Part shown: positions 1 to 64,000 of the stretch, one piece after another | How positions within the stretch are numbered: the first letter of the stretch is position 1 | How the letters are laid out: each line of letters starts with the position of its first letter | Assembly: GCA_937951485.1 (NCBI GenBank) | Contig: CALEDJ010000029.1 | Coordinates: 1 to 64,000 of the forward strand | Length of the DNA: 64,000 nucleotides | From: an uncultured bacterium | Lineage (GTDB): Bacteria > Hydrogenedentota > Hydrogenedentia > Hydrogenedentales > CAILVY01 | Direction: 5' to 3' | Notes under the pieces: model-generated | What the model was told of the DNA's origin: nothing | The model's database searches: none | The model's input: the letters and a program-made list of their open reading frames with translations, nothing else | Translations under genes and position numbers: made by a program

Positions 1-203
1 GACGCCCGCTCCCAGCGGGAGAGGGAGCGACAACATTCCTCAGGTTGCGCGGTAGACGCCCGCTCCCAGCGGGAGAGGGAGCGACAACATTCCTCAGGTT
101 GCGCGGTAGACGCCCGCTCCCAGCGGGAGAGGGAGCGACAACATTCCTCAGGTTGCGCGGTAGACGCCCGCTCCCAGCGGGAGAGGGGTGGGGTGAGGGG
201 GAA
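1..203. repeat. 54-bp tandem repeat array, cut by the window edge
   Basis: Three complete units and a partial fourth begin at positions 1, 55, 109 and 163. Each unit contains a small GC hairpin (CTCCCAGCGGGAG) and the conserved core ATTCCTCAGGTTGCGC. The last unit runs into GGGAGAGGGGTGGGGTGAGG. The units seen are virtually identical, which suggests recent expansion or gene conversion. A related array with the same ATTCCTCAGGTT core lies at 17987-18203. The true left end is outside the window. The short frame reading through it encodes only repeated peptide and is not a credible gene. Confidence 0.93.
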
Positions 204-239
204 CAAAACAGAACCCCCCAGTACACGAGTCAATGATGG

Positions 240-560
240 CTCAGGAATCCCACGAAGAGGTTTGCGTGTAAGTCAAGCCCGCCACATTATCTTGATTCAA
301 CAGGATTTTCCAAGAGTTTTGGGCATGGTCTTTCATCTCCTCAATAATCTGTTTTGGACAACACTGTTACGAAATATTCTGACGGAATGGCGTGGATTGT
401 CACGGTATGCGATATTGCCTTTTGCATCCTGTCGTCTGCATAAGCAACCCCGAACATCTTGCGCTTATTTCTCAACCATGCAGCGGATTCAGGGTTGTCA
501 GAACGAACGTATAATCATTTCGCCATCCGGCTGAAGTCCTGCATTCAATCTTCTCCGGAG
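240..560 (-). other. Gene-poor stretch with possible decayed minus-strand coding remnants
   Basis: No intact gene is recognisable between the repeat array and the gene ending at 581. On the minus strand, two short open stretches in different frames follow each other. One of about 55 codons includes the peptide AAWLRNKRKMFGVAYADDRM. One of about 40 codons downstream includes IIEEMKDHAQNSWKILL. The change of frame and the lack of a good start for the first suggest a decayed gene, but I cannot name a family. Chance open frames are a real alternative. Confidence 0.25.
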
Positions 561-580
561 ATGATCGACATGCGCGAGAA

Positions 581-1285
581 CTATTGCGCCTCATCCCGGA
601 TGAGATCCACGAGGGGACGGAATAAACCCTTGAGCGTTACCGCTTCCATCATGATGCTTTTCAGGATAATCGAGGTCAGCCTGGCGGCGGAGACGGGTTT
701 GCCCTCCCCCACGTTTTTGAGTTCAAATGCTTCGATGCGCAGGGATAATGGGATGCCAGGGGTGACGTTGCTTCGGATCTTCATGTCGGCGCCGGAGCAT
801 CGGACGGTATTGACCCGCAATGGCCGGCGGATCATGGACCAACCGGTGGCGGGCTGATCAGCATGACCGGCCGCCTGCCGGGCCAAGTGACCGAGATTGG
901 TTCCCTCCCCCAGTTCATAGCGCAGGTGGATGGTCATGCCATCCAGCAGAATTTCCTCAAGCGCCGGAGCGGACGAGAGCAGCGACTGAAACACCGGGCG
1001 CACCACGATTTTTTCGCATTCCAAAGCGGGACCCAATTTGAAGGATGGCGGATTCAATACGGTAACGTCGCGCAACTCGATGCCGCGCCGCGCCGGGACA
1101 ATGCGCAGCGCTGCAATCTCCACGTCGGTTCCCATGATGTGGCCCAAGCGGGATTCGAGGCCGGGGCGCAGGAAACCCTCCACGCGACTGCTGAAAATCA
1201 GACCGGCGATGCTGACGGCGATCAGCGCCAGCCCGATGACAATCATGACGAATTTAATTGCGGATCTCATTGAGATTTTCAGCAT
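581..1285 (-). CDS. AsmA/DUF748-like membrane-anchored protein (hypothetical)
   Basis: A 234-residue protein with one N-terminal membrane segment (about residues 9-31). Residues 32-110 resemble the start of AsmA/DUF748-type envelope proteins: a short helical linker (LRPGLESRLGHIMGTDVEI) leads into beta-rich sequence with the phrase RGIELRDVTVLNPP. Such proteins are anchored in the inner membrane with the bulk in the periplasm, and many act in lipid or outer-membrane homeostasis. That role is inference here. It is much shorter than classical AsmA, so only one module is present. It is the last gene of a three-gene minus-strand operon, 35 bp after the lipoprotein gene. The start could instead be Met6 (1270). 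Confidence 0.6.
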   Translation of the reverse strand: MLKISMRSAIKFVMIVIGLALIAVSIAGLIFSSRVEGFLRPGLESRLGHIMGTDVEIAALRIVPARRGIELRDVTVLNPPSFKLGPALECEKIVVRPVFQSLLSSAPALEEILLDGMTIHLRYELGEGTNLGHLARQAAGHADQPATGWSMIRRPLRVNTVRCSGADMKIRSNVTPGIPLSLRIEAFELKNVGEGKPVSAARLTSIILKSIMMEAVTLKGLFRPLVDLIRDEAQ

Positions 1286-1320
1286 CCAAAACAGACAGCA
1301 CAGGATACGCCGGTGATGAT

Positions 1321-2061
1321 TCAGTCGAAGCGACGGGCGAACTCCGCCAGGCGGCCATAGTATTCGAGGTAACCCATCTTGGCCACCCCTGCCGTTTCGC
1401 GCACCGTCAGCCGCTGGTATCGCTTCTTGTCCGGGATTTCAGGCGGCCACTCGAAATAGAAAATGGAGTTAAAACCATCCAGCACCAGGCGGGGGCCTTC
1501 ACCATGGCCTTGGCGTACCGGCACCGTCAGATTCAAATCGGCCTTGCGGAAAACCACCAGATTGTTCCTGCGAAAAACGCGCAACGCGCCCCGCATTTGC
1601 TCCTGGAGTTCCTTCCCCGGCAATATTTGAACCGGCATGACTGGCTGGCCGTCATGGGTCTGCAAATAGACCCGTATTCCGCGAAAACCCACGACATCGT
1701 AACTGATGCTCATGTCCTCGAAGACAGATTCCATATGGCACTCCAGGACAAGGAAGTTTTCGTCAATCATGGCGGCGATGGCGTCGGCTTCGAGGGGAAT
1801 CTCCTCCCCCCCTTCCGCCGCCTCGGCGCGGCGTTGCAGCGTGATCTCCGGGCCGACCCAAAGCGCGTAGGACTGCGGCGAGAACAGACTGGGGTACGCG
1901 GCGCGCTCCACGCGCAGGGACGCGACGGGAGTCGCCGGATCGAAGGGGATCAGTTTGCCGCCCGGTTCCTGCTTTTTCTCCCGCATCGTTGCGCAGGACG
2001 ACATGGCTCCGGCCGCGATCATGAGACAAGCCACCATCAATACGTCGCCCAGGTGTTTCAT
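1321..2061 (-). CDS. Predicted lipoprotein, unknown function
   Basis: A 246-residue protein with a lipoprotein signal peptide: hydrophobic residues 6-19, then the lipobox MSSC with Cys23. It should be lipidated and exported. The mature part is soluble and has no motif I recognise. It contains a mixed beta segment (IRVYLQTHDGQPVMPVQILP) near residues 135-155 and the phrase SIFYFEWPPEIP late in the protein. The start codon overlaps the stop of the upstream gene by 4 nt (ATGA), implying translational coupling. The flanking genes are also envelope proteins, so an envelope role is inferred. Confidence 0.72.
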   Translation of the reverse strand: MKHLGDVLMVACLMIAAGAMSSCATMREKKQEPGGKLIPFDPATPVASLRVERAAYPSLFSPQSYALWVGPEITLQRRAEAAEGGEEIPLEADAIAAMIDENFLVLECHMESVFEDMSISYDVVGFRGIRVYLQTHDGQPVMPVQILPGKELQEQMRGALRVFRRNNLVVFRKADLNLTVPVRQGHGEGPRLVLDGFNSIFYFEWPPEIPDKKRYQRLTVRETAGVAKMGYLEYYGRLAEFARRFD

Positions 2062-2789
2062 TGATTATCCTCCCCCGGCGGCGACAACACCGCCCCGCCT
2101 TCCACCCGGACCTCCACATCGCCAGAAGCGGAAGTGGTGGTCTTGGGGGTAACCCGGTCCATGGCGCTTTCCGATTCCGGACCGCCTTTTCCGTGGCGTT
2201 GCAGGATCATTTCGCCGCTCTCGGAAACCACCTTCACAATGCCCATCGGGCGCACATTATCATTCACCCAAATCTCCACCGGGCTTTCGCCGGTTGTCCG
2301 GCCATCCGATTCGCGCGTAATGATGATGCGCTCCGCCGTGATCTCCCCCATCGGCGTAGCAATCTTTTCCTTCCCCACGGATTTTCTGGTTTCCTTCGTT
2401 TTGGATTCGCCGCTTTCGTCAGAGGCTTCCACTGGAACGGCAACAGGCGGATCCGCCCCTTCTTTGACAAAAATCTTGTGGACATTTCTGGGGTCGCTGG
2501 CGGGGCCGGTAATGAGCATCTTGTAAATGGCGGGAAATCCCTCTTCCGGAATAATCTCCGTTTCCAGCCAATAACCGTCTTTGCGCTCAACCGTCTCCTT
2601 GCCGACTATCGCCTGCCGCACGAAAAACTTCTTCCCGGTCGTCTTATCGTGAAGTTCATACCACGCATAGACCCCCGGCTCCGGTTTGATCAGGCTGCCC
2701 GACAGCACGTCACCCACAATGCCCTGCGCGGCGACTGGCCCGGCCAATACAACAACACACAGCACAAAAATCGAAGTTGCGCCTTTCAT
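2058..2789 (-). CDS. Predicted secreted protein, unknown function
   Basis: A 243-residue protein with a Sec signal peptide (about residues 1-22, MKGATSIFVLCVV... ending in AQG). I place the start at 2789 because GGGAGG lies 9 nt upstream and the signal peptide begins there. The open frame extends to 2834, but those 15 residues would bury the signal. The mature domain is hydrophilic and beta-rich. It mentions conversion of some state (EIWVNDNVRPMGIVKVVSES) in a pattern seen in small periplasmic proteins of unknown function. It is first gene of the operon with the lipoprotein and AsmA-like genes and overlaps the next gene by 4 nt. Confidence 0.72.
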   Translation of the reverse strand: MKGATSIFVLCVVVLAGPVAAQGIVGDVLSGSLIKPEPGVYAWYELHDKTTGKKFFVRQAIVGKETVERKDGYWLETEIIPEEGFPAIYKMLITGPASDPRNVHKIFVKEGADPPVAVPVEASDESGESKTKETRKSVGKEKIATPMGEITAERIIITRESDGRTTGESPVEIWVNDNVRPMGIVKVVSESGEMILQRHGKGGPESESAMDRVTPKTTTSASGDVEVRVEGGAVLSPPGEDNQ

Positions 2790-2891
2790 GCCACCATGAC
2801 CTCCCTTCTTCAATGCGCGAAGAATCATTGACACCCTATCTTATCATGGACCACATGCCGCTCGAAAGCGGCGGACGTCGCTCAAGTTTCC

Positions 2892-2920
2892 TTGACAGCC
2901 CCGTCTTTCTTCGCTATAGT
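2892..2920 (+). promoter_or_regulatory. Sigma-70-type promoter for the glycosyltransferase gene
   Basis: TTGACA (2892-2897), a 17-nt spacer and TATAGT (2915-2920). This is close to consensus and lies in the divergent interval, about 105 nt upstream of the ATG at 3032. Confidence 0.7.
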
Positions 2921-3031
2921 GCGTGGAAAAGACTTGTTACAAGTTGCACGACGGAAGGATGGGAGGCCTGTTTTCAATCCCCGCGCGGCCGGTTTCAGGC
3001 CTGGCCGCGGCGGGTTCAAGGTATTGTTGCA

Positions 3032-4000
3032 ATGCGCATCATCACCACGCTTGACCAGTGCGGCGCATCGGATTACGCCGTACTGCTGGGAACCATCGCC
3101 AAGTGGGCGGAAAAAGTGGACCGACTGCGCATAACGGCCATCACCGGCGACCTCGACGCCGAGACGCGCACGATGATCCAACCGCAGGTGCACGAACTGC
3201 TCCATTTTGAGAATTTCCAAGTGAGCCGTGATTTCGCAACGTTTATTCCCCATCTCGGCCATCCCATCGGAAAATTCGCGAAATTATTCTTCGCCTTGGA
3301 GCATTTGCAAGACGCTGATGACGCCGACACCGTCTTGTTCCTCGACCCCGACACCTATATACAGCGGCCTCTGAAGGAATTGGAACGGTTTGCATCCGAC
3401 GAGGTCCTCCTTTTCGGCTACCAGTTTCAAAACATCCATCATCCTTTCCGACCCAATGCGCGCCTCGCCGTCGCCGACGCTTTCGATGCGCCGGGACCGT
3501 GGCGCGCGTCATATTTCTACGAACTGAACACCGGCGTCATTCTCGGCACCGTGCGCGCATTCAAGAATGCCATTGGCCCGTTCCGTGAATTTGTTTTCCA
3601 ATCCGAATACCTGAGGACCGTTGAAAAGATTCTGATCAACCACTGGCACGACCAGGACTTTTTCCGATATTACCTCCGCAAGACGCTTCCTCTGAACATT
3701 GGAACCCTGGGACTTGAGCATGTCTTCACAACGACACACGGCGCCGCCCATTGTCTTTCTTTCGATGCCGTCCGCTCCGGATACGTCACCGCCTGGGGCG
3801 TCGTGCCCTATATCGTCCACTTTGCCGGCGGCAGTCTCGACAGAATCCCCTGGAAACACGAATGGATGCGTCCGCCCCAGCAGAAAAAAGACGCATCCCC
3901 CGCTCAAAAACGGTCTTTCCTGAAACGTGCCCTTGATCTTTCCCCGCTGGACATCATAAGAACAGCACGAAGATTCTTAGGTCGCATTTTTGTCCGGTGA
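3032..4000 (+). CDS. Glycosyltransferase, GT-A fold, nucleotide-sugar type
   Basis: A 322-residue protein. The open frame is longer upstream, but the GT-A-like fold begins at MRIITTLDQCGASDYAV, so the start is placed at 3032, downstream of a consensus promoter. The key motif is LFLDPDTYI with DPD at residues 105-107. It sits in the position of the DxD metal and nucleotide-sugar binding motif of GT8-like and related glycosyltransferases. The middle contains a typical acceptor-side stretch (FYELNTGVILGTV). There is no signal peptide, so it is probably cytosolic and acts in glycan or glycoconjugate synthesis; donor and acceptor cannot be read. Its neighbour downstream is a small-molecule-type methyltransferase. 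Confidence 0.7.
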   Translation: MRIITTLDQCGASDYAVLLGTIAKWAEKVDRLRITAITGDLDAETRTMIQPQVHELLHFENFQVSRDFATFIPHLGHPIGKFAKLFFALEHLQDADDADTVLFLDPDTYIQRPLKELERFASDEVLLFGYQFQNIHHPFRPNARLAVADAFDAPGPWRASYFYELNTGVILGTVRAFKNAIGPFREFVFQSEYLRTVEKILINHWHDQDFFRYYLRKTLPLNIGTLGLEHVFTTTHGAAHCLSFDAVRSGYVTAWGVVPYIVHFAGGSLDRIPWKHEWMRPPQQKKDASPAQKRSFLKRALDLSPLDIIRTARRFLGRIFVR

Positions 4001-4147
4001 GAATGCCGACCGATACTGTCAAGAGATATACACGCAAAAAAGAAGAGAGCGCGTACTTGGTGAAGAAACACAAAGTGGCGCTCATGACATGCGTTATAAC
4101 AACGCCATGTTGCATTTTGTGGCGTAATAGCAACAAAGGGTTTTCTA

Positions 4148-4939
4148 ATGAAATTTGACGAGATATGGAAAAACGTCCGAAGGATTCCCCACATTTCGGA
4201 ACTTGGCGCAAGAGAATTGTACCAGGTCATTCTTGACGAAAAACCCTCCCGAATTCTTGAACTTGGCTTTGCCCAAGGAAAATCTTCGGCCATTATGGGA
4301 GCAGCGCTGAAAAAACTGGGACACGGTCGCATTGACAGCGTCGATCTTTTCGTCAGCATGGTGCGATATAATAACCCATCTGCAGAGGAGTTAATTGAAA
4401 AACTGGAACTTGATCAGATAGTTTTTTTGCATAGGGAGCAAAATACTTATAATTGGTGGCTGAAAAACATGATACAACAGCAACTGCGCCGTTCCTCCAG
4501 GATTGAACCCATCTTTGATTTCGTATTCATTGACGGCAGTCATAATTTTACTATTGACACCTGTGCATTTACCCTCGTGGACCGGTTGTTGAAAACAGGA
4601 TCGCTGATCCTTTTTGATGACCTGGAATACAACTACTACGACATAAACGAAAGGCAAAATCGCAGTAATGATCCCCCTGAATTAGAGATTGATTCCTACG
4701 ATCCGCGAGCCCGCGTTTTACGAACACATATGTCGGAAAGTGAATTGCGCGAACCCCACGTTGGATTGATCTATAACTTGCTTGTCAAAACACATCCCAA
4801 TTACGGTGAATTTCGTACCTCTCAAAACGGCAACTGGGGGTGGGCCAGAAAACTACGGGATTGGGGGGAGGATTACCCCAAAAGGCGGGAATGGCAGTGG
4901 ACCAATATCCTGAGAAAATATATGAGCAGCGCATTATAA
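4148..4939 (+). CDS. Class I SAM-dependent methyltransferase (Methyltransf_24-like)
   Basis: A 263-residue protein with a Rossmann methyltransferase core. Motif I is ILELGFAQGKSS (residues 36-47) and the acidic strand-2 end is IDSVDLFVSM. FVFIDGSHNF (about 127-136) is the D-G-x-H signature of the CmcI/Methyltransf_24 type that O-methylates sugars or small molecules. The SD is AAAGGG 8 nt before the ATG. The gene is visibly richer in A and T than its neighbours, which suggests recent acquisition with a surface-glycan locus. It follows the glycosyltransferase by 147 nt. The substrate is unknown. Confidence 0.72.
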   Translation: MKFDEIWKNVRRIPHISELGARELYQVILDEKPSRILELGFAQGKSSAIMGAALKKLGHGRIDSVDLFVSMVRYNNPSAEELIEKLELDQIVFLHREQNTYNWWLKNMIQQQLRRSSRIEPIFDFVFIDGSHNFTIDTCAFTLVDRLLKTGSLILFDDLEYNYYDINERQNRSNDPPELEIDSYDPRARVLRTHMSESELREPHVGLIYNLLVKTHPNYGEFRTSQNGNWGWARKLRDWGEDYPKRREWQWTNILRKYMSSAL

Positions 4940-5097
4940 ATTTGACGCATCTGCAACCTCGTCATAGTACCAGATAGTACAATCGGAGATTTTCATAAAG
5001 AATCTGGACACCTTTCCGATAGGTCGTAGAAACTTGCAGTCGCACGGTTTGCTCTGTCAAGAGCCCCTTCAAAACGATTGCACAGATTTCCCGGAGA

Positions 5098-5202
5098 AAA
5101 TGGTGAGTGCAGGGTTGCCATAGCCAGGTTCGCCCCTCTGGGCGCGCCGTGTGTCCAGTGCGCCCCTGATAAAATGGTGGGTGCAAGGTTGCCATAGCCA
5201 GT
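5098..5202. repeat. Two direct copies of a 31-bp repeat
   Basis: The sequence AAAATGGTGNGTGCA followed by NGGTTGCCATAGCCAG occurs at about 5098-5128 and again at about 5172-5202, with two mismatches between copies. They are separated by a GC-rich spacer containing CGCCCCTCTGGGCGCG. The interval 4940-5225 contains no credible gene; minus-strand frames through it simply translate the repeat. Confidence 0.75.
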
Positions 5203-5225
5203 ATACTTGCCGTACGACCAATTGG

Positions 5226-7277
5226 TTATTCCCCCTGCGGGAGAGCAGTGAGCACGACGAGGGATTTGGGCGCGAGGGCGCAGTGGCTGTTGACGACGGG
5301 GCCTGCGTTGTCGTGGGGCGCGATGTCGTCGGGCGCGGGCAGGGCGGTATTGATGCGCTGCATCCAGAGGCCGGGGGGCGTTTGAAACACAACTTCTTCC
5401 AGGGTGTTGTTGAACATCATATAAATGCCGACGCCCGCGTTTTCTCTCGGATGGACGCGGCACGCCAGCGGGGTTTCATCTGAGAACCAGTCCACTTTCT
5501 CCCCATTGGGGGCGAACCAGAGCAAATCGGCGTCCTCTTCGGACATGCCGGGCGCTTTGCCCCGGTAGTAATGCGCCTGCGAGAGGGCTGGATTGCGTTT
5601 TCGGAATGCAATCATTTCGCGTGTGAAGCGCTGGAGTTCCGCCTGTTTCTCCAACAGCGTCCAGTCAAACCAGGAGATTTCGTTGTCCTGGCAGTAGGCG
5701 TTGTTATTGCCCTGCTGAGTGCGACCGAATTCATCGCCGCCAAGAAGCATCGGCACGCCCAGGGACAGGAAGAGGGTTGCGATGAAATTTTTCTGCATAC
5801 GCAGGCGCAGGGCGTTGATAGCGGGGTCGTCGGTATCGCCCTCTACACCGCAGTTCCAACTGTGGTTTTCGTTCTCGCCGTCCAGGTTGCCCTCGCCGTT
5901 CGCTTCGTTGTGTTTGTGGTTGTATGATACGAGATCCCGCAGGGTGAATCCGTCATGGCAGGTGACGAAATTGATGCTGTGTTCGGGGGTGCGGCGGTTC
6001 CACTGATAAAGATCGGCGCTGCCGGTGATACGCGACGCGAAGACGCCGCGCGTGCCGGGGTCGCCGCGCCAATAGCGCCGCACATCGTCACGGTATTTTC
6101 CGTTCCACTCGGCCCACCGCACGCCGCCGAAGGTTCCCACATGGTAGGCGCCGCCCGCATCCCAAGCCTCGGCGATAAGTTTTACGTTGCGCAGTACGGG
6201 GTCTTCGGAAATCCGGCGCACCAGCGGCGCTTCGGGGTTCACTCCGCCCTTCTGGTCGCGCCCGAGAATCGAGGCCAGGTCGAAGCGGAATCCGTCCACG
6301 TGCATCACGGCCACCCAGTAGCGCAGGCAATCCAGAATAAAATCATGCACGAGTGGATGATCACAGTTGACCGTGTTGCCGCAGCCGGAATAGTTCAGGT
6401 ATTCGCCGTCCTTGAGCAAATAATAGATAACGTTGTCAATCCCGCGAAAACAGAGGGTGGGACCGCGCTCGTTGCCCTCCGAGGTGTGGTTGAACACGAC
6501 ATCGAGAATAATTTCGATGCCGGCGCTGTGCAGCGCATGCACCATGTTCCGGAATTCCTCCAGGTGTTCCAGGTGCTGCGCGTTGCAGGCATACCGTGCC
6601 GTCGGCGCAAAGAAGCCGATATTGCTGTAGCCCCAGTAATTGGTCAATTCCCTGCCGGTGACGAGGCTGCACCGCCCAAGCAGGTTTTCGCCGAACTCCT
6701 GGATCGGCAGCAGTTCCACCGCGGTGACGCCGAGTTCCTTCAGATATGGGATTTTTTCTATCAGCCCCTGATATGTCCCCGGATGCGCCACGCCCGAACT
6801 GGCATGCTGGGTGAAACCGCGCACATGCGTCTCGTAAATAACCGTATCTTTCATCGGCGTACGGGGGTGCTCGTCGTCCGTCCAGTCCATATAGTCGTGC
6901 ACGACAACACATTTCATCGTGCCATCATGGATATCGCCGACCATCGCGCGGGCATAGGGATCGAGCAGGTAGATGCGCGGATTGAAGCGGTGACCTGTCT
7001 TGGGGTCAAAGGGGCCGTCCATGCGGAACTTGTAGTAGGCGCCCACCTGCAATCCGCGCACGAAAATGGACCATACATCCCCAATCCGGTTCCGGTGCGG
7101 ATCGAATTCGTACTCCCAAGCCGGCTCAAGGTCCTCGATGCGCTTGAAAAGCGCCAGCCAGACCCGTGTCGCATGCCGGGAAAAAACCGTGAACCGCACC
7201 CCCTCATTGTATACCGCCGTCCCCATGGGGTACGCGCGCCCCGCCATCACCTGTAATGTGGAAAAATCATTTGACAT
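5226..7277 (-). CDS. glgX: Glycogen debranching enzyme (isoamylase type, GH13)
   Basis: A 683-residue enzyme. An upstream-open frame runs to 8021, but homology begins at MSNDFSTLQV, so the start is at 7277. An N-terminal CBM48-like domain (about 10-110) precedes the GH13 barrel. The four conserved regions are visible: DVVFNHT (259-265), DGFRFDLAS with nucleophile Asp333, LIAEAWDAGG with acid/base Glu370, and FVTCHDGFTL with His441-Asp442. GlgX/TreX enzymes hydrolyse alpha-1,6 branches of glycogen limit dextrin in the cytosol. The length is near the usual 650-720. No other glycogen gene is adjacent. It is divergent from the isomerase pair. Confidence 0.93.
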   Translation of the reverse strand: MSNDFSTLQVMAGRAYPMGTAVYNEGVRFTVFSRHATRVWLALFKRIEDLEPAWEYEFDPHRNRIGDVWSIFVRGLQVGAYYKFRMDGPFDPKTGHRFNPRIYLLDPYARAMVGDIHDGTMKCVVVHDYMDWTDDEHPRTPMKDTVIYETHVRGFTQHASSGVAHPGTYQGLIEKIPYLKELGVTAVELLPIQEFGENLLGRCSLVTGRELTNYWGYSNIGFFAPTARYACNAQHLEHLEEFRNMVHALHSAGIEIILDVVFNHTSEGNERGPTLCFRGIDNVIYYLLKDGEYLNYSGCGNTVNCDHPLVHDFILDCLRYWVAVMHVDGFRFDLASILGRDQKGGVNPEAPLVRRISEDPVLRNVKLIAEAWDAGGAYHVGTFGGVRWAEWNGKYRDDVRRYWRGDPGTRGVFASRITGSADLYQWNRRTPEHSINFVTCHDGFTLRDLVSYNHKHNEANGEGNLDGENENHSWNCGVEGDTDDPAINALRLRMQKNFIATLFLSLGVPMLLGGDEFGRTQQGNNNAYCQDNEISWFDWTLLEKQAELQRFTREMIAFRKRNPALSQAHYYRGKAPGMSEEDADLLWFAPNGEKVDWFSDETPLACRVHPRENAGVGIYMMFNNTLEEVVFQTPPGLWMQRINTALPAPDDIAPHDNAGPVVNSHCALAPKSLVVLTALPQGE

Positions 7278-7418
7278 GCCCTGCACGCTCCGATCGTTCG
7301 CGCTATTTTGACGAATTCGGCCGCGCCGTTCAATGTACCCGCATGGCAGACAGCGATTCCGCAATTGGAGGTAGAGAAGCGGATAATTCCGGAATCGCTG
7401 AAATTGGCCGCTGTCTCC

Positions 7419-7447
7419 TTGACATGTTACGGGGCAAGGTGGACAAT
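7419..7447 (+). promoter_or_regulatory. Candidate sigma-70-type promoter for the isomerase genes
   Basis: TTGACA (7419-7424), 17-nt spacer, GACAAT (7442-7447), about 45 nt upstream of the start at 7493. The -35 is perfect and the -10 is one base off a common variant. Confidence 0.45.
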
Positions 7448-7492
7448 GCGGGGAGACCGGGACAACCGAATTGGAAGTGCGGGAGACACATG

Positions 7493-8272
7493 ATGAGTGA
7501 ATCAGTGGTGAAGAAGGGAATTGCGTTGCAGTTGTATACGCTGCGGGACCCGGCAAGGAAGGACCTCGCGGGAACTTTGAAGCGGGCGAAGGAGACAGGA
7601 TTCGACTATGTGCAATGGAGCGGCATGCCGGACCTGCCGGCGGCGGAAATCCGCGCGCATCTGGACGCGGCGGGACTGAAGGCCATTGCGGGGCACCACG
7701 GCGTAGAGCCGTTTGAAAAGGATTTTGATGGGTCGGTGCAGTATTGGAAGACCATCGGCGCATTGGATGTGGCTCCCGGAGGCATGATGAACGACTGCCG
7801 CGACTCGCTGGAGGCGTGGCGGCGCGGGGCGGCGCGGCTGGATGCGTTGGGTGCGCGCCTGCGCGCGGTCGGCATGCGGCTCTCGTATCACAACCACGCG
7901 TTCGAGTTCGAGACGTTTCCGGAAGACCCGCGCGCAAAACTGGATATCTTGTACGAAGAGACGGCGCCGGGGCATCTTTTTGCGGAGATTGACACGGCAT
8001 GGGTGCAGGTGGGCGGCGCAAATCCGGCGGAATACCTGCGCAAGTATTCCGGGCGTTGTCCGGTGATCCATGTCAAGGACCTCGCAAAAGAGACGCTCGG
8101 AGGCCGTCCGATTTTTACGCCGCTGGGCAAGGGGGTGCTGGCTTGGGATGAGATTCTCGCCGCGGCGGAAGACGCGCGCGTGGAGTGGTATGTGTACGAA
8201 CAGGACACCCACGCTGGTGATCCTTTTGAAAACGCACGTATTAGTTACGAGTTTCTGAAACAGAGCCTTTGA
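7493..8272 (+). CDS. Sugar phosphate isomerase/epimerase (xylose-isomerase-like TIM barrel)
   Basis: A 259-residue protein of the AP_endonuc_2 / xylose isomerase-like TIM barrel superfamily. It opens with IALQLYTLRDPARKD, the usual first strand. RLSYHNHAFEFE carries metal-site residues, FAEIDTAWVQVGG supplies Glu/Asp of the metal site, and IHVKDL is the late His-bearing strand. These enzymes isomerise or epimerise sugars or inositol derivatives; the substrate cannot be read. The start is chosen at the second of two adjacent ATGs because GGGAG at 7481 is 7 nt upstream. A paralogue follows 22 nt downstream with a similar motif order. Confidence 0.82.
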   Translation: MSESVVKKGIALQLYTLRDPARKDLAGTLKRAKETGFDYVQWSGMPDLPAAEIRAHLDAAGLKAIAGHHGVEPFEKDFDGSVQYWKTIGALDVAPGGMMNDCRDSLEAWRRGAARLDALGARLRAVGMRLSYHNHAFEFETFPEDPRAKLDILYEETAPGHLFAEIDTAWVQVGGANPAEYLRKYSGRCPVIHVKDLAKETLGGRPIFTPLGKGVLAWDEILAAAEDARVEWYVYEQDTHAGDPFENARISYEFLKQSL

Positions 8273-8294
8273 CCATTTCCGGGAGGGAGAATTT

Positions 8295-9059
8295 ATGGGA
8301 ATGCTGCCGTTCGCGCTGCAATTGTATTCGGTGCGCGACCATCTGGAACGCGATCCGGAAAGCGCCCTGGCCAAGGTGAAAGCCATGGGCTATGACCATG
8401 TTGAAATCGCCGGGACCGCCGGAAAAAGCGCCGAACAATACAAGGCGATACTGGACCGCATCGGTCTGAAGCCGATCAGCATGCATGTAGGCTATGACGC
8501 GCTGACCGGGGACCTGGATGCGGTGATCGCAGACCTCAAGACCTTCGGACTGCGCTTCGCCGTCGTGCCATGGCTCGGACCGCCGCTCTGTCCCGACAAG
8601 GCGGGATGGATCGCGGCGGCGGAGACGTTGGACGCCGCAGGCGCTCGGCTGCGCGAAGAGGGCGTCCGCCTCTGCTACCACAATCATGCCCATGAATTTA
8701 AGCGGATTGAAGGTGAATATATCCTGGACATTATCTTCAATCACGCGAAGCCGGAGCATCTGGCGTCGCAACTGGACACCTGTTGGGCGCACGTCGGCGG
8801 CGCAAACCCGCTGACGATGATGCAGAAATACTGCGGGCGCGTGCCGCTGGTGCATATCAAGGATTACACGGGTGCGCGCGATGCCGAGGGCCGCGTCACC
8901 TTTGTCGAGGTCGGTTGCGGCTGCATGGACTGGGATCCCATTTTCGATGCGGCGGCCTCCTGCGGGGTCGAGTGGCTGATCGTGGAACAAGATGAATCGC
9001 AGGGGGATTCATTGGAAAGCGCTGCAATGAGCGCCCGGTTCATGATGGCCCGGACATAA
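8295..9059 (+). CDS. Sugar phosphate isomerase/epimerase, tandem paralogue
   Basis: A 254-residue TIM-barrel protein of the same family as the gene just upstream. It starts FALQLYSVRDHLERDP and has CYHNHAHEFKRIEG, SQLDTCWAHVGGANP and VHIKDYTGARD in matching order. The SD GGGAGGGAG lies 5 nt before the ATG. The two genes are probably co-transcribed and arose by duplication. Divergence is substantial outside the active-site strands, so they may take successive substrates. Cytosolic; there is no signal peptide. Confidence 0.82.
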   Translation: MGMLPFALQLYSVRDHLERDPESALAKVKAMGYDHVEIAGTAGKSAEQYKAILDRIGLKPISMHVGYDALTGDLDAVIADLKTFGLRFAVVPWLGPPLCPDKAGWIAAAETLDAAGARLREEGVRLCYHNHAHEFKRIEGEYILDIIFNHAKPEHLASQLDTCWAHVGGANPLTMMQKYCGRVPLVHIKDYTGARDAEGRVTFVEVGCGCMDWDPIFDAAASCGVEWLIVEQDESQGDSLESAAMSARFMMART

Positions 9060-9108
9060 CGCCCAACGCGACGGCGTGGTACATATGCAAGCAAACACTG
9101 GAGAGATA

Positions 9109-10071
9109 ATGCGCGGGATTGTCGTCGCGGCCATGATGACGTTACTGTTGGTTGCCGCGGGATGCGAACAGGGCGTCGTCGTGCGGGGACGTGTGGTGGA
9201 TGTGAAGGGCGAAGGGCTGCCGGGGGTCGCGGTGACAGCGCGGGGCGTGGAGCGACAGACCACGACCAACGCCGCGGGACGCTACACGTTGCGCTGCGCG
9301 CCGGGCGTGGTGACGCTTGACTTTATCAAGACAGGCTACACCCAGGGTACGCTGCAGGTGGAGGCCCGGCGCACCGGCGTAATGGACGTGCGTGAGGCCC
9401 TGCTGTGGCTGTTGCCTCCCGCCAAGGGAGTGTATTTATTTCAAGACTACCGCTATCTCGAAGCGACCCGCGCCGACCCTAAGCGATATGTGGAGAAAGA
9501 CCGCGGTCCGATCTTCGCTGTGAAACGCGAGCCGGACCTTGTCCTGCGTCAGCCCTTTGGCGGACCGGAAGTGGTTCCGGGCGCACCCGCATTGATCGCT
9601 TTTAAGATGCCGCCTTACGACGCGCGGCTCTACCGGCTGCATCAGATCGAGGCCCATCCGCCGGAATACCGGCCGGCCGTTGCGACAACTCCGACCGACG
9701 CACCCGCCGCCGCGCCCCAGCGCAGGGTTCCGCCCCCCGCCATCGAAACAGTGTGGGCAGCCGCCGACAACATCCCCATCATCGTCGCCCCTATTGACGA
9801 ACCCGAACGCCTCCTCCTCGAACTTCGTCCCGCAACGCCGCTGATGCCCGGCATTTACGCCGTGCATTGGGGCGCCTTTGACGGGCACGTCTCCACTGAC
9901 CCCAGCATCTTCCTCTTCCGCATCGCCGACCCGGAGGAGGAAGCGGAAGGAAAGGAAGAGAGCGCGGAAGAAAACGACGAGACGCCATCAGCAACAACAT
10001 CGGCAGTTCAACCCACCATGGACGACATCCCTGATGCGGAAGCGATGGAACCGACCACATCGGGGGAGTAA
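9109..10071 (+). CDS. Lipoprotein with carboxypeptidase-regulatory-like domain
   Basis: A 320-residue lipoprotein. The start at 9109 is set by GGAGAG 3 nt upstream and by the signal peptide, whose lipobox VAAGC gives Cys19. Residues about 25-90 form a CarboxypepD_reg-like Ig module (RGRVVDVKGEGLPGVAV, then a GRYTL strand and a GY turn), common in surface-anchored sugar-handling proteins. The C-terminal half is Pro-rich, then Glu/Ala-rich and probably disordered (last 50 residues). It follows the isomerase pair in the same direction. Function is unknown. Confidence 0.75.
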   Translation: MRGIVVAAMMTLLLVAAGCEQGVVVRGRVVDVKGEGLPGVAVTARGVERQTTTNAAGRYTLRCAPGVVTLDFIKTGYTQGTLQVEARRTGVMDVREALLWLLPPAKGVYLFQDYRYLEATRADPKRYVEKDRGPIFAVKREPDLVLRQPFGGPEVVPGAPALIAFKMPPYDARLYRLHQIEAHPPEYRPAVATTPTDAPAAAPQRRVPPPAIETVWAAADNIPIIVAPIDEPERLLLELRPATPLMPGIYAVHWGAFDGHVSTDPSIFLFRIADPEEEAEGKEESAEENDETPSATTSAVQPTMDDIPDAEAMEPTTSGE

Positions 10072-10091
10072 TAAACCAGCAGGGGTTGCGC

Positions 10092-10382
10092 ATGAACAGC
10101 AAAATAATGAAAATTGAAGATGCCATGCGTATCGAGGATGCGCCGTCCTGGCGGGAAGTGGATCGGAATCGCGCAGGTAATCTGCTTGCGGCGGCGCGAA
10201 TCAAGGCCGGCCCTACCCAAGCGCAACTCGCTGAAAAAAACGCCATCCGTCAGAACATGGTCAGCGAATAAGAGCGGGGTCGGCAGCCGCCGAGCGCATC
10301 CATGGCCAGGCGCTTCAGCAAAGCATTGAAGATCAAGATGGAACGTTTCATTGCGCGCACTGATTGGCGCCAGAAGAAGTGA
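10092..10382 (+). pseudogene. XRE-family (HigA-like) antitoxin gene interrupted by an in-frame stop
   Basis: From ATG 10092 (AGGGG 7 nt upstream) the frame encodes about 59 residues ending QAQLAEKNAIRQNMVSE, which is a Cro/C1 helix-turn-helix. TAA follows at 10269-10271. Reading on in the same frame gives ERGRQPPSASMARRFSKALK and ends TDWRQKK at 10380-10382, which completes the usual HTH domain. Family members normally have a Tyr codon (Y-E-R-G) where TAA stands, so a single-base nonsense change (TAT or TAC to TAA) explains it. No toxin gene is adjacent: upstream is the lipoprotein and downstream a convergent reductase. A truncated product or a sequencing error are the alternatives. Confidence 0.82.
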
Positions 10383-10436
10383 TCTTGCGGGATTTCCTCG
10401 GCGCTGCCCCCATAATTCCCGTCTCGTTTCCCCTGC

Positions 10437-11393
10437 TCACTCCATCGCCTCGGCTTCCTCTCTGGCCTTTTGCATGATCTCCGCCGTCTGGTGCCAAGTG
10501 GGCGCGGGGAGCGGCGCATCAGCGGCGGGAACGATACTTTCGATGTGTTCGGGGGTCTTGATGCCGACGATGGCACTGGTGACGGCGGGGTGGGTGAGCA
10601 CCCACCGGATGGCGAGTTGGGCGACGGTCAGTTTGAGCGGCTTTGCGATGGCCTTTAATTCATCGAGCGCATCGAGAATGCGATGGAAAGCGCGGCCTGT
10701 GTACAGGCCGTAGTTCGCGCGGCTGTCGGTGAATTGCTGGTCGCGGGCGTATTTCCCGGTAAGCAGGCCACGATAGAGCGGCGAATAGGGAATGACGCCA
10801 ATCCGGTGTTGCAGACAATAGGGGAATTCGCGTTCTTCGGGTTCGCGGGCAAGCAGATTGTAATGCGGCTGATGACATTCCACGTCAATAAATTGGCGGT
10901 ACATGGCAATCTGTTCCACATTGAGATTGCTCACCCCCACCCACCGGATTTTGCCCTCCTGCTTCAGGCGCGCCAGCGCCGCCGCCGTCTCCTCGGGCCG
11001 CGTCAGCGGGTCCCATGCGTGAATCTGGAAGAGGTCAATTCTGTCGGTCTTGAGACGCCGCAGAGAGTCTTCGCATTCGGAGATGGTGAACGCATAGGTG
11101 GTTTCCGGATAGCGCGCCTTTCCCTTGAAATTCCAATAGAATTTCGTGGCGATGAAGAACTTGTCGCGGAGTTTGCGCTTCTTGAGGTAATCGCCGAGAC
11201 ATTCCTCGGCGTAACCTTCGCCGTAGGCCCCTGCGGTATCAATAAAGTTGACGCCGAGTTCCACCGCGCGGTCAATGGCTCTGCGCCACGGCCCCAGCGG
11301 CACCTTGCCCCAGAAACGCGGCGAGAGTTGCCAGCACCCGAAACAAATCCGCGATACGATCAGGTCCGTTTTGCCGAGTTGGATATACTGCAT
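10437..11393 (-). CDS. Aldo/keto reductase
   Basis: A 318-residue NADPH-dependent oxidoreductase of the aldo/keto reductase superfamily. The start at 11393 has AAGGAG 8 nt upstream. The catalytic tetrad is present: Asp52 and Tyr57 (NFIDTAGAYGEGYAEE), Lys84 (FIATKFYW) and His125 (LFQIHAWDP). The cofactor-binding end is intact (GIKTPEHIE). It resembles the YajO/Tas-like group that reduces aldehydes and sugars. It is last in a same-direction series metH, GH43-like propeller, reductase, with 11 nt between it and the propeller gene; a carbohydrate role is inferred. Confidence 0.88.
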   Translation of the reverse strand: MQYIQLGKTDLIVSRICFGCWQLSPRFWGKVPLGPWRRAIDRAVELGVNFIDTAGAYGEGYAEECLGDYLKKRKLRDKFFIATKFYWNFKGKARYPETTYAFTISECEDSLRRLKTDRIDLFQIHAWDPLTRPEETAAALARLKQEGKIRWVGVSNLNVEQIAMYRQFIDVECHQPHYNLLAREPEEREFPYCLQHRIGVIPYSPLYRGLLTGKYARDQQFTDSRANYGLYTGRAFHRILDALDELKAIAKPLKLTVAQLAIRWVLTHPAVTSAIVGIKTPEHIESIVPAADAPLPAPTWHQTAEIMQKAREEAEAME

Positions 11394-11404
11394 GGTTGAT
11401 CTCC

Positions 11405-12325
11405 TTATATCCCCTCCAGAACGCCCACCCGCAATTCGTTGGTATTGTTGGGTCGCGATGCTTCGAAATAAACAAAAACACGGTCGCCGGCGCGCAGCCA
11501 ATGGGAATAGCGCCAGGTATGGTAGTCGCCGGGGGTGTCGCTTTTCAGCAGGGGCGCGTCGGGCGTCAGATCGTAGAAGCGTCGCAAATCGGGGCTGAAC
11601 GCCAATCCCGTGGCGATGTTGTATGCGGGATCGGTCCAGGTGAAATGGGAACCTTCATAAACGAACAGGTACCCCAGCGGCATCGGCAGCACACTGGCGG
11701 GGCGGGTGAAGAAGTTGTGCCAGCCGGTGTTCTCCATGATGGGCGCGGGGCCGGCAAGCGTCCACCTCTCGCCATCATCGCCGGCGAAATGGTGGATGCG
11801 CTCCACGAAATCGCAGCCGATCACCATCATGTGCCAGCGGCCTTCGGCGAAAAACACCACGGGGTCTTTGTATCCGGTGAAGGCGGGATATCGGTCCGTG
11901 TTTGGCTTATGCTCCAGGACGGGTCGGGCGCTTATTGCACGAAAGTCAGCGGGGTCAGCGGCGTCATCGAAGCGGATAATCCACCAGCCGCGACCATTGG
12001 TGGCGCAACCGTAGAGCCGGAACTTGCCGCTTGCCTGGTCAAAAACCAACGCGGGGCGCTCGAATCCCTCCACACCCGCCGCCTCGCGCGTGAGCCGGTT
12101 CACTGTCGCGAAATGGATGCCATCGGTGCTCTTGAGAATGCGGATTTCATAACCGCGTCGCCCGCGCGGCGAGTCCGCTTCGCGCATGCGGGCCGCCACG
12201 TAGAATGCGCCATCCGCCCCCAGTGCCGCGCTGGGTGCGCCCGCCCACCAGTCCGTCACATTCTTGTCGGGTTCCAGCACCACGTGGTATTGCGTCAATG
12301 CCGCTGCAATCTCCCCGATATTCAT
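11405..12325 (-). CDS. GH43/GH32-like five-bladed beta-propeller protein
   Basis: A 306-residue protein without a signal peptide. It has the look of a five-bladed propeller glycosidase (GH43/GH32/GH130-like): repeated blades with phrases such as IRILKSTDGIHF, KFRLYGCATNGRGWWI, PAFTGYKDPVVFFAEGRWHM and GLAFSPDLRRFYDL. The KDPVVF segment is like the conserved acidic blade of GH43. I cannot assign all three carboxylates, so hydrolysis is not certain. GAGGAG is 8 nt before the ATG. It lies 45 nt after metH and 11 nt before the reductase. Confidence 0.62.
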   Translation of the reverse strand: MNIGEIAAALTQYHVVLEPDKNVTDWWAGAPSAALGADGAFYVAARMREADSPRGRRGYEIRILKSTDGIHFATVNRLTREAAGVEGFERPALVFDQASGKFRLYGCATNGRGWWIIRFDDAADPADFRAISARPVLEHKPNTDRYPAFTGYKDPVVFFAEGRWHMMVIGCDFVERIHHFAGDDGERWTLAGPAPIMENTGWHNFFTRPASVLPMPLGYLFVYEGSHFTWTDPAYNIATGLAFSPDLRRFYDLTPDAPLLKSDTPGDYHTWRYSHWLRAGDRVFVYFEASRPNNTNELRVGVLEGI

Positions 12326-12370
12326 GGCCTTTTCTCCTCACATGCATTCTATCCAAAGCAACGCGTTATG

Positions 12371-15300
12371 TCATGTGTAACGCGCGTCGGGATGATAACT
12401 GACCACGGCAGCGGTGGCCCCGGTGGGGCTGAACTCGCCGGCCTCCGTGATGCTGACGCCAATGGCCTCGCCCGCGCCGAGGCATTCCATGATTACCCGG
12501 TTCATCATGATATTGCGCATGCCGGGATAGCCGGGCGACCAGCGCTGGCCCGCGTCAGGCGCCAGTCCCAGCAAATGGCGCTGTTCGCGGTGCAGATATT
12601 CCGCCATGTCTTCGGCGATGCGGTCCGACAGCCCCTGCAAGAACAGGGCCGATTCGGAATCGCCTGCCGCGCGGAATTCCTTTATCACCTCATCCACCTG
12701 CGGACCGCTGCATGCGATTTGCAACCCGGCGGCCCCCATGATGCCGGAATCTCTGGAGGGAAAATACTGCGCACCGGAAACCAGGTCCGTCTTGGCCGCG
12801 CCGATGACCACCGTGAATTCGATGCGGGCGAGTTCTCTTCCGGGGTCCTCAGGATCGTAGAGGATAATCTCATCGCTGTCGGATTGGCAGGGATAGATGC
12901 CCATGACGCCCTGCGGCTTGAGCCAGCCTTGCGCAGTGGCCTTGCGCACCCATTCCCGGAACAGCGCTTCCAGTTCCTCGCGCGTATGGCCGCTGCGCTC
13001 CCAGGCGCTCACGCCGCCAAAGCGCCAATTGAGACTGAACAGGGTCTTGGTGTCTATATGCCGGGCGAAATCCGCCAGCGCATATTCATAGCGTCGCTGC
13101 TGGAAACGCGGTTGCGGCGGCAGGCGATAGTGGTCGAAGGACACCACGCGGCGCGGCAATGTCGCCAGATGACTCTCCTCTTCAGCGGCGCGTTTCTCGG
13201 CGCGCTCAAGTCGAAGCAACAGTTTCTGCCGGTTTTCCGCGAACACGCGGGAGAGGTCCTGCCCTGACCTGATCATATTCATGATGTTCACGCCGTCCAT
13301 GGCAGTGCGGCAATAGAAGACATCGCCGCGCATCTTGCTTTTGTCGTCCTGTCCGGCCATGGCCACATATGCGGCGTGCCGGGGACTGACCGGCGCGCCC
13401 CCGATCAGCACAGGGATGTCCAGCCCCTGTTCCTGCATCATGCGCGAGACGGTGATCATGTGATTCGAGGTCTGCACGAGCAATGCCGACATGCCGATGG
13501 CGTGTGCATGATGTTCGCGCGCGGCGTCAATGAAGCGCTGCAGGGGCGTCATGGCGCCGAGGTCAATCACGCGGTAGCCGTAGTTTTCCAGCAAGGTCCG
13601 CGCGAGGTCCTTGCCGATGGAATGCACATCCTGATACACCGTGCCGATGACCACCACGCCCTTATATTCCACCACATCCTGCATGGCGCGCCCGGAGGCA
13701 TTGCGCATGTAGGCTTCGAGGAAACCCATCGCCTGGCGCATCACATCGGCGGATTTCAGCAGGTGCGGCAGCGACACCTCGCCGCGCCCGAAGGCGTCGC
13801 CCAGTTCCTGCATGGCGCGCATGAGATAATCGTTAATGAAATCCAGCGGTTCGTGTTTTTCCATCGCCTGCGCCACTTCCAGCACGATGCGGTCGGCGTA
13901 GGCGTATTCGTGTCCGCGAAAGACCAGCGTTCCCGGAGTGCGGTCCTTGTAGCCGTCCTTGATCTTCTCGCAGATTGCAGTCTCCAGCGGCAGTTCGTCA
14001 TACGAAACGCGGCGTTGGACCGCCCCGCCCTTCCTGGCTTCGGCAATGACCTCCAATTCCGCGAAGGCGTCCATGTCGTGTTCGAGAATGACCCGCTTTC
14101 CCAGCGCGTAGTCCTTCGGGTCCAGATCCTCCACAAAGACATAGTGATTCGGATTGAGAATCGCGGCATCCAGGCCGCGCTTGCGCGCCTCGTCCAGAAA
14201 AACCGACGTGAGCACGGTGCGCATATGGGGCTTCTTCGCCAAGCCGTTGGTGAGATTGCCCACGCCCAGCGAAGTACGGACATCTGGAAAGCGGTCCTTG
14301 ACCAGCGCCACCGCCTCGATGGACTCCAGGGCAAAGTTCGTGTCCTCGCCGGATTCCGACCCGATGGGAAATACGTTCACATCCACAAAAATGCGGCCGG
14401 GCGGCACACCGTGCATGTCGCGCGCGCGCGTGATGATTTGCGTCGCCAGATCGAGTTTTTCTTCGGCGGTGGCCGCAGGGCCTCTCGGTCCGGTGCACAG
14501 CGCGATATAGACGGGGTCGAACGCCCGGGTCGCCTCGATGACCGCATCAATCTTCAAGATTCCCGGCCCGGCCTCTTCCATAGAGATGGAATTGATCATC
14601 GGGCGGCCGGCATACACCTTCACCGCCGCCGCCAGCGCATCCGCCTGAAACGAATCAAGGCACATCGCCCCCGCCAGTCCGGCGCTCTGGATGTGCACCA
14701 CCTCCTGCAGCGTCTTCACGGTGTCAAGCTGGTTGGAATCCATGCAGACGTCAATGACCTCGCATCCCAGGTCGTCAATCTGCTCGTGCGCCACCTCCTC
14801 GAGCACGTCGTGGTTGATGCCGGTGTCGTTTTCCACCGCGTCGCGCACTTTCTTTGATCCGCGCACATTGAGTCGCTCGCCGATGCGGATCAGTGTCTTC
14901 GATCCATCCAGAAGGACGGCCTCTTCCATGCCCGACACATACAGCCCCGGCTGCGGCGCGCGCGGGCGCGGCTTTACATTCCGCACCGCTTCCGCCACGC
15001 AACGGATATGGTCCGGGCGGGTGCCGCAGCAGCCGCCGACAATGTTGACGCCGTACTCCTCGACGAATTGCCGCTGAAATGCCGCGAAACGGTCCGGGGA
15101 AAACTTGAAGACGGTCTTGCCGTTTTCGGATTCCGGCAAACCGGCATTGGGAATGACCGATATCGGCAGCGGCGAGAAGCGCGCGAGTTTCTCCACGCTT
15201 CGCACCATCAAATCGGGACCGATGGAGCAGTTGATGCCGAAGGCGTCAATGCCCATCCCCGCAATGCTGACCAGCGCGGCGTGGATGTCGGTGTTGAATA

Positions 15301-15991
15301 TCTGCATCCGCGAAAACTGGTCCACGGTGACCTGCGCGATGACGGGCACGGTGCGCCCCTTTTCGCGCATGGCCGCCTTCCCGCCCAAAAACGCCGCCTT
15401 CAACTCCAGCACATCCTGCTGCGTCTCATAGATCAGCGCGTCCACGCCGCCGTCCAGCAGTCCGCAAACCTGATGGTGGAAATTGTCAGCGACAGCGTCG
15501 AAGGTGGACTCCACCAGATCGGCTTTCGTGTGCGAGAGCACCCGGTTGGACGGCCCAATCGAACCCAACACAAAGAGCGGACGCCCGTCGTAGTGCGGCG
15601 TGGCGCGGTATTCCGCAAGGGCCTCGCGGGCAATCTCCGCGCCGAGACGACTTAAAAAATAGGCGAATTGCTGATAGTCGAGCGTGCGCGGATCAAGGCC
15701 GTAGCGATTGGGCGCAAAGGACCGCAGGTCCAAGCCGGAAAAGTCATATTCCGACAAGCGCATCGGCGACGCCCCGAAGGTGTTCGTCTCCACCGCGCTC
15801 GCACCCGCCTCAAGGAACGCCCGGTGAATGCCTTTCAACGCTTCCGGCTGCGAGAGGCACAGCAGGTCAGACAGCATCCGGTAATCCGGCCCGCCGAAAT
15901 ACTCGTCGCCCAGTCCGAGGTCCTGAATCATTGTGCCCGTCGCGCCATCTATGACAAGCACGCGATCCCTGGTGATTTCCTGCAAATTCAT
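12371..15991 (-). CDS. metH: Cobalamin-dependent methionine synthase
   Basis: A 1206-residue four-module enzyme that transfers a methyl group from methyltetrahydrofolate to homocysteine through cobalamin. Modules in order: homocysteine domain (1-~330) with zinc cysteines in FGINCSIGPD and VGGCCGTRPDHI; pterin domain (~360-620); B12 cap and B12 domain (~650-890) with the cobalt-binding DVHSIG of YQDVHSIGKDLARTLLENY; and the AdoMet reactivation domain (~920-1206), ending SVTEAG-like SITEAGEFSPTGATAA. Length matches full MetH (about 1200). The E. coli GYPACP motif reads SPGYPGMRN here. No cobalamin or SAM riboswitch is evident in the 266-nt leader. Confidence 0.95.
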   Translation of the reverse strand: MNLQEITRDRVLVIDGATGTMIQDLGLGDEYFGGPDYRMLSDLLCLSQPEALKGIHRAFLEAGASAVETNTFGASPMRLSEYDFSGLDLRSFAPNRYGLDPRTLDYQQFAYFLSRLGAEIAREALAEYRATPHYDGRPLFVLGSIGPSNRVLSHTKADLVESTFDAVADNFHHQVCGLLDGGVDALIYETQQDVLELKAAFLGGKAAMREKGRTVPVIAQVTVDQFSRMQIFNTDIHAALVSIAGMGIDAFGINCSIGPDLMVRSVEKLARFSPLPISVIPNAGLPESENGKTVFKFSPDRFAAFQRQFVEEYGVNIVGGCCGTRPDHIRCVAEAVRNVKPRPRAPQPGLYVSGMEEAVLLDGSKTLIRIGERLNVRGSKKVRDAVENDTGINHDVLEEVAHEQIDDLGCEVIDVCMDSNQLDTVKTLQEVVHIQSAGLAGAMCLDSFQADALAAAVKVYAGRPMINSISMEEAGPGILKIDAVIEATRAFDPVYIALCTGPRGPAATAEEKLDLATQIITRARDMHGVPPGRIFVDVNVFPIGSESGEDTNFALESIEAVALVKDRFPDVRTSLGVGNLTNGLAKKPHMRTVLTSVFLDEARKRGLDAAILNPNHYVFVEDLDPKDYALGKRVILEHDMDAFAELEVIAEARKGGAVQRRVSYDELPLETAICEKIKDGYKDRTPGTLVFRGHEYAYADRIVLEVAQAMEKHEPLDFINDYLMRAMQELGDAFGRGEVSLPHLLKSADVMRQAMGFLEAYMRNASGRAMQDVVEYKGVVVIGTVYQDVHSIGKDLARTLLENYGYRVIDLGAMTPLQRFIDAAREHHAHAIGMSALLVQTSNHMITVSRMMQEQGLDIPVLIGGAPVSPRHAAYVAMAGQDDKSKMRGDVFYCRTAMDGVNIMNMIRSGQDLSRVFAENRQKLLLRLERAEKRAAEEESHLATLPRRVVSFDHYRLPPQPRFQQRRYEYALADFARHIDTKTLFSLNWRFGGVSAWERSGHTREELEALFREWVRKATAQGWLKPQGVMGIYPCQSDSDEIILYDPEDPGRELARIEFTVVIGAAKTDLVSGAQYFPSRDSGIMGAAGLQIACSGPQVDEVIKEFRAAGDSESALFLQGLSDRIAEDMAEYLHREQRHLLGLAPDAGQRWSPGYPGMRNIMMNRVIMECLGAGEAIGVSITEAGEFSPTGATAAVVSYHPDARYT

Positions 15992-16257
15992 CGCGCGAAT
16001 ATCAGTTTCCTCTCATCTGTGCGGCATGCGACCCAGGCAGGCCTGCAATCCGTGCCCTCCGAATCATGGTCGAATGTGGGGCCGCCTCACGCGCCGTGCT
16101 GGAAGGGGACTATGATAACATCTCCATCGTGGAGAATCATCCGAAACCCGCTGCATAGCCTTGGATGGCGGGATGGCGCGGACCGGTCCGCTCGGCAGGA
16201 CCGCACCGCCCCACCCGATTTGACCGAAAAGAATGACAACTAAAAGGAGCGCTGAGA

Positions 16258-16803
16258 ATGACCAGGATTCTCGTGCTGTATGCTACTGATTACGGCGCGA
16301 CGCGCGCCATGGCGGAAGCGGTGCTTGAAGGCGCGGCTTCGGTGGAGGGGGTGGTCGCCTTGCTCCGAAGCGCCGAGGAAGTCACCGCGGAGGACATGAT
16401 CTCGAGCGACGGCATTGTCTTCGGGTCCCCCGTGCACATGGGGTCCATGGACTGGCGCGTGAAAAAGGCGATTGACGCCGTGTGCTCCGGCCTATGGATG
16501 CGGGACGCGCTGGTCGGCAAGGTCGGGGCGGTTTTCGTCACAGGCGGCGGATTCGGCGGCGCGGGCGGCGGCGTCGAACTGACCATGCTCGCCATGCTCG
16601 CCAATCTGGCCGAGTTGGGCATGTTGATCGTCACGCTGCCGAAAAACGCTCCCGGATACCAGAACGGAGGACTGCACTGGGGACCCTATATGCGCACCGG
16701 CGACGAAGCAGGCAATCCCGCGGGCGTGAATCCCGAATCGCTCGAACTGGCCCGTCATCACGGCGCGAACGTGGCCCGCGTCGCCCAGCGCCACGCCGGA
16801 TAA
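16258..16803 (+). CDS. Flavodoxin-like / WrbA-type NAD(P)H:quinone oxidoreductase
   Basis: A 181-residue flavodoxin-fold protein. The FMN phosphate loop is LYATDYGATRAMAEAV (about 7-22). GIVFGSPVHMGSMDWRVKKAID (about 51-72) is the WrbA-type loop, and VTGGGFGGAGGGVELTML the third flavin loop. WrbA proteins use FMN to reduce quinones by two electrons in the cytosol. AAAAGGAG lies about 9 nt before the ATG. It is divergent from metH. Flavodoxins can reactivate MetH, but the loops and His/Trp pattern favour WrbA, so a link to MetH is only a possibility. Confidence 0.8.
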   Translation: MTRILVLYATDYGATRAMAEAVLEGAASVEGVVALLRSAEEVTAEDMISSDGIVFGSPVHMGSMDWRVKKAIDAVCSGLWMRDALVGKVGAVFVTGGGFGGAGGGVELTMLAMLANLAELGMLIVTLPKNAPGYQNGGLHWGPYMRTGDEAGNPAGVNPESLELARHHGANVARVAQRHAG

Positions 16804-17669
16804 ACGGCATCCGCCCGCATGAGCGCGCATGGTCATCGCCCCTCTCCCGCGTCGGGCTGACCCCGTGCTTGCCGAACAGCATACGGTCTGAAGTCGGACG
16901 GTTCCGGCGAAATAGAATGAGAAAAACAACTCCGTACATTCCGTGTAAACCGTCTGTGGTAAAGATTTTATCCGCCCGGGTCGCGGCAAACGGCTTACGC
17001 CTTGAGAAATCAGTGATATAACAGCCCGAAAATTGACGCGGGCTGGAACGTCCTGGCGCAGGACGAATCGCCCGAGGCGCCGAAACCTGACTTGGCGTCG
17101 CGGCACGCGGAAAACGGCCCATGTGTGGATGGGTATGACGCCTCTGGCGGAAATCGGAGGCACAAACCGCACTATGGGGACAACGCGCCATTTCGCGCAG
17201 GACCGGAATTGTTGTGGCCGGTCTCCTGCCGTTCCGCCTTCGCCAAATGCCACGGCGGATGCACAGGGAACCATCTTTAACAGAATAATATTACATACAT
17301 TTAATTTAATGAAAAGCCGTTGCCAATCGAAAACGCGGGGACGGACAATGCAATATCGTGTCAGGTCCAAAGTTGTGAAACAGTTGACGTTTCCAAAACA
17401 TATATTTGGAATATCAATGCCAACTTTGTAGTGCAGAATCATTACTTATGTTTTCATGTTCATAGTTTATAACGTATTTATATATGCCATTGTTTAGTAA
17501 TACCGCATATTTTTTATTGCTTTCTATGATTATTTTATTTATGTATCATAATTTATTTTGTGGCTTATGTTGCAGTAGTATCTATCAAGACATGTACAAA
17601 AGTATTTTTGTGTTTCGCTATTTGTGTCCTTTATATGTTGGTTTTATACATAAGATGAGACATTATTTA
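16804..17669. other. Gene-poor stretch containing an AT-rich island
   Basis: I see no credible gene here. Up to about 17280 the DNA is GC-rich, with a hairpin (CGTCCTGGCGCAGGACG) near 17050. From about 17400 to 17669 it is strikingly AT-rich compared with everything else in the window. Its only open frame (17484-17681, 65 codons, Phe/Leu/Tyr-rich) is what random AT-rich sequence gives and has no SD. The island ends exactly where the truncated YihY fragment begins. Confidence 0.7.
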
Positions 17670-17858
17670 CGGGAACGATAAACAGCATGGTCGCAAACGC
17701 AAGCGCCGACGCGCGCAGCAGCAGCATCTCTTCCATCAGGCCGTGAAAAATCAGGACGCGACCCGCACCTGCCTGCTGATGATATCATCGGGCGTGCGTT
17801 CCCCCGGCCGGCCGATCCGCCAGACGTCCTGCCGGACGAAACGCAAGAATTTTTCCAA
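17670..17858 (-). pseudogene. YihY/BrkB N-terminal fragment, frameshifted and truncated
   Basis: On the minus strand a TTG at 17858, with AGGAG 5 nt upstream, opens LEKFLRFVRQDVWRI, then a frame ending at TGA near 17752. In the neighbouring frame the protein continues RVLIFHGLMEEMLLLRASAL followed by AFATMLFIVP. LRASAL-x-F...IVP is the hallmark start of the YihY/BrkB inner-membrane family (formerly mis-called ribonuclease BN), whose members begin FLR...DVWRI. So one frameshift separates the two parts and the remaining roughly 350 codons are absent. The homology stops at the AT-rich island, as if DNA had been inserted or the gene deleted there. Confidence 0.72.
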
Positions 17859-17986
17859 GGCTTCTCCTGACCCCTGTATGGTTCTATGGTACATGTGTAT
17901 TCCCGGAAGGGCAAACTGGACGCTTGATTAATTGTTTCAGATCATGTTTGTCCAAAAAACAGTCAAAGTCCACTGGATTGTTGCTT

Positions 17987-18203
17987 CTCCCCCTCACCCT
18001 CCCCCTCTCCCAAAGGGAGAGGGAATAGCAGCATTCCTCAGGTTTCGCCACATATTCCCTCTCCAGAGGGAGAAGGAATAGCAGCATTCCTCAGGTTTCG
18101 TCACATATTCCCTCTCCAGAGGGAGAAGGACAAGCAGCATTCCTCAGGTTTCGCCATATATTCCCTCTCCCTCTGGGAGAGGGGCAGGGTGAGGGGCGAC
18201 AGG
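17987..18203. repeat. 53-bp tandem repeat array, same family as 1-203
   Basis: Three copies of ATTCCTCAGGTTTCG begin at 18033, 18086 and 18139 (period 53). Each is followed by a short hairpin of the CCCTCTCC-AGAGGGAG type. The array is bracketed by inverted sequences: CCCCTCACCCTCCCCCTCTC on the left and GAGAGGGGCAGGGTGAGGGG on the right. The core matches the array at the left edge of the window. The 17859-18256 interval otherwise holds no gene. Confidence 0.9.
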
Positions 18204-18256
18204 CCAATATGGAAATTTATAGCGCCAGGAATAATCTGGCCGGCGTCGAACTCAGA

Positions 18257-19204
18257 TTATTCGACCGCGTCGCGGCGTTGCTTCAGTTCGCGCCAAGTGG
18301 TGAGGATGATACCTTCCTCCTCAATGACTTGCCTGACCTCCGGGGAAATCAGGATGTGATAGTCGCTGAACAGTATCTCCCGGTTCCGCGACAAGGCTTT
18401 CCCTTCTTCGGTCGGCATGGTGGGATGGACATTGAACCATGTAACGCCCGGCCTGAGATTGCGGATGGTGTTGATGAACTGTTCTTTCCGGGTCGCCACA
18501 TCTTTCCAGTCATACGAGGAGGTGTCAATCACGTCGAGGACGGGCAAGCCGGCTGCCCAAATCTTCTCAAGATAAGGCAGCAGGAGGCGATATATTTGCG
18601 ATTCCTCCGGGTCGGCGCCCGTGCCGGCGGCCCCGATAAGCAGCGGAATCTGCTTTTCTATCGCCACTTTCACATAACGCTCGAAAAACGCTGGTTTTGA
18701 ATAGAGCGTGCCCATGTGTGAATCGAGATGCGTGATATTGATGCCCATCTTCTCCGCCAGGGCGATCTGGGCGCGAATCTCCGCCTCCACCTCATCCGGC
18801 GTCGCATTTTCCACGACGCCCCGGACATTGGCGTGCATATAGCCCGAATCGTCCACCAGCCCCGGGGTCGCGCCGCGCCCCGCGACCGGCCCCCAACGGT
18901 ACGGTCGCCACTCCGACGTCAGGGTCAGGTGAAGGCCGGCATCCACGTTGGGATGCTCGTTGAGATAAGCAACGAACTCCGGCACCCACGGGCATGGCAT
19001 CATGATGCTGGCGGACGTTACCGTCCCCGCTTCCAAGGTGGCAATAATGGCCTGGTTCGACGCGTGCGACATGCCTGCGTCGTCCGCATGGATCATGAGC
19101 ACTCTGGCGCCTTGCGGCCAGCCAAGTTTCTCCGCATAGGTCTGGGCACCCGCGCCCATCTGAACTCCCGCGAGAATCGCCAGGAAAAACAGCGTTTTCT
19201 TCAT
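18257..19204 (-). CDS. Secreted YdjC/ChbG-family carbohydrate deacetylase
   Basis: A 315-residue protein with a Sec signal peptide (1-20, ending GAGAQ). The mature domain is YdjC-like: VLMIHADDAGMSHASN (His39-Asp42, metal Asp), HLTLTSEW and ITHLDSHMG with the second metal histidines. Family enzymes (for example ChbG) remove N-acetyl groups from chito-oligosaccharides or related amino sugars using a divalent metal. Export suggests action in the periplasm on incoming or wall-derived glycans. It is a single gene with its SD (GAGGAG) 11 nt upstream and no operon partner. Confidence 0.85.
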   Translation of the reverse strand: MKKTLFFLAILAGVQMGAGAQTYAEKLGWPQGARVLMIHADDAGMSHASNQAIIATLEAGTVTSASIMMPCPWVPEFVAYLNEHPNVDAGLHLTLTSEWRPYRWGPVAGRGATPGLVDDSGYMHANVRGVVENATPDEVEAEIRAQIALAEKMGINITHLDSHMGTLYSKPAFFERYVKVAIEKQIPLLIGAAGTGADPEESQIYRLLLPYLEKIWAAGLPVLDVIDTSSYDWKDVATRKEQFINTIRNLRPGVTWFNVHPTMPTEEGKALSRNREILFSDYHILISPEVRQVIEEEGIILTTWRELKQRRDAVE

Positions 19205-19282
19205 GCTCTCACACTCCTCTCAATCTTTGGGAATACGCGATATGGGTTGAGGCATTCGGAATGATAACAGAAGGAATGGAAA

Positions 19283-19311
19283 TTGACAAACCGGTGTTTT
19301 CGTGGTAAAAT
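19283..19311 (+). promoter_or_regulatory. Sigma-70-type promoter upstream of dnaG-rpoD
   Basis: TTGACA (19283-19288), 17-nt spacer, TAAAAT (19306-19311). It sits about 150 nt upstream of dnaG; the AT-rich leader in between may hold further signals. Confidence 0.65.
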
Positions 19312-19460
19312 AACGAATGTCTTGACATGTCCAAGGGGAGGTCTGTCCCTTTGTAAATCGTTAGTTCGGCGTCAAGATTGCGTATCCATTATCAATTATT
19401 TGTAAATATTGTATTTATAAAGACATATCGGCATCACCCGCTGGTGAACATGATTTCAGG

Positions 19461-21224
19461 ATGGGCACATTGAAGTATTCCCGTGAGATTGTCGCGGAAG
19501 TGCTGGCCGCCAATGATATTGCCGATGTCGTCGGACAGCGCCTGGACCTCAAACCGGCGGGTCCGGGCCGTCTGAAGGCGCTGTGCCCTTTTCACACGGA
19601 AAAAACCCCTTCGTTCACCGTGAACCGGCACCGGCAGATTTTCCATTGCTTCGGCTGTGGCAGGGGCGGCGATGCCCTTGCGTTTATCATGGAACACGAC
19701 GGGTTGAGTTTCAGCGAGGCGTTGCGCAAACTGGCCGAGCGCGCCAATATTCGCCTGCCGATGCCCACGGAAGAAGACGCGCGCAAAGACCTCCTGCGCA
19801 CACAGGTGCAGGACTTCTGCAAGTACGCCGCCCGCTTTTACCGCGAACTGCTGGCCCATCCCATGCGCGGAAGCCTGGGACGCCAATATTTGAAAACACG
19901 GGACCTCAAGGATGCCACCATCCAACGCTTCGGGTTGGGCTTCGCATCGGCGACCGGCTCGGACCTGCTGGATGCCGCGCGCGAAAAGGGCTACAAGGAT
20001 TACGTGCTGGAGGCGTCGGGGTTGTTCAAGCGCAGCGACGGCGGACGCCTTTTTGACTTTTTCCGGAACCGTCTGATTTTCCCGATCAAGGATATTCCGG
20101 GCAACACGGTGGCCTTCGGCGGGCGTGACCTGGGCGACAGCCCGGCCAAATACATCAACTCGCCGGAGACGTCCGTGTATAAGAAAAGCCGGATTCTCTA
20201 CGGGCTGCACGAGGCGCGCGACGCGCTCCGCCGCGAGCCGACCGTCATCCTCGTGGAGGGCTATTTTGACCTGCTGAGATGCTTCGACGCGGGCATCGAA
20301 AACGTCGTGGCCACCTGCGGCACCGCCCTGACCACGGAGCAGGCCGCCCTGATCCGGCGCTATGTCCCGGAAGTGACCATCGTTTATGACGGCGACCCGG
20401 CGGGCGTGCGCGCCGCCCTGCGCGGCATCGGCGTGCTGGTGGGCGCGGGGCTGACCGTGCGCGCACTGGCCCTGCCCGACAACCAGGACCCGGATGATTT
20501 CATCCGGGCGCAGGGCGCGGACGCCTTCCGTGACCTGCTCCGACATGCCGCCGATTTCATCGCGTTTTATGTGCGCATGAGCGCCGAAAGGACAAAAACC
20601 ATCGAGGGGCGCACGGAGGTTGCGCAGGAACTTTTTGCCCTCCTGATGGATATCGAAGATCAGATGCGGCGGCCCGAATATGTGAAACGGATTGCCCACG
20701 AACTAGGTCTGACGGAATGGGCTTGCGAGCGCGCTTTCAACGACTTCAGCCGCAACACGCGGCGGCCGACGCCGGCGCCGACTTCCGGCGCCGCGGCAGA
20801 GGTGAAGCCGGTAAGCCTGGATGACCGGATTTTCATCGCCGCCCTGCTGAACAGCCAGGCCATGCTGGAGCGGGTGCGCGAGGCCCTGGCCGAGACCACT
20901 CTTGCTCCCGGGCCGATGGCGGAACTGGTCGGCGTCCTGCTTCAAAGCGCCGGGCCGGGCATCATCCAGGCGCTGGAGAGCGACGAGGCGCGGCGCATTT
21001 ACGCTGCCGCCGCAAGCGACGACGCTCCGCCGGCAGAAACAGCCCAGGAACTCGTGGATCGGCGGGTTGTTGCGCTGAAAAAAGACGCCATGCGTGCAAC
21101 ATATGCACAAATGCAACGGCAAATCGAGGACCTGCAGCGACGCCGCGAACTTGACAAGGCCAACGCCCTGCTCCTGGACAGTTTTAAGATCAAACGGCAA
21201 ATGGAAACCATGGGCTTGACGTGA
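19461..21224 (+). CDS. dnaG: DNA primase
   Basis: A 587-residue primase that makes RNA primers at the replication fork together with DnaB. The zinc-binding domain has the CHC2 ligands Cys42, His45, Cys63 and Cys66 (LCPFHTEKTPSF and FHCFGCGRGG). The catalytic core includes FRNRLIFPI and the TOPRIM motifs VILVEGYFDLL and IVYDGDPAG. The C-terminal about 150 residues form the helical DnaB-interaction region. Length is typical (580-620). The ATG used has only a weak upstream SD. It is followed after 68 nt by rpoD, the classic macromolecular-synthesis arrangement, without rpsU. Confidence 0.96.
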   Translation: MGTLKYSREIVAEVLAANDIADVVGQRLDLKPAGPGRLKALCPFHTEKTPSFTVNRHRQIFHCFGCGRGGDALAFIMEHDGLSFSEALRKLAERANIRLPMPTEEDARKDLLRTQVQDFCKYAARFYRELLAHPMRGSLGRQYLKTRDLKDATIQRFGLGFASATGSDLLDAAREKGYKDYVLEASGLFKRSDGGRLFDFFRNRLIFPIKDIPGNTVAFGGRDLGDSPAKYINSPETSVYKKSRILYGLHEARDALRREPTVILVEGYFDLLRCFDAGIENVVATCGTALTTEQAALIRRYVPEVTIVYDGDPAGVRAALRGIGVLVGAGLTVRALALPDNQDPDDFIRAQGADAFRDLLRHAADFIAFYVRMSAERTKTIEGRTEVAQELFALLMDIEDQMRRPEYVKRIAHELGLTEWACERAFNDFSRNTRRPTPAPTSGAAAEVKPVSLDDRIFIAALLNSQAMLERVREALAETTLAPGPMAELVGVLLQSAGPGIIQALESDEARRIYAAAASDDAPPAETAQELVDRRVVALKKDAMRATYAQMQRQIEDLQRRRELDKANALLLDSFKIKRQMETMGLT

Positions 21225-21292
21225 GTCTCCATGCCGGCGTACATACGCATAGTCTTGGGTTGATGGCGGAGTTCAACGAGGTATAACGGAAA

Positions 21293-23059
21293 ATGGCAGT
21301 GGACAACAAAGACAAGAAAACCATCATGATGAATGAACGCACGCGGGAGGCCATCGAAAAGGCCAGCCAGAAGACCAGCCTCACCTACGAGGAACTGGAC
21401 AAATTGCTGCCCCCGGACGCCACTGCGGAAGAAATTGACGAGGTCATGCTGGTCCTGAGCGACACCGATGTGCAGATCGTGGACGAATTCAAGATTGACG
21501 CGGAGAAATCCGAGAACGAAAAGAAGAATGCCAGCCTCGCCAAGAAGGCCGAACTGCGCAAAGAGGCCGCCCACAGCAAACTCGAGCGCGCCGATGACCC
21601 CGTGCGCATGTACCTGCGCGAAATGGGCCGCGTCCCCCTCCTGACCAAGGACCAGGAAATCGCCATCGCCAAGCGCATCGAAGCGGCAGAAAAAGAACTT
21701 ACCGAAGTCCTGCTCGGCACCCCCTATACCATCAAGGAAATCCAGATGATCGCCGCCCGCATTCTCGCGGGGCGCCTCAACTTCGCCCAAATCTCCGACA
21801 TCGAAGACCTCCGGCTCCAGCACAAGTTCGTCAAAGAACTGCCCGACATGATGGGTAAACTGGGCCACCTCGACACGCTGATCGAAAACCAGGAAAAACG
21901 CGCGCGCCGCAGCGGCCTCTCCCGCAAGAGCCGGGAAAACATTCTCAAGCGCATCGCCAACTACCGCGCGCGACAAGTCGAAATCATCCACCAGTTCGCG
22001 CTTAAGTCCAAAGAAATCATGAAAATCGGACGCAAGATCAAAGGACTCAAACGCCGCATCGCCGCCGCCCGCGACGAGATAGACCGCGTCGAGCGCGAAG
22101 TCGGATTCCCCTTCGAGCAAATCCACAAGATGGCCGTCCAAATCCGACGCAACGCCGCCGTCGCCAAACGGCTCGGCGTGGAAAAGGAAATCATCCTCGA
22201 CGCCGAACGCCGCCTCACCATGGCCCACCGCAAGATCGCCCAGATCGAAGCCGACGCCAAACTCAACACCGACGAGATCAACGCGCTCATTGACGTAATC
22301 AAGGCCAAAGAGGAAAAAATTTACGCAGCCAAAATGGAACTCGTAGAGGCCAACCTCCGCCTCGTCGTCAGCATTGGCAAGAAATACACCAACCGGGGCA
22401 TGTCCTTCCTCGACCTCATCCAGGAAGGCAACATCGGGCTCATGAAAGCGGTGGATAAATTCGAATACCAGCGCGGCTACAAATTCAGCACCTACGCCAC
22501 ATGGTGGATTCGACAGGCCATCACCCGGTCCATCGCCGACCAGGCCCGTACCATCCGCATCCCCGTGCACATGATCGAATCCATCAACAAACTCGTGCGC
22601 ACCAGCCGGCGACTCGTCCAGGAATACGGCCGCGAACCCAATCCCGAAGAAATCGCGGAAGAAATGCAGATGTCTTCCGACAAGGTCCGGTCCATCCTCA
22701 AGATCGCCCAGGAAGCCATCAGCCTCGAAACCCCCGTCGGCGATGAGGGCGACTCCAGTTTCGGCGACTTCATCGAAGACAAGAGCGCCGAAAGCCCGGC
22801 CAACTCCACCGCGTTCAGCGTGTTCCAGGAAAAACTCGACGAAGTGCTCGGCACTCTTACGGAACGCGAAGAAAAGGTGCTTCGCCTCCGCTTCGGCCTC
22901 GGCGACGGCTACCCCCGCACCCTCGAAGAAGTCGGCAGCGTGTTCAACGTCACCCGCGAACGCGTCCGCCAGATCGAAGCCAAGGCCCTGCGCAAAATGC
23001 GCCACCCCACCCGCTCCCGCGAACTCAAATCCTTTGTTGACTGGAGTCTTTCCTCCTAG
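21293..23059 (+). CDS. rpoD: RNA polymerase primary sigma factor
   Basis: A 588-residue group 1 sigma factor. Region 1.1 is at the N-terminus ([17 protein letters not shown]). Region 1.2 is [18 protein letters not shown] basic, coiled non-conserved region follows (about 150-340). Regions 2.1-2.4 ([13 protein letters not shown] through [17 protein letters not shown]), region 3 ([11 protein letters not shown]) and region 4.2 ([20 protein letters not shown]) complete the set. The strong -35/-10 consensus promoters in this window suit this protein. Co-directional with dnaG. The codon use is noticeably C-ending, consistent with high expression. Confidence 0.97.
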
Positions 23060-23114
23060 GTATCGTTGAATTACGGCGTGCGGGCCTTCCCGCCCCGATA
23101 GACATTGAGAATAC

Positions 23115-23191
23115 GGGCCCTTAGCTCAGCCGGTCAGAGCAGGTGACTCATAATCACTTGGTCGCAGGTTCGAATCCTGCAGGGCCCACCA
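23115..23191 (+). tRNA. tRNA with CAT anticodon, probably tRNA-Ile2 (lysidine type)
   Basis: A 77-nt cloverleaf with encoded CCA. The acceptor stem is GGGCCCT paired with AGGGCCC, D arm GCTC...GAGC, anticodon stem GGTGA/TCACT with loop CTCATAA (anticodon CAT), and T arm GCAGG-TTCGAAT-CCTGC. The acceptor start, the CTCATAATC loop region and the TTGGTCGC variable region resemble tRNA-Ile2, which reads AUA after TilS modification. Elongator tRNA-Met is the alternative. It is not an initiator, because the acceptor stem is fully paired at 1-72. Confidence 0.9.
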
Positions 23192-23375
23192 TTCCATAAC
23201 CCGTTGAATGGCAGTGATTTAGGTTGCACCAATAATACAGTCGCATGTCTATCTTGAGTGCTCCGGTGTGTTGCGCTGATTATGGCGGCGTTACCGCAAG
23301 GCGACAGACACGGAGGTCCCTGCAACCCTGATCGCGCATGAGATTTTCTGGCGCGACTTCGACCATGCTCCTATG

Positions 23376-24473
23376 TCAGCGCAGGATGCCACCGCGCTTG
23401 GAACTCAACCGGATTCCCTGAAGCATCATCTGCAGGTCTTCTGGGTTGTCGGAGACCTCCAATCCGGTTTCCAGGGTGATCAGGCCCGCCTTGATCAGGT
23501 CGTGGAGGCTGTCGTTGAAACTTTGCATGCCCTCCTCGCGGCCCTGCTGGATGGCCGTCTGGAGTTGTGCTATGCGATTTTCTTTGATCAGCATGCGCAC
23601 GGCGGGCGTGTTGAACATAACCTCGCAGGCAGGCACGCGGCCGATTCCGTCGGCGCGCGGCAGGAGGCGCATGGCCATGATCGCCCGAAGATTGATGGCA
23701 AGGGCGGACCGCACCTGGTCGTGCTGGTTGGAGGGGAAGAGGTCTATGATGCGGTCCACAGTCTGCAAGACATTCGTTGTGTGCAGCGTGCTGAAGACGA
23801 GGTGGCCGGTCTCGGCGGCGGCGATGGCGGCCATGAAGGTTTCCAGGTCGCGCATTTCGCCGATGAGGATGACATCCGGGTCCTGCCGCATCACTGATTT
23901 CAGCGCCGACGAGAAGTCTTGCGTATCAATGCTGATCTCACGCTGATTGATAATGGCTTTGCGGTCCGTGTGCACATACTCGATCGGGTCTTCAATGGTA
24001 ACCACATGACAGCGGCGATTGTCGTTAATGTAATCAACAATGGAGGCGAGGGTCGTTGATTTTCCACTGCCGGTAGTGCCGGTGATCAATATCAGCCCGC
24101 GATACATGGTGGCGAAGCGCACGGTCACGGGGGGCAGGTGCAGTTGCTCGAAGTTCAGAATCTTGGTCTTGATGCGGCGCATGACGATGGAAATGGTGCC
24201 GCGCTGCCGGAACACGTTCACCCGGAAGCGTCCCACACCCTTTTCCGTGTAGGAAAGGTCCACTTCCCCCCGTCTGGCGAAGTATTTCTTCTGATCCTCC
24301 GTAAGGATGATGTCCAGAAACGCGTCAATGGTTTCCTTCGGGAGGGGGTCCAATCCGGTGGGCGTGATTTCCCCGTCAATGCGCAGATATGGCTGGCTCG
24401 CGGTCTTCAAGTGAATGTCCGAAGCGTCTTTTTGCACTGCCCGCTGCAGCAACTTGGTCAACTGGTCTCGCAC
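23376..24473 (-). CDS. pilT: Type IV pilus retraction ATPase PilT
   Basis: A 365-residue hexameric ATPase that drives pilus retraction and twitching motility at the inner-membrane base. An N-terminal PAS-like domain is followed by the RecA core. Walker A is GTTGSGKST (132-140), the Asp box follows as VTIEDPIEYVH, Walker B is VILIGEMRD and the His box is GHLVFSTLHT. The C-terminus keeps the PilT-type AIRNLIRE-like helix (PAVRMLIKENRIAQL) needed for retraction. The start is GTG at 24473, whose G is the last base of the ftsZ TAG stop, so translation is probably coupled to ftsZ. No pilin gene is near. Confidence 0.94.
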   Translation of the reverse strand: MRDQLTKLLQRAVQKDASDIHLKTASQPYLRIDGEITPTGLDPLPKETIDAFLDIILTEDQKKYFARRGEVDLSYTEKGVGRFRVNVFRQRGTISIVMRRIKTKILNFEQLHLPPVTVRFATMYRGLILITGTTGSGKSTTLASIVDYINDNRRCHVVTIEDPIEYVHTDRKAIINQREISIDTQDFSSALKSVMRQDPDVILIGEMRDLETFMAAIAAAETGHLVFSTLHTTNVLQTVDRIIDLFPSNQHDQVRSALAINLRAIMAMRLLPRADGIGRVPACEVMFNTPAVRMLIKENRIAQLQTAIQQGREEGMQSFNDSLHDLIKAGLITLETGLEVSDNPEDLQMMLQGIRLSSKRGGILR

Positions 24474-25726
24474 TACTTCCTCTCTTTCTGTTGCTGCATT
24501 CGCTTGCGCAGAAATGACGGAACCTTGAAATCGTCCGTCTCTTCGGTGACGGCAGGTTCCTGAGGCCGGTCCAAATCCGCGGGAAAAAGTTCCTGCTCTC
24601 CCGAAGCGACAACGCCTTTACCCGTATCTTTGCGCATTTCGCCGGCTGTCTTGGATTTCTCTTCCGTTGGCGCCGCCGCTTTGGCGGGACGCTCCGATGA
24701 GGCGGCAACCGTCGCACCGGCCAAAGCATTTTCTCCGGCCAGGAAAGATTCCGACACCCCCTTGGGGAAGCCCGCCGCAATCACTGTCACTTGAAGTTCT
24801 GGACGTTCGTCTTCGTCTATGACCGCGCCGAATATGATGTTCGCATCCGGGTGCGCCGCCTTTTTCACGGTGGTCACCGCGAGTTGCACCTCGCGCATGC
24901 CGATGTCGCAGCCGCCCTTGATATTTACGATCACGCCCATGGCGCCATTGATGTTGGACTGTTCGAGCAGCGGGCAGACAATGGCTTCCTCCGCTGCGAG
25001 GACGGCGCGGTTTTCGCCTTCGGCGGCGCCGATGCCCATCAGTGCGCGCCCGCGGGCCTGCATGATGGTGCGCACATCGGCGAAGTCCAGGTTGATCAAT
25101 CCGGGGACGGTGATGAGTTCGGAAATGGCGCGGACACCGTTGGCCAGCACTTCGTCGGCCATGGAGAACGCCTGTAAGAACGACATGTTGCCCTGGCACA
25201 GGGCGGCCACGCGGTCATTGGGTACGACGATCAGCGTGTCCACGTGTTTTTCGAGTTCCTTCAACCCCGTCATCGCGTTGGCCATGCGTTCTTTGCCTTC
25301 GAAACCAAAGGGCAGGGTGACGATGGCGACGGTCAACGCGCCGCCGCTCCGCGCCTCTTCCGCCACGATGGGGCTTGCCCCGGTGCCTGTCCCACCGCCG
25401 AGGCCGGCGGTAAGAAAGACCATGTCGGCGCCGGAAAGCACTTCACGAATCCGCTCGCGGTCTTCCTCAGCGGCTTTCAGGCCGATATCCGGTTTCGCGC
25501 CGGACCCCAGACCGTTGGTCAACTGGACGCCGATCTGCAGGCGGATGCCGGCGGGCGAATGCTTCAGCGCCTGGGCATCGGTATTGATGGTGATGAATTC
25601 CACGTCGGAAAGACCGGCCTGGATCATCCGTCCAATGGCGTTACCGCCGCCGCCGCCAATACCGCACACCTTGATGACCGCGCGTTGGTCAAAGGACTGG
25701 AATTCATCCGACATTCCAATGCTCAT
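24473..25726 (-). CDS. ftsZ: Cell division protein FtsZ
   Basis: A 417-residue tubulin-like GTPase that forms the Z ring at midcell. The nucleotide motifs are KVCGIGGGGGNAIGRM, the T4 loop GGGTGTG (110-116) and the T7-loop region FADVRTI. The core (to about 325) is followed by a disordered linker and a conserved C-terminal peptide (FKVPSFLRKRM) that in other bacteria binds FtsA or ZipA. The SD GGGAG lies 8 nt before the ATG. Gene order is murC-ftsQ-ftsZ-pilT. The usual ftsA between ftsQ and ftsZ is missing; the gap is only 81 nt. Confidence 0.96.
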   Translation of the reverse strand: MSIGMSDEFQSFDQRAVIKVCGIGGGGGNAIGRMIQAGLSDVEFITINTDAQALKHSPAGIRLQIGVQLTNGLGSGAKPDIGLKAAEEDRERIREVLSGADMVFLTAGLGGGTGTGASPIVAEEARSGGALTVAIVTLPFGFEGKERMANAMTGLKELEKHVDTLIVVPNDRVAALCQGNMSFLQAFSMADEVLANGVRAISELITVPGLINLDFADVRTIMQARGRALMGIGAAEGENRAVLAAEEAIVCPLLEQSNINGAMGVIVNIKGGCDIGMREVQLAVTTVKKAAHPDANIIFGAVIDEDERPELQVTVIAAGFPKGVSESFLAGENALAGATVAASSERPAKAAAPTEEKSKTAGEMRKDTGKGVVASGEQELFPADLDRPQEPAVTEETDDFKVPSFLRKRMQQQKERK

Positions 25727-25807
25727 GTTGTTGCTCCCGTAAACGCGCCCCTCTGGGCGGTTGATATTAGCACCTTGTTCATGGCGGGAACAAATGCCAT
25801 TACCGCA

Positions 25808-26596
25808 TCATTTGCAGGCCAAATCGCTGCCGAAACGCAGATCCAGATACTCCGTGCATGGCAACGCGCCATTCATCTCGCGCCAGAGTACATAGAAGCG
25901 CATGGCCTGGGCCTCGAAATCGCGGCGTCCCCAGCGCACTTCAAAGGGAATCTCGTCAAAGTAGGTGAGAATGGCGTTCGGCGATTGTGCGGCGATTTCC
26001 CCCAAGGTCAGGAACTCGGCCAGGGGCGAGGCGGTAAACGCCCTCCATGTCGCCATCGCCGCCGCAAATGCCGGATGCTCGACACGGTCGCCGGGTTCAA
26101 TCGGCCCCATATCCGGGATGCCGGTGATCAGTGCGCCGACCGGCTCCGCCTTCCAATCCAACTCACGGAGCACCAGACCGTTTTCGTCCACCTCGAACGC
26201 GCGATTGTTCACCAGCAGCGTGGCCGCCGCCTGACGCTCTTCTATGCGGATAATGACGGTGTCCGGCAACATGCGACGCACTTCAGCGTGTTTCACGTAG
26301 GGTATCGCCTCAATCCGCCGTCGGATATCTTCGGCGCTGGCCCGCCACAGATTATCCGACTCCTTGATATCCGCCGCCCGACGAATGGTTTCCAGATCCA
26401 GCGCGTGGGCCCCTTCCACCTGAATGCGTTTCACGGTGAATCGGGGAGATTCCTTCATGTATTGCGAAAAGGCATGCCCCAGCCCCGCAACGAGGACAAA
26501 TAGCACAACCAAACGTAATCCAACGAAAAACATGCGTCGCCGCCGTTGCCGCAAGGCGCCGCGTCGGACTCGTATGCCCCCGTTGTCCCGCTTCAT
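25808..26596 (-). CDS. ftsQ: Cell division protein FtsQ/DivIB
   Basis: A 262-residue bitopic membrane protein of the divisome. A basic cytoplasmic tail (1-22, very Arg-rich) precedes one membrane segment (about 23-42). A POTRA domain follows: FTVKRIQVEGAHALDLETI through IPYVKHAEVRRMLPDTVIIRIEER, the standard FtsQ pattern. The beta domain after it is shorter than in E. coli. FtsQ links FtsB/FtsL and septal synthases in the periplasm. Its ATG overlaps the end of murC by 4 nt. No ftsA follows. Confidence 0.9.
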   Translation of the reverse strand: MKRDNGGIRVRRGALRQRRRRMFFVGLRLVVLFVLVAGLGHAFSQYMKESPRFTVKRIQVEGAHALDLETIRRAADIKESDNLWRASAEDIRRRIEAIPYVKHAEVRRMLPDTVIIRIEERQAAATLLVNNRAFEVDENGLVLRELDWKAEPVGALITGIPDMGPIEPGDRVEHPAFAAAMATWRAFTASPLAEFLTLGEIAAQSPNAILTYFDEIPFEVRWGRRDFEAQAMRFYVLWREMNGALPCTEYLDLRFGSDLACK

Positions 26597-28029
26597 GCTC
26601 CCGTCCCCAGTGTTTCCAACAGCGGCGCACCAATCCGGTTGATATTGCCCGCACCGAGAATCAATACCAAGTCACCGTCCCTTAGTTCAGGCGCCAGATG
26701 GCGTGGCACTGTTTCCATGTCGCGCACCAGTTCGATAGTATTGCAACCCTGCGCGCGCGCTGCGTCCACGATCAGTCCCGCATCCACGCCGGGCATCGGC
26801 TCCTCCCGCGAAGCATAGATGTCCGTAACAATCGCCCGGTCCACGCCTGCCAATACACGGGCGAAGTCTTCGCACAGAAACTTGGTGCGACTGTAGAGGT
26901 GCGGCTGGAATACACAGATAGTCCGCGCCGGTTCCAGCCACCTGACCGCTTCCAGCGTGCTCGCGATTTCCGTGGGATGATGCGCATAGTCCTCCACCAC
27001 CAACACCCCGCGCCGCTCGCCGCAGACCTGAAGCCGCCGACGCACGCCGTCAAAAAGACGCAACCCCTCCGCTATAAGCCCGAAGCGCATGCCAAGGCAC
27101 AGACCCACGGCGCAGGCGGCCAACGCATTCCGCACGTTGTGCGTACCGATCGCGTTGAACTCCAATGTGCCCAACGGCCCGAAAACCGGCAGGCGTTCGT
27201 CCTGCGCCGTCACATCCACCAGCGTGCGCAGGCGCGGCAGTTGCCGCGCCTTGGGTTGCGCGCTATCCGGCGCAACGAGCCGGATATTTGTCCCGCGCAA
27301 TGACACGTCCGCGCCCAGCCCGTAGGTGATGCAGACGCTCTCAATATCCTTGAGAATCACGCACGTGTTCGGGTCATCGCCGCAAACGATCGAATAGCCG
27401 TAAAAAGGCACGTCGTTACAGAAATCCGTGAAGGCGCGTTGGATGCGGTCAATGGTGCCGTAGTATTCCAGATGCTCCGCGTCAATGCTCGTCACCACCG
27501 CAATCGTCGGGTGCAGGCGCAAGAACGACCCGTCGTGCTCGTCCGCCTCCGCCACCAGATAGTCGCCCGTGCCCCAGCGCGCGTTGGTGCCGCTCCGGTG
27601 CAGAATACCGCCCACGATGCTGGTCGCCCCGATGTTCGCGCGGTCCAGGAATGCGCTGATCATGGACGTCGTGGTCGTTTTACCGTGCGTCCCCCCCACC
27701 GCCACGGCATTCGGCTTAAGACGAATCAGGTCCGCCAGCAGATCGCTGCGATGGATCACCGGGATGCGGCGTTCCCGCGCCGCGAGCACTTCGGTGTTGT
27801 CCGGCCCCACCGCCGCCGAAACCACCACGATTCCCGCGTCTCCGATGTGTTCCGGTGCATGACCTTCAAAGAATCGCAGACCGTATTGCCGCAGTCGGTC
27901 GGTGATTTCCGATGCCTTCAGGTCGGAACCCGACACCTCATACCCCAGATTCAACAGAATTTCGGCCAGACCGCTCATGCCTATCCCGCCCACGCCGACA
28001 AAATGCACTTTGCGTTTCAGGCCGTTCAT
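26593..28029 (-). CDS. murC: UDP-N-acetylmuramate--L-alanine ligase
   Basis: A 478-residue cytosolic Mur ligase that adds L-alanine to UDP-MurNAc with ATP, the first amino acid of the peptidoglycan stem. The N-terminal Rossmann loop is HFVGVGGIGMSGLAE. The ATP loop is GGTHGKTTTTSM. The central domain has VVTSIDAEHLEYYG, and DYAHHPTEI marks the C-terminal domain. The start is placed at ATG 28029, with GAGGT 8 nt upstream, rather than the GTG nine bases earlier. It is first in the murC-ftsQ-ftsZ-pilT operon and overlaps ftsQ by 4 nt. Confidence 0.95.
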   Translation of the reverse strand: MNGLKRKVHFVGVGGIGMSGLAEILLNLGYEVSGSDLKASEITDRLRQYGLRFFEGHAPEHIGDAGIVVVSAAVGPDNTEVLAARERRIPVIHRSDLLADLIRLKPNAVAVGGTHGKTTTTSMISAFLDRANIGATSIVGGILHRSGTNARWGTGDYLVAEADEHDGSFLRLHPTIAVVTSIDAEHLEYYGTIDRIQRAFTDFCNDVPFYGYSIVCGDDPNTCVILKDIESVCITYGLGADVSLRGTNIRLVAPDSAQPKARQLPRLRTLVDVTAQDERLPVFGPLGTLEFNAIGTHNVRNALAACAVGLCLGMRFGLIAEGLRLFDGVRRRLQVCGERRGVLVVEDYAHHPTEIASTLEAVRWLEPARTICVFQPHLYSRTKFLCEDFARVLAGVDRAIVTDIYASREEPMPGVDAGLIVDAARAQGCNTIELVRDMETVPRHLAPELRDGDLVLILGAGNINRIGAPLLETLGTGA

Positions 28030-28046
28030 CCGCCCCACCTCTTAAA

Positions 28047-28098
28047 CCCAATATCTTGTGGTATTGGGGATTCTAGCACAAAAACGCCACAAGGTAAA
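28047..28098 (-). promoter_or_regulatory. Candidate promoter with adjacent palindrome for the murC operon
   Basis: On the minus strand TTTACC (28093-28098), a 17-nt spacer and TAGAAT (28070-28075) precede murC. Directly downstream is a 7-bp inverted repeat, CCCAATA...TATTGGG (28047-28068), in a position where a repressor or leader hairpin could act. Confidence 0.4.
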
Positions 28099-28228
28099 GG
28101 GGGATCGAATGCCGAATGCGGAATACGGAATGCGTCGTGTGAAATGCAAAGTATCGGACGTCAAATCCAGGTTGACACAGGGGTGTGTGGGTGTGTTATC
28201 AACGTCTGAAATCGTGGAGAAACCCATC

Positions 28229-29644
28229 ATGATGCGGGCATTGTTGTGTTTTGTTGTCATGTCATTGGTCACTTCGGCGGCAGCGGAAACCGGGATGAAG
28301 CGCCTCGCGGTGGCGCATGGTCCGGAAGGGAAACCGTATCTCACTTATGGGGATGAGCCGCTGTTCGCTTTCGGGCCGGGCGACGAGATGCGCATTATCG
28401 GCGGCGCGGCGGATTTGGACCGTTGGGGAGCGTGGCAACAGGCGCACGGCATGAATCTTGTCCGGGCGTATCCCATGTCAGTGCCGTTGGAAGCCTACGG
28501 CACGCCCGGCCTGCACCCGTTCAAGAAAGCGCCGGACAGCGAGTTGTGGGATGTGGATCAGTTTAATGCGGATTACTTCGACATGATTGGCAAGAATGCG
28601 GCGCGACTGGAAACCTATGGCATCATTCTGCACCTGCAATTGTGGCAGATCGTTTTCTTCAAAGGCGGGGCCAAGCGCTGGGACATCAATTACATCAACC
28701 CCGGCAACAACGTGAATGCCTGGACCCGGGCCCTGAGGCGCGGGCGCGACTACATTGACGCTCCGGCGGACAGTCCCGCCCGGGCGCATCAGCGCGAGTG
28801 GGTGCTGCGCATCCTGAATGCCGTCAAGGGACACGGCAATGTCTGGATTGATGTCATCAATGAACTGGGCAATGAAATGGGCACGCTCGCGTGGGCCGTC
28901 GAGGTGGTTCGATGGATTCGCGAATGGGAGCGGGAGAACGATTGGCGATTTCTGGTGGGTGTTGATTCCGAGCACCACTACCGGCCCGGTGTGTTCACGC
29001 CCTGTCAAGAGCATTTTGATCTCATCATTCTCAACGAACTGGTGAGTCCGGATCATGCGCGCCGGGCTTTCGAGGATTTTCAGAAACCCATTATCAGCGT
29101 GCGTTCCAGCGACGGTCGCAATCAACTGGATGATTATATGTTCGTCAACGAACATCAGACCGGTCCGGAGCACCAGGCGCGCTACCGCACCCTCTGCTAC
29201 CGCAGCCTCTTCTGCAATCTGCAATCTGTCGGCGCGTATTGGAAAATGGAAATTCCGGTTGCCGACTACGCCGATATGCAGGAGTGGCCGCGTTATGCAA
29301 AGGCCCTGCGCAAGTTCTGGCACATGATTGCGCCCGAATGGCCACGCCTGATCGTGGATGACGCCATCATCCTTTCAGAGACCGTTACGCCGAAGGCATA
29401 CGGGCTGCGTTCGGAGACGTTGCGACTTGTCTATCTGGAGTGCGGGCCGCACACGTGGAACAACGCCTATCCGGCATCGGAACTGGTGCTGGCCGCGCCG
29501 GGGAAGATCGCTTCCGTAACCGCGTTCCACCCTCGAAATGGTGAAGAGGATCCTGCGCAATATGTCGTGGACGGCGACAAAGCGCGGATTTCCCTGCCGG
29601 AGTTTGTTGACGATGTGGTCGTGATGATCCGGTCGGAAATCTGA
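28229..29644 (+). CDS. Secreted glycoside-hydrolase-like TIM-barrel protein
   Basis: A 471-residue exported protein with a signal peptide (about 1-20, ending TSAAAE). The start is one of two adjacent ATGs, with GGAG 10 nt upstream of the first. The fold looks like a clan-A glycoside hydrolase (GH5-like). It has GMNLVRAYPM early, GIILHLQLWQ, the barrel-strand end VWIDVINELGNEMG with a candidate acid/base Glu, and WRFLVGVDSEHHY. The second catalytic Glu is not certain, so the activity and substrate are unassigned. It is monocistronic and divergent from murC. Confidence 0.6.
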   Translation: MMRALLCFVVMSLVTSAAAETGMKRLAVAHGPEGKPYLTYGDEPLFAFGPGDEMRIIGGAADLDRWGAWQQAHGMNLVRAYPMSVPLEAYGTPGLHPFKKAPDSELWDVDQFNADYFDMIGKNAARLETYGIILHLQLWQIVFFKGGAKRWDINYINPGNNVNAWTRALRRGRDYIDAPADSPARAHQREWVLRILNAVKGHGNVWIDVINELGNEMGTLAWAVEVVRWIREWERENDWRFLVGVDSEHHYRPGVFTPCQEHFDLIILNELVSPDHARRAFEDFQKPIISVRSSDGRNQLDDYMFVNEHQTGPEHQARYRTLCYRSLFCNLQSVGAYWKMEIPVADYADMQEWPRYAKALRKFWHMIAPEWPRLIVDDAIILSETVTPKAYGLRSETLRLVYLECGPHTWNNAYPASELVLAAPGKIASVTAFHPRNGEEDPAQYVVDGDKARISLPEFVDDVVVMIRSEI

Positions 29645-29659
29645 AAAAGCAACAAGCCT

Positions 29660-30088
29660 TCAGCCTTTTTTCCGTCTTGATGCATAGGCCCCTGCAGCGG
29701 TGATGACCACAATGGCGGCGGTGGCCGTGACGGCGATGGCGGTCTTGACCGCGCGCTCCACCTGTTTGCTTTTCCACTTGCCGGTCTTGCAGCCGACAGC
29801 GAAATGTTCACAATTGCGGAAGAGGACATTGTATTTGCGCTCACCCAGAAAAGACTTGGCGGTCTTGATGACCTCTTTCACGGGACGCGCTTTTCCGGGG
29901 GCGTACTTGACCACGGCGTGCTTCTTCCCTTTGCAGAATTCCTCCAGGGGCGATCGGCAGACATGCGCATCTTTGATATTGAACAATTCTCCGGAGTAAT
30001 GGATGACCGTGCCGTCGCCCATGTCAATCCCATGATGCGTGTATAGTCCGCCCATCCGTTTTACTGTTATATGGTCGCCTTTGGCCAT
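29660..30088 (-). CDS. LRAT-domain protein (NlpC/P60-like thiol acyltransferase/hydrolase fold)
   Basis: A 142-residue protein with the circularly permuted NlpC/P60 fold of the LRAT family. The H-box is LYTHHGIDMGDGTVIHYSG (His19, and His30 as likely third residue). The nucleophile motif is RNCEHFAVGC with Cys93. A basic stretch leads to a C-terminal membrane segment (about 113-136) and a lysine/arginine tail. Domain, NCEHF motif and tail anchor resemble vertebrate PLAAT/HRASLS phospholipase-acyltransferases. A lipid substrate at the membrane is therefore plausible but inferred. The start at 30088 is set by the fold; the SD is weak. A MITE-like insertion lies 14 nt upstream. Confidence 0.78.
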   Translation of the reverse strand: MAKGDHITVKRMGGLYTHHGIDMGDGTVIHYSGELFNIKDAHVCRSPLEEFCKGKKHAVVKYAPGKARPVKEVIKTAKSFLGERKYNVLFRNCEHFAVGCKTGKWKSKQVERAVKTAIAVTATAAIVVITAAGAYASRRKKG

Positions 30089-30102
30089 GCCCAATCTCTG
30101 TT

Positions 30103-30260
30103 GGTAACCGTTCACGGGGTCAAGAATTCGAAAACACCCGGAAAACCGCACTTTTTCGGCGCACAAGTCGTCGCATTTTGCCGCATTTTCGCGCCGTTCT
30201 CCCGCTGCAATTGCGAAAAACCCCATGTTTTTGGGGGGTTCAACCCCGTGAACGGTTACC
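30103..30260. mobile_element. 158-bp MITE-like element with perfect 18-bp terminal inverted repeats and 6-bp target duplication
   Basis: The left terminus GGTAACCGTTCACGGGGT (30103-30120) is exactly the reverse complement of the right terminus (30243-30260). The hexamer TCTGTT lies directly outside both ends (30097-30102 and 30261-30266), as a transposition footprint. The interior has no coding capacity, so the element must be moved by a transposase encoded elsewhere. It sits in the leader of the LRAT gene and cuts the end of a small frame upstream of it. Confidence 0.85.
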
Positions 30261-30416
30261 TCTGTTGTTGCATGTTTTCGCTTCGATTTCGTTGTTCCAC
30301 GCCATCTTCCGATTCGCGAATTGATGCGCCATCATTTTTGCTTGTATCAATCCCCCGGCGGTCTCATACCGGCGGCGCACGAGTTGCCGGTGCTCCTCCG
30401 GCATTGGACTTTTCAT
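30240..30416 (-). CDS. Small hypothetical protein, 3' end altered by the MITE-like insertion
   Basis: A 58-codon frame starting MKSPMPEEHRQLVRRRY, 13 nt after the engB stop, with AAGG upstream. It is rich in Arg, Lys, Glu and Gln and has no recognisable domain. Its last codons lie within the right inverted repeat of the inserted element. If the element and one copy of TCTGTT are removed, the frame would run through the LRAT start region and stop about 17 codons later. So the original gene probably overlapped the LRAT gene. It may not be a real gene. Confidence 0.35.
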   Translation of the reverse strand: MKSPMPEEHRQLVRRRYETAGGLIQAKMMAHQFANRKMAWNNEIEAKTCNNRGNRSRG

Positions 30417-30429
30417 GCCTTGACCTTCT

Positions 30430-31023
30430 TCACGCATCGTGCGCCATCTGCCGATCAATAATCTCCCAGAGAGGACGGACACCTTCGCCGGTTTCGGCGG
30501 AAAAGGGGATGATCTCCACGTCATGGTCCAAACTCAGGCCACGCCGGATTTTTTGAATCTGCGCGTCGCGTCGGCCCTTGCTGACCTTGTCTATTTTGGT
30601 CGCCACCAGCAGCGTCGGGGTTTGGGCGTCTTCGAGCAGGTCCAGCATGTGCGCATCGAGCGGCGAGGGATCATGGCGGGAATCAAGCAGCACGACGGCC
30701 AGCCGCAGGGTCTCGCGATCTTTGAGATACTCGACCATCACGCGGTTCCACTCGTTCTTGAGCGCCTTGGGCACCTTGGCGAAGCCGTAGCCGGGCAAAT
30801 CCACGAAATAGATTGTCCCATTGATGTCGAAGAAGTTGATGGTCTGTGTTTTTCCGGGTGTGGAACTGGTTTTGGCAAGCCCCTTCCGGTTCAGGAGCCG
30901 GTTGAGCAAACTCGACTTGCCGACATTCGATCGGCCCACGAAAGCGATTTCCGGGCGGCGGTCCCTGGGATAGTCCTCAGGCCGCAGCGCGCTTTTCAGA
31001 AATTGCGCCGAGGTCACTTTCAT
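30430..31023 (-). CDS. engB: Ribosome-biogenesis GTPase EngB/YsxC
   Basis: A 197-residue TRAFAC GTPase needed for assembly of the large ribosomal subunit. G1 is FVGRSNVGKSSLLN (about 29-41), G2 the conserved Thr in SSTPGKTQTINFF, G3 VDLPGYGFA, G4 TKIDKVSK and G5 SAETGEGV. Length is typical (about 195-210). It lies 30 nt downstream of lon, an order also found in Bacillus (lonA-ysxC), so co-transcription is likely. Confidence 0.95.
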   Translation of the reverse strand: MKVTSAQFLKSALRPEDYPRDRRPEIAFVGRSNVGKSSLLNRLLNRKGLAKTSSTPGKTQTINFFDINGTIYFVDLPGYGFAKVPKALKNEWNRVMVEYLKDRETLRLAVVLLDSRHDPSPLDAHMLDLLEDAQTPTLLVATKIDKVSKGRRDAQIQKIRRGLSLDHDVEIIPFSAETGEGVRPLWEIIDRQMAHDA

Positions 31024-31053
31024 GGCAATCGTCTTCCCCTGTGATCTGAATTT

Positions 31054-33405
31054 TCACTGTGCGGCCTCGTCTTCGAAGGTCAGGCGCATGACCTCCGCCA
31101 CGTTTCCCACCAGGCTGAATTGGATTTCTTCGCGTATTTCCCTGGGGATATCGGGCAGGTCTTTCTCATTTTCTTTCGGCAAGATGACATGGCGGATGCC
31201 GGCGCGATGCGCCGCCAGCACTTTTTCCTTGATGCCGCCGACGGGAAGAACGCGTCCGCGCAGGGTGATTTCGCCGGTCATGGACAGGGCGGCTTTGGGT
31301 CTTTTCCCTGAGAGCGCCGAAAACATGGAAATCACAAGGGCGACGCCGGCTGAGGGGCCGTCTTTGGGGATGGCGCCTTCGGGGATATGCACATGGACAT
31401 CCGTGTTCTTATGGAAATCCGCGGGTAATTTCAGGGCGGCGGCGTTCGCTCGAAGATAGGTCAACCCCGCCTCGCCCGACTCCTTCATCACATCGCCCAA
31501 TTGGCCGGTAAGCGTCAGTTTGCCCTTGCCTTTCATGGTGCTGGTCTCGATGGTCAGCACATCGCCGCCGGACTGGGTCCATGCCATGCCAATGGCGACG
31601 CCCACCTGCGGCTGAAGTTCTGCGCGAATGGCGCTGTAGGGCGGCGGTCCGAGCAGGTCGGGCAGCGTTTCCGTTTCGACCACCACTGTCCCTTCATGTT
31701 GCTTCGCCACGATTTTCCGCGCCACCTTCCGGCAGATGTTCGCGATTTGACGTTCGAGTTCCCGGACCCCCGCTTCGCGGGTGTAGCGTTGGATCAGCGT
31801 ATCCAGCCCTTGATCCGTGAAACGCAGCGCATCGTGCGCCAGTCCGCATTCGCGCATCTGGCGCGGAATCAGGAACAGGCGCGCAATGTGCTCTTTTTCA
31901 TTGAGCGTATATCCAGAGAGGCGCACCACCTCCATGCGGTCGTGCAGTGCGTAGGGAATGTCGAATTCGTTGTTCGCGGTGGCAATGAAGAAGACCTCGG
32001 ACAGGTCGAACTCGACTTCAAGATAGTGGTCGCTGAACATCTTGTTCTGTGCCGGGTCCAAGACTTCCAGGAGTGCGGACGACGGGTCGCCCCGGAAATC
32101 CACGCTCATTTTGTCCACTTCATCCAGCATGAAGACCGGATTGCGCACACCCACTTTTTTCATGTTCTGGATGATGCGTCCGGGCAGCGCGCCAATGTAC
32201 GTGCGGCGATGACCGCGGATTTCCGCTTCGTCTCGGACGCCGCCGAGCGAGACCCGGACAAATTTTCGGCCCATGGCCCTGGCAATGGACTGCCCTAAAG
32301 AGGTCTTCCCCACGCCGGGCGGCCCCACCAGGCACAGAATCGGTCCTTTGACGTCTCTGTTGAGTTTACGCACAGCCAGAAATTCCAGGATGCGTTCTTT
32401 CACCTTGTCAAGGCCGTAATGGTCTTCATCGAGCACTTTGCGGGCCCGTCCGATATTGATGGTGTCCTTGCTGCGCTTTTTCCAGGGCATGTCGCACAGC
32501 CATTCCAGATAGGTGCGGATAACAGCGCTCTCCGGGCTCATCGGCGGCATGCGTTCATAGCGGACATATTCCCGTTCGGCCTTTTCACGCACTTCCTTGG
32601 GCATGCCTGCATCGTTGATTAGCGTACGCATTTCGGCGAACTCGGAGCCGAATCCGTCATCGCGTGCTCCGAGTTCCTGTTGAATGGCCCGCAACTGCTC
32701 GTGCAGATAATGTTCACGCTGACTGCGTTCCATCTGCTCCCGCACGCGGTCGCGTACCGTGTGTTCGATGGTCATCAGATCATTCTCGCGCATGAGGAAT
32801 CCGGCGATTTTTTCCAGCCGTTCACCCGCATCCAGGGTGGCGAGCAGTTCCTGGCGCTCTTCCAGACGCAGGGGCAGGTAGGCGCAGATGGCGTCCGCCA
32901 GGGTCTCTGGATCGGTCAAATCCCGAATGGACGATAGAATTTCCGGAGCGACGCGCTGGCTCAGTCGAACATATTCTTCAAACTGCGCCATCGCCGCCCG
33001 CATCAATCCCTTGACTTCCCGGTCTTGCCGGAGCCTGGGTTCGATGTGCTGCACCATCACCTCCGCAAATTCGTTGCTGAAATCGAAACGCACGGCCCGA
33101 CCCCGGCCCAGTCCTTCCACCACGACCTTCATCGTGCCGTCGGGCATGCGCAGCGTCTGCAAAATACGCGCGCCAATGCCAATACGGTGCATGTCAGCGG
33201 ACTTCGGGTCTTCTTTGGAGGCATCTTTCTGTGCGCAAAGGAAAAGGGGTATATCGGCGGCCAGACATTCCTCCACCGCCGCCAGCGACATGGGCCGCCC
33301 TACCAGCAACGGCACCACCATTCTCGGAAAAATCACCGCGTCCTTTAAGGGAAGCAACGGCAATCGCATGGTCATCGGGGCGGTAGCGTTTGCTTTGCGC
33401 GCCAT
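31054..33405 (-). CDS. lon: ATP-dependent protease Lon
   Basis: A 783-residue LonA protease that degrades misfolded and regulatory proteins in the cytosol. The start is placed at MARKANATAP (33405) with GGAG upstream; the frame is open a further 21 codons. An N-terminal substrate domain (RLPLLPLKDAVIFP onward) is followed by a coiled region, then AAA+ motifs LVGPPGVGKTSLGQS (Walker A) and PVFMLDEVDKM (Walker B). The C-terminal peptidase has the Ser-Lys dyad in KDGPSAGVA and GGIKEKVLAAHRAG. It lies between clpX and engB, a conserved arrangement. Confidence 0.96.
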   Translation of the reverse strand: MARKANATAPMTMRLPLLPLKDAVIFPRMVVPLLVGRPMSLAAVEECLAADIPLFLCAQKDASKEDPKSADMHRIGIGARILQTLRMPDGTMKVVVEGLGRGRAVRFDFSNEFAEVMVQHIEPRLRQDREVKGLMRAAMAQFEEYVRLSQRVAPEILSSIRDLTDPETLADAICAYLPLRLEERQELLATLDAGERLEKIAGFLMRENDLMTIEHTVRDRVREQMERSQREHYLHEQLRAIQQELGARDDGFGSEFAEMRTLINDAGMPKEVREKAEREYVRYERMPPMSPESAVIRTYLEWLCDMPWKKRSKDTINIGRARKVLDEDHYGLDKVKERILEFLAVRKLNRDVKGPILCLVGPPGVGKTSLGQSIARAMGRKFVRVSLGGVRDEAEIRGHRRTYIGALPGRIIQNMKKVGVRNPVFMLDEVDKMSVDFRGDPSSALLEVLDPAQNKMFSDHYLEVEFDLSEVFFIATANNEFDIPYALHDRMEVVRLSGYTLNEKEHIARLFLIPRQMRECGLAHDALRFTDQGLDTLIQRYTREAGVRELERQIANICRKVARKIVAKQHEGTVVVETETLPDLLGPPPYSAIRAELQPQVGVAIGMAWTQSGGDVLTIETSTMKGKGKLTLTGQLGDVMKESGEAGLTYLRANAAALKLPADFHKNTDVHVHIPEGAIPKDGPSAGVALVISMFSALSGKRPKAALSMTGEITLRGRVLPVGGIKEKVLAAHRAGIRHVILPKENEKDLPDIPREIREEIQFSLVGNVAEVMRLTFEDEAAQ

Positions 33406-33549
33406 TTCAACAAATCTCCGGGGATGGGGTGACGTCTTTATTCCAGGAACCAGGCCGCCCTGAAGCATGGGGCATGACGATGAGAGCAGTATAACGCACG
33501 GCGTGGATGTTCTGAAAATGCACAGCGGCGGCGGGGCACAAGGCCGGAA

Positions 33550-34833
33550 TCAGGCGGAGGCGGATTTTTTGCCGCTGCTGCGCTCGCGCCCGCCGGCGGT
33601 TTCGTGCTCGTACACCAGGAGCGGCTCTTCCAGTTTCCTGATGACGCCCGGGGTAATGACACATTCGCGCACATCGCGCCGCGATGGAATGTCGAACATC
33701 AGGTTCAGCATTACCTCTTCCATGATGCTGCGCAGGCCGCGCGCGCCGGTGTCCAATTCGATGGCACGGTCTGCGACGGCTTCCACCGCTTCCTCGGAGA
33801 AGCGCAGGGAAACCCCTTCGAGATGGAACAGTTTTTCATACTGGCGCGTGAGCGCGTTTTTCGGTTCCAGAAGAATGCGGATAAGGTCCTCCCGGGTCAA
33901 CTCGTGCAGCGTGGCGACAACCGGGAGCCGGCCGATGAATTCCGGGATAAGTCCAAACTTGATCAGGTCTTCCGGTCGCACCTGCCGCAAGAGGTCGCCG
34001 ATGCGCCGCACCTTCTTCGACTTGATGTCCGCGTTGAATCCGATCACATTGGCCCCGAGCCGCTTTTCAACGATGCGCTCCAGACTGTTGAAGGCGCCGC
34101 CGCAAATAAACAGGATATTGCGCGTATCCACCTGGATGCATTCCTGCTGGGGATGTTTGCGCCCGCCTTGCGGCGGGACATTGGCCACAGTGCCCTCCAG
34201 AATTTTGAGCAGGGCCTGCTGGACCCCTTCGCCGGACACATCGCGTGTAATCGAAGGGCTGTCGCTCTTGCGCGCGATCTTGTCCACCTCGTCAATATAG
34301 ACAATGCCCATTTCGGCGCGGGCGGCGTCAAAATCGGCATTCTGAAGCAGTTTCAGGATCACATTTTCGACATCGTCGCCGACATAGCCCGCCTCGGTCA
34401 GCGTCGTTGCATCCACCACGGCAAACGGCACATCCAGCATCCGCGCCAGGGTCTCGGCGAGCAGGGTCTTGCCGCAGCCCGAAGGACCGATCAGCAGCAC
34501 GTTGGCCTTCTGGATTTCCACGCCGTCAATTTCGCCCCCCGCCGCAATACGTTTGTAATGATTGTGCACCGCCACCGAAAGCACCCGCTTCGCATAATCC
34601 TGCCCCACGCAATACTGATCGAGATAATCCTTGATCTCTTTCGGGGCGGGCACCCGCATGGAGCGATTGCCGACCTTCCGGGCGCGGTCCTCCGCCACGA
34701 TTTCACTGCAGAGGTGCACACATTCGTCGCAGATGTTGACATCCGGCCCCGCAATCAGTTTGTTGACTTCATCGTGGCGCTTGCCACAAAAAGAACAGGT
34801 GGGCACATCATTACGCGAACGCTGCGGCGCCAT
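33550..34833 (-). CDS. clpX: ATP-dependent Clp protease ATP-binding subunit ClpX
   Basis: A 427-residue AAA+ unfoldase that feeds substrates to ClpP. The N-terminal zinc domain has Cys13, Cys16, Cys35 and Cys38 ([17 protein letters not shown] and ICDECVHLC). Walker A is [14 protein letters not shown], Walker [12 protein letters not shown] and the pore and sensor regions are conserved ([13 protein letters not shown]). The C-terminus is hydrophilic. It has its own strong promoter and is separated from clpP by a TauE-type gene, unlike the usual clpP-clpX pair. Confidence 0.96.
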
Positions 34834-34908
34834 AACTACCTCCCATCTGATGATTCCTTCGGAATCGAATATTTCATTCCGATCTGGTCGCGACTGCGGG
34901 TCGTATCA

Positions 34909-34937
34909 AATATATCACTTTTTTAAAAATTTGTCAA
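34909..34937 (-). promoter_or_regulatory. Strong sigma-70-type promoter for clpX
   Basis: On the minus strand TTGACA (34932-34937), a 17-nt A/T-rich spacer and TATATT (34909-34914). It lies about 75 nt upstream of the clpX ATG. Confidence 0.75.
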
Positions 34938-35013
34938 TAGTTAATTTATTGTTCATATCCTGCATGTATTATACATCACAAGCAGCGAAAGTTCACCTGG
35001 GGGCTGCATTTGC

Positions 35014-35056
35014 AGGCGTTCCACCGCACCGGTGGTGAGGCGTTCCACCGCACCGG
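35014..35056. repeat. Direct 19-bp repeat between clpX and the TauE gene
   Basis: AGGCGTTCCACCGCACCGG occurs at 35014-35032 and 35038-35056. Between them the sequence can fold (CCACCG...CGGTGG). Nothing else is recognisable in 34938-35107. Confidence 0.6.
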
Positions 35057-35107
35057 CGTTGAACAGAAGGGTGTTGTTTCTTCGCATCATGTGGGTCTTT
35101 AGGGCTG

Positions 35108-35824
35108 CTATCCGCAAATAATCAGGTACAAGGCCAGGCCAATCAGCATGGTCGCAACAAACTTCTGAAAGCGTTGTTTGGAAATGCGCTCAATGATCTG
35201 TTTGGATATCCATGTTCCAAAAACCATGGCCACAGCCAGCAGCAGAGCCAATAACCAGAATTGGCGGTCAAGCGAAATACTGTTGCGGTAAACAATCATC
35301 TTCAATGCGTGGATCACCAGGGCTGAAGTTGCTTCACTGGCCACATATGCCACGGGCGGGAGACCCAATGTGAGGAAAAAGGCGGCCCCAAGCGGTCCAG
35401 CGCTGCCCGCCAGTCCGGACAGAAAACCCACCACCCCGCCCCCCAAAGCGAACAACCCCCAGTTAATTTCTGTCCGTGAGCGCCAGATAATCCTGAAAAT
35501 GACCAGCAGGAGAATGATAATGCCGATGCATCTGGTGACCAGACCCTCGGGGAGGTCAATAAACAAGGATGCCCCGAGCATGCAAAACGGGGCTGCGCCC
35601 ATGAGAAAAACGGCGACAGGCTTCCATTGAATCCGGGCAAAGCCGAAAGCCACTCTGGACAGATTTCCAACCAACTGCGCAGCCGTCAGAAGCGGAACGG
35701 CATGCGGCGCCGGAAGAAAAGCGGTGAGCAATGGCAGAAGAAGCAATGCGCCCCCAAATCCCGCGGCGCCGGAGACGGCCGCGGCGGAGCAGGCACCCGC
35801 AAATAGGATGAAATACACAAGCAT
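35108..35824 (-). CDS. TauE/SafE-family membrane permease
   Basis: A 238-residue integral membrane protein with about seven or eight hydrophobic helices. The start is placed at MLVYFILFAG (35824), since the preceding open 41 codons are polar and lie in the clpP-TauE gap. The family signature glycine-rich helices are visible twice: GAAGFGGALLLLPLL near the N-terminus and GFLSGLAGSAGPLGAAFFL in the middle, the two halves of the TauE fold. Members export or import sulfite, sulfoacetate or other sulfonates; the substrate here is unknown. It stands between clpP and clpX, an unusual site. Confidence 0.82.
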   Translation of the reverse strand: MLVYFILFAGACSAAAVSGAAGFGGALLLLPLLTAFLPAPHAVPLLTAAQLVGNLSRVAFGFARIQWKPVAVFLMGAAPFCMLGASLFIDLPEGLVTRCIGIIILLLVIFRIIWRSRTEINWGLFALGGGVVGFLSGLAGSAGPLGAAFFLTLGLPPVAYVASEATSALVIHALKMIVYRNSISLDRQFWLLALLLAVAMVFGTWISKQIIERISKQRFQKFVATMLIGLALYLIICG

Positions 35825-35912
35825 GGAATCTCTCTGGATGGTCAGTTTGCCCTCCACCCCCGCCTTCTTGACGCATCGCGCCCCCTTGTATCGGTCAATG
35901 GAACAGCGAACA

Positions 35913-36569
35913 TTATTTGTTCTTGTTTCGATGCAGGACCTCGTCAATCAAACCGTAATGTTTTGCCTCATCGGCGCCCATGAAGAAATCCCGGTCACTG
36001 TCACGGCGGATGACCTCCAGGGGCTGGCCGGTGTGGTTAACGAGGATTTCGTCAATCATTTCGCCGATACGGACGATTTCCCGCGCCTGGATTTCGATAT
36101 CGCTGGCCTGGCCGTGCACGCCGCCCATGAGTTGGTGCAGCAGAAAGCGGGAATAGGGCAGGGCGTAACGCTTGCCCTTTGTGCCCGCAGCCATCAGCAC
36201 CGCGCCCATGCTGGCGGCCTGTCCAAGACATATCGTTGCGACATCCGGCCGGATGAACTGCATGGTGTCGTAAATGGCCAGGCCTGCGGTGACGCTGCCG
36301 CCTGGCGTGTTGATGTAGATGTTGATGTCTTTGTCCGGGTCCTCGGCTTCAAGAAACAGCAACTGCGCTATGATGTAGTTGGCGACATAGTCGTCAATAG
36401 GCATGCCGAGGAAAATGATGCGGTCCGCCAGGAGCCGGGAGTAAATGTCATAGGGGCGATCTCCCCGGCTGGTTTGTTCATAGATGGTGACCGCCCTCGG
36501 ACTGACGGGGTTTGCGCCTTCCGGGGCGGCCATATGCCGCGTAAGAAGGTCCAGGGGGTCAGGACGCAT
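35913..36569 (-). CDS. clpP: ATP-dependent Clp protease proteolytic subunit ClpP
   Basis: A 218-residue serine peptidase forming the tetradecameric barrel used by ClpX. The catalytic residues are Ser120 in [11 protein letters not shown] and His145 in LLHQLMGG, with the Asp in [11 protein letters not shown]. The start at 36569 lies within the end of tig (11-nt overlap), giving a propeptide-like leader of about 25 residues; Met13 is an alternative. The overlap couples clpP to tig. Confidence 0.95.
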
Positions 36570-38034
36570 CTTCTTCGCCCTCCCGCTCCAGCGCATCCCG
36601 CGACATTTCCTTGTCAACATACGTTGCGCTTTCCGTCACCACGGCCATCGCTTTGCGCCGCAGAATGCGGTGGGCATAGTCGTTGTAATTTTCTTCCTCG
36701 CTCAGGAAGCGGTTGACCACATTGATGTCGGCGCCGGTGCGGGCCGCCAGGTCTTCCACTTCGCGTTCAAAATCCTCTTCTGTCAATTCAAGCCCTTCGG
36801 CGGCGGCGATCTCCTGCAGCACCACCAGGCTCTTCAGTCCGTACTCCGCCGTTTTGCGGGCCTTGGCGCGCAGTTCCTCCTCCTTCGCGTCAATTTCGGC
36901 GCGCGGCACGCGCAACTGGGCCAGGCGACGAACCTCCTGTTCATAATACTCATTGGCGCTGCTGTCCAACAGCGACTTGGGCAATTCAAAGGTGCTTGCG
37001 GCCACGATAGCCTTCAGCGCCCGTTCTTCCACCAGCCGCCGCGTGATGTTGTCCACTTGATCACGCAGATTCTCAGCGGTCCTTTCGCGCAAGGCGGCCA
37101 TGCTCTCCGCGCCGGCCATCTTTGCAAACTCGTCATTCAGATCCGGCATCTGCTTGCGCTTGATTTCGCGGACCTTGATGACAAACTCGGCGGTTTTTCC
37201 CGCGATTTCCTTGTTGTAAAAATCCTCGGCGAAGGTCACTTCGCAGCGGCGTTCGTCGCCCGCCTTGGCGCCGGTGAGTACTGACTCGAATTCCGGGAAA
37301 AAGCGCTTGCTTCCGAGGATGTAGGGATAATTCTCCGCCTTGTTGCCGGCGAAATCCGCGCCATCCACCGTCCCGTGGAAGTCAATCACAACCTGGTCAC
37401 CTTCCTCCGCCTTCCCCTTTGCCAGCGTCTCATACATGGCGTAGCGCCCGCGAAGTTCTTCCAGCGCTGCGTCAATTTCCTTTTCCGTCACCTTGAGTAT
37501 GGGACGCTCCACTTCGATGCCCCGGTATTTCCCCAGTTCGCACTTGGGGAACACTTCGAACTTGATGGTGAACGCAAGCGCTTCCTCTTCGGGGCGCTCG
37601 AGGGCGTTCTCCAGCCCTTCCATCTCCGGGGTGCCAATCGGCCGAAGCCCATTGTCCTTGACCAATTTTTCGAAGGCGGCGCTCACCATCTTTTCCGTGG
37701 CATCGCCGCGCACCGCCTTGCCGAATTTCTTTTCGACAAGTTTACGCGGCGCGCGTCCCCTGCGGAAGCCCTTCAGTTCCACCTCCGACTGCAGTTTATC
37801 AAGCAGTTTGTCGCATTGCGCCCGCTCATTCGCCACGGGAATCGTGACGCCCACCTCATAACGGCAGTCTCCCTTGTAGGACACGTCGAAGACCGGGTCT
37901 TGCACGAATGTGAATTTGTCCTCGTCTTCGCCTTCCTCCTCGTGATGATGCGCATGCGCCTCTTGCGATGCTTGCGCCGCCGCATCCGTCGCTGCAACGG
38001 CGCCCGTGTCTTCGCGTGTTTCCTCGTCGCTCAT
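36559..38034 (-). CDS. tig: Trigger factor, ribosome-associated chaperone and prolyl isomerase
   Basis: A 491-residue trigger factor. The ribosome-docking signature is [18 protein letters not shown] (about 92-109). The FKBP-type PPIase domain follows ([20 protein letters not shown]), then the long helical chaperone arms. The chaperone binds L23 at the ribosomal exit tunnel. Unlike E. coli Tig, which starts at the docking domain, this one has about 55 extra N-terminal residues. They are acidic and His-rich ([15 protein letters not shown]). No internal Met offers a shorter start before the docking loop. It is first of tig-clpP, just downstream of tRNA-Leu. Confidence 0.93.
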
Positions 38035-38058
38035 GGTCTTTCATTCACTTTTCGTTTG

Positions 38059-38141
<83 letters not shown>

Positions 38142-38164
38142 ACATTTCCACATTACAATCTTCT

Positions 38165-38170
38165 ATTATA
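38165..38170 (-). promoter_or_regulatory. -10 element (TATAAT) upstream of tRNA-Leu and tig
   Basis: A perfect TATAAT on the minus strand about 23 nt upstream of the tRNA 5' end. No good -35 is seen at the right distance (TTCGAT at 18 nt). The rest of 38142-38509 holds no gene that I recognise. Confidence 0.45.
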
Positions 38171-38509
38171 CCGCCTTACGCGGCGCGCATCGAAAAAAAA
38201 CGGGTCGAACGATCCCTTCGCCCGCCCGGGTGCCGCGCTTGGGAAGCAACCGGCTTGCCGCACTGCAATGGAACCCGCGCCCGGATATAGCGCCGACACA
38301 TGCCCGTCGCTTCTAAAACATTCCTTGTCAACGGGTTGCAGCAGGTAATGCTCGCTTACCCCGTTGCACACCCCGTTTTCCAATGGGAATATTAGCATAT
38401 TCACCCCTTTTGAAAGCAAGTTACAAGCCCTTTGACGGGACATCGGAATACCTTGCTGCCGTGACAGCCAAGCGAAACCTGACGCATAGCGCACGAAGAG
38501 ATACCCAGA

Positions 38510-40363
38510 TTACCAGGATAGCATCTGCTCCAATCGCCCCAGGAACTGCCGCGCCCGCGCGGAAGCGGTATGGTACTGAAGGAAATGGTCGCGGCCAGCG
38601 CGGGCAATCGCGTCCGCCTCCTCCGGGTTGCGGTGCGCCCATTCCAGCCGGTCTTCCAGTTCGGGCAGATCATCGAAAAACAAGGCGGTGACGCCGTCTT
38701 CAAAGTTGTGGGGAATGCGGATGAGTGGACGCTCCGCGATCAGCAGGCAGCCATGCGCGGGAAGTTCCCAATAGCGCACCGTGTCGAAGCCAAAGCCGAA
38801 CAGCGACACACCCGCACGGGACCGGAGCAGTTCCCGACGGTACGCCTCCTGAGTGTAGGGCGCTTCTTCAAGGGCGCGATTCAGCACTTCCTGCAAGCGA
38901 CGCAGGTACAGCGGCCGCAACCCGAACACCCATTTTCCCGCCCAGAACAGGTCTTTGCTCCGCGTAGCGGCGCGTGACGGGGATTCCGGAACAAGGCGGT
39001 CCGGATACGCAAAGGGCAATGGACAGGCGTACGGACCATAGTCCACCCCCGCCAACATTTCCCGCTTGAAATAGGCCCTCACGGCGTCACAGCCAAGGTA
39101 CTCCAGAATGGCGGGGAGTTGATTATGCGCGCTGTCCCATGTGTCGTAGACGACAACGGGCAAGTCCGGCGCGGCCGCGATCAGTCGCCTTACTTCCGCC
39201 GGGCGCGCCCACTGCACCACATCCGCGTACAAGATCAGGTCGAAACGCCCCGCGCGCAGTTCCGATTCCAATTCCGGGACATCCCGCGCCGCCCCGGCAT
39301 GATCGAAAACACAGGGGTAATTCTTCGCCGCCTCGCGTCCCTGGCCATGTAATGTCGCTTTCCAGGGATATTCCACCACATTTTCCGGCCCGATAACGCT
39401 GCACAGGCCGTCGTAGAGACAATCCATGCCGTAATCAGAGTAGTCATGTGTGATGACCAGGATACGCGGCGCGCGGCGCGCGCCGGACCATACGGGAGCG
39501 GACTCCGGCGCGGGTCGCGCCGCCGGGTCGGGCCGCAGCGTTTCCAACAGGGTGCGCGTGGCGGGGTCCTCCCGAACATGCAGCACCGACCGCAGCATTC
39601 GCGCCGCATAGTCCTCGTTGCCGAAGCAACGCCAAATAGCGGCGTGTGCGCGCCAGGCGGGATGGCGACAGGGGTCCACATAGATGATGGTGTAGAAATT
39701 CTTCTGGATGGATTGGAACACGCGGTCATCCGCGCCGGGCCTGGGTTCCGGGCATTGTGTCAGCCATTGCAGGTAATGCTCGTGCTTTTGGGTGAACGCC
39801 AACGCAAGGGTATCGGTATCGGGGAAAAGGCTGGTGTCAATGCCGTCAATCACGGCGATTGCTTGAAGAGGCGCTCCCGCCGCCGCCAGCGATTGTGCGT
39901 GCAGAAGCGGATTGTAGCCGTGCCGCACAGCCGTCAACACACAGCCCCCGCTCACATCGCCGGGACGGTCTTTGGGGTGCCAGCCGTAGGGAAGAAATCC
40001 CGCCGCTTCCAAGGTGGGAAACAGTTGATCAAGAGGGAAAACGTTTTTCTCCGGCTCCGGCGCATAGAGCAAAAACAGCAGACGCCCGGTATTATTGAGC
40101 GCCGTCGAGAAGCGCTCAATGGTGTCCTTCAAAGCACCTGACGTTTCCGGCAGTCGCCAGAAGAACACGGCGTCAAACGGCCTGCCGGGGAGCGCTTTTT
40201 CCCCCATTTCCACAAAATCGGCTTCCTGCCCCCGCGCAGCGTGCGCGTCCGACAGGACTTGTGAAAACTCGCCCACATGCAGCACGCGACGGACATAGGC
40301 GGGCAAGAGATCATCCCACGCGATAATCAGGCCGGGTCCGCCGTCGGTCTGCTCCGCCGCCAT
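38510..40363 (-). CDS. Two-domain protein with CgeB/GT4-like glycosyltransferase C-terminus
   Basis: A 617-residue cytosolic protein. Residues about 1-270 form a domain like a degenerate methyltransferase (FDAVFFWRLPETSG, then LLFLLYAPEP) with no clear SAM loop. After a Pro/Ala-rich linker, residues 300-617 resemble the CgeB/DUF3880 type of glycosyltransferase: PRILVITHDYSDYG opens a Rossmann domain and DLPVVVYDTWDSAHNQ follows. The nucleotide side has YWELPAHGCLLIAERPL, akin to the E-x7-E region of GT-B enzymes. It is last of the lipoprotein, sulfatase-fold, glycosyltransferase operon. Substrates are unknown. Confidence 0.62.
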   Translation of the reverse strand: MAAEQTDGGPGLIIAWDDLLPAYVRRVLHVGEFSQVLSDAHAARGQEADFVEMGEKALPGRPFDAVFFWRLPETSGALKDTIERFSTALNNTGRLLFLLYAPEPEKNVFPLDQLFPTLEAAGFLPYGWHPKDRPGDVSGGCVLTAVRHGYNPLLHAQSLAAAGAPLQAIAVIDGIDTSLFPDTDTLALAFTQKHEHYLQWLTQCPEPRPGADDRVFQSIQKNFYTIIYVDPCRHPAWRAHAAIWRCFGNEDYAARMLRSVLHVREDPATRTLLETLRPDPAARPAPESAPVWSGARRAPRILVITHDYSDYGMDCLYDGLCSVIGPENVVEYPWKATLHGQGREAAKNYPCVFDHAGAARDVPELESELRAGRFDLILYADVVQWARPAEVRRLIAAAPDLPVVVYDTWDSAHNQLPAILEYLGCDAVRAYFKREMLAGVDYGPYACPLPFAYPDRLVPESPSRAATRSKDLFWAGKWVFGLRPLYLRRLQEVLNRALEEAPYTQEAYRRELLRSRAGVSLFGFGFDTVRYWELPAHGCLLIAERPLIRIPHNFEDGVTALFFDDLPELEDRLEWAHRNPEEADAIARAGRDHFLQYHTASARARQFLGRLEQMLSW

Positions 40364-40400
40364 GCGCTGCTTCCTCCTGCATTCTGCTGATCAGGCGCGC

Positions 40401-41684
40401 CTATTCAATGTAACCGAGGCTTCGCAGCGCTTCGATGTCGTCCGCGTCCAGCGCTTCAGCCTCCGGCACGCCATGTTCCGTGACGACGTCCCACTGTTGC
40501 ACCATGACTTGCAGCGCCGACACACGGTCCGGATGAACTTCGGCGATGTTGTTCAATTCTCCCGGATCATCCGGGAGATAGAACAAGTGTGTCTGTCGGT
40601 CATACAACACCAGTTTCCAGCCTTCCTGGATGACGCCTTGGCGCAACGGGCGCCGGTCGGCCATGAGCGCCTTCGCACCCGGCACCCGGGGCACCGCGCC
40701 GCCATAGGTTTCAAAAATACGGGCGCGTGACATCGGCGGCCCCTGGCGCAGCAGATCGAGTCCCAGCATGCCTTCGATTTCCGGCAGGCCGGCCAGTCCC
40801 AGAAGCGTCGGGCCGATATCAATACCCTGCGCAGGGACGGATGTCCGGCCCGGCTTCAGTCCCGGCGCGCGAATCATCAGCGGAATATGAATGCCGGGTT
40901 GATGGATGCGGCGGCCATGGCCAAGGTAACCGTGCTCAAAAAGGGCTTCGCCATGGTCCCCTACAAACAACACCGCCGTGTTCTCCGGCAGGGCCGCCAG
41001 GACCGGCGCGATCATCGCATCCGTATAGGCCACTTCGGAATCGTACCGTGCCGGCACGCGGTATTTCTTCCTAAAACGCCATGCACTGATTCCCGCCGGG
41101 TTGTAGTTGCGGCGCATCTTGTAGGGGGCGTGCGGATCGGAGTAATGAATCCATGCGAAGAAGGGGCGGGATGTGTCGCGTTGCTCCAATAACTCCAAGG
41201 CAATTCGGGTGACTTCATGCGCCTGGCGCTCCGCCTTGATCAAACCCCATCGCCGCTTGTGAAAACCGTCATCATAGATGTCAAAGCCGCGATTGAGTCC
41301 GGAAAGCCGCGCTTTCAGGGTCCAATTGCTCTGCACACAAAACGTGTAATAGCCGGCGTCCTGAAACCGCTCCACGACCGTCGGGATATCCGCTGACAGG
41401 CGCAATCCGTTGCGCTTCATGCCGATCATGCGCGGATGCCGCGAGGTAAGCATTGCGCCGAAAGAGGGACCTGTAAGCGGCACGTCACATACGCAGTCCT
41501 CAAAAAGCAGGGCGTCTTCCGCAAAACGGTCGAGATTGGGGGTGGTATTCAGGGGATAGCCGTAACAGCCCAGCCGGTCCGCGCGCAGGGTATCCACGGA
41601 AAGCAACACCACATTGACCGGCGCAGGCGGAACCTCCGCCCCCCAGAAAAGCATCGTCAACGCCAGCCAGGAAATTGCAGTCAA
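40401..41684 (-). CDS. Sulfatase-superfamily (alkaline phosphatase fold) hydrolase, secreted
   Basis: A 427-residue protein with a signal peptide (about 1-20). The metal-binding start is VNVVLLSVDTLRADRLG (Asp31). At the nucleophile site FGly sulfatases have C/S-x-P-S-R; here the sequence is DVPLTGPSFGAMLTSRHP with Thr71 and no Arg. So it probably uses Thr, as phosphodiesterase or phosphotransferase members do, rather than formylglycine. VLFVGDHGEALFEHG supplies the second metal site. The C-terminus ends in LRSLGYIE. It lies 7 nt after the lipoprotein gene and 37 nt before the glycosyltransferase gene. Confidence 0.85.
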   Translation of the reverse strand: MTAISWLALTMLFWGAEVPPAPVNVVLLSVDTLRADRLGCYGYPLNTTPNLDRFAEDALLFEDCVCDVPLTGPSFGAMLTSRHPRMIGMKRNGLRLSADIPTVVERFQDAGYYTFCVQSNWTLKARLSGLNRGFDIYDDGFHKRRWGLIKAERQAHEVTRIALELLEQRDTSRPFFAWIHYSDPHAPYKMRRNYNPAGISAWRFRKKYRVPARYDSEVAYTDAMIAPVLAALPENTAVLFVGDHGEALFEHGYLGHGRRIHQPGIHIPLMIRAPGLKPGRTSVPAQGIDIGPTLLGLAGLPEIEGMLGLDLLRQGPPMSRARIFETYGGAVPRVPGAKALMADRRPLRQGVIQEGWKLVLYDRQTHLFYLPDDPGELNNIAEVHPDRVSALQVMVQQWDVVTEHGVPEAEALDADDIEALRSLGYIE

Positions 41685-41691
41685 AACCGCC

Positions 41692-42126
41692 TCACTCCTG
41701 CTCGTAACGGATCACCAGCGGCAGCGATTCTTTCAAGGGAAATACATTGCCTCGCTTGTCCCGGATGGGCACGGGAGTGCCATCTGAACGCAGCGCAGTC
41801 AACTCCAGCAAAAATTCGCCCGGCGGCGCCTGGAAGGGCACCTGCACCGCCAGCGACCACACGCCGTCCCCTGCCTTCTTATCGCCCGATGCGCCGTCAT
41901 CGCGCAGATTGAAAACAATACGCGGTTCCTCAACAACCACCCCCTGTACCCGCCGCACAATATCGTGCCGGTCTTTGACCTGCACGGAAATCAACGCTGT
42001 GTCACCCGGTTTCAATTCTTCCGGGACAATCGAAGCATTATTCATGCGCGGCACGCCGGAGAAGGTATGGCACCCCGCCAGAAAAAGCGCCGCAACCAGG
42101 ATCACCGTCATGCCGAATCGTTTCAT
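41692..42126 (-). CDS. Small lipoprotein with Ig-like fold, unknown function
   Basis: A 144-residue lipoprotein. The start at 42126 is supported by GGAGTGAG upstream and a signal peptide with lipobox LAGC (Cys19). The mature part is beta-rich (TALISVQVKDRHDIVRRVQG, VVVEEPRIVFNLRDDG, GDGVWSLAVQVP), as in exported Ig-like domains with a calcium-style DDGASGDKKAGDG loop. It heads the three-gene operon with the sulfatase-fold enzyme and the glycosyltransferase. Confidence 0.75.
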   Translation of the reverse strand: MKRFGMTVILVAALFLAGCHTFSGVPRMNNASIVPEELKPGDTALISVQVKDRHDIVRRVQGVVVEEPRIVFNLRDDGASGDKKAGDGVWSLAVQVPFQAPPGEFLLELTALRSDGTPVPIRDKRGNVFPLKESLPLVIRYEQE

Positions 42127-42329
42127 GATTGACTCACTCCGTTGCTTTCCGCAAACAACGCCGCCGCTGCCTCCAACGTTGACTCCGGCCAACAGCCTAA
42201 TCTACCGGCGCACAGTCTGTCAAACAATGATTGTCGAAAAAGCAAGACTTTGCGCCTGGGCGGCCCCGTCAATACAATATGATTTGTGAGGTCTTGAAAA
42301 GCCCGCGGCTCTCACAAAGGTTCTTCCGC

Positions 42330-43223
42330 ATGAATAATCATATGGCTCCAGCGTGGATGGTGTCGTTGCATGGCGGTCACAGCCGGGCATATTGCGACCA
42401 CGCGAAGGACGATTTGGAAACCCTGATTCAGACAGCGATTCAACGCGGTTGCCGGGTCTATGGATTGACGGAGCATGCGCCTCGGATAGAGGCGCATCGG
42501 CTTTATCGTGAGGAAATCGCGATGGGCTGGACCACTGAAACACTGGACCGGCTGTTCTCGGAATATGCCGCCGAAGCGCAGCGGTTGTCGCGGCAGTGCG
42601 CAGACCGCATCGCCATCCTGTGCGGATTCGAGGCGGAAGTGGTCCCGGAAGACCGCTATGCGGAAATCATGCAGGGATATCGGCAACGGCTTGGTTTTGT
42701 TTACATGGTGGGGTCCGTGCATTGGGTGGCGGGACACATTATTGACTACCGGCAGGAGGATTTCGACGCGGCAGTGCACGCATGTGGCGGATTGGAACGC
42801 CTCGCGGTGCGCTATTACGACACCGTGGCGGAGATGTTGCGGCGCTTGCGTCCGGAAGTCGCCGCCCACCTCGACCTGATCCGTAAGTGCGCGCCGGATG
42901 AGTCGTCGATCAACACGCCTGCGGTGCGCCGCGCTGCCATGGCGGCGTTGGAGGCTGTTCGCGAGACCGGGGCGATTCTCGACGTAAACACAGCGGCATA
43001 CCGCACAGGAAAATCCCATCCCTACCCCGCCCCATGGCTGGTGCGGGCCGCAAGGGATATGGGCATTCCTTTCTGTTTTGGCGATGACAGCCACAGCGCC
43101 GCCCATGTGGCCGACGGCATCCCGCGCGCGCGGGACTATCTGCTGGAGCATGGCGTTCGGGCCATAATCGCTCTGGTCCCCCGCGCCGACGGCCTGGAAA
43201 AGGTGGAAATACCCCTGGTCTGA
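42330..43223 (+). CDS. PHP-domain phosphatase, histidinol-phosphatase (HisK) type
   Basis: A 297-residue metal-dependent phosphoesterase. The start at 42330 is set by AAAGG 10 nt upstream and by the fold. PHP metal ligands are visible in order: VSLHGGHSRAYC, YGLTEHAP, CGFEAEVVP, YMVGSVHWV, AAHLDLIRKC and FGDDSHSA. This order and length fit the histidinol-phosphatase HisJ/HisK family, which dephosphorylates L-histidinol phosphate. Other PHP phosphatases with small substrates are possible. No his operon is nearby. Confidence 0.75.
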   Translation: MNNHMAPAWMVSLHGGHSRAYCDHAKDDLETLIQTAIQRGCRVYGLTEHAPRIEAHRLYREEIAMGWTTETLDRLFSEYAAEAQRLSRQCADRIAILCGFEAEVVPEDRYAEIMQGYRQRLGFVYMVGSVHWVAGHIIDYRQEDFDAAVHACGGLERLAVRYYDTVAEMLRRLRPEVAAHLDLIRKCAPDESSINTPAVRRAAMAALEAVRETGAILDVNTAAYRTGKSHPYPAPWLVRAARDMGIPFCFGDDSHSAAHVADGIPRARDYLLEHGVRAIIALVPRADGLEKVEIPLV

Positions 43224-43542
43224 CATGCGGTGCAGCGTAAAAGAGGAAAACTCTTGAAAAGAAACGCTCGTGTTTGTTAGCCTTGTGCTGTGTCGCCGGA
43301 GGATTGCGTGTGCCGATTCCGACCCTTCCGTGAAGGAAACGGGAACTGCCGGGTGGGATTGCATTCTTTCGTCTGTCCTCGATGCGGCGGCAAGTGGCGC
43401 GGGCCATGATAGACCGGGGTGATTTCGAGCAGGCTTGCGCAATGAATTCCGGCGGGTGATGCCGGGATATTCGTCCGCGTGAAGTCAAAGTGTTTCACAG
43501 GTTTCGGGACACACGGGGCGCATTCAAGAAGGGAAACATGCT

Positions 43543-45132
43543 ATGGCCAAGATACTGGTTTTAGATGGACTGAGCGAAGAAGGGGTGCGGGTACTCCGTG
43601 AGGGTGGGCATGAGGTGGATGTCAAGCCACCCCAGAAGCCCGACGAACTTGCCGCCATCATCGGCGAGTACGACGGATTGGTGGTGCGCAGTGCGACGAA
43701 AGTCACCGCGGAAGCGCTTCGACGCGCCAGACGCCTGAAAGTCATCGGTCGCGCCGGTGTGGGCACGGACAATATAGACAACGATACGGCGACGCAAATG
43801 GGCGTCATCGTGATGAACACGCCGGGCGGCAACACGATCTCGACTTGCGAGCACACCTTCGCGCTGTTGTTTGCGCTGTGCCGCAATATCCCCAGCGCAC
43901 ACTTCTCCATGATGGAAGGCCGTTGGGACCGCAAGAAATTCAGCGGCTGCGAAGTGCAAGGCAAGACATTGGGCGTTATCGGGGTTGGCCGCATCGGGGG
44001 AGCAGTCGCCAAACGCGCCCAGGCGTTTGAGATGAAGGTGCTCGCCTTCGATCCGCTCCTCTCACCGCTCAAGGCGGAAACTCTGGGCGTGGAACTGGTT
44101 GAGTTTGACGACCTCTTGGGGCGGTCGGATTTCATTACCATCCACGCGCCAAAATCAGAAAAGACCAATAACATGATACGGGCGGAGCATTTCAAGCGCA
44201 TGAAGCCCACCTGCCGCATCATTAATTGCGCCCGGGGCGGCATCGTGAACGAACAGGACCTGGCGGATGCGCTGCGCCGGAAAATCATCGCGGGGGCCGC
44301 GTTGGATGTTTTTACCTCCGAACCTCCCGAAAACAATCCCTTTATCGGACTGGACAATATTGTGATGACACCGCACCTGGCCGCGTCCACAGACGAGGCG
44401 CAACTTAACGTGGCCATGGATATTGCGCGCCAAATCGTGGACTACCTGAACACGGGCGCGATCGTCAACGCGGTCAACGTGCCCAGTCTGGACGCGGAAA
44501 CGCGGAAAACGCTGCAACCTCTGCTCTATCTGGCAGAACGGATGGGGCTGTTTCAGGCGCATTTCGTCGAGGGACGGCCAATATCCATTGAGATTGAATA
44601 CTCCGGGGACTTGGGCGTAACGGATACCTATCCCATCACAGCGACAGTTTTGACGGGATTTCTTCGCCCCTCGGTGGAGACGGTCAACATGATCAGCGCC
44701 CCAAGCCAATTGAAGGAACTCGGCATCGAATCAAGCGAAAAACGCAGCGCCGCCCAGTCCAACTACGCCTTTGAGATCGGCGTCACTGTGGTCACTGACC
44801 AGGAACAGCATACGGTTAAGGGCACCCTTTTCCATAAGACGGATGCGCGCATTTGCAGCATTGACAACACACGCGTGGACGTCAAACCGGAAGGCCCAAT
44901 GCTTGTCTGCATGAATGAAGACAGACCGCTGGTGCTGGGCAGGGTGTGCAGCCGAATCGGTGAAGCCGGTGTGAATATCGCCAACCTGACCCTCGGCCGC
45001 GACGCACGCGGCGGTCATGCATTGATTGTACTGAACCTCGATCAGCCGATCAATGAAGAGGTGTTGGCCGCCTGTCGCAAGGTGCCTTTTGTAAAAGAGG
45101 CCCGGTGCGTCATGCTGCCCAACAGTCAATAG
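43543..45132 (+). CDS. serA: D-3-phosphoglycerate dehydrogenase
   Basis: A 529-residue enzyme oxidising 3-phosphoglycerate with NAD+, the first step of serine synthesis. The NAD loop is [16 protein letters not shown]. The active-site Arg, Glu and His are in [23 protein letters not shown] and [13 protein letters not shown]. The C-terminal part has the extra ASB-like domain and an ACT domain ([18 protein letters not shown]), i.e. the long SerA type. AAGGGAAAC precedes the ATG. The 319 nt upstream (43224-43542) hold no gene that I can see. icd follows after 32 nt. Confidence 0.95.
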
Positions 45133-45164
45133 CCGCCGTGCGCCGGGATAAAAGGAATTTCATC

Positions 45165-46406
45165 ATGCACAAAAACGGTCTTCTGTCTCCGCCTGAAGGA
45201 GACAAAGTGACCTTGAGTCCCGATGGAACCGTGCAAACGCCGGACCACCCTATCATCGGCTTCATTGAAGGTGACGGCATCGGCCCTGACATCTGGAAGG
45301 CGTCGAAATTTCTGTTCGACGCTGCGGTCCGCCATTGCTATGGCGAGGCCCGGAAAATTGCCTGGATGGAATTGCTCGCGGGGGAGAAGGCAAACAAGCG
45401 GTGCGGAACTTATCTGCCGGAGGAGACTCTGGACGCCATTCGTGAATACGGCCTGGCCATCAAGGGGCCGCTCACCACGCCTGTGGGACAAGGCTTTCGA
45501 AGCCTGAACGTGGCCCTGCGCCAAAAACTGGAGTTGTACGCCTGTGTGCGACCGATTCGCCATTTCGAGGGCGTGCCAAGCCCGGTGCGTAATCCCCATC
45601 ATGTGAACATGATCATTTTCCGCGAAAACACGGAAGACCTCTATGCGGGATTCGAACTGGAATCTGGTTCCGAGGAGGCGCTCAAACTGATCCAGTTCTG
45701 CCGCGACCAATTCGGCTGGCCGATCCGCCAGGATTCAGGGCTTGGCCTCAAGCCCATCAGCGCCACAGGCACCAAACGGCTGGTCCGCGCCGCAATTCGA
45801 TATGCCCTGGCGCACAACCGCAAGAGCGTCACCCTTGTGCATAAAGGCAACATCATGAAATATACCGAGGGCGCATTCTTGCGCTGGGGCTACGAAGTGG
45901 CGCGCGAGGAATTCGCGGGCGCCGCCGTGACGTGGGCCGACTGCAACGGGAAACCGGGTGACAAACTCCTGGTGAAAGACGCCATCGCCGACATCACCTT
46001 TCAGCAGGTCATCACCCGCCCGAAGGAGTTTGATGTCATCGCCACCATGAATCTCAATGGCGATTATCTCAGCGACGCGCTTGCGGCGCAGGTCGGGGGG
46101 ATCGGCATTGCGCCGGGAGCCAACATCAATTATGAGACGGGCGTGGCGCTTTTTGAGGCCACCCACGGCACTGCGCCGAAATACGCCAACCTGGACAAGG
46201 TGAACCCCAGCAGCCTGGTGCTCTCCGGCGTGATGATGTTCGAATATCTGGGCTGGACAGAGGTTTCCGAGGCATTGACGAAGGCAATGACCAAAACGTT
46301 CCGAGCCAGGACTGTTACCTACGATTTCGCCCGGCTTATGGAAGGCGCCACAACCGTGAAATGCAGCGAATTCGCACATGCGGTTGCTTCAAATCTCGGA
46401 AAATAG
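45165..46406 (+). CDS. icd: Isocitrate dehydrogenase, NADP type
   Basis: A 413-residue TCA-cycle enzyme oxidising isocitrate to 2-oxoglutarate. The start at 45165 has AAAGGA 8 nt upstream. The substrate loop [13 protein letters not shown] places Ser113 at the same number as the phosphorylated Ser of E. coli Icd. [15 protein letters not shown] carries the Lys-Tyr pair of NADP-specific enzymes. [11 protein letters not shown] is the family signature. It follows serA closely and may be co-transcribed. Confidence 0.95.
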
Positions 46407-46492
46407 TCTGTTCACCCAGCGCCTGTCACAAGCATTATACAAAACAGTTTTTGCGCCTTTGCGGCAATGTTTTTTCGGAGGAGATCGCTCTT

Positions 46493-47266
46493 TTGCAGGA
46501 TCAGCGCCCATCGTTTGAATCCCGCCCGCCTCTGGGTGACACGCCCGATGTCGCGGCGCGGCTGGGCGCTGTCTTTGGATATGCGCAGGTCGGTCGGTGT
46601 CTTAACGGCATTACGCATGATATCAACAACGCTCTCGGTGCCATTATGGCCTATGCCGAACTGATCATGAACGACCGCCGGATCGACGCCGAATCGCAGC
46701 GCATGTTGGGAGAAATCATTGAAGGAGCGAAGAAGTGCGGCGCCTTAATTGCCGGATGTGTGGAAATCGCCCGCAAAGGGAAACCCGCCATCGCCGAAGT
46801 TGATCCCTTGGACATTGTCCATCGTGTGTTGCAGTTGCGCAGGCATGAAATGCGTCTGGCCCGCATTGGCCTGGAAACCCGATTTGAACAGCCATTGACT
46901 GTCATTGTCGCGGACAGAGCGAGAATACATCTGGCGCTGTTGTGCCTGATCATGAACGCACAGGAGGCGCTTGTGGAGTGGCCTGAAGACCGGCTCATTC
47001 GGATATCGGTGCGCCCATCGGACAATGGCATCGCCATTTCCATATGGAATTCCAGCCCGCCGCCCCCGCCTGAACTGGCGGCGCGCATGTTTGAACCTTA
47101 TGTGACGACCAAAGGGACGGAACATCCCGGCCTGGGTTTATACATCGCGCGGGAAATCGCGGAAGCGCACGGCGGCGACCTGGTCTATGCCCCGGATACG
47201 GGCTTTACGCTGCGCCTGCCCGCCAAGAGTCCCCTGTATCCTCAGGGGTGTGGTCCCAGCATGTAG
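46493..47266 (+). CDS. Orphan sensor-less histidine kinase
   Basis: A 257-residue soluble kinase starting at TTG 46493; GGAGGA 9 nt upstream decides this start. HisKA-like helices hold the phosphoacceptor His42 in LNGITHDINNALGAIMAYAEL. The HATPase_c domain has the N box (CLIMNAQEALVEW) and G boxes (FEPYVTTKG and GLGLYIAREIAEAHGG). There is no sensor, transmembrane or receiver domain, and no response regulator is next to it. The signal must come from a partner. The 3' end overlaps the convergent SIMPL gene by 25 nt. Confidence 0.8.
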   Translation: MQDQRPSFESRPPLGDTPDVAARLGAVFGYAQVGRCLNGITHDINNALGAIMAYAELIMNDRRIDAESQRMLGEIIEGAKKCGALIAGCVEIARKGKPAIAEVDPLDIVHRVLQLRRHEMRLARIGLETRFEQPLTVIVADRARIHLALLCLIMNAQEALVEWPEDRLIRISVRPSDNGIAISIWNSSPPPPPELAARMFEPYVTTKGTEHPGLGLYIAREIAEAHGGDLVYAPDTGFTLRLPAKSPLYPQGCGPSM

Positions 47267-47922
47267 ATGACTTCCACGCGGGCGGTGCAGGAAACCTGCT
47301 GCATATTCGGCTGCACCCCCTTGACGTTGGGCGCGTCGTTCCAGATAATCTCCCGCACACGCACCGTATCCACCGCATAGATGGAACCGCGCAACGCGCC
47401 CGCCACCGCGTCCGCCACCGGATATGCGTTTTCCGTGGCTGCGGTTACCGCCGCCTGCACCATGCTTTCGCGATTGGCCGGTTCAAATATAGGCCCCTCC
47501 GTCATGCACGCCAACCCTTCCGCGATGGAGGCCATCTTGTCGCAAAGCCGCCCGAAGAATGCCGGCCCGGTCTCCGGGGACACGAAACTGGCCATGGGAA
47601 AACGCACCCGCGCCGACATGCGCACCGCCTTTTCCTCCTGCATGTCGGACACGGCGGGCGGACTGACATAAATATCGCTTGCGCGCAATTCCGCCGCCGT
47701 CAGCCGACCCCGTAGATTCTCCTCAAATTGGGCGGCCGCGCCCATGGACTTTTCAAGTGTCTCGTCGGTCACGGTCAGGTGAAGCCAGAAATCCACATGC
47801 GCGGGCACCGCGTAGACCGTGGCAACGCCCAGGCTCCTGATTTGCGGCGGATTGACCTCCTGCGCCAAAGCGTGGGATGCAACGCCAAGAATGGTCAATG
47901 GCATGATCAACGTAAACCGCAT
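47242..47922 (-). CDS. SIMPL-domain (DUF541) periplasmic protein
   Basis: A 226-residue exported protein (signal peptide 1-20, ending SHALAQ). The start at 47922 has GGGAGGA about 8 nt upstream. The mature part follows the SIMPL/DUF541 pattern: IRSLGVATVYAVPAHVDFWL at the start, alternating beta strands and a late helix (AVTAATENAYPVADAVAGAL) with VREI. Homologues form periplasmic multimers of unclear function linked to oxidative stress. It is last of three minus-strand genes with a PIG-L enzyme and a lipoprotein. Confidence 0.82.
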   Translation of the reverse strand: MRFTLIMPLTILGVASHALAQEVNPPQIRSLGVATVYAVPAHVDFWLHLTVTDETLEKSMGAAAQFEENLRGRLTAAELRASDIYVSPPAVSDMQEEKAVRMSARVRFPMASFVSPETGPAFFGRLCDKMASIAEGLACMTEGPIFEPANRESMVQAAVTAATENAYPVADAVAGALRGSIYAVDTVRVREIIWNDAPNVKGVQPNMQQVSCTARVEVIYMLGPHP

Positions 47923-47961
47923 ACGGTATTCCTCCCGGCGGGCTTCCACAAGCATCCGCCA

Positions 47962-48783
47962 TCATTGCTTTTTCTTTGGAAGGAACGGAAATATTTCCAG
48001 GATTTCATCCGGGCCGGGCTGACGCCCGTATTCGCACACCTCAAAAAGTTCCGCAAACCGCACCGCTTTTGCCGCCTCTTCGCCATACAATCGCGCCAAC
48101 GCGGCGCGGGCCTGTTGCGCCGGCTCCAGAAAAAACGGCGTCAGGATCCTTTCCAGCCATTCGCGACGCGCCGCCGGGTCCCTGGGCACGGCCTCCGATG
48201 CGCCTTCCAGCCAGGGAAGCCATTCGTAGAACTGCGATTCCATCGCATCGAGCATGGACCATTTGACATCCATCACGCTGTCCACTGCGACAGCGATGTC
48301 GGGCTGGAACGGAATCGGCCTGGTAAACTTATCCATCATGTAAAGGAAAATCGGATTCCTGCGCAGGGACGGCGTATCGGGGCAGAAGAAGGGCACCGTC
48401 ACCATGAACGCGGCGTCCTGCACCGCGATGGCGGCATAGCGGTGGTCCGGATGATAATCCCAAGGACGATGCGTGATGACCACATCGGCGCTGCACTGCC
48501 GTATCAGTTTCACCACCTGCCTCCGCGTTTCCAGCGTGGGCAACAACTCGCCGTCGTGAATGTCCAAGATGCTCGTCTTCAGGCCGGCGCGCTCAGCGGA
48601 AAGCCGCGCCTCAGCGGCGCGTCGCCGCGCCAACGCGCCGCCGGCCATTTCGTGGTGACCGATGTCGCCGTTGGTGAGCGACACCATGTGCACCTTGTGT
48701 CCTGCGCGGGCACATTGCACCATCGTACCGCCCGCGTAGAACTCCGCGTCGTCGGGATGCGCGCCGATGCAGACAATATTCAT
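47962..48783 (-). CDS. PIG-L/LmbE-family zinc deacetylase
   Basis: A 273-residue cytosolic deacetylase. The zinc motif AHPDDAEFYAGG (His9, Asp11-Asp12) is at the N-terminus. VVITHRPWDYHPDHR supplies the third ligand and catalytic His. Members remove N-acetyl groups from GlcNAc conjugates, as in bacillithiol, mycothiol or GPI-like synthesis. No other thiol-synthesis gene is near, so the substrate is open. GGAGGGGGG precedes the ATG, which overlaps the stop of the lipoprotein gene by one base (TGATG). Confidence 0.86.
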   Translation of the reverse strand: MNIVCIGAHPDDAEFYAGGTMVQCARAGHKVHMVSLTNGDIGHHEMAGGALARRRAAEARLSAERAGLKTSILDIHDGELLPTLETRRQVVKLIRQCSADVVITHRPWDYHPDHRYAAIAVQDAAFMVTVPFFCPDTPSLRRNPIFLYMMDKFTRPIPFQPDIAVAVDSVMDVKWSMLDAMESQFYEWLPWLEGASEAVPRDPAARREWLERILTPFFLEPAQQARAALARLYGEEAAKAVRFAELFEVCEYGRQPGPDEILEIFPFLPKKKQ

Positions 48784-49442
48784 CACATTCCCCCCTCCGT
48801 TTTCCAATTCACCCGAAGCGGATTGCTGAGAATCCGGGTCATGTCTTTGGCGTCTGTCATCACGTCCATCACATCCATCGCCGACAAGTCCGCCTCCGGC
48901 GGCAATAACAACGCTTCCGCCTCCGCATGAACGAGCACGCTTTCGCCCGCTTCACGCACCGGGTCCAGAATGTCCACTGTGAACATGCGTTCCGCAATAA
49001 CGCCCTCCGGATGGGCGATCTCCGTTGCGTCGCGTCCGAAAAGCACGGCAAAACGCGCCACTTCGCGCTGCTCCACCAACAAGGCGCCACGCAACAACAC
49101 CAGACGCTCGGCATACTGAATCACACTGTCCGCATTGACGCGCACCGCCGCCGCCAGTGATTCCGGCGCGGCCGTCAGATCCGCCGTGCTCATGACCATC
49201 CGCTCCCGCCGGGATTGCTGATCCTCGACCACAACACCCGATCCGCGCGACGATTCATCAATCGTCACCTCGATCCATACCCCGGCCTCCACATCGCCGA
49301 TATCCATGACATGCGGGGCGTGTTCAGCAACGGGCGCGCTCGGTTTAACGTTTGCATCTCTCTTTGGTTCAGGCTTTTCAGGGTGGCACCCCATAGTCAC
49401 GAGGCACGCCGCAAACAACACCGCCATGACTGACCACTTCAT
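48783..49442 (-). CDS. Predicted lipoprotein, unknown function
   Basis: A 219-residue lipoprotein. GAGGAG 8 nt upstream and the signal peptide (lipobox VTMGC, Cys19) fix the start at 49442, though the frame is open to 49622. The mature part starts with a Pro/Lys-rich linker, then a beta-rich domain (WIEVTIDESSRGSGVVVED) and a region with VLLRGALLVEQREV. I recognise no family. It is first gene of the operon with the PIG-L deacetylase and SIMPL protein. Confidence 0.7.
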   Translation of the reverse strand: MKWSVMAVLFAACLVTMGCHPEKPEPKRDANVKPSAPVAEHAPHVMDIGDVEAGVWIEVTIDESSRGSGVVVEDQQSRRERMVMSTADLTAAPESLAAAVRVNADSVIQYAERLVLLRGALLVEQREVARFAVLFGRDATEIAHPEGVIAERMFTVDILDPVREAGESVLVHAEAEALLLPPEADLSAMDVMDVMTDAKDMTRILSNPLRVNWKTEGGM

Positions 49443-49602
49443 GTTTTCAAACTCCTCGCATTGGCCGCGCGAAAATACTTCCTCGCAGACCATGAAAGCA
49501 CAAGCGATAGCGAATGCGCAAATCATACATGTAAATGTGCGTGCCTTTTCGCGTCGCTCATCAGCGAGGAATTCCTTCAGGAAAAACAGGAAAAAGGTCA
49601 TC

Positions 49603-50157
49603 GGCCACGGCGCGCAACCCATCCGGGAACGGATTCATGTGCCGCTGATTATCCATGTTCCCGGCCGGGCACCCGCCCGAAGAACGGACTTGGCGAGCCT
49701 GATCGATCTTGCGCCGACGCTTCTGTCGCTTGCGGGCTGCGAACCGTTGCACTATTCGAGAGGCGTCAATCTGTTTGACCCGACGCTACAAAGCAGTCCC
49801 GAGGATTTTCTTTTTTCGGAAATGTTGGACTATACCGAAGCGCAGCAGTACGCGGTGATCACGCAGGACTGGAAATACATGCGCCGGATCGGCGAGAAGC
49901 CACACCCGTTTGCCCGACCGCCCCCGCCGGAAATCACGGTGGAATTGTATTCACGCACCCACGACCCGCTGGAACGGGAAAACGTGGCGGACGCCCACCC
50001 GGAGGTGGTGGAACATCTGGAGACCGAGGCGCAGCGCTTCATGGCGGCGTTGGATGCAACGGAAGCCGGCTCTGAGGACGCGCATAGTGACGCGGATGAT
50101 ATGGGCCTCACAGACGCCCAAATCGAAAAACTTCAGGCGCTGGGATATCTGGAGTAG
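49603..50157 (+). pseudogene. C-terminal remnant of a sulfatase-superfamily gene
   Basis: From 49603 the frame encodes GHGAQPIRERIHVPLIIHVP and then TDLASLIDLAPTLLSLAGCE, the standard second half of a sulfatase. It ends in LQALGYLE like the intact gene at 40401. The first two thirds (metal Asp, nucleophile, DHGE) are missing. The frame extends upstream to an ATG at 49492 in sequence that is antisense to the divergent lipoprotein leader, so a short product is possible but could not be catalytic. A deletion probably joined this tail to unrelated DNA. Confidence 0.78.
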
Positions 50158-50166
50158 CCCCGCCTG

Positions 50167-51684
50167 TCAGCCGAAATGTCGCTGCAGGAAGGCCAGGTCC
50201 AATTGCGGATAGACGGGGAAGCGGTCGATCAGCGCCTTGGTACGCGCCAGGGCATCCTTGCGCACGGCATCGCCCAGCACATACGCGCGCTTGCTCGGTT
50301 TGCCGGCCTTGTCCCCGCTCTTGATGAGGTCCGGCCGCGTGCCGTCGAGCACCAGCCGGATGATCGCCGCGATCTCCTTCATCTCCTCCTCGCCCATGCC
50401 CAGGGTCGTGACGGCAGGGGTACCGAGTCGCAATCCGCTGGTGATGAGCGGGCCGTTGGGGTCATAGGGCAACGAGTTGAAATTGAGCGTAATTCCGCAT
50501 TCGCGGAGCGCGCCCGCCGCCTGCCTGCCCGTCAAACCCCGGCTTTCGGCGACGTTGATCAGCATCAGGTGGTTGTCGGTGCCGCCGGTGGCGATGGTCA
50601 GTCCCTCGGCGACAAGCGCCTGCGCGAGCGCCCGCGCATTGGCGACGATGCGCCGGGCATAGTCCCGGAACGCGGGCTGATTCGCTTCGGTGAAGGCCAC
50701 CGCCTTCGACGCCAGGATATGCGGCAAAGGACCGCCAAGCACCAGCGGGCAACCTTTGTCCACGTACTCCGCAAACTCCTTCTTGCAGAGCACGATGCCG
50801 CCGCGCGGACCACGCAAGGTTTTGTGTGTCGTCGAGGTGACGATGTGCGCATGTTCCACGGGATTGGCGTCGCCCTGGAATACGCCGCCGGCGACGAGTC
50901 CCGCAAAATGCGCCATGTCCACCATGAAGACCGCGCCGACCTTGTCGGCGATTTCGCGCATCCGCCGGAAATTGATTTCGCGGGGATAGGCGCTGTACCC
51001 CGCCAGCAGGATCAGCGGTTTCAAATCCAGCGCCATGCGCTCGATGACATCGTAATCCAGAAGCCCGGTCTCGCGGTCCACGGCATAACTGTAGGCGTCG
51101 AACATTTTCGCGGAAAGATTGCGCCGGTAGCCGTGCGTCAGGTGGCCGCCGGAGTAATAGTCCATGCCCAGCAGTTTCTGGTTGTTGATCGCCTGCCGGA
51201 TGCGGTTCCAGTCATCCTGCGACAATTTGGAAGGGTCTTTGACGGCCATCGCCTCCAACTGCGGCGCTTCGACGCGCGCAGTAAGCACCGCCCAATAGGC
51301 CACCAGATTCGCGTCGGCCCCGCTGTGCGGCTGGACGTAGGCGTGCTCGGCATTGAAGAGCGTGCAAGCCTGCTCGCAGGCATACGCCTCGATGGCGTCC
51401 ACGTTGTCGCAGCCCTCATAGAAGCGCTGGCCGGGAAATCCCTCGGCGTATTTGTCGGTCAGCAGGTTGCCCATGGCCAGTTGGGTGGCCAGCGAGCAGT
51501 AGTTCTCGCTGGCGATAAGCTTGAGGTAGCGGCGCTGGTCCGCCAATTCGTGCACAATGGCCTTCGCCACAGCAGGGGCGGTCTTCGCGATTTCGATCAG
51601 ATTCGCAATATACCCCAGAAATCCGGCATTGACGGAACCGGGGGCCGTTTCCCGCAAATATGCGGCAATGGCGTCACGTGACAC
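50167..51684 (-). CDS. glyA: Serine hydroxymethyltransferase, enlarged type
   Basis: A 505-residue PLP enzyme that converts serine and tetrahydrofolate to glycine and methylene-THF. The start is GTG 51684, with GGAGGG 6 nt upstream; the frame is open to 51849. The PLP lysine is in STTHKTLRGPRGG, and LIASENYCS and EGFPGQRFYEG are signatures. E. coli GlyA has about 417 residues. The extra length includes an N-terminal extension and an insert around PQLEAMAVKDPSKLSQDDWN before the YSGGHLTHG loop. Chlamydial and related SHMTs share such a layout. It converges with the sulfatase remnant. Confidence 0.94.
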   Translation of the reverse strand: MSRDAIAAYLRETAPGSVNAGFLGYIANLIEIAKTAPAVAKAIVHELADQRRYLKLIASENYCSLATQLAMGNLLTDKYAEGFPGQRFYEGCDNVDAIEAYACEQACTLFNAEHAYVQPHSGADANLVAYWAVLTARVEAPQLEAMAVKDPSKLSQDDWNRIRQAINNQKLLGMDYYSGGHLTHGYRRNLSAKMFDAYSYAVDRETGLLDYDVIERMALDLKPLILLAGYSAYPREINFRRMREIADKVGAVFMVDMAHFAGLVAGGVFQGDANPVEHAHIVTSTTHKTLRGPRGGIVLCKKEFAEYVDKGCPLVLGGPLPHILASKAVAFTEANQPAFRDYARRIVANARALAQALVAEGLTIATGGTDNHLMLINVAESRGLTGRQAAGALRECGITLNFNSLPYDPNGPLITSGLRLGTPAVTTLGMGEEEMKEIAAIIRLVLDGTRPDLIKSGDKAGKPSKRAYVLGDAVRKDALARTKALIDRFPVYPQLDLAFLQRHFG

Positions 51685-51884
51685 AGGGGACCCTCCTCGT
51701 TGGTCTGCATTACAGAACAAGCCGTATGTTAGCCTGTTCCCGGAATCGGGATCAAAGCAGGCAAAATCAGATTTCGGTGATCCCCGGTTTTCAGATGAAG
51801 GAATAGATAAAAGGCGCGCATGGTCTTGTTTGCCTTCAAGTCGTCTCACGTTGAGGAGTCGAGTTCCATTTGGAGGGAAAGACC

Positions 51885-52094
51885 ATGTACGCCACGATCA
51901 AGTTTCTGACATGGATTGTGGCCAATGCACAAGACATGCGTTTGTCGCGGGCCGGGACACTTGCGGCCATCGTAAGCGCCGCGCTGTTGATGAAGGGGGT
52001 TGGGATATTGCCGTCCTGCAATTTTAACGATGTTCGCTCAAGGACGCATTCGCCGCATTACAGGCGTTGCCTGCATGAAACTGGGGAGCACTGA
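51885..52094 (+). CDS. Possible small membrane protein
   Basis: A 69-codon frame beginning MYATIKFLTWIVANAQDMRL with a very good SD (GGAGGGAAAG, about 3-8 nt before ATG 51885). A hydrophobic stretch (LAAIVSAALLMKGVGILP) could span the membrane. The C-terminal third looks like non-coding sequence (Arg, His, Ser-rich). So the true gene may be shorter or decayed. No family is recognised. The stretch 52095-52405 beyond it holds only a hairpin (CCGCCTTCGGCGG). Confidence 0.35.
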   Translation: MYATIKFLTWIVANAQDMRLSRAGTLAAIVSAALLMKGVGILPSCNFNDVRSRTHSPHYRRCLHETGEH

Positions 52095-52405
52095 GAGAGA
52101 AAACTTGCTCCTTCAGTAACATTTTACCGATTGACGCAATCATTACTGAAGACCCCATGATTGCGAGTCTCACACCGCCTTCGGCGGCGATTCGCACAAG
52201 AAAGGGGACGAACTTTCTCAGCAGCGGGGTGAAGCGTAGCGCAGCAACCTGGATATACACTTTACCTCAGAATGCCACGTTCAGCGACACAGAGCGCCGC
52301 TTCACTCGCAATGAGGTTTAGGCAATACTCCGGGACAATCAAAGTAAAAAACCGAATTCATACAGCACACGCCCAAGTGGTCAATACCGCCAATATCTCA
52401 CCCGA

Positions 52406-52504
52406 AGGCATTTGCGAAATGGGCGTTCCGGACCTCAGTCCCATCAATAATCCCGGATATTTCGCGCTCTCAGGCGCGGAAACAGCCCATTTCGCAAATG
52501 CCTG
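52406..52504. repeat. 99-bp element with 19-bp perfect inverted repeats, possible MITE
   Basis: AGGCATTTGCGAAATGGGC (52406-52424) is perfectly repeated in inverted form at 52485-52503. The pairing continues inward with gaps (GTTCCG against TGTTTCCG). The hexamer ACCCGA flanks both sides (52400-52405 and 52505-52510), offset by one base on the right. This may be a target duplication. A regulatory hairpin is the alternative. It lies upstream of the ExeA-like gene. Confidence 0.55.
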
Positions 52505-52518
52505 ACCCGAACACTTCC

Positions 52519-52547
52519 TTGATTTTGTCACATAAATCCAATAACAT
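52519..52547 (+). promoter_or_regulatory. Candidate promoter for the ExeA-like operon
   Basis: TTGATT (52519-52524), 17-nt spacer, TAACAT (52542-52547), about 50 nt upstream of the ATG at 52598. Confidence 0.4.
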
Positions 52548-52597
52548 GAGGATATTATCAGGGACAATAGACACATTTCCTGCGCGAGGGGCCGTGG

Positions 52598-53626
52598 ATG
52601 GACGAAACGCAAAGTCATCTCAAATTCTTTGGGCTGCGTGAGCAGCCGTTTGCGCCGACAGCGGATCCAGCCTATTTCTATGCCACGCAGGAACACAAGG
52701 AATGTTTGTTCCGGCTGTGGAACAGCATAGACGGGCGGCACGGCATTGCAGTGATTCTTGGAAATTATGGCACAGGCAAGACGACGCTGCTGCGCAAGTT
52801 GCTTACCGGCATGGCGGAGAACCCGGAGCGTTATTGCACCGCAGTGATTGGTTCGCCGATTCCTTCCTGGACCACGTTTGCCCTGCTGTCGGGCATCGTG
52901 ACGCAATTCGGCCTGCAGTCCCACGAGCATTCGTTTGCGGCGTATATGGAGACGCTCAACCAGTATCTGCTCGCGAACCGCCACCGCATCTGCACGCTGA
53001 TTATTGACGACGCACAGAACCTGAACAAGCGGGGCCAGTTGGAGTTGCTGCGCCTGGCGCAGAACCTGGAAACGCAGCAGCATAAGTTGCTGAATCTCGT
53101 TCTTTTCGCGCAATTGGAATGGATACAGGTGCTGAAGGCGGCCCCGAATTTCGAGCAGCGTGTAAATATGACGTACACCCTGGGGCCCATTCCTTTTGAG
53201 GAGATGCGTCGCTTCATCGAGTTTCGGTTGCAGCAGGCGGGCGCGCAACCAGGCGCGGGGCCGGAATTTGACGAAGCGGCCATGCGCGCCATTTTCGCGT
53301 ACAGTGAAGGCAGTCCGCGCCTGATTGTCACGCTCTGCCGCAACGCGATGCTGGAAGCCGCGCAGTTGCAGACGCGGCGCATTAACCATGAAATCATCCT
53401 GCATACAATCGAAAAGACCACGTTGGCCCATCCGGAAAAGCGGGCGCGCGTCGCCGCCGCAGTGCAGGATGCGTTACGCAGCACCGGGGCTTTTCCCGCG
53501 CCCAGGGAGGAGGAACCGAAAAGCGTGAAACCAGGGCGGGGAGCCTTCACGCGCGATGAAAGGGCTGCGCAACTGCTGCTGCGTGGTGTGCGAGAGCGTC
53601 CGGACGAGGAACGGGAAGCGCCATGA
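52598..53626 (+). CDS. ExeA/GspA-type AAA+ ATPase
   Basis: A 342-residue ATPase. The N-terminus (FFGLREQPFAPTADPAYFY) is the ExeA family hallmark. Walker A is LGNYGTGKTTLL (about 54-65), Walker B is TLIIDDAQNL and a C-terminal winged-helix-like part follows. ExeA and its kin (GspA, MshM) work with a peptidoglycan-binding partner to place secretin or pilus machinery through the wall. Here the C-terminus lacks a peptidoglycan-binding domain or membrane segment, and the last 50 residues are charged. It overlaps the next gene by 4 nt. Confidence 0.85.
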   Translation: MDETQSHLKFFGLREQPFAPTADPAYFYATQEHKECLFRLWNSIDGRHGIAVILGNYGTGKTTLLRKLLTGMAENPERYCTAVIGSPIPSWTTFALLSGIVTQFGLQSHEHSFAAYMETLNQYLLANRHRICTLIIDDAQNLNKRGQLELLRLAQNLETQQHKLLNLVLFAQLEWIQVLKAAPNFEQRVNMTYTLGPIPFEEMRRFIEFRLQQAGAQPGAGPEFDEAAMRAIFAYSEGSPRLIVTLCRNAMLEAAQLQTRRINHEIILHTIEKTTLAHPEKRARVAAAVQDALRSTGAFPAPREEEPKSVKPGRGAFTRDERAAQLLLRGVRERPDEEREAP

Positions 53627-55284
53627 GCGCGATGTCGCATGACCACGAGGCAGACAAGACCGGAGATGAAGGCGAACTTATCCGGTCCCGGCTCGATGAA
53701 CTTGATCGCTCGCTGATGGCGGCAATGGCGCAGGACGCGCGATTGCAGAGCGGCGTTTCCCGAAATCGCTTCACCAGTGATCTCGATTTCATTCAAATGA
53801 CCGGATTGACGCGTTCTCCGGCAATGGCGTCACCACCAAGCCGGACCGTCCCGCAAACGAGAACGCCGGTGGAAGACATGAATCCCGCCCATCCCGTGAT
53901 ATTCTATGAAGCAGGGGTGAGGGATGTGGACCATGCCGTCGCCGCCGGGGGCCGGGGAAATGCGGAGATATCTTCATCCGAGCCCCCGCCACTGGAGCCA
54001 TTACAGGCGGAAACCGGGCCGTCTGTCGCCCTCACGCGGACACTCGAAACCCTTCGCGAACTGGTGACAGAGTTGGCCCGGGATTTGGGACAGCCCCCCC
54101 GTGTGCAAGGCGACGACACGACTTACGCTTCCCCGGCGCGGCATGCAGATACGCCAAGCCAAGCCGGCCCGCCCGCGTTGGCGAATGCAGCAGCGTCGCC
54201 ATCCGACAAAGATGCGCCGGGATTTGAGAGGACGGCTGAGGTCCATGAGGGAATGGAACGGCGCCCGGAAGAATTGCCGAAGCACGCGTCCAATGCCACA
54301 CAGCAACTCGCGGAAGCGGAGCAACTGCTTTGTGAACTGGAAAACCAGCCGCGCGATTTCATGGCGGAGAATTGGTTGTGTCTTGAAGAGGAAGAAAGCG
54401 AAGGCGATGGGACGCTCCATGATTATGATAACGAAGCGGCGCGGGCGCGCCGTTCCATGCGCTATGCGTCTCCAATGCGAAAGAGGGTTTTCTATTCAGC
54501 GCTTGCGCTGGGCGGTTTTGTTCTGACGGTTACGGCCGTGCTTGTATTCAGAGAAACCTTATGGCCGATCATGCGTTCTCCGGAACAGTTGATGATCGCA
54601 GCCAGGGCGGCGATGGCGCAGAGTCGCTATGAGCAAGCCGCGCAAGACTTCCTCCTGCTGGCGCGACGTTATCCGGCGCATCCCTTGAGCGCAGAGGCCT
54701 GGTTCGAGGCGGGTGTTGCCCTCAAACAATCCGCTTCCATGGCTGGAAACGCCGCGCGCACGCGCCGCGAAGAAGCGCTGTCGGTGCTGAACGCCTTTGT
54801 GCGGGATCACCCCGCCGACGCCAGACGGTTGCGGGCGGAATGCCTGATCGGCATACTCTATTTTGAACTGGGCAATTACCCGAAGGCGGTGGAAACGCTG
54901 CGCACGCCTGCGCAACAGGTGGAAGACCCCGCAACAGCATTGCAGGTGTTGCGCACCCTGGCGGCGGCCCATCGCGTGATGGGCGAATACGCCGCAGCCG
55001 AGTCGGCCTATCTTCAGGCGGCGCGCGTGGCGCGCAATGACTCCGCCGATACTGACTACATTGATTTGGGCGATATGTGCCTGGAACGGGCGCGCCTTGC
55101 GGAAAACGCCCCTGACCGGCGGCGTCTTCTTGAAAGCGCCCTGAAATATTGGGACAGAGCGCTGAACACCCCCGGGGGCGATCCGGTGCGGCGGGCGCAG
55201 ATTCACAAGCGCATTGGCCTCGCTCGCGGTGATCTGGATGCGTTGGGCGACGGGCCGGACGGTCCGGAACACCTCACGCCCTGA
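53623..55284 (+). CDS. Membrane-anchored TPR protein, partner of the ExeA-like ATPase
   Basis: A 553-residue protein. Residues 1-285 are cytoplasmic, Pro/Ala/Glu-rich and low in order, with short acidic helices. One membrane segment lies at about 289-308. The periplasmic C-terminus (about 320-540) has TPR-like repeats: RYEQAAQDFLLLARRYPAHP, YFELGNYPKAVETLR and YAAAESAYLQAAR. The layout (cytoplasmic tail, single helix, periplasmic binding domain) is what an ExeB/GspB-like coupling protein would need, but there is no sequence match that I can see. Starts within the ExeA-like gene (ATGA overlap). Its end overlaps the convergent PilT-like gene by 11 nt. Confidence 0.75.
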   Translation: MSAMSHDHEADKTGDEGELIRSRLDELDRSLMAAMAQDARLQSGVSRNRFTSDLDFIQMTGLTRSPAMASPPSRTVPQTRTPVEDMNPAHPVIFYEAGVRDVDHAVAAGGRGNAEISSSEPPPLEPLQAETGPSVALTRTLETLRELVTELARDLGQPPRVQGDDTTYASPARHADTPSQAGPPALANAAASPSDKDAPGFERTAEVHEGMERRPEELPKHASNATQQLAEAEQLLCELENQPRDFMAENWLCLEEEESEGDGTLHDYDNEAARARRSMRYASPMRKRVFYSALALGGFVLTVTAVLVFRETLWPIMRSPEQLMIAARAAMAQSRYEQAAQDFLLLARRYPAHPLSAEAWFEAGVALKQSASMAGNAARTRREEALSVLNAFVRDHPADARRLRAECLIGILYFELGNYPKAVETLRTPAQQVEDPATALQVLRTLAAAHRVMGEYAAAESAYLQAARVARNDSADTDYIDLGDMCLERARLAENAPDRRRLLESALKYWDRALNTPGGDPVRRAQIHKRIGLARGDLDALGDGPDGPEHLTP

Positions 55285-56800
55285 ACATGTCGTGGTCACC
55301 CCTGTTCTTGATCGAATCCAGGCGCGGGATGGAGTACGTGCCCATGTGCAACTGGTCGAACACGCTGGCGTCGGTGCAGAATTCCCGTGCATGGTCCAGA
55401 TCTATCAAGCCCTCTTTGTAAATCCGGTGCAGATACTGCTCAAACAGGAACGAATGCGACACGCTTTGCTGCATGCCGACACGGATGAGGTCTGAATCCC
55501 CGGTGATGATGCCGTCGCCGATGGCCTTGATGTCATTGAACAACACTTCGAGCGCGGGCACGCGGCCCCCGCCGATCTTGGGCACCAGCCGTTGGCAGAT
55601 GACTCCCCGCAGGCAGTCGCGCACCTGGAGGCGCACCAGATCGCGTTCGATGGGATCGAAGTAACTCACAATGCGATTGACGACTTCGTAGGCGGTGTTG
55701 GAGTGCAGCGTGCTCAATACGAGGTGGCCGGTCGCCGCGGCGTTGATCGCGGCGCGGATGGTATCGGGGTCGCGCATTTCCCCGATGAGAATAATATCGG
55801 GGTCATGGCGCAGGGCGCCGCTCACGGCATCGTTGAACGAATTCACATCGGTCCCAAGACTTCGCTGTGATATGACGGACCTCTTGTTGACGTGCACATA
55901 TTCAATCGGGTTCTCAATCGTGATGATGTGGGTTGCGCGGTGAGCGTTAATATAGTCGAGCAGCGCCGCAACCGTGGTGGTCTTGCCGCTCCCGGTCATG
56001 CCCGTCACGAGCAGCAGCCCGCGCGGGAGCGAGGCCACCCGCTCCATGAGGTCCGGCGGCATGTGCAATTCTTCAAAGGAAGGGATGATTTCGGGAAGAA
56101 AACGGAATGTGCAATGCGGCGCGCCGGTCTTGACGAACGCCGAAACCCGCGAATAGCCCATGCCGATCTGGTGATAGCCGAAACTGGTCTGCTTCGACAT
56201 CTCAAATTCGGTGTAGCATTCCGGCGGCGCGATTTCCTTTATCAATGCAAGAATCTGCACGGAGGACAACGGCCCCATCAGTTCGGAATTGTGCACATCG
56301 CCGTCAATGCGAAACACGGGACACAGGCCCGGTGACAGGTGGACGTCGCTCGCCTTGTATTGCAGCATCGCCTGGAACAGCAATTCCGGACTGATGCGGT
56401 CAATACGGTAGTTCTCGCCCCGGACGCGCCATACTTCAGGAAGCGTTATGCAACGCGAGGCCCTCTCCACCGCCTCCAGGGCGCGTGCTGACGGCTTTGC
56501 GCCCTGCGGCGGAAAATTCAACACCACCGCACCGTCTTCCTGGGTGAAGGAAAAGGAATCGGCATACTCTTTGGAAAGCGAAGTCAACGCCTGCAGACAT
56601 TTCTCATTGGGACGCAGGCGCACAGCGAACTTTACAAATTCCCCCTTGAATTCCGGACGCTCCGCCGTCAGTTCCAGTGTCTCCGAATGCGCTTCAATCC
56701 GGCGCGGCACACCCTGTGTCCGTCGCAGATGCTGCTCGATCATGTTGATGACGGTACGAAGACTCTGCTGTTGCCCTGTTCCTAATACAACCTCCGCCAT
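55274..56800 (-). CDS. PilT-like secretion ATPase with a long N-terminal extension
   Basis: A 508-residue GspE/PilT-superfamily ATPase. The core is PilT/PilU-like: Walker A GMTGSGKTTT (about 267-276), Asp box IITIENPIEYVH, Walker B IILIGEMRD and His box GHLVLSTLHSN. Before the PAS-like domain there are about 135 additional residues (a basic beta domain, then LNFPPQGAKPSARALEAVER) not found in ordinary PilT. There is no tetra-cysteine zinc motif, so it is not PilB. It may retract a second pilus or modulate retraction, as PilU does. No SD-decisive alternative start. Confidence 0.88.
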   Translation of the reverse strand: MAEVVLGTGQQQSLRTVINMIEQHLRRTQGVPRRIEAHSETLELTAERPEFKGEFVKFAVRLRPNEKCLQALTSLSKEYADSFSFTQEDGAVVLNFPPQGAKPSARALEAVERASRCITLPEVWRVRGENYRIDRISPELLFQAMLQYKASDVHLSPGLCPVFRIDGDVHNSELMGPLSSVQILALIKEIAPPECYTEFEMSKQTSFGYHQIGMGYSRVSAFVKTGAPHCTFRFLPEIIPSFEELHMPPDLMERVASLPRGLLLVTGMTGSGKTTTVAALLDYINAHRATHIITIENPIEYVHVNKRSVISQRSLGTDVNSFNDAVSGALRHDPDIILIGEMRDPDTIRAAINAAATGHLVLSTLHSNTAYEVVNRIVSYFDPIERDLVRLQVRDCLRGVICQRLVPKIGGGRVPALEVLFNDIKAIGDGIITGDSDLIRVGMQQSVSHSFLFEQYLHRIYKEGLIDLDHAREFCTDASVFDQLHMGTYSIPRLDSIKNRGDHDMFRA

Positions 56801-57030
56801 GGTCGCACTCCCATGAAGGACCTTCGCCTGTTAACGGGCATGCTTCGGCATGCCCGCGCCCGCCTTCCGTCGCACCTTCCACCTGCATTTTAATCATACA
56901 CCTTACCGGGGAAATCTGCAAAATGCCCTTACGGCAACCCACCTATGCCAACCATCGGGATGAGAAAAGCGGGATTTTCCCCCTGGACCGGTTTGACTTG
57001 CCTCGCCGTGGACCGCCAGAATGGCGCGCC

Positions 57031-57513
57031 ATGCAGGACGAAAACGACCGCTATATGGGCTACGCCATCCGGGAGGCGCAGCGCGCGATGGAATCTGGCG
57101 AGGTGCCGGTGGGCTGCGTGATAGTGCATGAGGGCGAACTGATCGCCAAGGCGCACAACCAGCGCGAAATGCTTCAGGACCCGACGGCGCACGCCGAGAT
57201 TCTCGCGATTACGGCTGCCGCCGCCCGCCTCGGCAGTTGGCGGCTGGAGAACACGCGATTGTACGTGACGCTGGAGCCGTGCGCGATGTGCGCCGGGGCC
57301 ATCATTCTCGCCCGGATTCCGGAAGTCTATTTCGGCGCCTATGACCCCAAGGCGGGTTGTTGCGGCACGCTGATGAATTTGCTGGAGGATCCCCGGTTCA
57401 ATCACCAGCCGGCGGTTTTCCCTGGACTGCGCAGCGAGGAGTGCGGCGCATTGCTGACCACTTTTTTCCGAAACATTCGCGAGCAGCAGCGCAATGGTGG
57501 GGACGGGGTATGA
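57031..57513 (+). CDS. tadA: tRNA adenosine(34) deaminase
   Basis: A 160-residue zinc deaminase that converts A34 to inosine in tRNA-Arg(ACG). The zinc site is His54-Ala-Glu56 (TAHAEI) and Cys84-x-x-Cys87 (EPCAMCAGA). EVPVGCVIV is the usual N-terminal strand. The start at 57031 gives the normal length (E. coli 167). A longer frame from ATG 56923 would add 36 polar residues not expected of TadA. Monocistronic. Confidence 0.9.
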   Translation: MQDENDRYMGYAIREAQRAMESGEVPVGCVIVHEGELIAKAHNQREMLQDPTAHAEILAITAAAARLGSWRLENTRLYVTLEPCAMCAGAIILARIPEVYFGAYDPKAGCCGTLMNLLEDPRFNHQPAVFPGLRSEECGALLTTFFRNIREQQRNGGDGV

Positions 57514-58020
57514 CCGGGCGCATGGCGGACGGCGAAGTGTTTTGGAAATCGTAACGTTTTAGCCGACCGGCGCAACCGTCGGAATCAACGCACATAACCT
57601 TCTTTTCGCCCTTGCGAGTGGTGCGGCGCGCAGCGGGGCTGAGCGAAGACTGCGTGGCAGGAGCCATGCTTGCCACATCTTCATTTTTCCACCGTTGCCT
57701 GCAAAAGGAAAAGAACCAAAAAGAAAAACTGCTGCTGTGACGACTTTCGCTACGCAGATACGCCGCAACAGGAACATACAAGCAATCTGAGGTGGAGATT
57801 GTATCCAGAATGCCGCGCTCCGCTTCGTTGCGCTCGCAATGACGGGGCTATGCGCAGTGATTACTTCATTCGGCATTCGGCTGGAATGTTACCGGAAATG
57901 AAAACGCCTGCTTTTGTGTTGTCTGGACGGGATTCTTCGGGGTGAATATGATAATGTACGGGGTCCCTGGGGGGATTTTTGTAACGACGCAACAGGTATT
58001 ATGACGACACGGGATAGGAT
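57514..58020. other. Intergenic stretch without a recognised gene
   Basis: About 500 nt between tadA and mrpA. It has short oligo-A and GC runs and the phrase GCTCCGCTTCGTTGCGCTCG. Frames present are short and lack SD sites. I see no promoter close to consensus and no RNA motif. Confidence 0.6.
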
Positions 58021-60342
58021 ATGCTGACGGCAATCTGCTCAGGTTTCATATTGGCCGCGCTGGCCCCTTGGGCGCATCGCCGTCTTGGGGACAAGAGCGG
58101 ATGGATATTCAGCCTGTTGCCATTGGGCTTGTTTTTCTATTTCATGTCCCACATCCCCGGCTTGGGCCAAGCGGCGGCGCACGAATCGCATGGCTGGATT
58201 CCGAGCCTGGGCATCGCACTTTCCTTTCACGCCGATGGTCTGGCAATCCTCTTCGCGGCGCTGATCAGCGGGATCGGGTTTCTGGTGACCGTGTATTCCG
58301 GCGGCTATCTGCATGGACATCCCCTGCTGGGCCGCTGGTACGCCTTTCTTCTCATGTTTATGGCATCCATGCTGGGCGTGGTGCTTTCCAACAACATCAT
58401 CGCGTTGTTCGTGTTCTGGGAATTGACCAGCCTCAGTTCCTACCTGCTCATCGGTTTCCACCACCGGGAGGAGGAGTCGCGCTACGCAGCATTGCAGGCG
58501 CTGCTGGTGACCGGTCTGGGCGGCCTGGCAATGCTGGCAGGGCTGGTGATGCTGGGCATGACGGCCGGGACGCTGGAACTTTCGGAACTCACAACGCGCG
58601 GAGACCTTGTCCGCAATCAGCCGGAATACCTGCCGATCCTTATCCTCGTATTGCTGGGCGCGTTCACCAAATCGGCGCAGATTCCTTTTCATTTCTGGCT
58701 GCCAAACGCGATGGCCGCGCCCGCCCCGGCGAGCGCCTATCTCCATTCCTCGACAATGGTAAAGGCGGGGGTTTTTCTGCTGGCGCGGCTGAGTCCGGCG
58801 TTGGGCGGTACCGCCGCATGGACCGGACTGGTGGGAACGATTGGCGCAGCGACGTTCTTGTTGGGGGCCTTCCTGGCAGTGCAACAGCACGCCATGAAGC
58901 GGCTTCTGGCCTATTCGACCGTCAGCGCGCTGGGCGCGATGACGATGCTGCTGGGCGTCGGCACGCCCGCCGCTGTAAAAGCCATGGCGGCGTTTTGCCT
59001 GGCGCACGCGCTATACAAGGCGGCGCTGTTCCTTGCGGCGGGGGCGGTGGATCACGAAACCGGCGAGCGCGACGTGCGGCGCCTGGGCGGCTTGGCGGGG
59101 GCGATGCCCTTCACGGCGGCCGGCGCGTCAATAGCGGCGTTGTCCATGGCGGGGATTCCGCTCTTTTTCGGCTTCGCTGCCAAAGAACTGGTGTATGAAA
59201 GCCTCGTACACGGTCACGGGGTGTTTTCGATAATCCTGACCTTCGTTGCTGTGGCGTCCAGCATGTTGTTTCTGGTGGTGGCCGCATGCGCGGCATACCT
59301 GCCGTTCTTCGGCGAAAAAAAACAAACCCCGAAGCATCCGCACGAAGCGCCTTGGAGCATGCGGCTGGGGCCGCTGCTGCTGGGATTCCTGACGGTCGTT
59401 CTGGGCGTATTTCCGGCGCTGGCGACGCCGCTGCTGACGCCTGTCGCGGAGAGCATCCTCGGAGCGCATGTTCACCTGCATCTGGGGCTGTGGCACGGCG
59501 TCAGCCTGGCGCTGACCTTGAGCACGGTGACAGTGGCCGGAGGCCTTGCCGCATTCTGGAAGCGTGAAGCATTATATGGTGTTTTCGCGCTGCCGATGCG
59601 CGCGGCGCAGTGGGGGCCTGCACGATGGTATGACTGGATGCTCCAGGGAATGATGGACGGTGCCAAGTGGCAGACGCGGGTGCTGCAAAGCGGCTACCTG
59701 CGCTATTACCTGATTACCATTATCCTCACGACGGTCGCGGTGATGGGCGCATTGTTGATTACCCAGGGCGCGGGCCTCGCTGCGATGCTGCTGCGTCGGA
59801 TCAGTGCTACGATATGGGAACTGCGCTACTACGAATTCGGCGTTGCCGCGATTCTCGTTGCGGGCATCGCCGCCGTGGTGCATTCCAGGACCAAACTGGC
59901 GGCGGTGGCGGCGCTGGGCGTCGTGGGTTATGGGATTGCGATTGTGTTTGTGATCTTCGGCGCGCCTGATCTTGCCATGACGCAGTTTCTCATCGAAACA
60001 CTCACGGTCATCCTCTTCGTACTGGTTTTCTATCACCTCCCGCAGTTCTCTCTCAGGGCCAGCAGCCAGGCGGTCGCGCGCAACCTCGCGGTGGCGGTCG
60101 CTTTCGGGGTGGTGATGGGCCTGCTGACGCTGATCGCGGCGGACCTGCGTGGTCGCCCGTCGGTGTCGCAGTTTTTTCTGGAGCACAGTTACGACATGGG
60201 CCATGGGCGCAACATCGTCAATGTGATCCTCGTTGATTTCCGGGGCATTGACACCATGGGCGAGATCACCGTGCTGGCGGTGGCGGCGGTGGGCGCTTAT
60301 TCGCTGTTGAAACTGCGTCTGGGACGGAGGGCGGACAAATGA
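58021..60342 (+). CDS. mrpA: Mrp Na+/H+ antiporter subunit A
   Basis: A 773-residue membrane protein, the largest subunit of the Mrp cation/proton antiporter. It has about 20 helices. The NuoL-like half holds the proton-path Glu in [15 protein letters not shown] and Lys residues in [17 protein letters not shown] and MVKAGVFLL. The C-terminal DUF4040-like part has [19 protein letters not shown]. The complex expels Na+ for H+ and supports alkali and salt tolerance. First of seven overlapping genes mrpA-G. Start GG-AT-rich SD (AGGAT) is very close to the ATG. Confidence 0.95.
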
Positions 60343-60755
60343 CGTCGCTCATTCTGCGCACCGCTACACTCTATATGCAGCCCATCCTTCTCATGTTTTC
60401 GGTCTTCCTGCTCTTGCGTGGTCACAACGAGCCTGGCGGCGGTTTCACCGGGGGACTGGTGGGGGCCGCGGCGTTTTCACTCTATGCGTTTGCTTACGGC
60501 GTGCTTGAATCCCGCCGCAAGTTGCGCGCGGACCCGCATACCCTGATCGGTTGCGGGCTGTTGGTGGCCGTGGGCAGCGCCACAATAGCGCCGCTGATGG
60601 GGCGTCCGTTCATGACCGGCGCATGGTGGGAGATGCATCTTCCCGGTTTCGGCGCGGTGCATCTGGGCACCCCGATGTTTTTTGATATCGGCGTGTATCT
60701 CGTGGTGATCGGGGTGACTTTGCTGATCATTTATTCCATGGCGGAAGAGGAATAG
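60339..60755 (+). CDS. mrpB: Mrp Na+/H+ antiporter subunit B
   Basis: A 138-residue membrane protein of the MnhB/MrpB family, with four hydrophobic helices. The conserved loop [20 protein letters not shown] near residue 35 is the family signature. Starts within the last codons of mrpA (ATGA overlap). Length is typical. Confidence 0.95.
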
Positions 60756-60766
60756 GAGGAAGCGTC

Positions 60767-61114
60767 TTGGAATTTGTGTTTGCGGTGGTGGTCGGCGGCC
60801 TATACGCCGCCGGGCTGTACCTGATGCTCCAGCGCAACATCATCAAGTTGGTGCTGGGCCTCTCGCTGTTGAGCCACGGCGCGAACCTGCTGATCTTCAC
60901 GGCGGCGGGCTTGACCCGCGCGCATGCGCCGTTGATTGACGAAGGCGGCGCTGTGCTCATCGGGCGCACCGCCGACCCCCTGCCGCAGGCGCTTATCCTC
61001 ACCGCCATTGTCATCAGTTTCGGCGTAACCGCCTTCATGCTGGTGCTCGTGCACCGCACACACCAGGAAACGGGCACGGACGATCTGGATGATTTGAGGA
61101 CGACCGACACATGA
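60767..61114 (+). CDS. mrpC: Mrp Na+/H+ antiporter subunit C
   Basis: A 115-residue NuoK-like subunit with three helices. It starts at TTG 60767, fixed by AGGAGGA 6 nt upstream. [20 protein letters not shown] and [20 protein letters not shown] are the family signatures (the latter holds the conserved [11 protein letters not shown]). It overlaps mrpD by 4 nt. Confidence 0.95.
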
Positions 61115-62607
61115 AAGCGCTGCTGGTCATGCCGATTGTTATCCCGCTCGTCGGCGGGGCGCTGGGTCTGGTGGCCTGGCGCAGTCGCGCAGCGCAGCGC
61201 GCGCTGGCGGCATGCGGGGCCGCCGCGCTGCTGCTGGCGGCGGCGGCGTTGCTGTGGACGGTGGACCGGCACGGCGTACTGGCGGTGCAGGTGGGCGACT
61301 GGCCCGCGCCTTTCGGCATCACGCTGGTGGCGGATTTGTTCGCCGCCATCATGGTATTTATCGCCGCCGTTCTCGGCGCTTGCGTGCTTTTCTATTCTTT
61401 CTGGGCCATGGACAGCGGCCGCGAATCTTACGGTTACTATCCCCTGACGCTGGTACTGCTGATGGGGGTAAACGGGGCCTTTCTCACCGGCGATGTATTC
61501 AACCTCTACGTATGGTTCGAAGTGATGCTCATGGCCTCATTCGTTTTGCTGGCGCTGGGCGGAGATCGCCCGCAACTGGAAGGCGCCATCAAGTATGTCA
61601 CCCTGAATCTTGTGAGTTCCGCGCTGTTTCTCGCGGCAACGGGCATCCTCTACGGCGTGGCGGGGACGCTGAACATGGCGGATCTGGCCGGGAAACTGGG
61701 CGAAAACGTTGCGCCGCGCCTCACGACTACGCTGGCCATGCTTTACCTGGCGGCTTTCGGAATCAAGGCGGGCCTGTTTCCGCTCTTCTTCTGGCTGCCC
61801 GCCTCGTACCACACGCCGCCGCCAGCGGTTTCGGCGATTTTCGCGGGACTCTTAACGAAGGTCGGCGTCTATGCCATTATTCGCGTGTTCACCCTGATGT
61901 TCACGCTCGAAACGGCCCTGACGCACGGGGTCATCCTTGTCCTCGCCGCTTTCACCATGGTGACCGGCGTGCTCGGCGCAGCGGCGCAAAACGATTTCCG
62001 CCGCATCCTCGCCTTCCACATCGTCAGCCAGATCGGCTATATCATCATGGGATTGGGGCTGTACAGCCGGATTGCGCTGGCCGGGGCCATTTTTTTCATC
62101 GTGCACAATATCATCGCCAAGTCCAACCTGTTTTTGGTGAGCGGCGTGGTGCATCGGCTGCGCGGGACCGGCGATTTGAAGCAACTCGGCGGCCTCTATG
62201 AGCAACAGCCCGCGCTTTCAATTTGCTTCATGGTCTCCGCCATGGCCCTGGCGGGCATTCCGCCCCTGTCGGGTTTCTTTGGCAAACTGGTTCTTGTCAT
62301 TGCGGGTATCCAGGCGGGCGCCTATGTCATTGTGGCGGTGTCGCTGCTGGTGAGTATCCTGACGCTGTTTTCGATGACGAAGATTTGGGCGGGGGGCTTC
62401 TGGAAACCTGCGCCGGAAGAGCGCGATGTTCCGCCGCCGGGCGACGCCACCCACGCCATCCGGCGCATGATGATACCCGTGGCGTTGCTCGCGGGACTGA
62501 ATGTGCTGTTCGGCGTCGGATTTGAGCCGTGTTATGCAATGGCGCTGCGCGCCGCCGATCAACTGCTGGATAAACAGGCATATATCGCCGCCGTATTGGG
62601 GACTTGA
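61111..62607 (+). CDS. mrpD: Mrp Na+/H+ antiporter subunit D
   Basis: A 498-residue NuoM/NuoN-like proton-channel subunit with about 14 helices. The conserved Glu is in [14 protein letters not shown] and the Lys in [15 protein letters not shown] and [19 protein letters not shown]-like [17 protein letters not shown] marks the later half. It overlaps mrpC by 4 nt and is followed within 2 nt by mrpE. Confidence 0.95.
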
Positions 62608-62608
62608 G

Positions 62609-63082
62609 ATGCGCATGTTCCTGTGGAATATCCTGCTTGCCCTGGTCTGGGCGCTGATGAACGGTCGGATCACCCTGGCGAATCTGCTGGTGGGCTTTGT
62701 CCTGGCTTATTTCGCGCTCATGCTGTTTCATGGCAGGACGGATTCATCCAACTACTTCAAGAAAGTGCGTCAGATTGTCGGGTTCTTTTTCTGGTTCTTT
62801 AAGGAACTCATCATGTCCAACCTGCAGGTGGCCCACGACGTGGTTACCCCGACGCATTACTCCCGGCCCGGTACGCTGGCCATCCCACTCGACGCAAATA
62901 CGCCCGCGGAAATCACGCTGCTGGCCAACGTAATCTCGCTGACCCCCGGCACCCTCAGTCTCGATGTTTCCGATGACCAGAAGACCCTCTACATCCATGC
63001 CATGTTTATTGACGATCCGGAAAAACTGCGCCGCGCCATCAAAGAAGGGCTGGAAAAACGGCTGTTGGAGGTGATGCGATGA
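62609..63082 (+). CDS. mrpE: Mrp Na+/H+ antiporter subunit E
   Basis: A 157-residue MnhE/MrpE protein. The start at 62609, one base after the mrpD stop, gives the family length; an upstream-open frame lies wholly within mrpD. It has two N-terminal helices and a cytoplasmic domain with [14 protein letters not shown], the family signature. GGGGAC lies upstream. It overlaps mrpF by 4 nt. Confidence 0.93.
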
Positions 63083-63351
63083 ACATTCTGTCCGTCACCG
63101 TCAACCTGGTCATCATGATGCTTGGGGCCGCGCTGGTCATTTCCTGCATCCGTTTGTTCAGGGGACCCACATTGCCCGATCGCGTCGTCGCGCTCGACCT
63201 CGTCGCCACGCTCGTCGTCGGCTTGATTGCGGCCTACGCCATCGCCACCAACCAATCCGTGTTCCTCATAGACGCCATCGTGCTCACCGTCATCGCGTTT
63301 CTGGGCACCGTGGCCTTCGCCTACTACATCGGAAAGGGAGGGCTGCCATGA
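63079..63351 (+). CDS. mrpF: Mrp Na+/H+ antiporter subunit F
   Basis: A 90-residue subunit with three helices. RLFRGPTLPDRVVALDLV is the MnhF signature, and FLIDAIVLTVIAFLGTVAFA the last helix. Overlaps both neighbours by 4 nt. Confidence 0.94.
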   Translation: MNILSVTVNLVIMMLGAALVISCIRLFRGPTLPDRVVALDLVATLVVGLIAAYAIATNQSVFLIDAIVLTVIAFLGTVAFAYYIGKGGLP

Positions 63352-63752
63352 ACGACATCATCACCGCGCTGCTGATGATCTTCGGCGCGTCCTTCATGCT
63401 GCTCGCCGCTGTCGGCGTGCTGCGCCTGCCCGACCTCTTCATCCGCATGCACGCCGCCACAAAAAGCGGCACCCTCGGCGTCAGCGGCATGCTGCTCGCC
63501 CTTGCCGTGCATTTCGACGACCTCGGCGTCGCCATCCGCGCCGGACTCGCCATCGTGTTTCTCTTCCTCACCGCGCCCGTCGCCGCGCACTTCATCGGCC
63601 GCGCCGCCTACATCGTCGGGGTGCCCCTCTGGGAAGGCACTGTCGTGGACGAACTCCGCGGAAGATACGACCCCGACACCGCCGCGCTGCAAAGTCCGCC
63701 GGAGGCCAACGACGATGACCCCAACATGCCGAGGTACGATCCGGGCATATGA
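63348..63752 (+). CDS. mrpG: Mrp Na+/H+ antiporter subunit G
   Basis: A 134-residue subunit with three helices. GVLRLPDLFIRMHAATKSGT is the MnhG signature. FLTAPVAAHFIGRAAYIVG is the third helix and is followed by an acidic tail (about 30 residues). It is last gene of the operon; all seven subunits A-G are present and intact. Confidence 0.94.
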   Translation: MNDIITALLMIFGASFMLLAAVGVLRLPDLFIRMHAATKSGTLGVSGMLLALAVHFDDLGVAIRAGLAIVFLFLTAPVAAHFIGRAAYIVGVPLWEGTVVDELRGRYDPDTAALQSPPEANDDDPNMPRYDPGI

Positions 63753-63780
63753 AAGCGGCGTCTCCCCCGCTTCTCCAACG

Positions 63781-64000
63781 CTAGCCCAGGCGCGGAAGCG
63801 TGGGCAGTATCTCGGAGAAATCCCGGGTGATGTCGAGAATGACGCCTGTTAGATAGCAGGCGATGCCAAAGGAGATAATCAATCCGTAGAGCGCCAGCAG
63901 GGCCTCGGCGACGCGTTTGAGCGTGTGGTTCCATCCTTCGGCGACGGGCATGGCGCTCAGTATGGCAAGTGGCAACGTGATTGCCAACGCATAAAACAGC
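63781..64000 (-). CDS. 3' end of a membrane-protein gene running off the window
   Basis: The minus-strand frame is open from the window edge to the stop at 63781-63783, about 72 codons. It holds a helix (LFYALAITLPLAILSAMPVA), a polar loop (EGWNHTLKRVAEA) and another long helix (LLALYGLIISFGIACYLTGV). The family is not recognisable from this piece. Convergent with mrpG. Confidence 0.6.
   Translation of the reverse strand, partial: LFYALAITLPLAILSAMPVAEGWNHTLKRVAEALLALYGLIISFGIACYLTGVILDITRDFSEILPTLPRLG

What the first reader, a model, noticed from the sequence alone, without database searches (positions are those of the whole stretch)
30097..30266. MITE-like element with perfect termini and a clear 6-bp target duplication
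A 158-bp segment has exact 18-bp terminal inverted repeats and TCTGTT on both outer flanks. The interior is non-coding. This is the signature of a non-autonomous DNA transposon. It interrupts the end of a small frame and places new sequence in the leader of the LRAT gene.
Basis: seen in the sequence. Interest (0 to 1): 0.62.

Follow-up and report, generated by a model that had tools for sequence, protein, structure and literature searches.

The report
Small IS66-type jumping DNA element
This is one of about 17 copies of a 156-base, protein-free jumping DNA element in a Hydrogenedentota bacterium; its ends and the 8-base duplication it leaves mark it as a passenger of the well-known IS66 transposon family, so it is real but ordinary.

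Summary
The element is 30104-30259 (156 bp) with perfect 17-bp inverted ends, GTAACCGTTCACGGGGT. The flanking duplication is 8 bp (CTCTGTTG, 30096-30103 and 30260-30267), not 6. The 18th "TIR" base is a chance G/C pair at the inner edges of the duplication: other copies carry any base there. The genome holds about 16 full insertion loci plus one remnant, 91-99% identical. Ten have an exact 8-bp duplication; for three of these it is recovered across contig breaks. Two copies sit at the same point of a 98-bp repeat whose uninterrupted copies hold CGGGATTT once, so empty sites are shown. GTAA ends plus an 8-bp duplication fit IS66-family transposition. Complete IS66 elements elsewhere have the same ends: a 1504-bp single-gene one (8-bp duplication) and a 2577-bp one matching 20 of 20 bases of the MITE's left end. 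No IS66 transposase (PF03050) was found in this 94%-complete genome, so the helper is lost, unassembled or from outside. Effects on the LRAT gene, 15 bp downstream, are untested. New member of a known kind; modest interest.

The parts
30104..30259 (.). Non-autonomous IS66-type miniature element (MITE), 156 bp, non-coding
   Evidence: about 16 full loci plus 1 remnant in the genome, 91-99% identical
30104..30120 (+). Left terminal inverted repeat GTAACCGTTCACGGGGT (17 bp)
30243..30259 (-). Right terminal inverted repeat, perfect complement of the left (17 bp)
30096..30103 (.). Left copy of 8-bp target duplication CTCTGTTG
30260..30267 (.). Right copy of 8-bp target duplication CTCTGTTG
30221..30236 (-). 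Terminator-like hairpin inside the element (CCCCAAAAACATGGGG + TTTTT), facing LRAT; function not tested
   Evidence: 2 such sites found in the region against 0.8 in shuffles; stem and T-run kept in most other copies
29660..30088 (-). LRAT-domain gene whose leader carries the insertion (ATG 15 bp from the element edge)
   Evidence: PF04970 E=3.3e-26; homologues align from residue 1
30430..31023 (-). engB/yihA-type GTPase gene upstream of the insertion (named from its sequence)
   Evidence: 63-67% identical proteins next to LRAT in G012 and G004

Best explanation
A non-autonomous miniature element of the IS66 transposon family. An IS66-type DDE transposase supplied in trans recognised the 17-bp ends (GTAACCGTTCACGGGGT), inserted the 156-bp element into CTCTGTTG in front of an LRAT-domain gene, and host repair of the staggered cut duplicated the 8 target bases. 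The same happened at about 16 other places. Shown: structure, copy number, 8-bp duplications, empty sites, and matching ends on complete IS66 elements in other genomes. Inferred: that an IS66 transposase moved it, that the transposase is now missing or unassembled here, and that the copies are largely immobile. Any effect on LRAT expression, through the new leader or the internal terminator-like hairpin, is speculation.
For: Perfect 17-bp TIR and 8-bp TSD. 19 match places in the genome, 91-99% identity. Exact 8-bp duplications in 7 intact copies, 3 more recovered by pairing flanks across contig breaks, 2 with one mismatch. Two copies (C6; C16-right/C19) lie at the same point of a 98-bp repeat; 15 uninterrupted copies hold CGGGATTT once. 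IS66 elements with the same ends: L219, 1504 bp, ends GTAATCGTTCAC/GTAACCGTTCAC, TSD CAGAAAGG, 476-aa PF03050 protein; L130, 2577 bp, TSD AATAATTG, left end identical to the MITE over 20 bp, 485-aa PF03050 protein. Further IS66 genes with GTAACCGTTCACGG at an end lie in L211, L212 and L222, and in the window's own phylum in L288 and L299. 46 short paired-end arrangements with these ends in other bacteria, 23 with TSD of at most one mismatch. Literature: ISDge4 of the ISBst12 group of IS66 has ends GTGACTACTCAGCA/GTAACTGCTCAGCA, one 449-aa ORF and 8-bp duplication CCTCGATG (PMC12898284); two Paracoccus IS66 elements are listed with 8 in the target-duplication column (PMC3281130).
Against: No IS66 transposase in the host genome (PF03050, 0 matches); the genome is 94% complete and in 77 contigs, so absence is not proof. 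Similarity to known IS66 elements is confined to the terminal 17-20 bp, so descent by internal deletion of a particular IS is not shown. Four copies have no clean duplication.
Confidence: 0.9

Rival explanations
1. A MITE moved by a different transposase family that also makes 8-bp duplications; the resemblance of the ends to IS66 ends is convergence.
For: No IS66 transposase in this genome; interior unrelated to any IS66 found.
Against: The terminal 17-20 bp match IS66 ends in several genomes, with 8-bp duplications around complete IS66 elements.
Confidence: 0.06
2. A host repeat of the REP/ERIC type or a conserved regulatory RNA element of the LRAT leader, not a transposon.
For: Strong folding of the element on both strands (z -5.3 and -6.1).
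Against: Target duplications and empty sites; copies at unrelated places, some inside long reading frames; absent from the other genomes of the phylum; no Rfam match. The folding is largely what perfect terminal repeats give by themselves.
Confidence: 0.02
3. The insertion was selected because it retunes LRAT: the internal terminator-like hairpin stops read-through from engB, or the new leader alters translation. (Compatible with the IS66 origin; a claim about consequence.)
For: engB and LRAT lie next to each other in G012 and G004; the minus-strand hairpin plus T-run lies between them.
Against: No promoter-like site found; the hairpin is part of the element in other copies as well, so it is not specific to this site; two such terminator-like sites were found where shuffles gave 0.8.
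Confidence: 0.1

Closest known systems
IS66 family, ISBst12 group (for example ISDge4 of Deinococcus geothermalis)
   Same: Ends of the form GTAAC..., 8-bp direct repeats (PMC12898284)
   Different: 156 bp with no transposase gene; transposition not observed
IS66-type element of a Desulfobacterales MAG (L130, 776-3352)
   Same: Left end identical over 20 bp to the MITE, 8-bp duplication AATAATTG
   Different: 2577 bp, carries an IS66 transposase and a DruA-domain gene; no similarity beyond the ends
Bacterial MITEs such as MITEPsy1 (100 bp, 18-bp TIR)
   Same: Short, non-coding, multi-copy, TIR plus target duplication (PMC3189936)
   Different: MITEPsy1 makes 4-bp duplications and is linked to ISPsy2, which is present in the same genome

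Membership tests
MITE (non-autonomous miniature transposon) | Short, no transposase gene, terminal inverted repeats | tested here: met
   156 bp, 17-bp perfect TIR; too short to encode a transposase
MITE (non-autonomous miniature transposon) | Target-site duplication and empty sites | tested here: met
   8-bp duplications at 10 loci exactly; single-copy target in uninterrupted 98-bp repeats
MITE (non-autonomous miniature transposon) | Multiple similar copies | tested here: met
   19 match places, 91-99% identity
MITE (non-autonomous miniature transposon) | Autonomous partner with the same ends in the same genome (usual, not strictly required) | tested here: not met
   PF03050 0 matches in G000; partners only in other genomes; genome 94% complete
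IS66 family | 8-bp target duplication | tested here: met
   IS66 duplication size from PMC12898284 and PMC3281130
IS66 family | Ends beginning GTAA and matching those of IS66 elements | tested here: met
   L219 and L130 complete IS66 elements
IS66 family | Encodes a DDE_Tnp_IS66 transposase | tested here: not met
   Element is non-coding; hence filed as an IS66-type MITE, not as an IS66 element
IS66 family | Moved by an IS66 transposase | not testable with these tools
   needs a transposition or binding assay

The most novel reading that the evidence does not exclude
The 17-bp end GTAACCGTTCACGGGG(T) is a shared 'currency' across Planctomycetota, Desulfobacterota, Hydrogenedentota and others: orphan MITE families with unrelated interiors are mobilised by whichever IS66 of this subgroup passes through, so that a genome can keep and amplify MITEs without owning the transposase.
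Probability: 0.2. Interest if true: 0.45.

Novelty: new member of a known kind. Interest (0 to 1): 0.25.

Why it matters
It gives a clean IS66-type MITE family in Hydrogenedentota (none found described in the papers searched), with empty sites, and shows how the size of the target duplication identifies the helper family. It explains several contig breaks of this assembly. It does not reveal a new mechanism.

Tried and rejected
6-bp duplication and 18-bp TIR: rejected because the outer base varies among copies and 8-bp duplications fit all clean copies. Structured RNA: no Rfam match. An IS66 copy in the host genome: none; two isolated single ends (C68:68359, C16:185446) have no partner end and no IS66 remains nearby. 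Interior homology to other genomes: only the ends match; a 34-bp hit in G012 (E 1.2e-4) covers positions 78-111 only and lacks the ends. A gene for the 58-aa frame ending in the element: no match in relatives' loci. The exact orthologous empty site: the two same-family genomes hold LRAT homologues, but engB was not found beside them in the loci fetched; G012 and G004 have engB next to LRAT without the element, but were too diverged to align the leader by eye. Literature linking MITEs with IS66 gave nothing specific.

Full report
Observation. The only inverted repeat of the region is 30103-30120 / 30243-30260, 18 nt and perfect. The genome-wide search with the 18-mer shows that the first base differs from copy to copy while the following 17 bases are nearly constant. 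With the edge moved in by one base the element is 30104-30259, 156 bp, and both sides carry CTCTGTTG, an 8-bp duplication.

Copies. The genome (4.55 Mb, 77 contigs, 94% complete) holds 19 match places. Seven intact copies have exact 8-bp duplications: CTCTGTTG, GAGAAGTC, CGGGATTT, TGTATATC, AAGCCCGT, GGACTCAG and GAAACCCT. Two more have one mismatch. Several contigs break inside the element. Pairing flanks gives three further exact duplications: C3 end with C30 start; C41 end with the left flank of the C16 copy; C19 start with the right flank of the C16 copy. The C16 copy therefore joins two different insertions, either by mis-assembly or by recombination between copies. Counting in this way gives about 16 full loci and one 47-bp remnant (C9). 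Copies fall into two groups: the window copy with C16, C29:132821 and C6 (97-99% identical), and the rest (91-94% to the window copy).

Empty sites. The C6 copy and the C16-right/C19 copy sit at the same place of a 98-bp palindromic repeat that has some 40 copies in the genome. Fifteen uninterrupted copies examined carry CGGGATTT once; the interrupted ones carry it twice. For the window's own site no close relative is held. G012 and G004 (same order) have engB next to LRAT without the element, but the leaders are too different to align.

Which transposon. GTAA ends and 8-bp duplications are traits of the IS66 family. In the held literature ISDge4 (ISBst12 group, one 449-aa ORF) has a GTAACTGCTCAGCA end and an 8-bp repeat (PMC12898284), and two Paracoccus IS66 elements are listed with 8 in the target-duplication column (PMC3281130). 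A scan of bacterial genomes for GGTAACCGTTCACGGG gave over 100 stretches, mainly in Planctomycetota and Desulfobacterota/deltaproteobacterial MAGs. Among these loci, 46 short paired-end arrangements of 60-400 bp were found, 23 with a duplication of at most one mismatch. Searching the 33 genomes behind 36 of these loci for PF03050 found IS66 genes in 24. L219 is a complete 1504-bp element with matching ends, TSD CAGAAAGG and a 476-aa PF03050 protein. L130 is a complete 2577-bp element with TSD AATAATTG, whose left end equals the MITE over 20 bp; it carries a 485-aa PF03050 protein and a DruA-domain gene. L222 has the exact 17-mer 270 bp from its IS66 domain. Within the phylum, IS66 genes of this subgroup with GTAACCGTTCACGG at an end occur in G026 (L288) and G051 (L299).

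Missing helper. The host genome has no PF03050 and no PF14236 match. Loss, failure to assemble, or past supply from a mobile element are all possible.

Host. Kinship from the tool puts G049 in the window's order and phylum. Its locus L280 is identical to L205 from G095, the genome holding L110, titled 'Candidatus Hydrogenedentota bacterium'. The window is therefore from Hydrogenedentota.

Local effect. The element lies 15 bp upstream of the ATG of an LRAT-domain gene (PF04970) and downstream of engB on the same strand. It contains a terminator-like hairpin facing LRAT, kept in most copies, and folds strongly as expected of its TIRs. It also opens an in-frame ATG upstream of LRAT (30226), but homologues start at the native ATG. 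No functional claim is made.

Verdict. A well-formed, correctly recognised MITE, here assigned to the IS66 family; ordinary in kind.

Noticed in passing
window 52406-52503: A copy of a second, 98-bp palindromic repeat family (ends AGGCATTTGCGAAATGG, some 40 copies in the genome). 13 of 27 examined loci have direct repeats of 5-7 bp at their edges (window copy: ACCCGA) against 7 of 702 mismatched flank pairs, so it looks like another MITE family; its parent IS was not identified.
   Followed up: partly
L130 776-3352; L204; L216; L227; L292: A DruA-domain (PF14236) gene sits beside an IS66 transposase in four genomes; in L130 both lie inside one element bounded by the TIRs and an 8-bp duplication, so DruA-like proteins can be IS66 passengers.
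   Followed up: partly
G000 C16:91323-91478 (L150) with C41 end (L155) and C19 start (L154): The C16 MITE copy has non-matching flanks that each pair with a contig end elsewhere, so the assembly is mis-joined or the copies recombined there.
   Followed up: partly
window 29660-31023 and L266, L267: An LRAT-domain gene lies directly downstream of engB in this genome and in G012 and G004 of the same order; the pairing is unexplained.
   Followed up: no
L038-L148 (many): Short elements of 80-300 bp with GTAACCGTTCACGGG ends and 8-bp duplications, but different interiors, occur in several phyla.
   Followed up: partly
L308 3360-3374 (G000 C68:68359): A lone MITE/IS66 end (15 of 17 bases) with no partner end or transposase remains.
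   Followed up: yes
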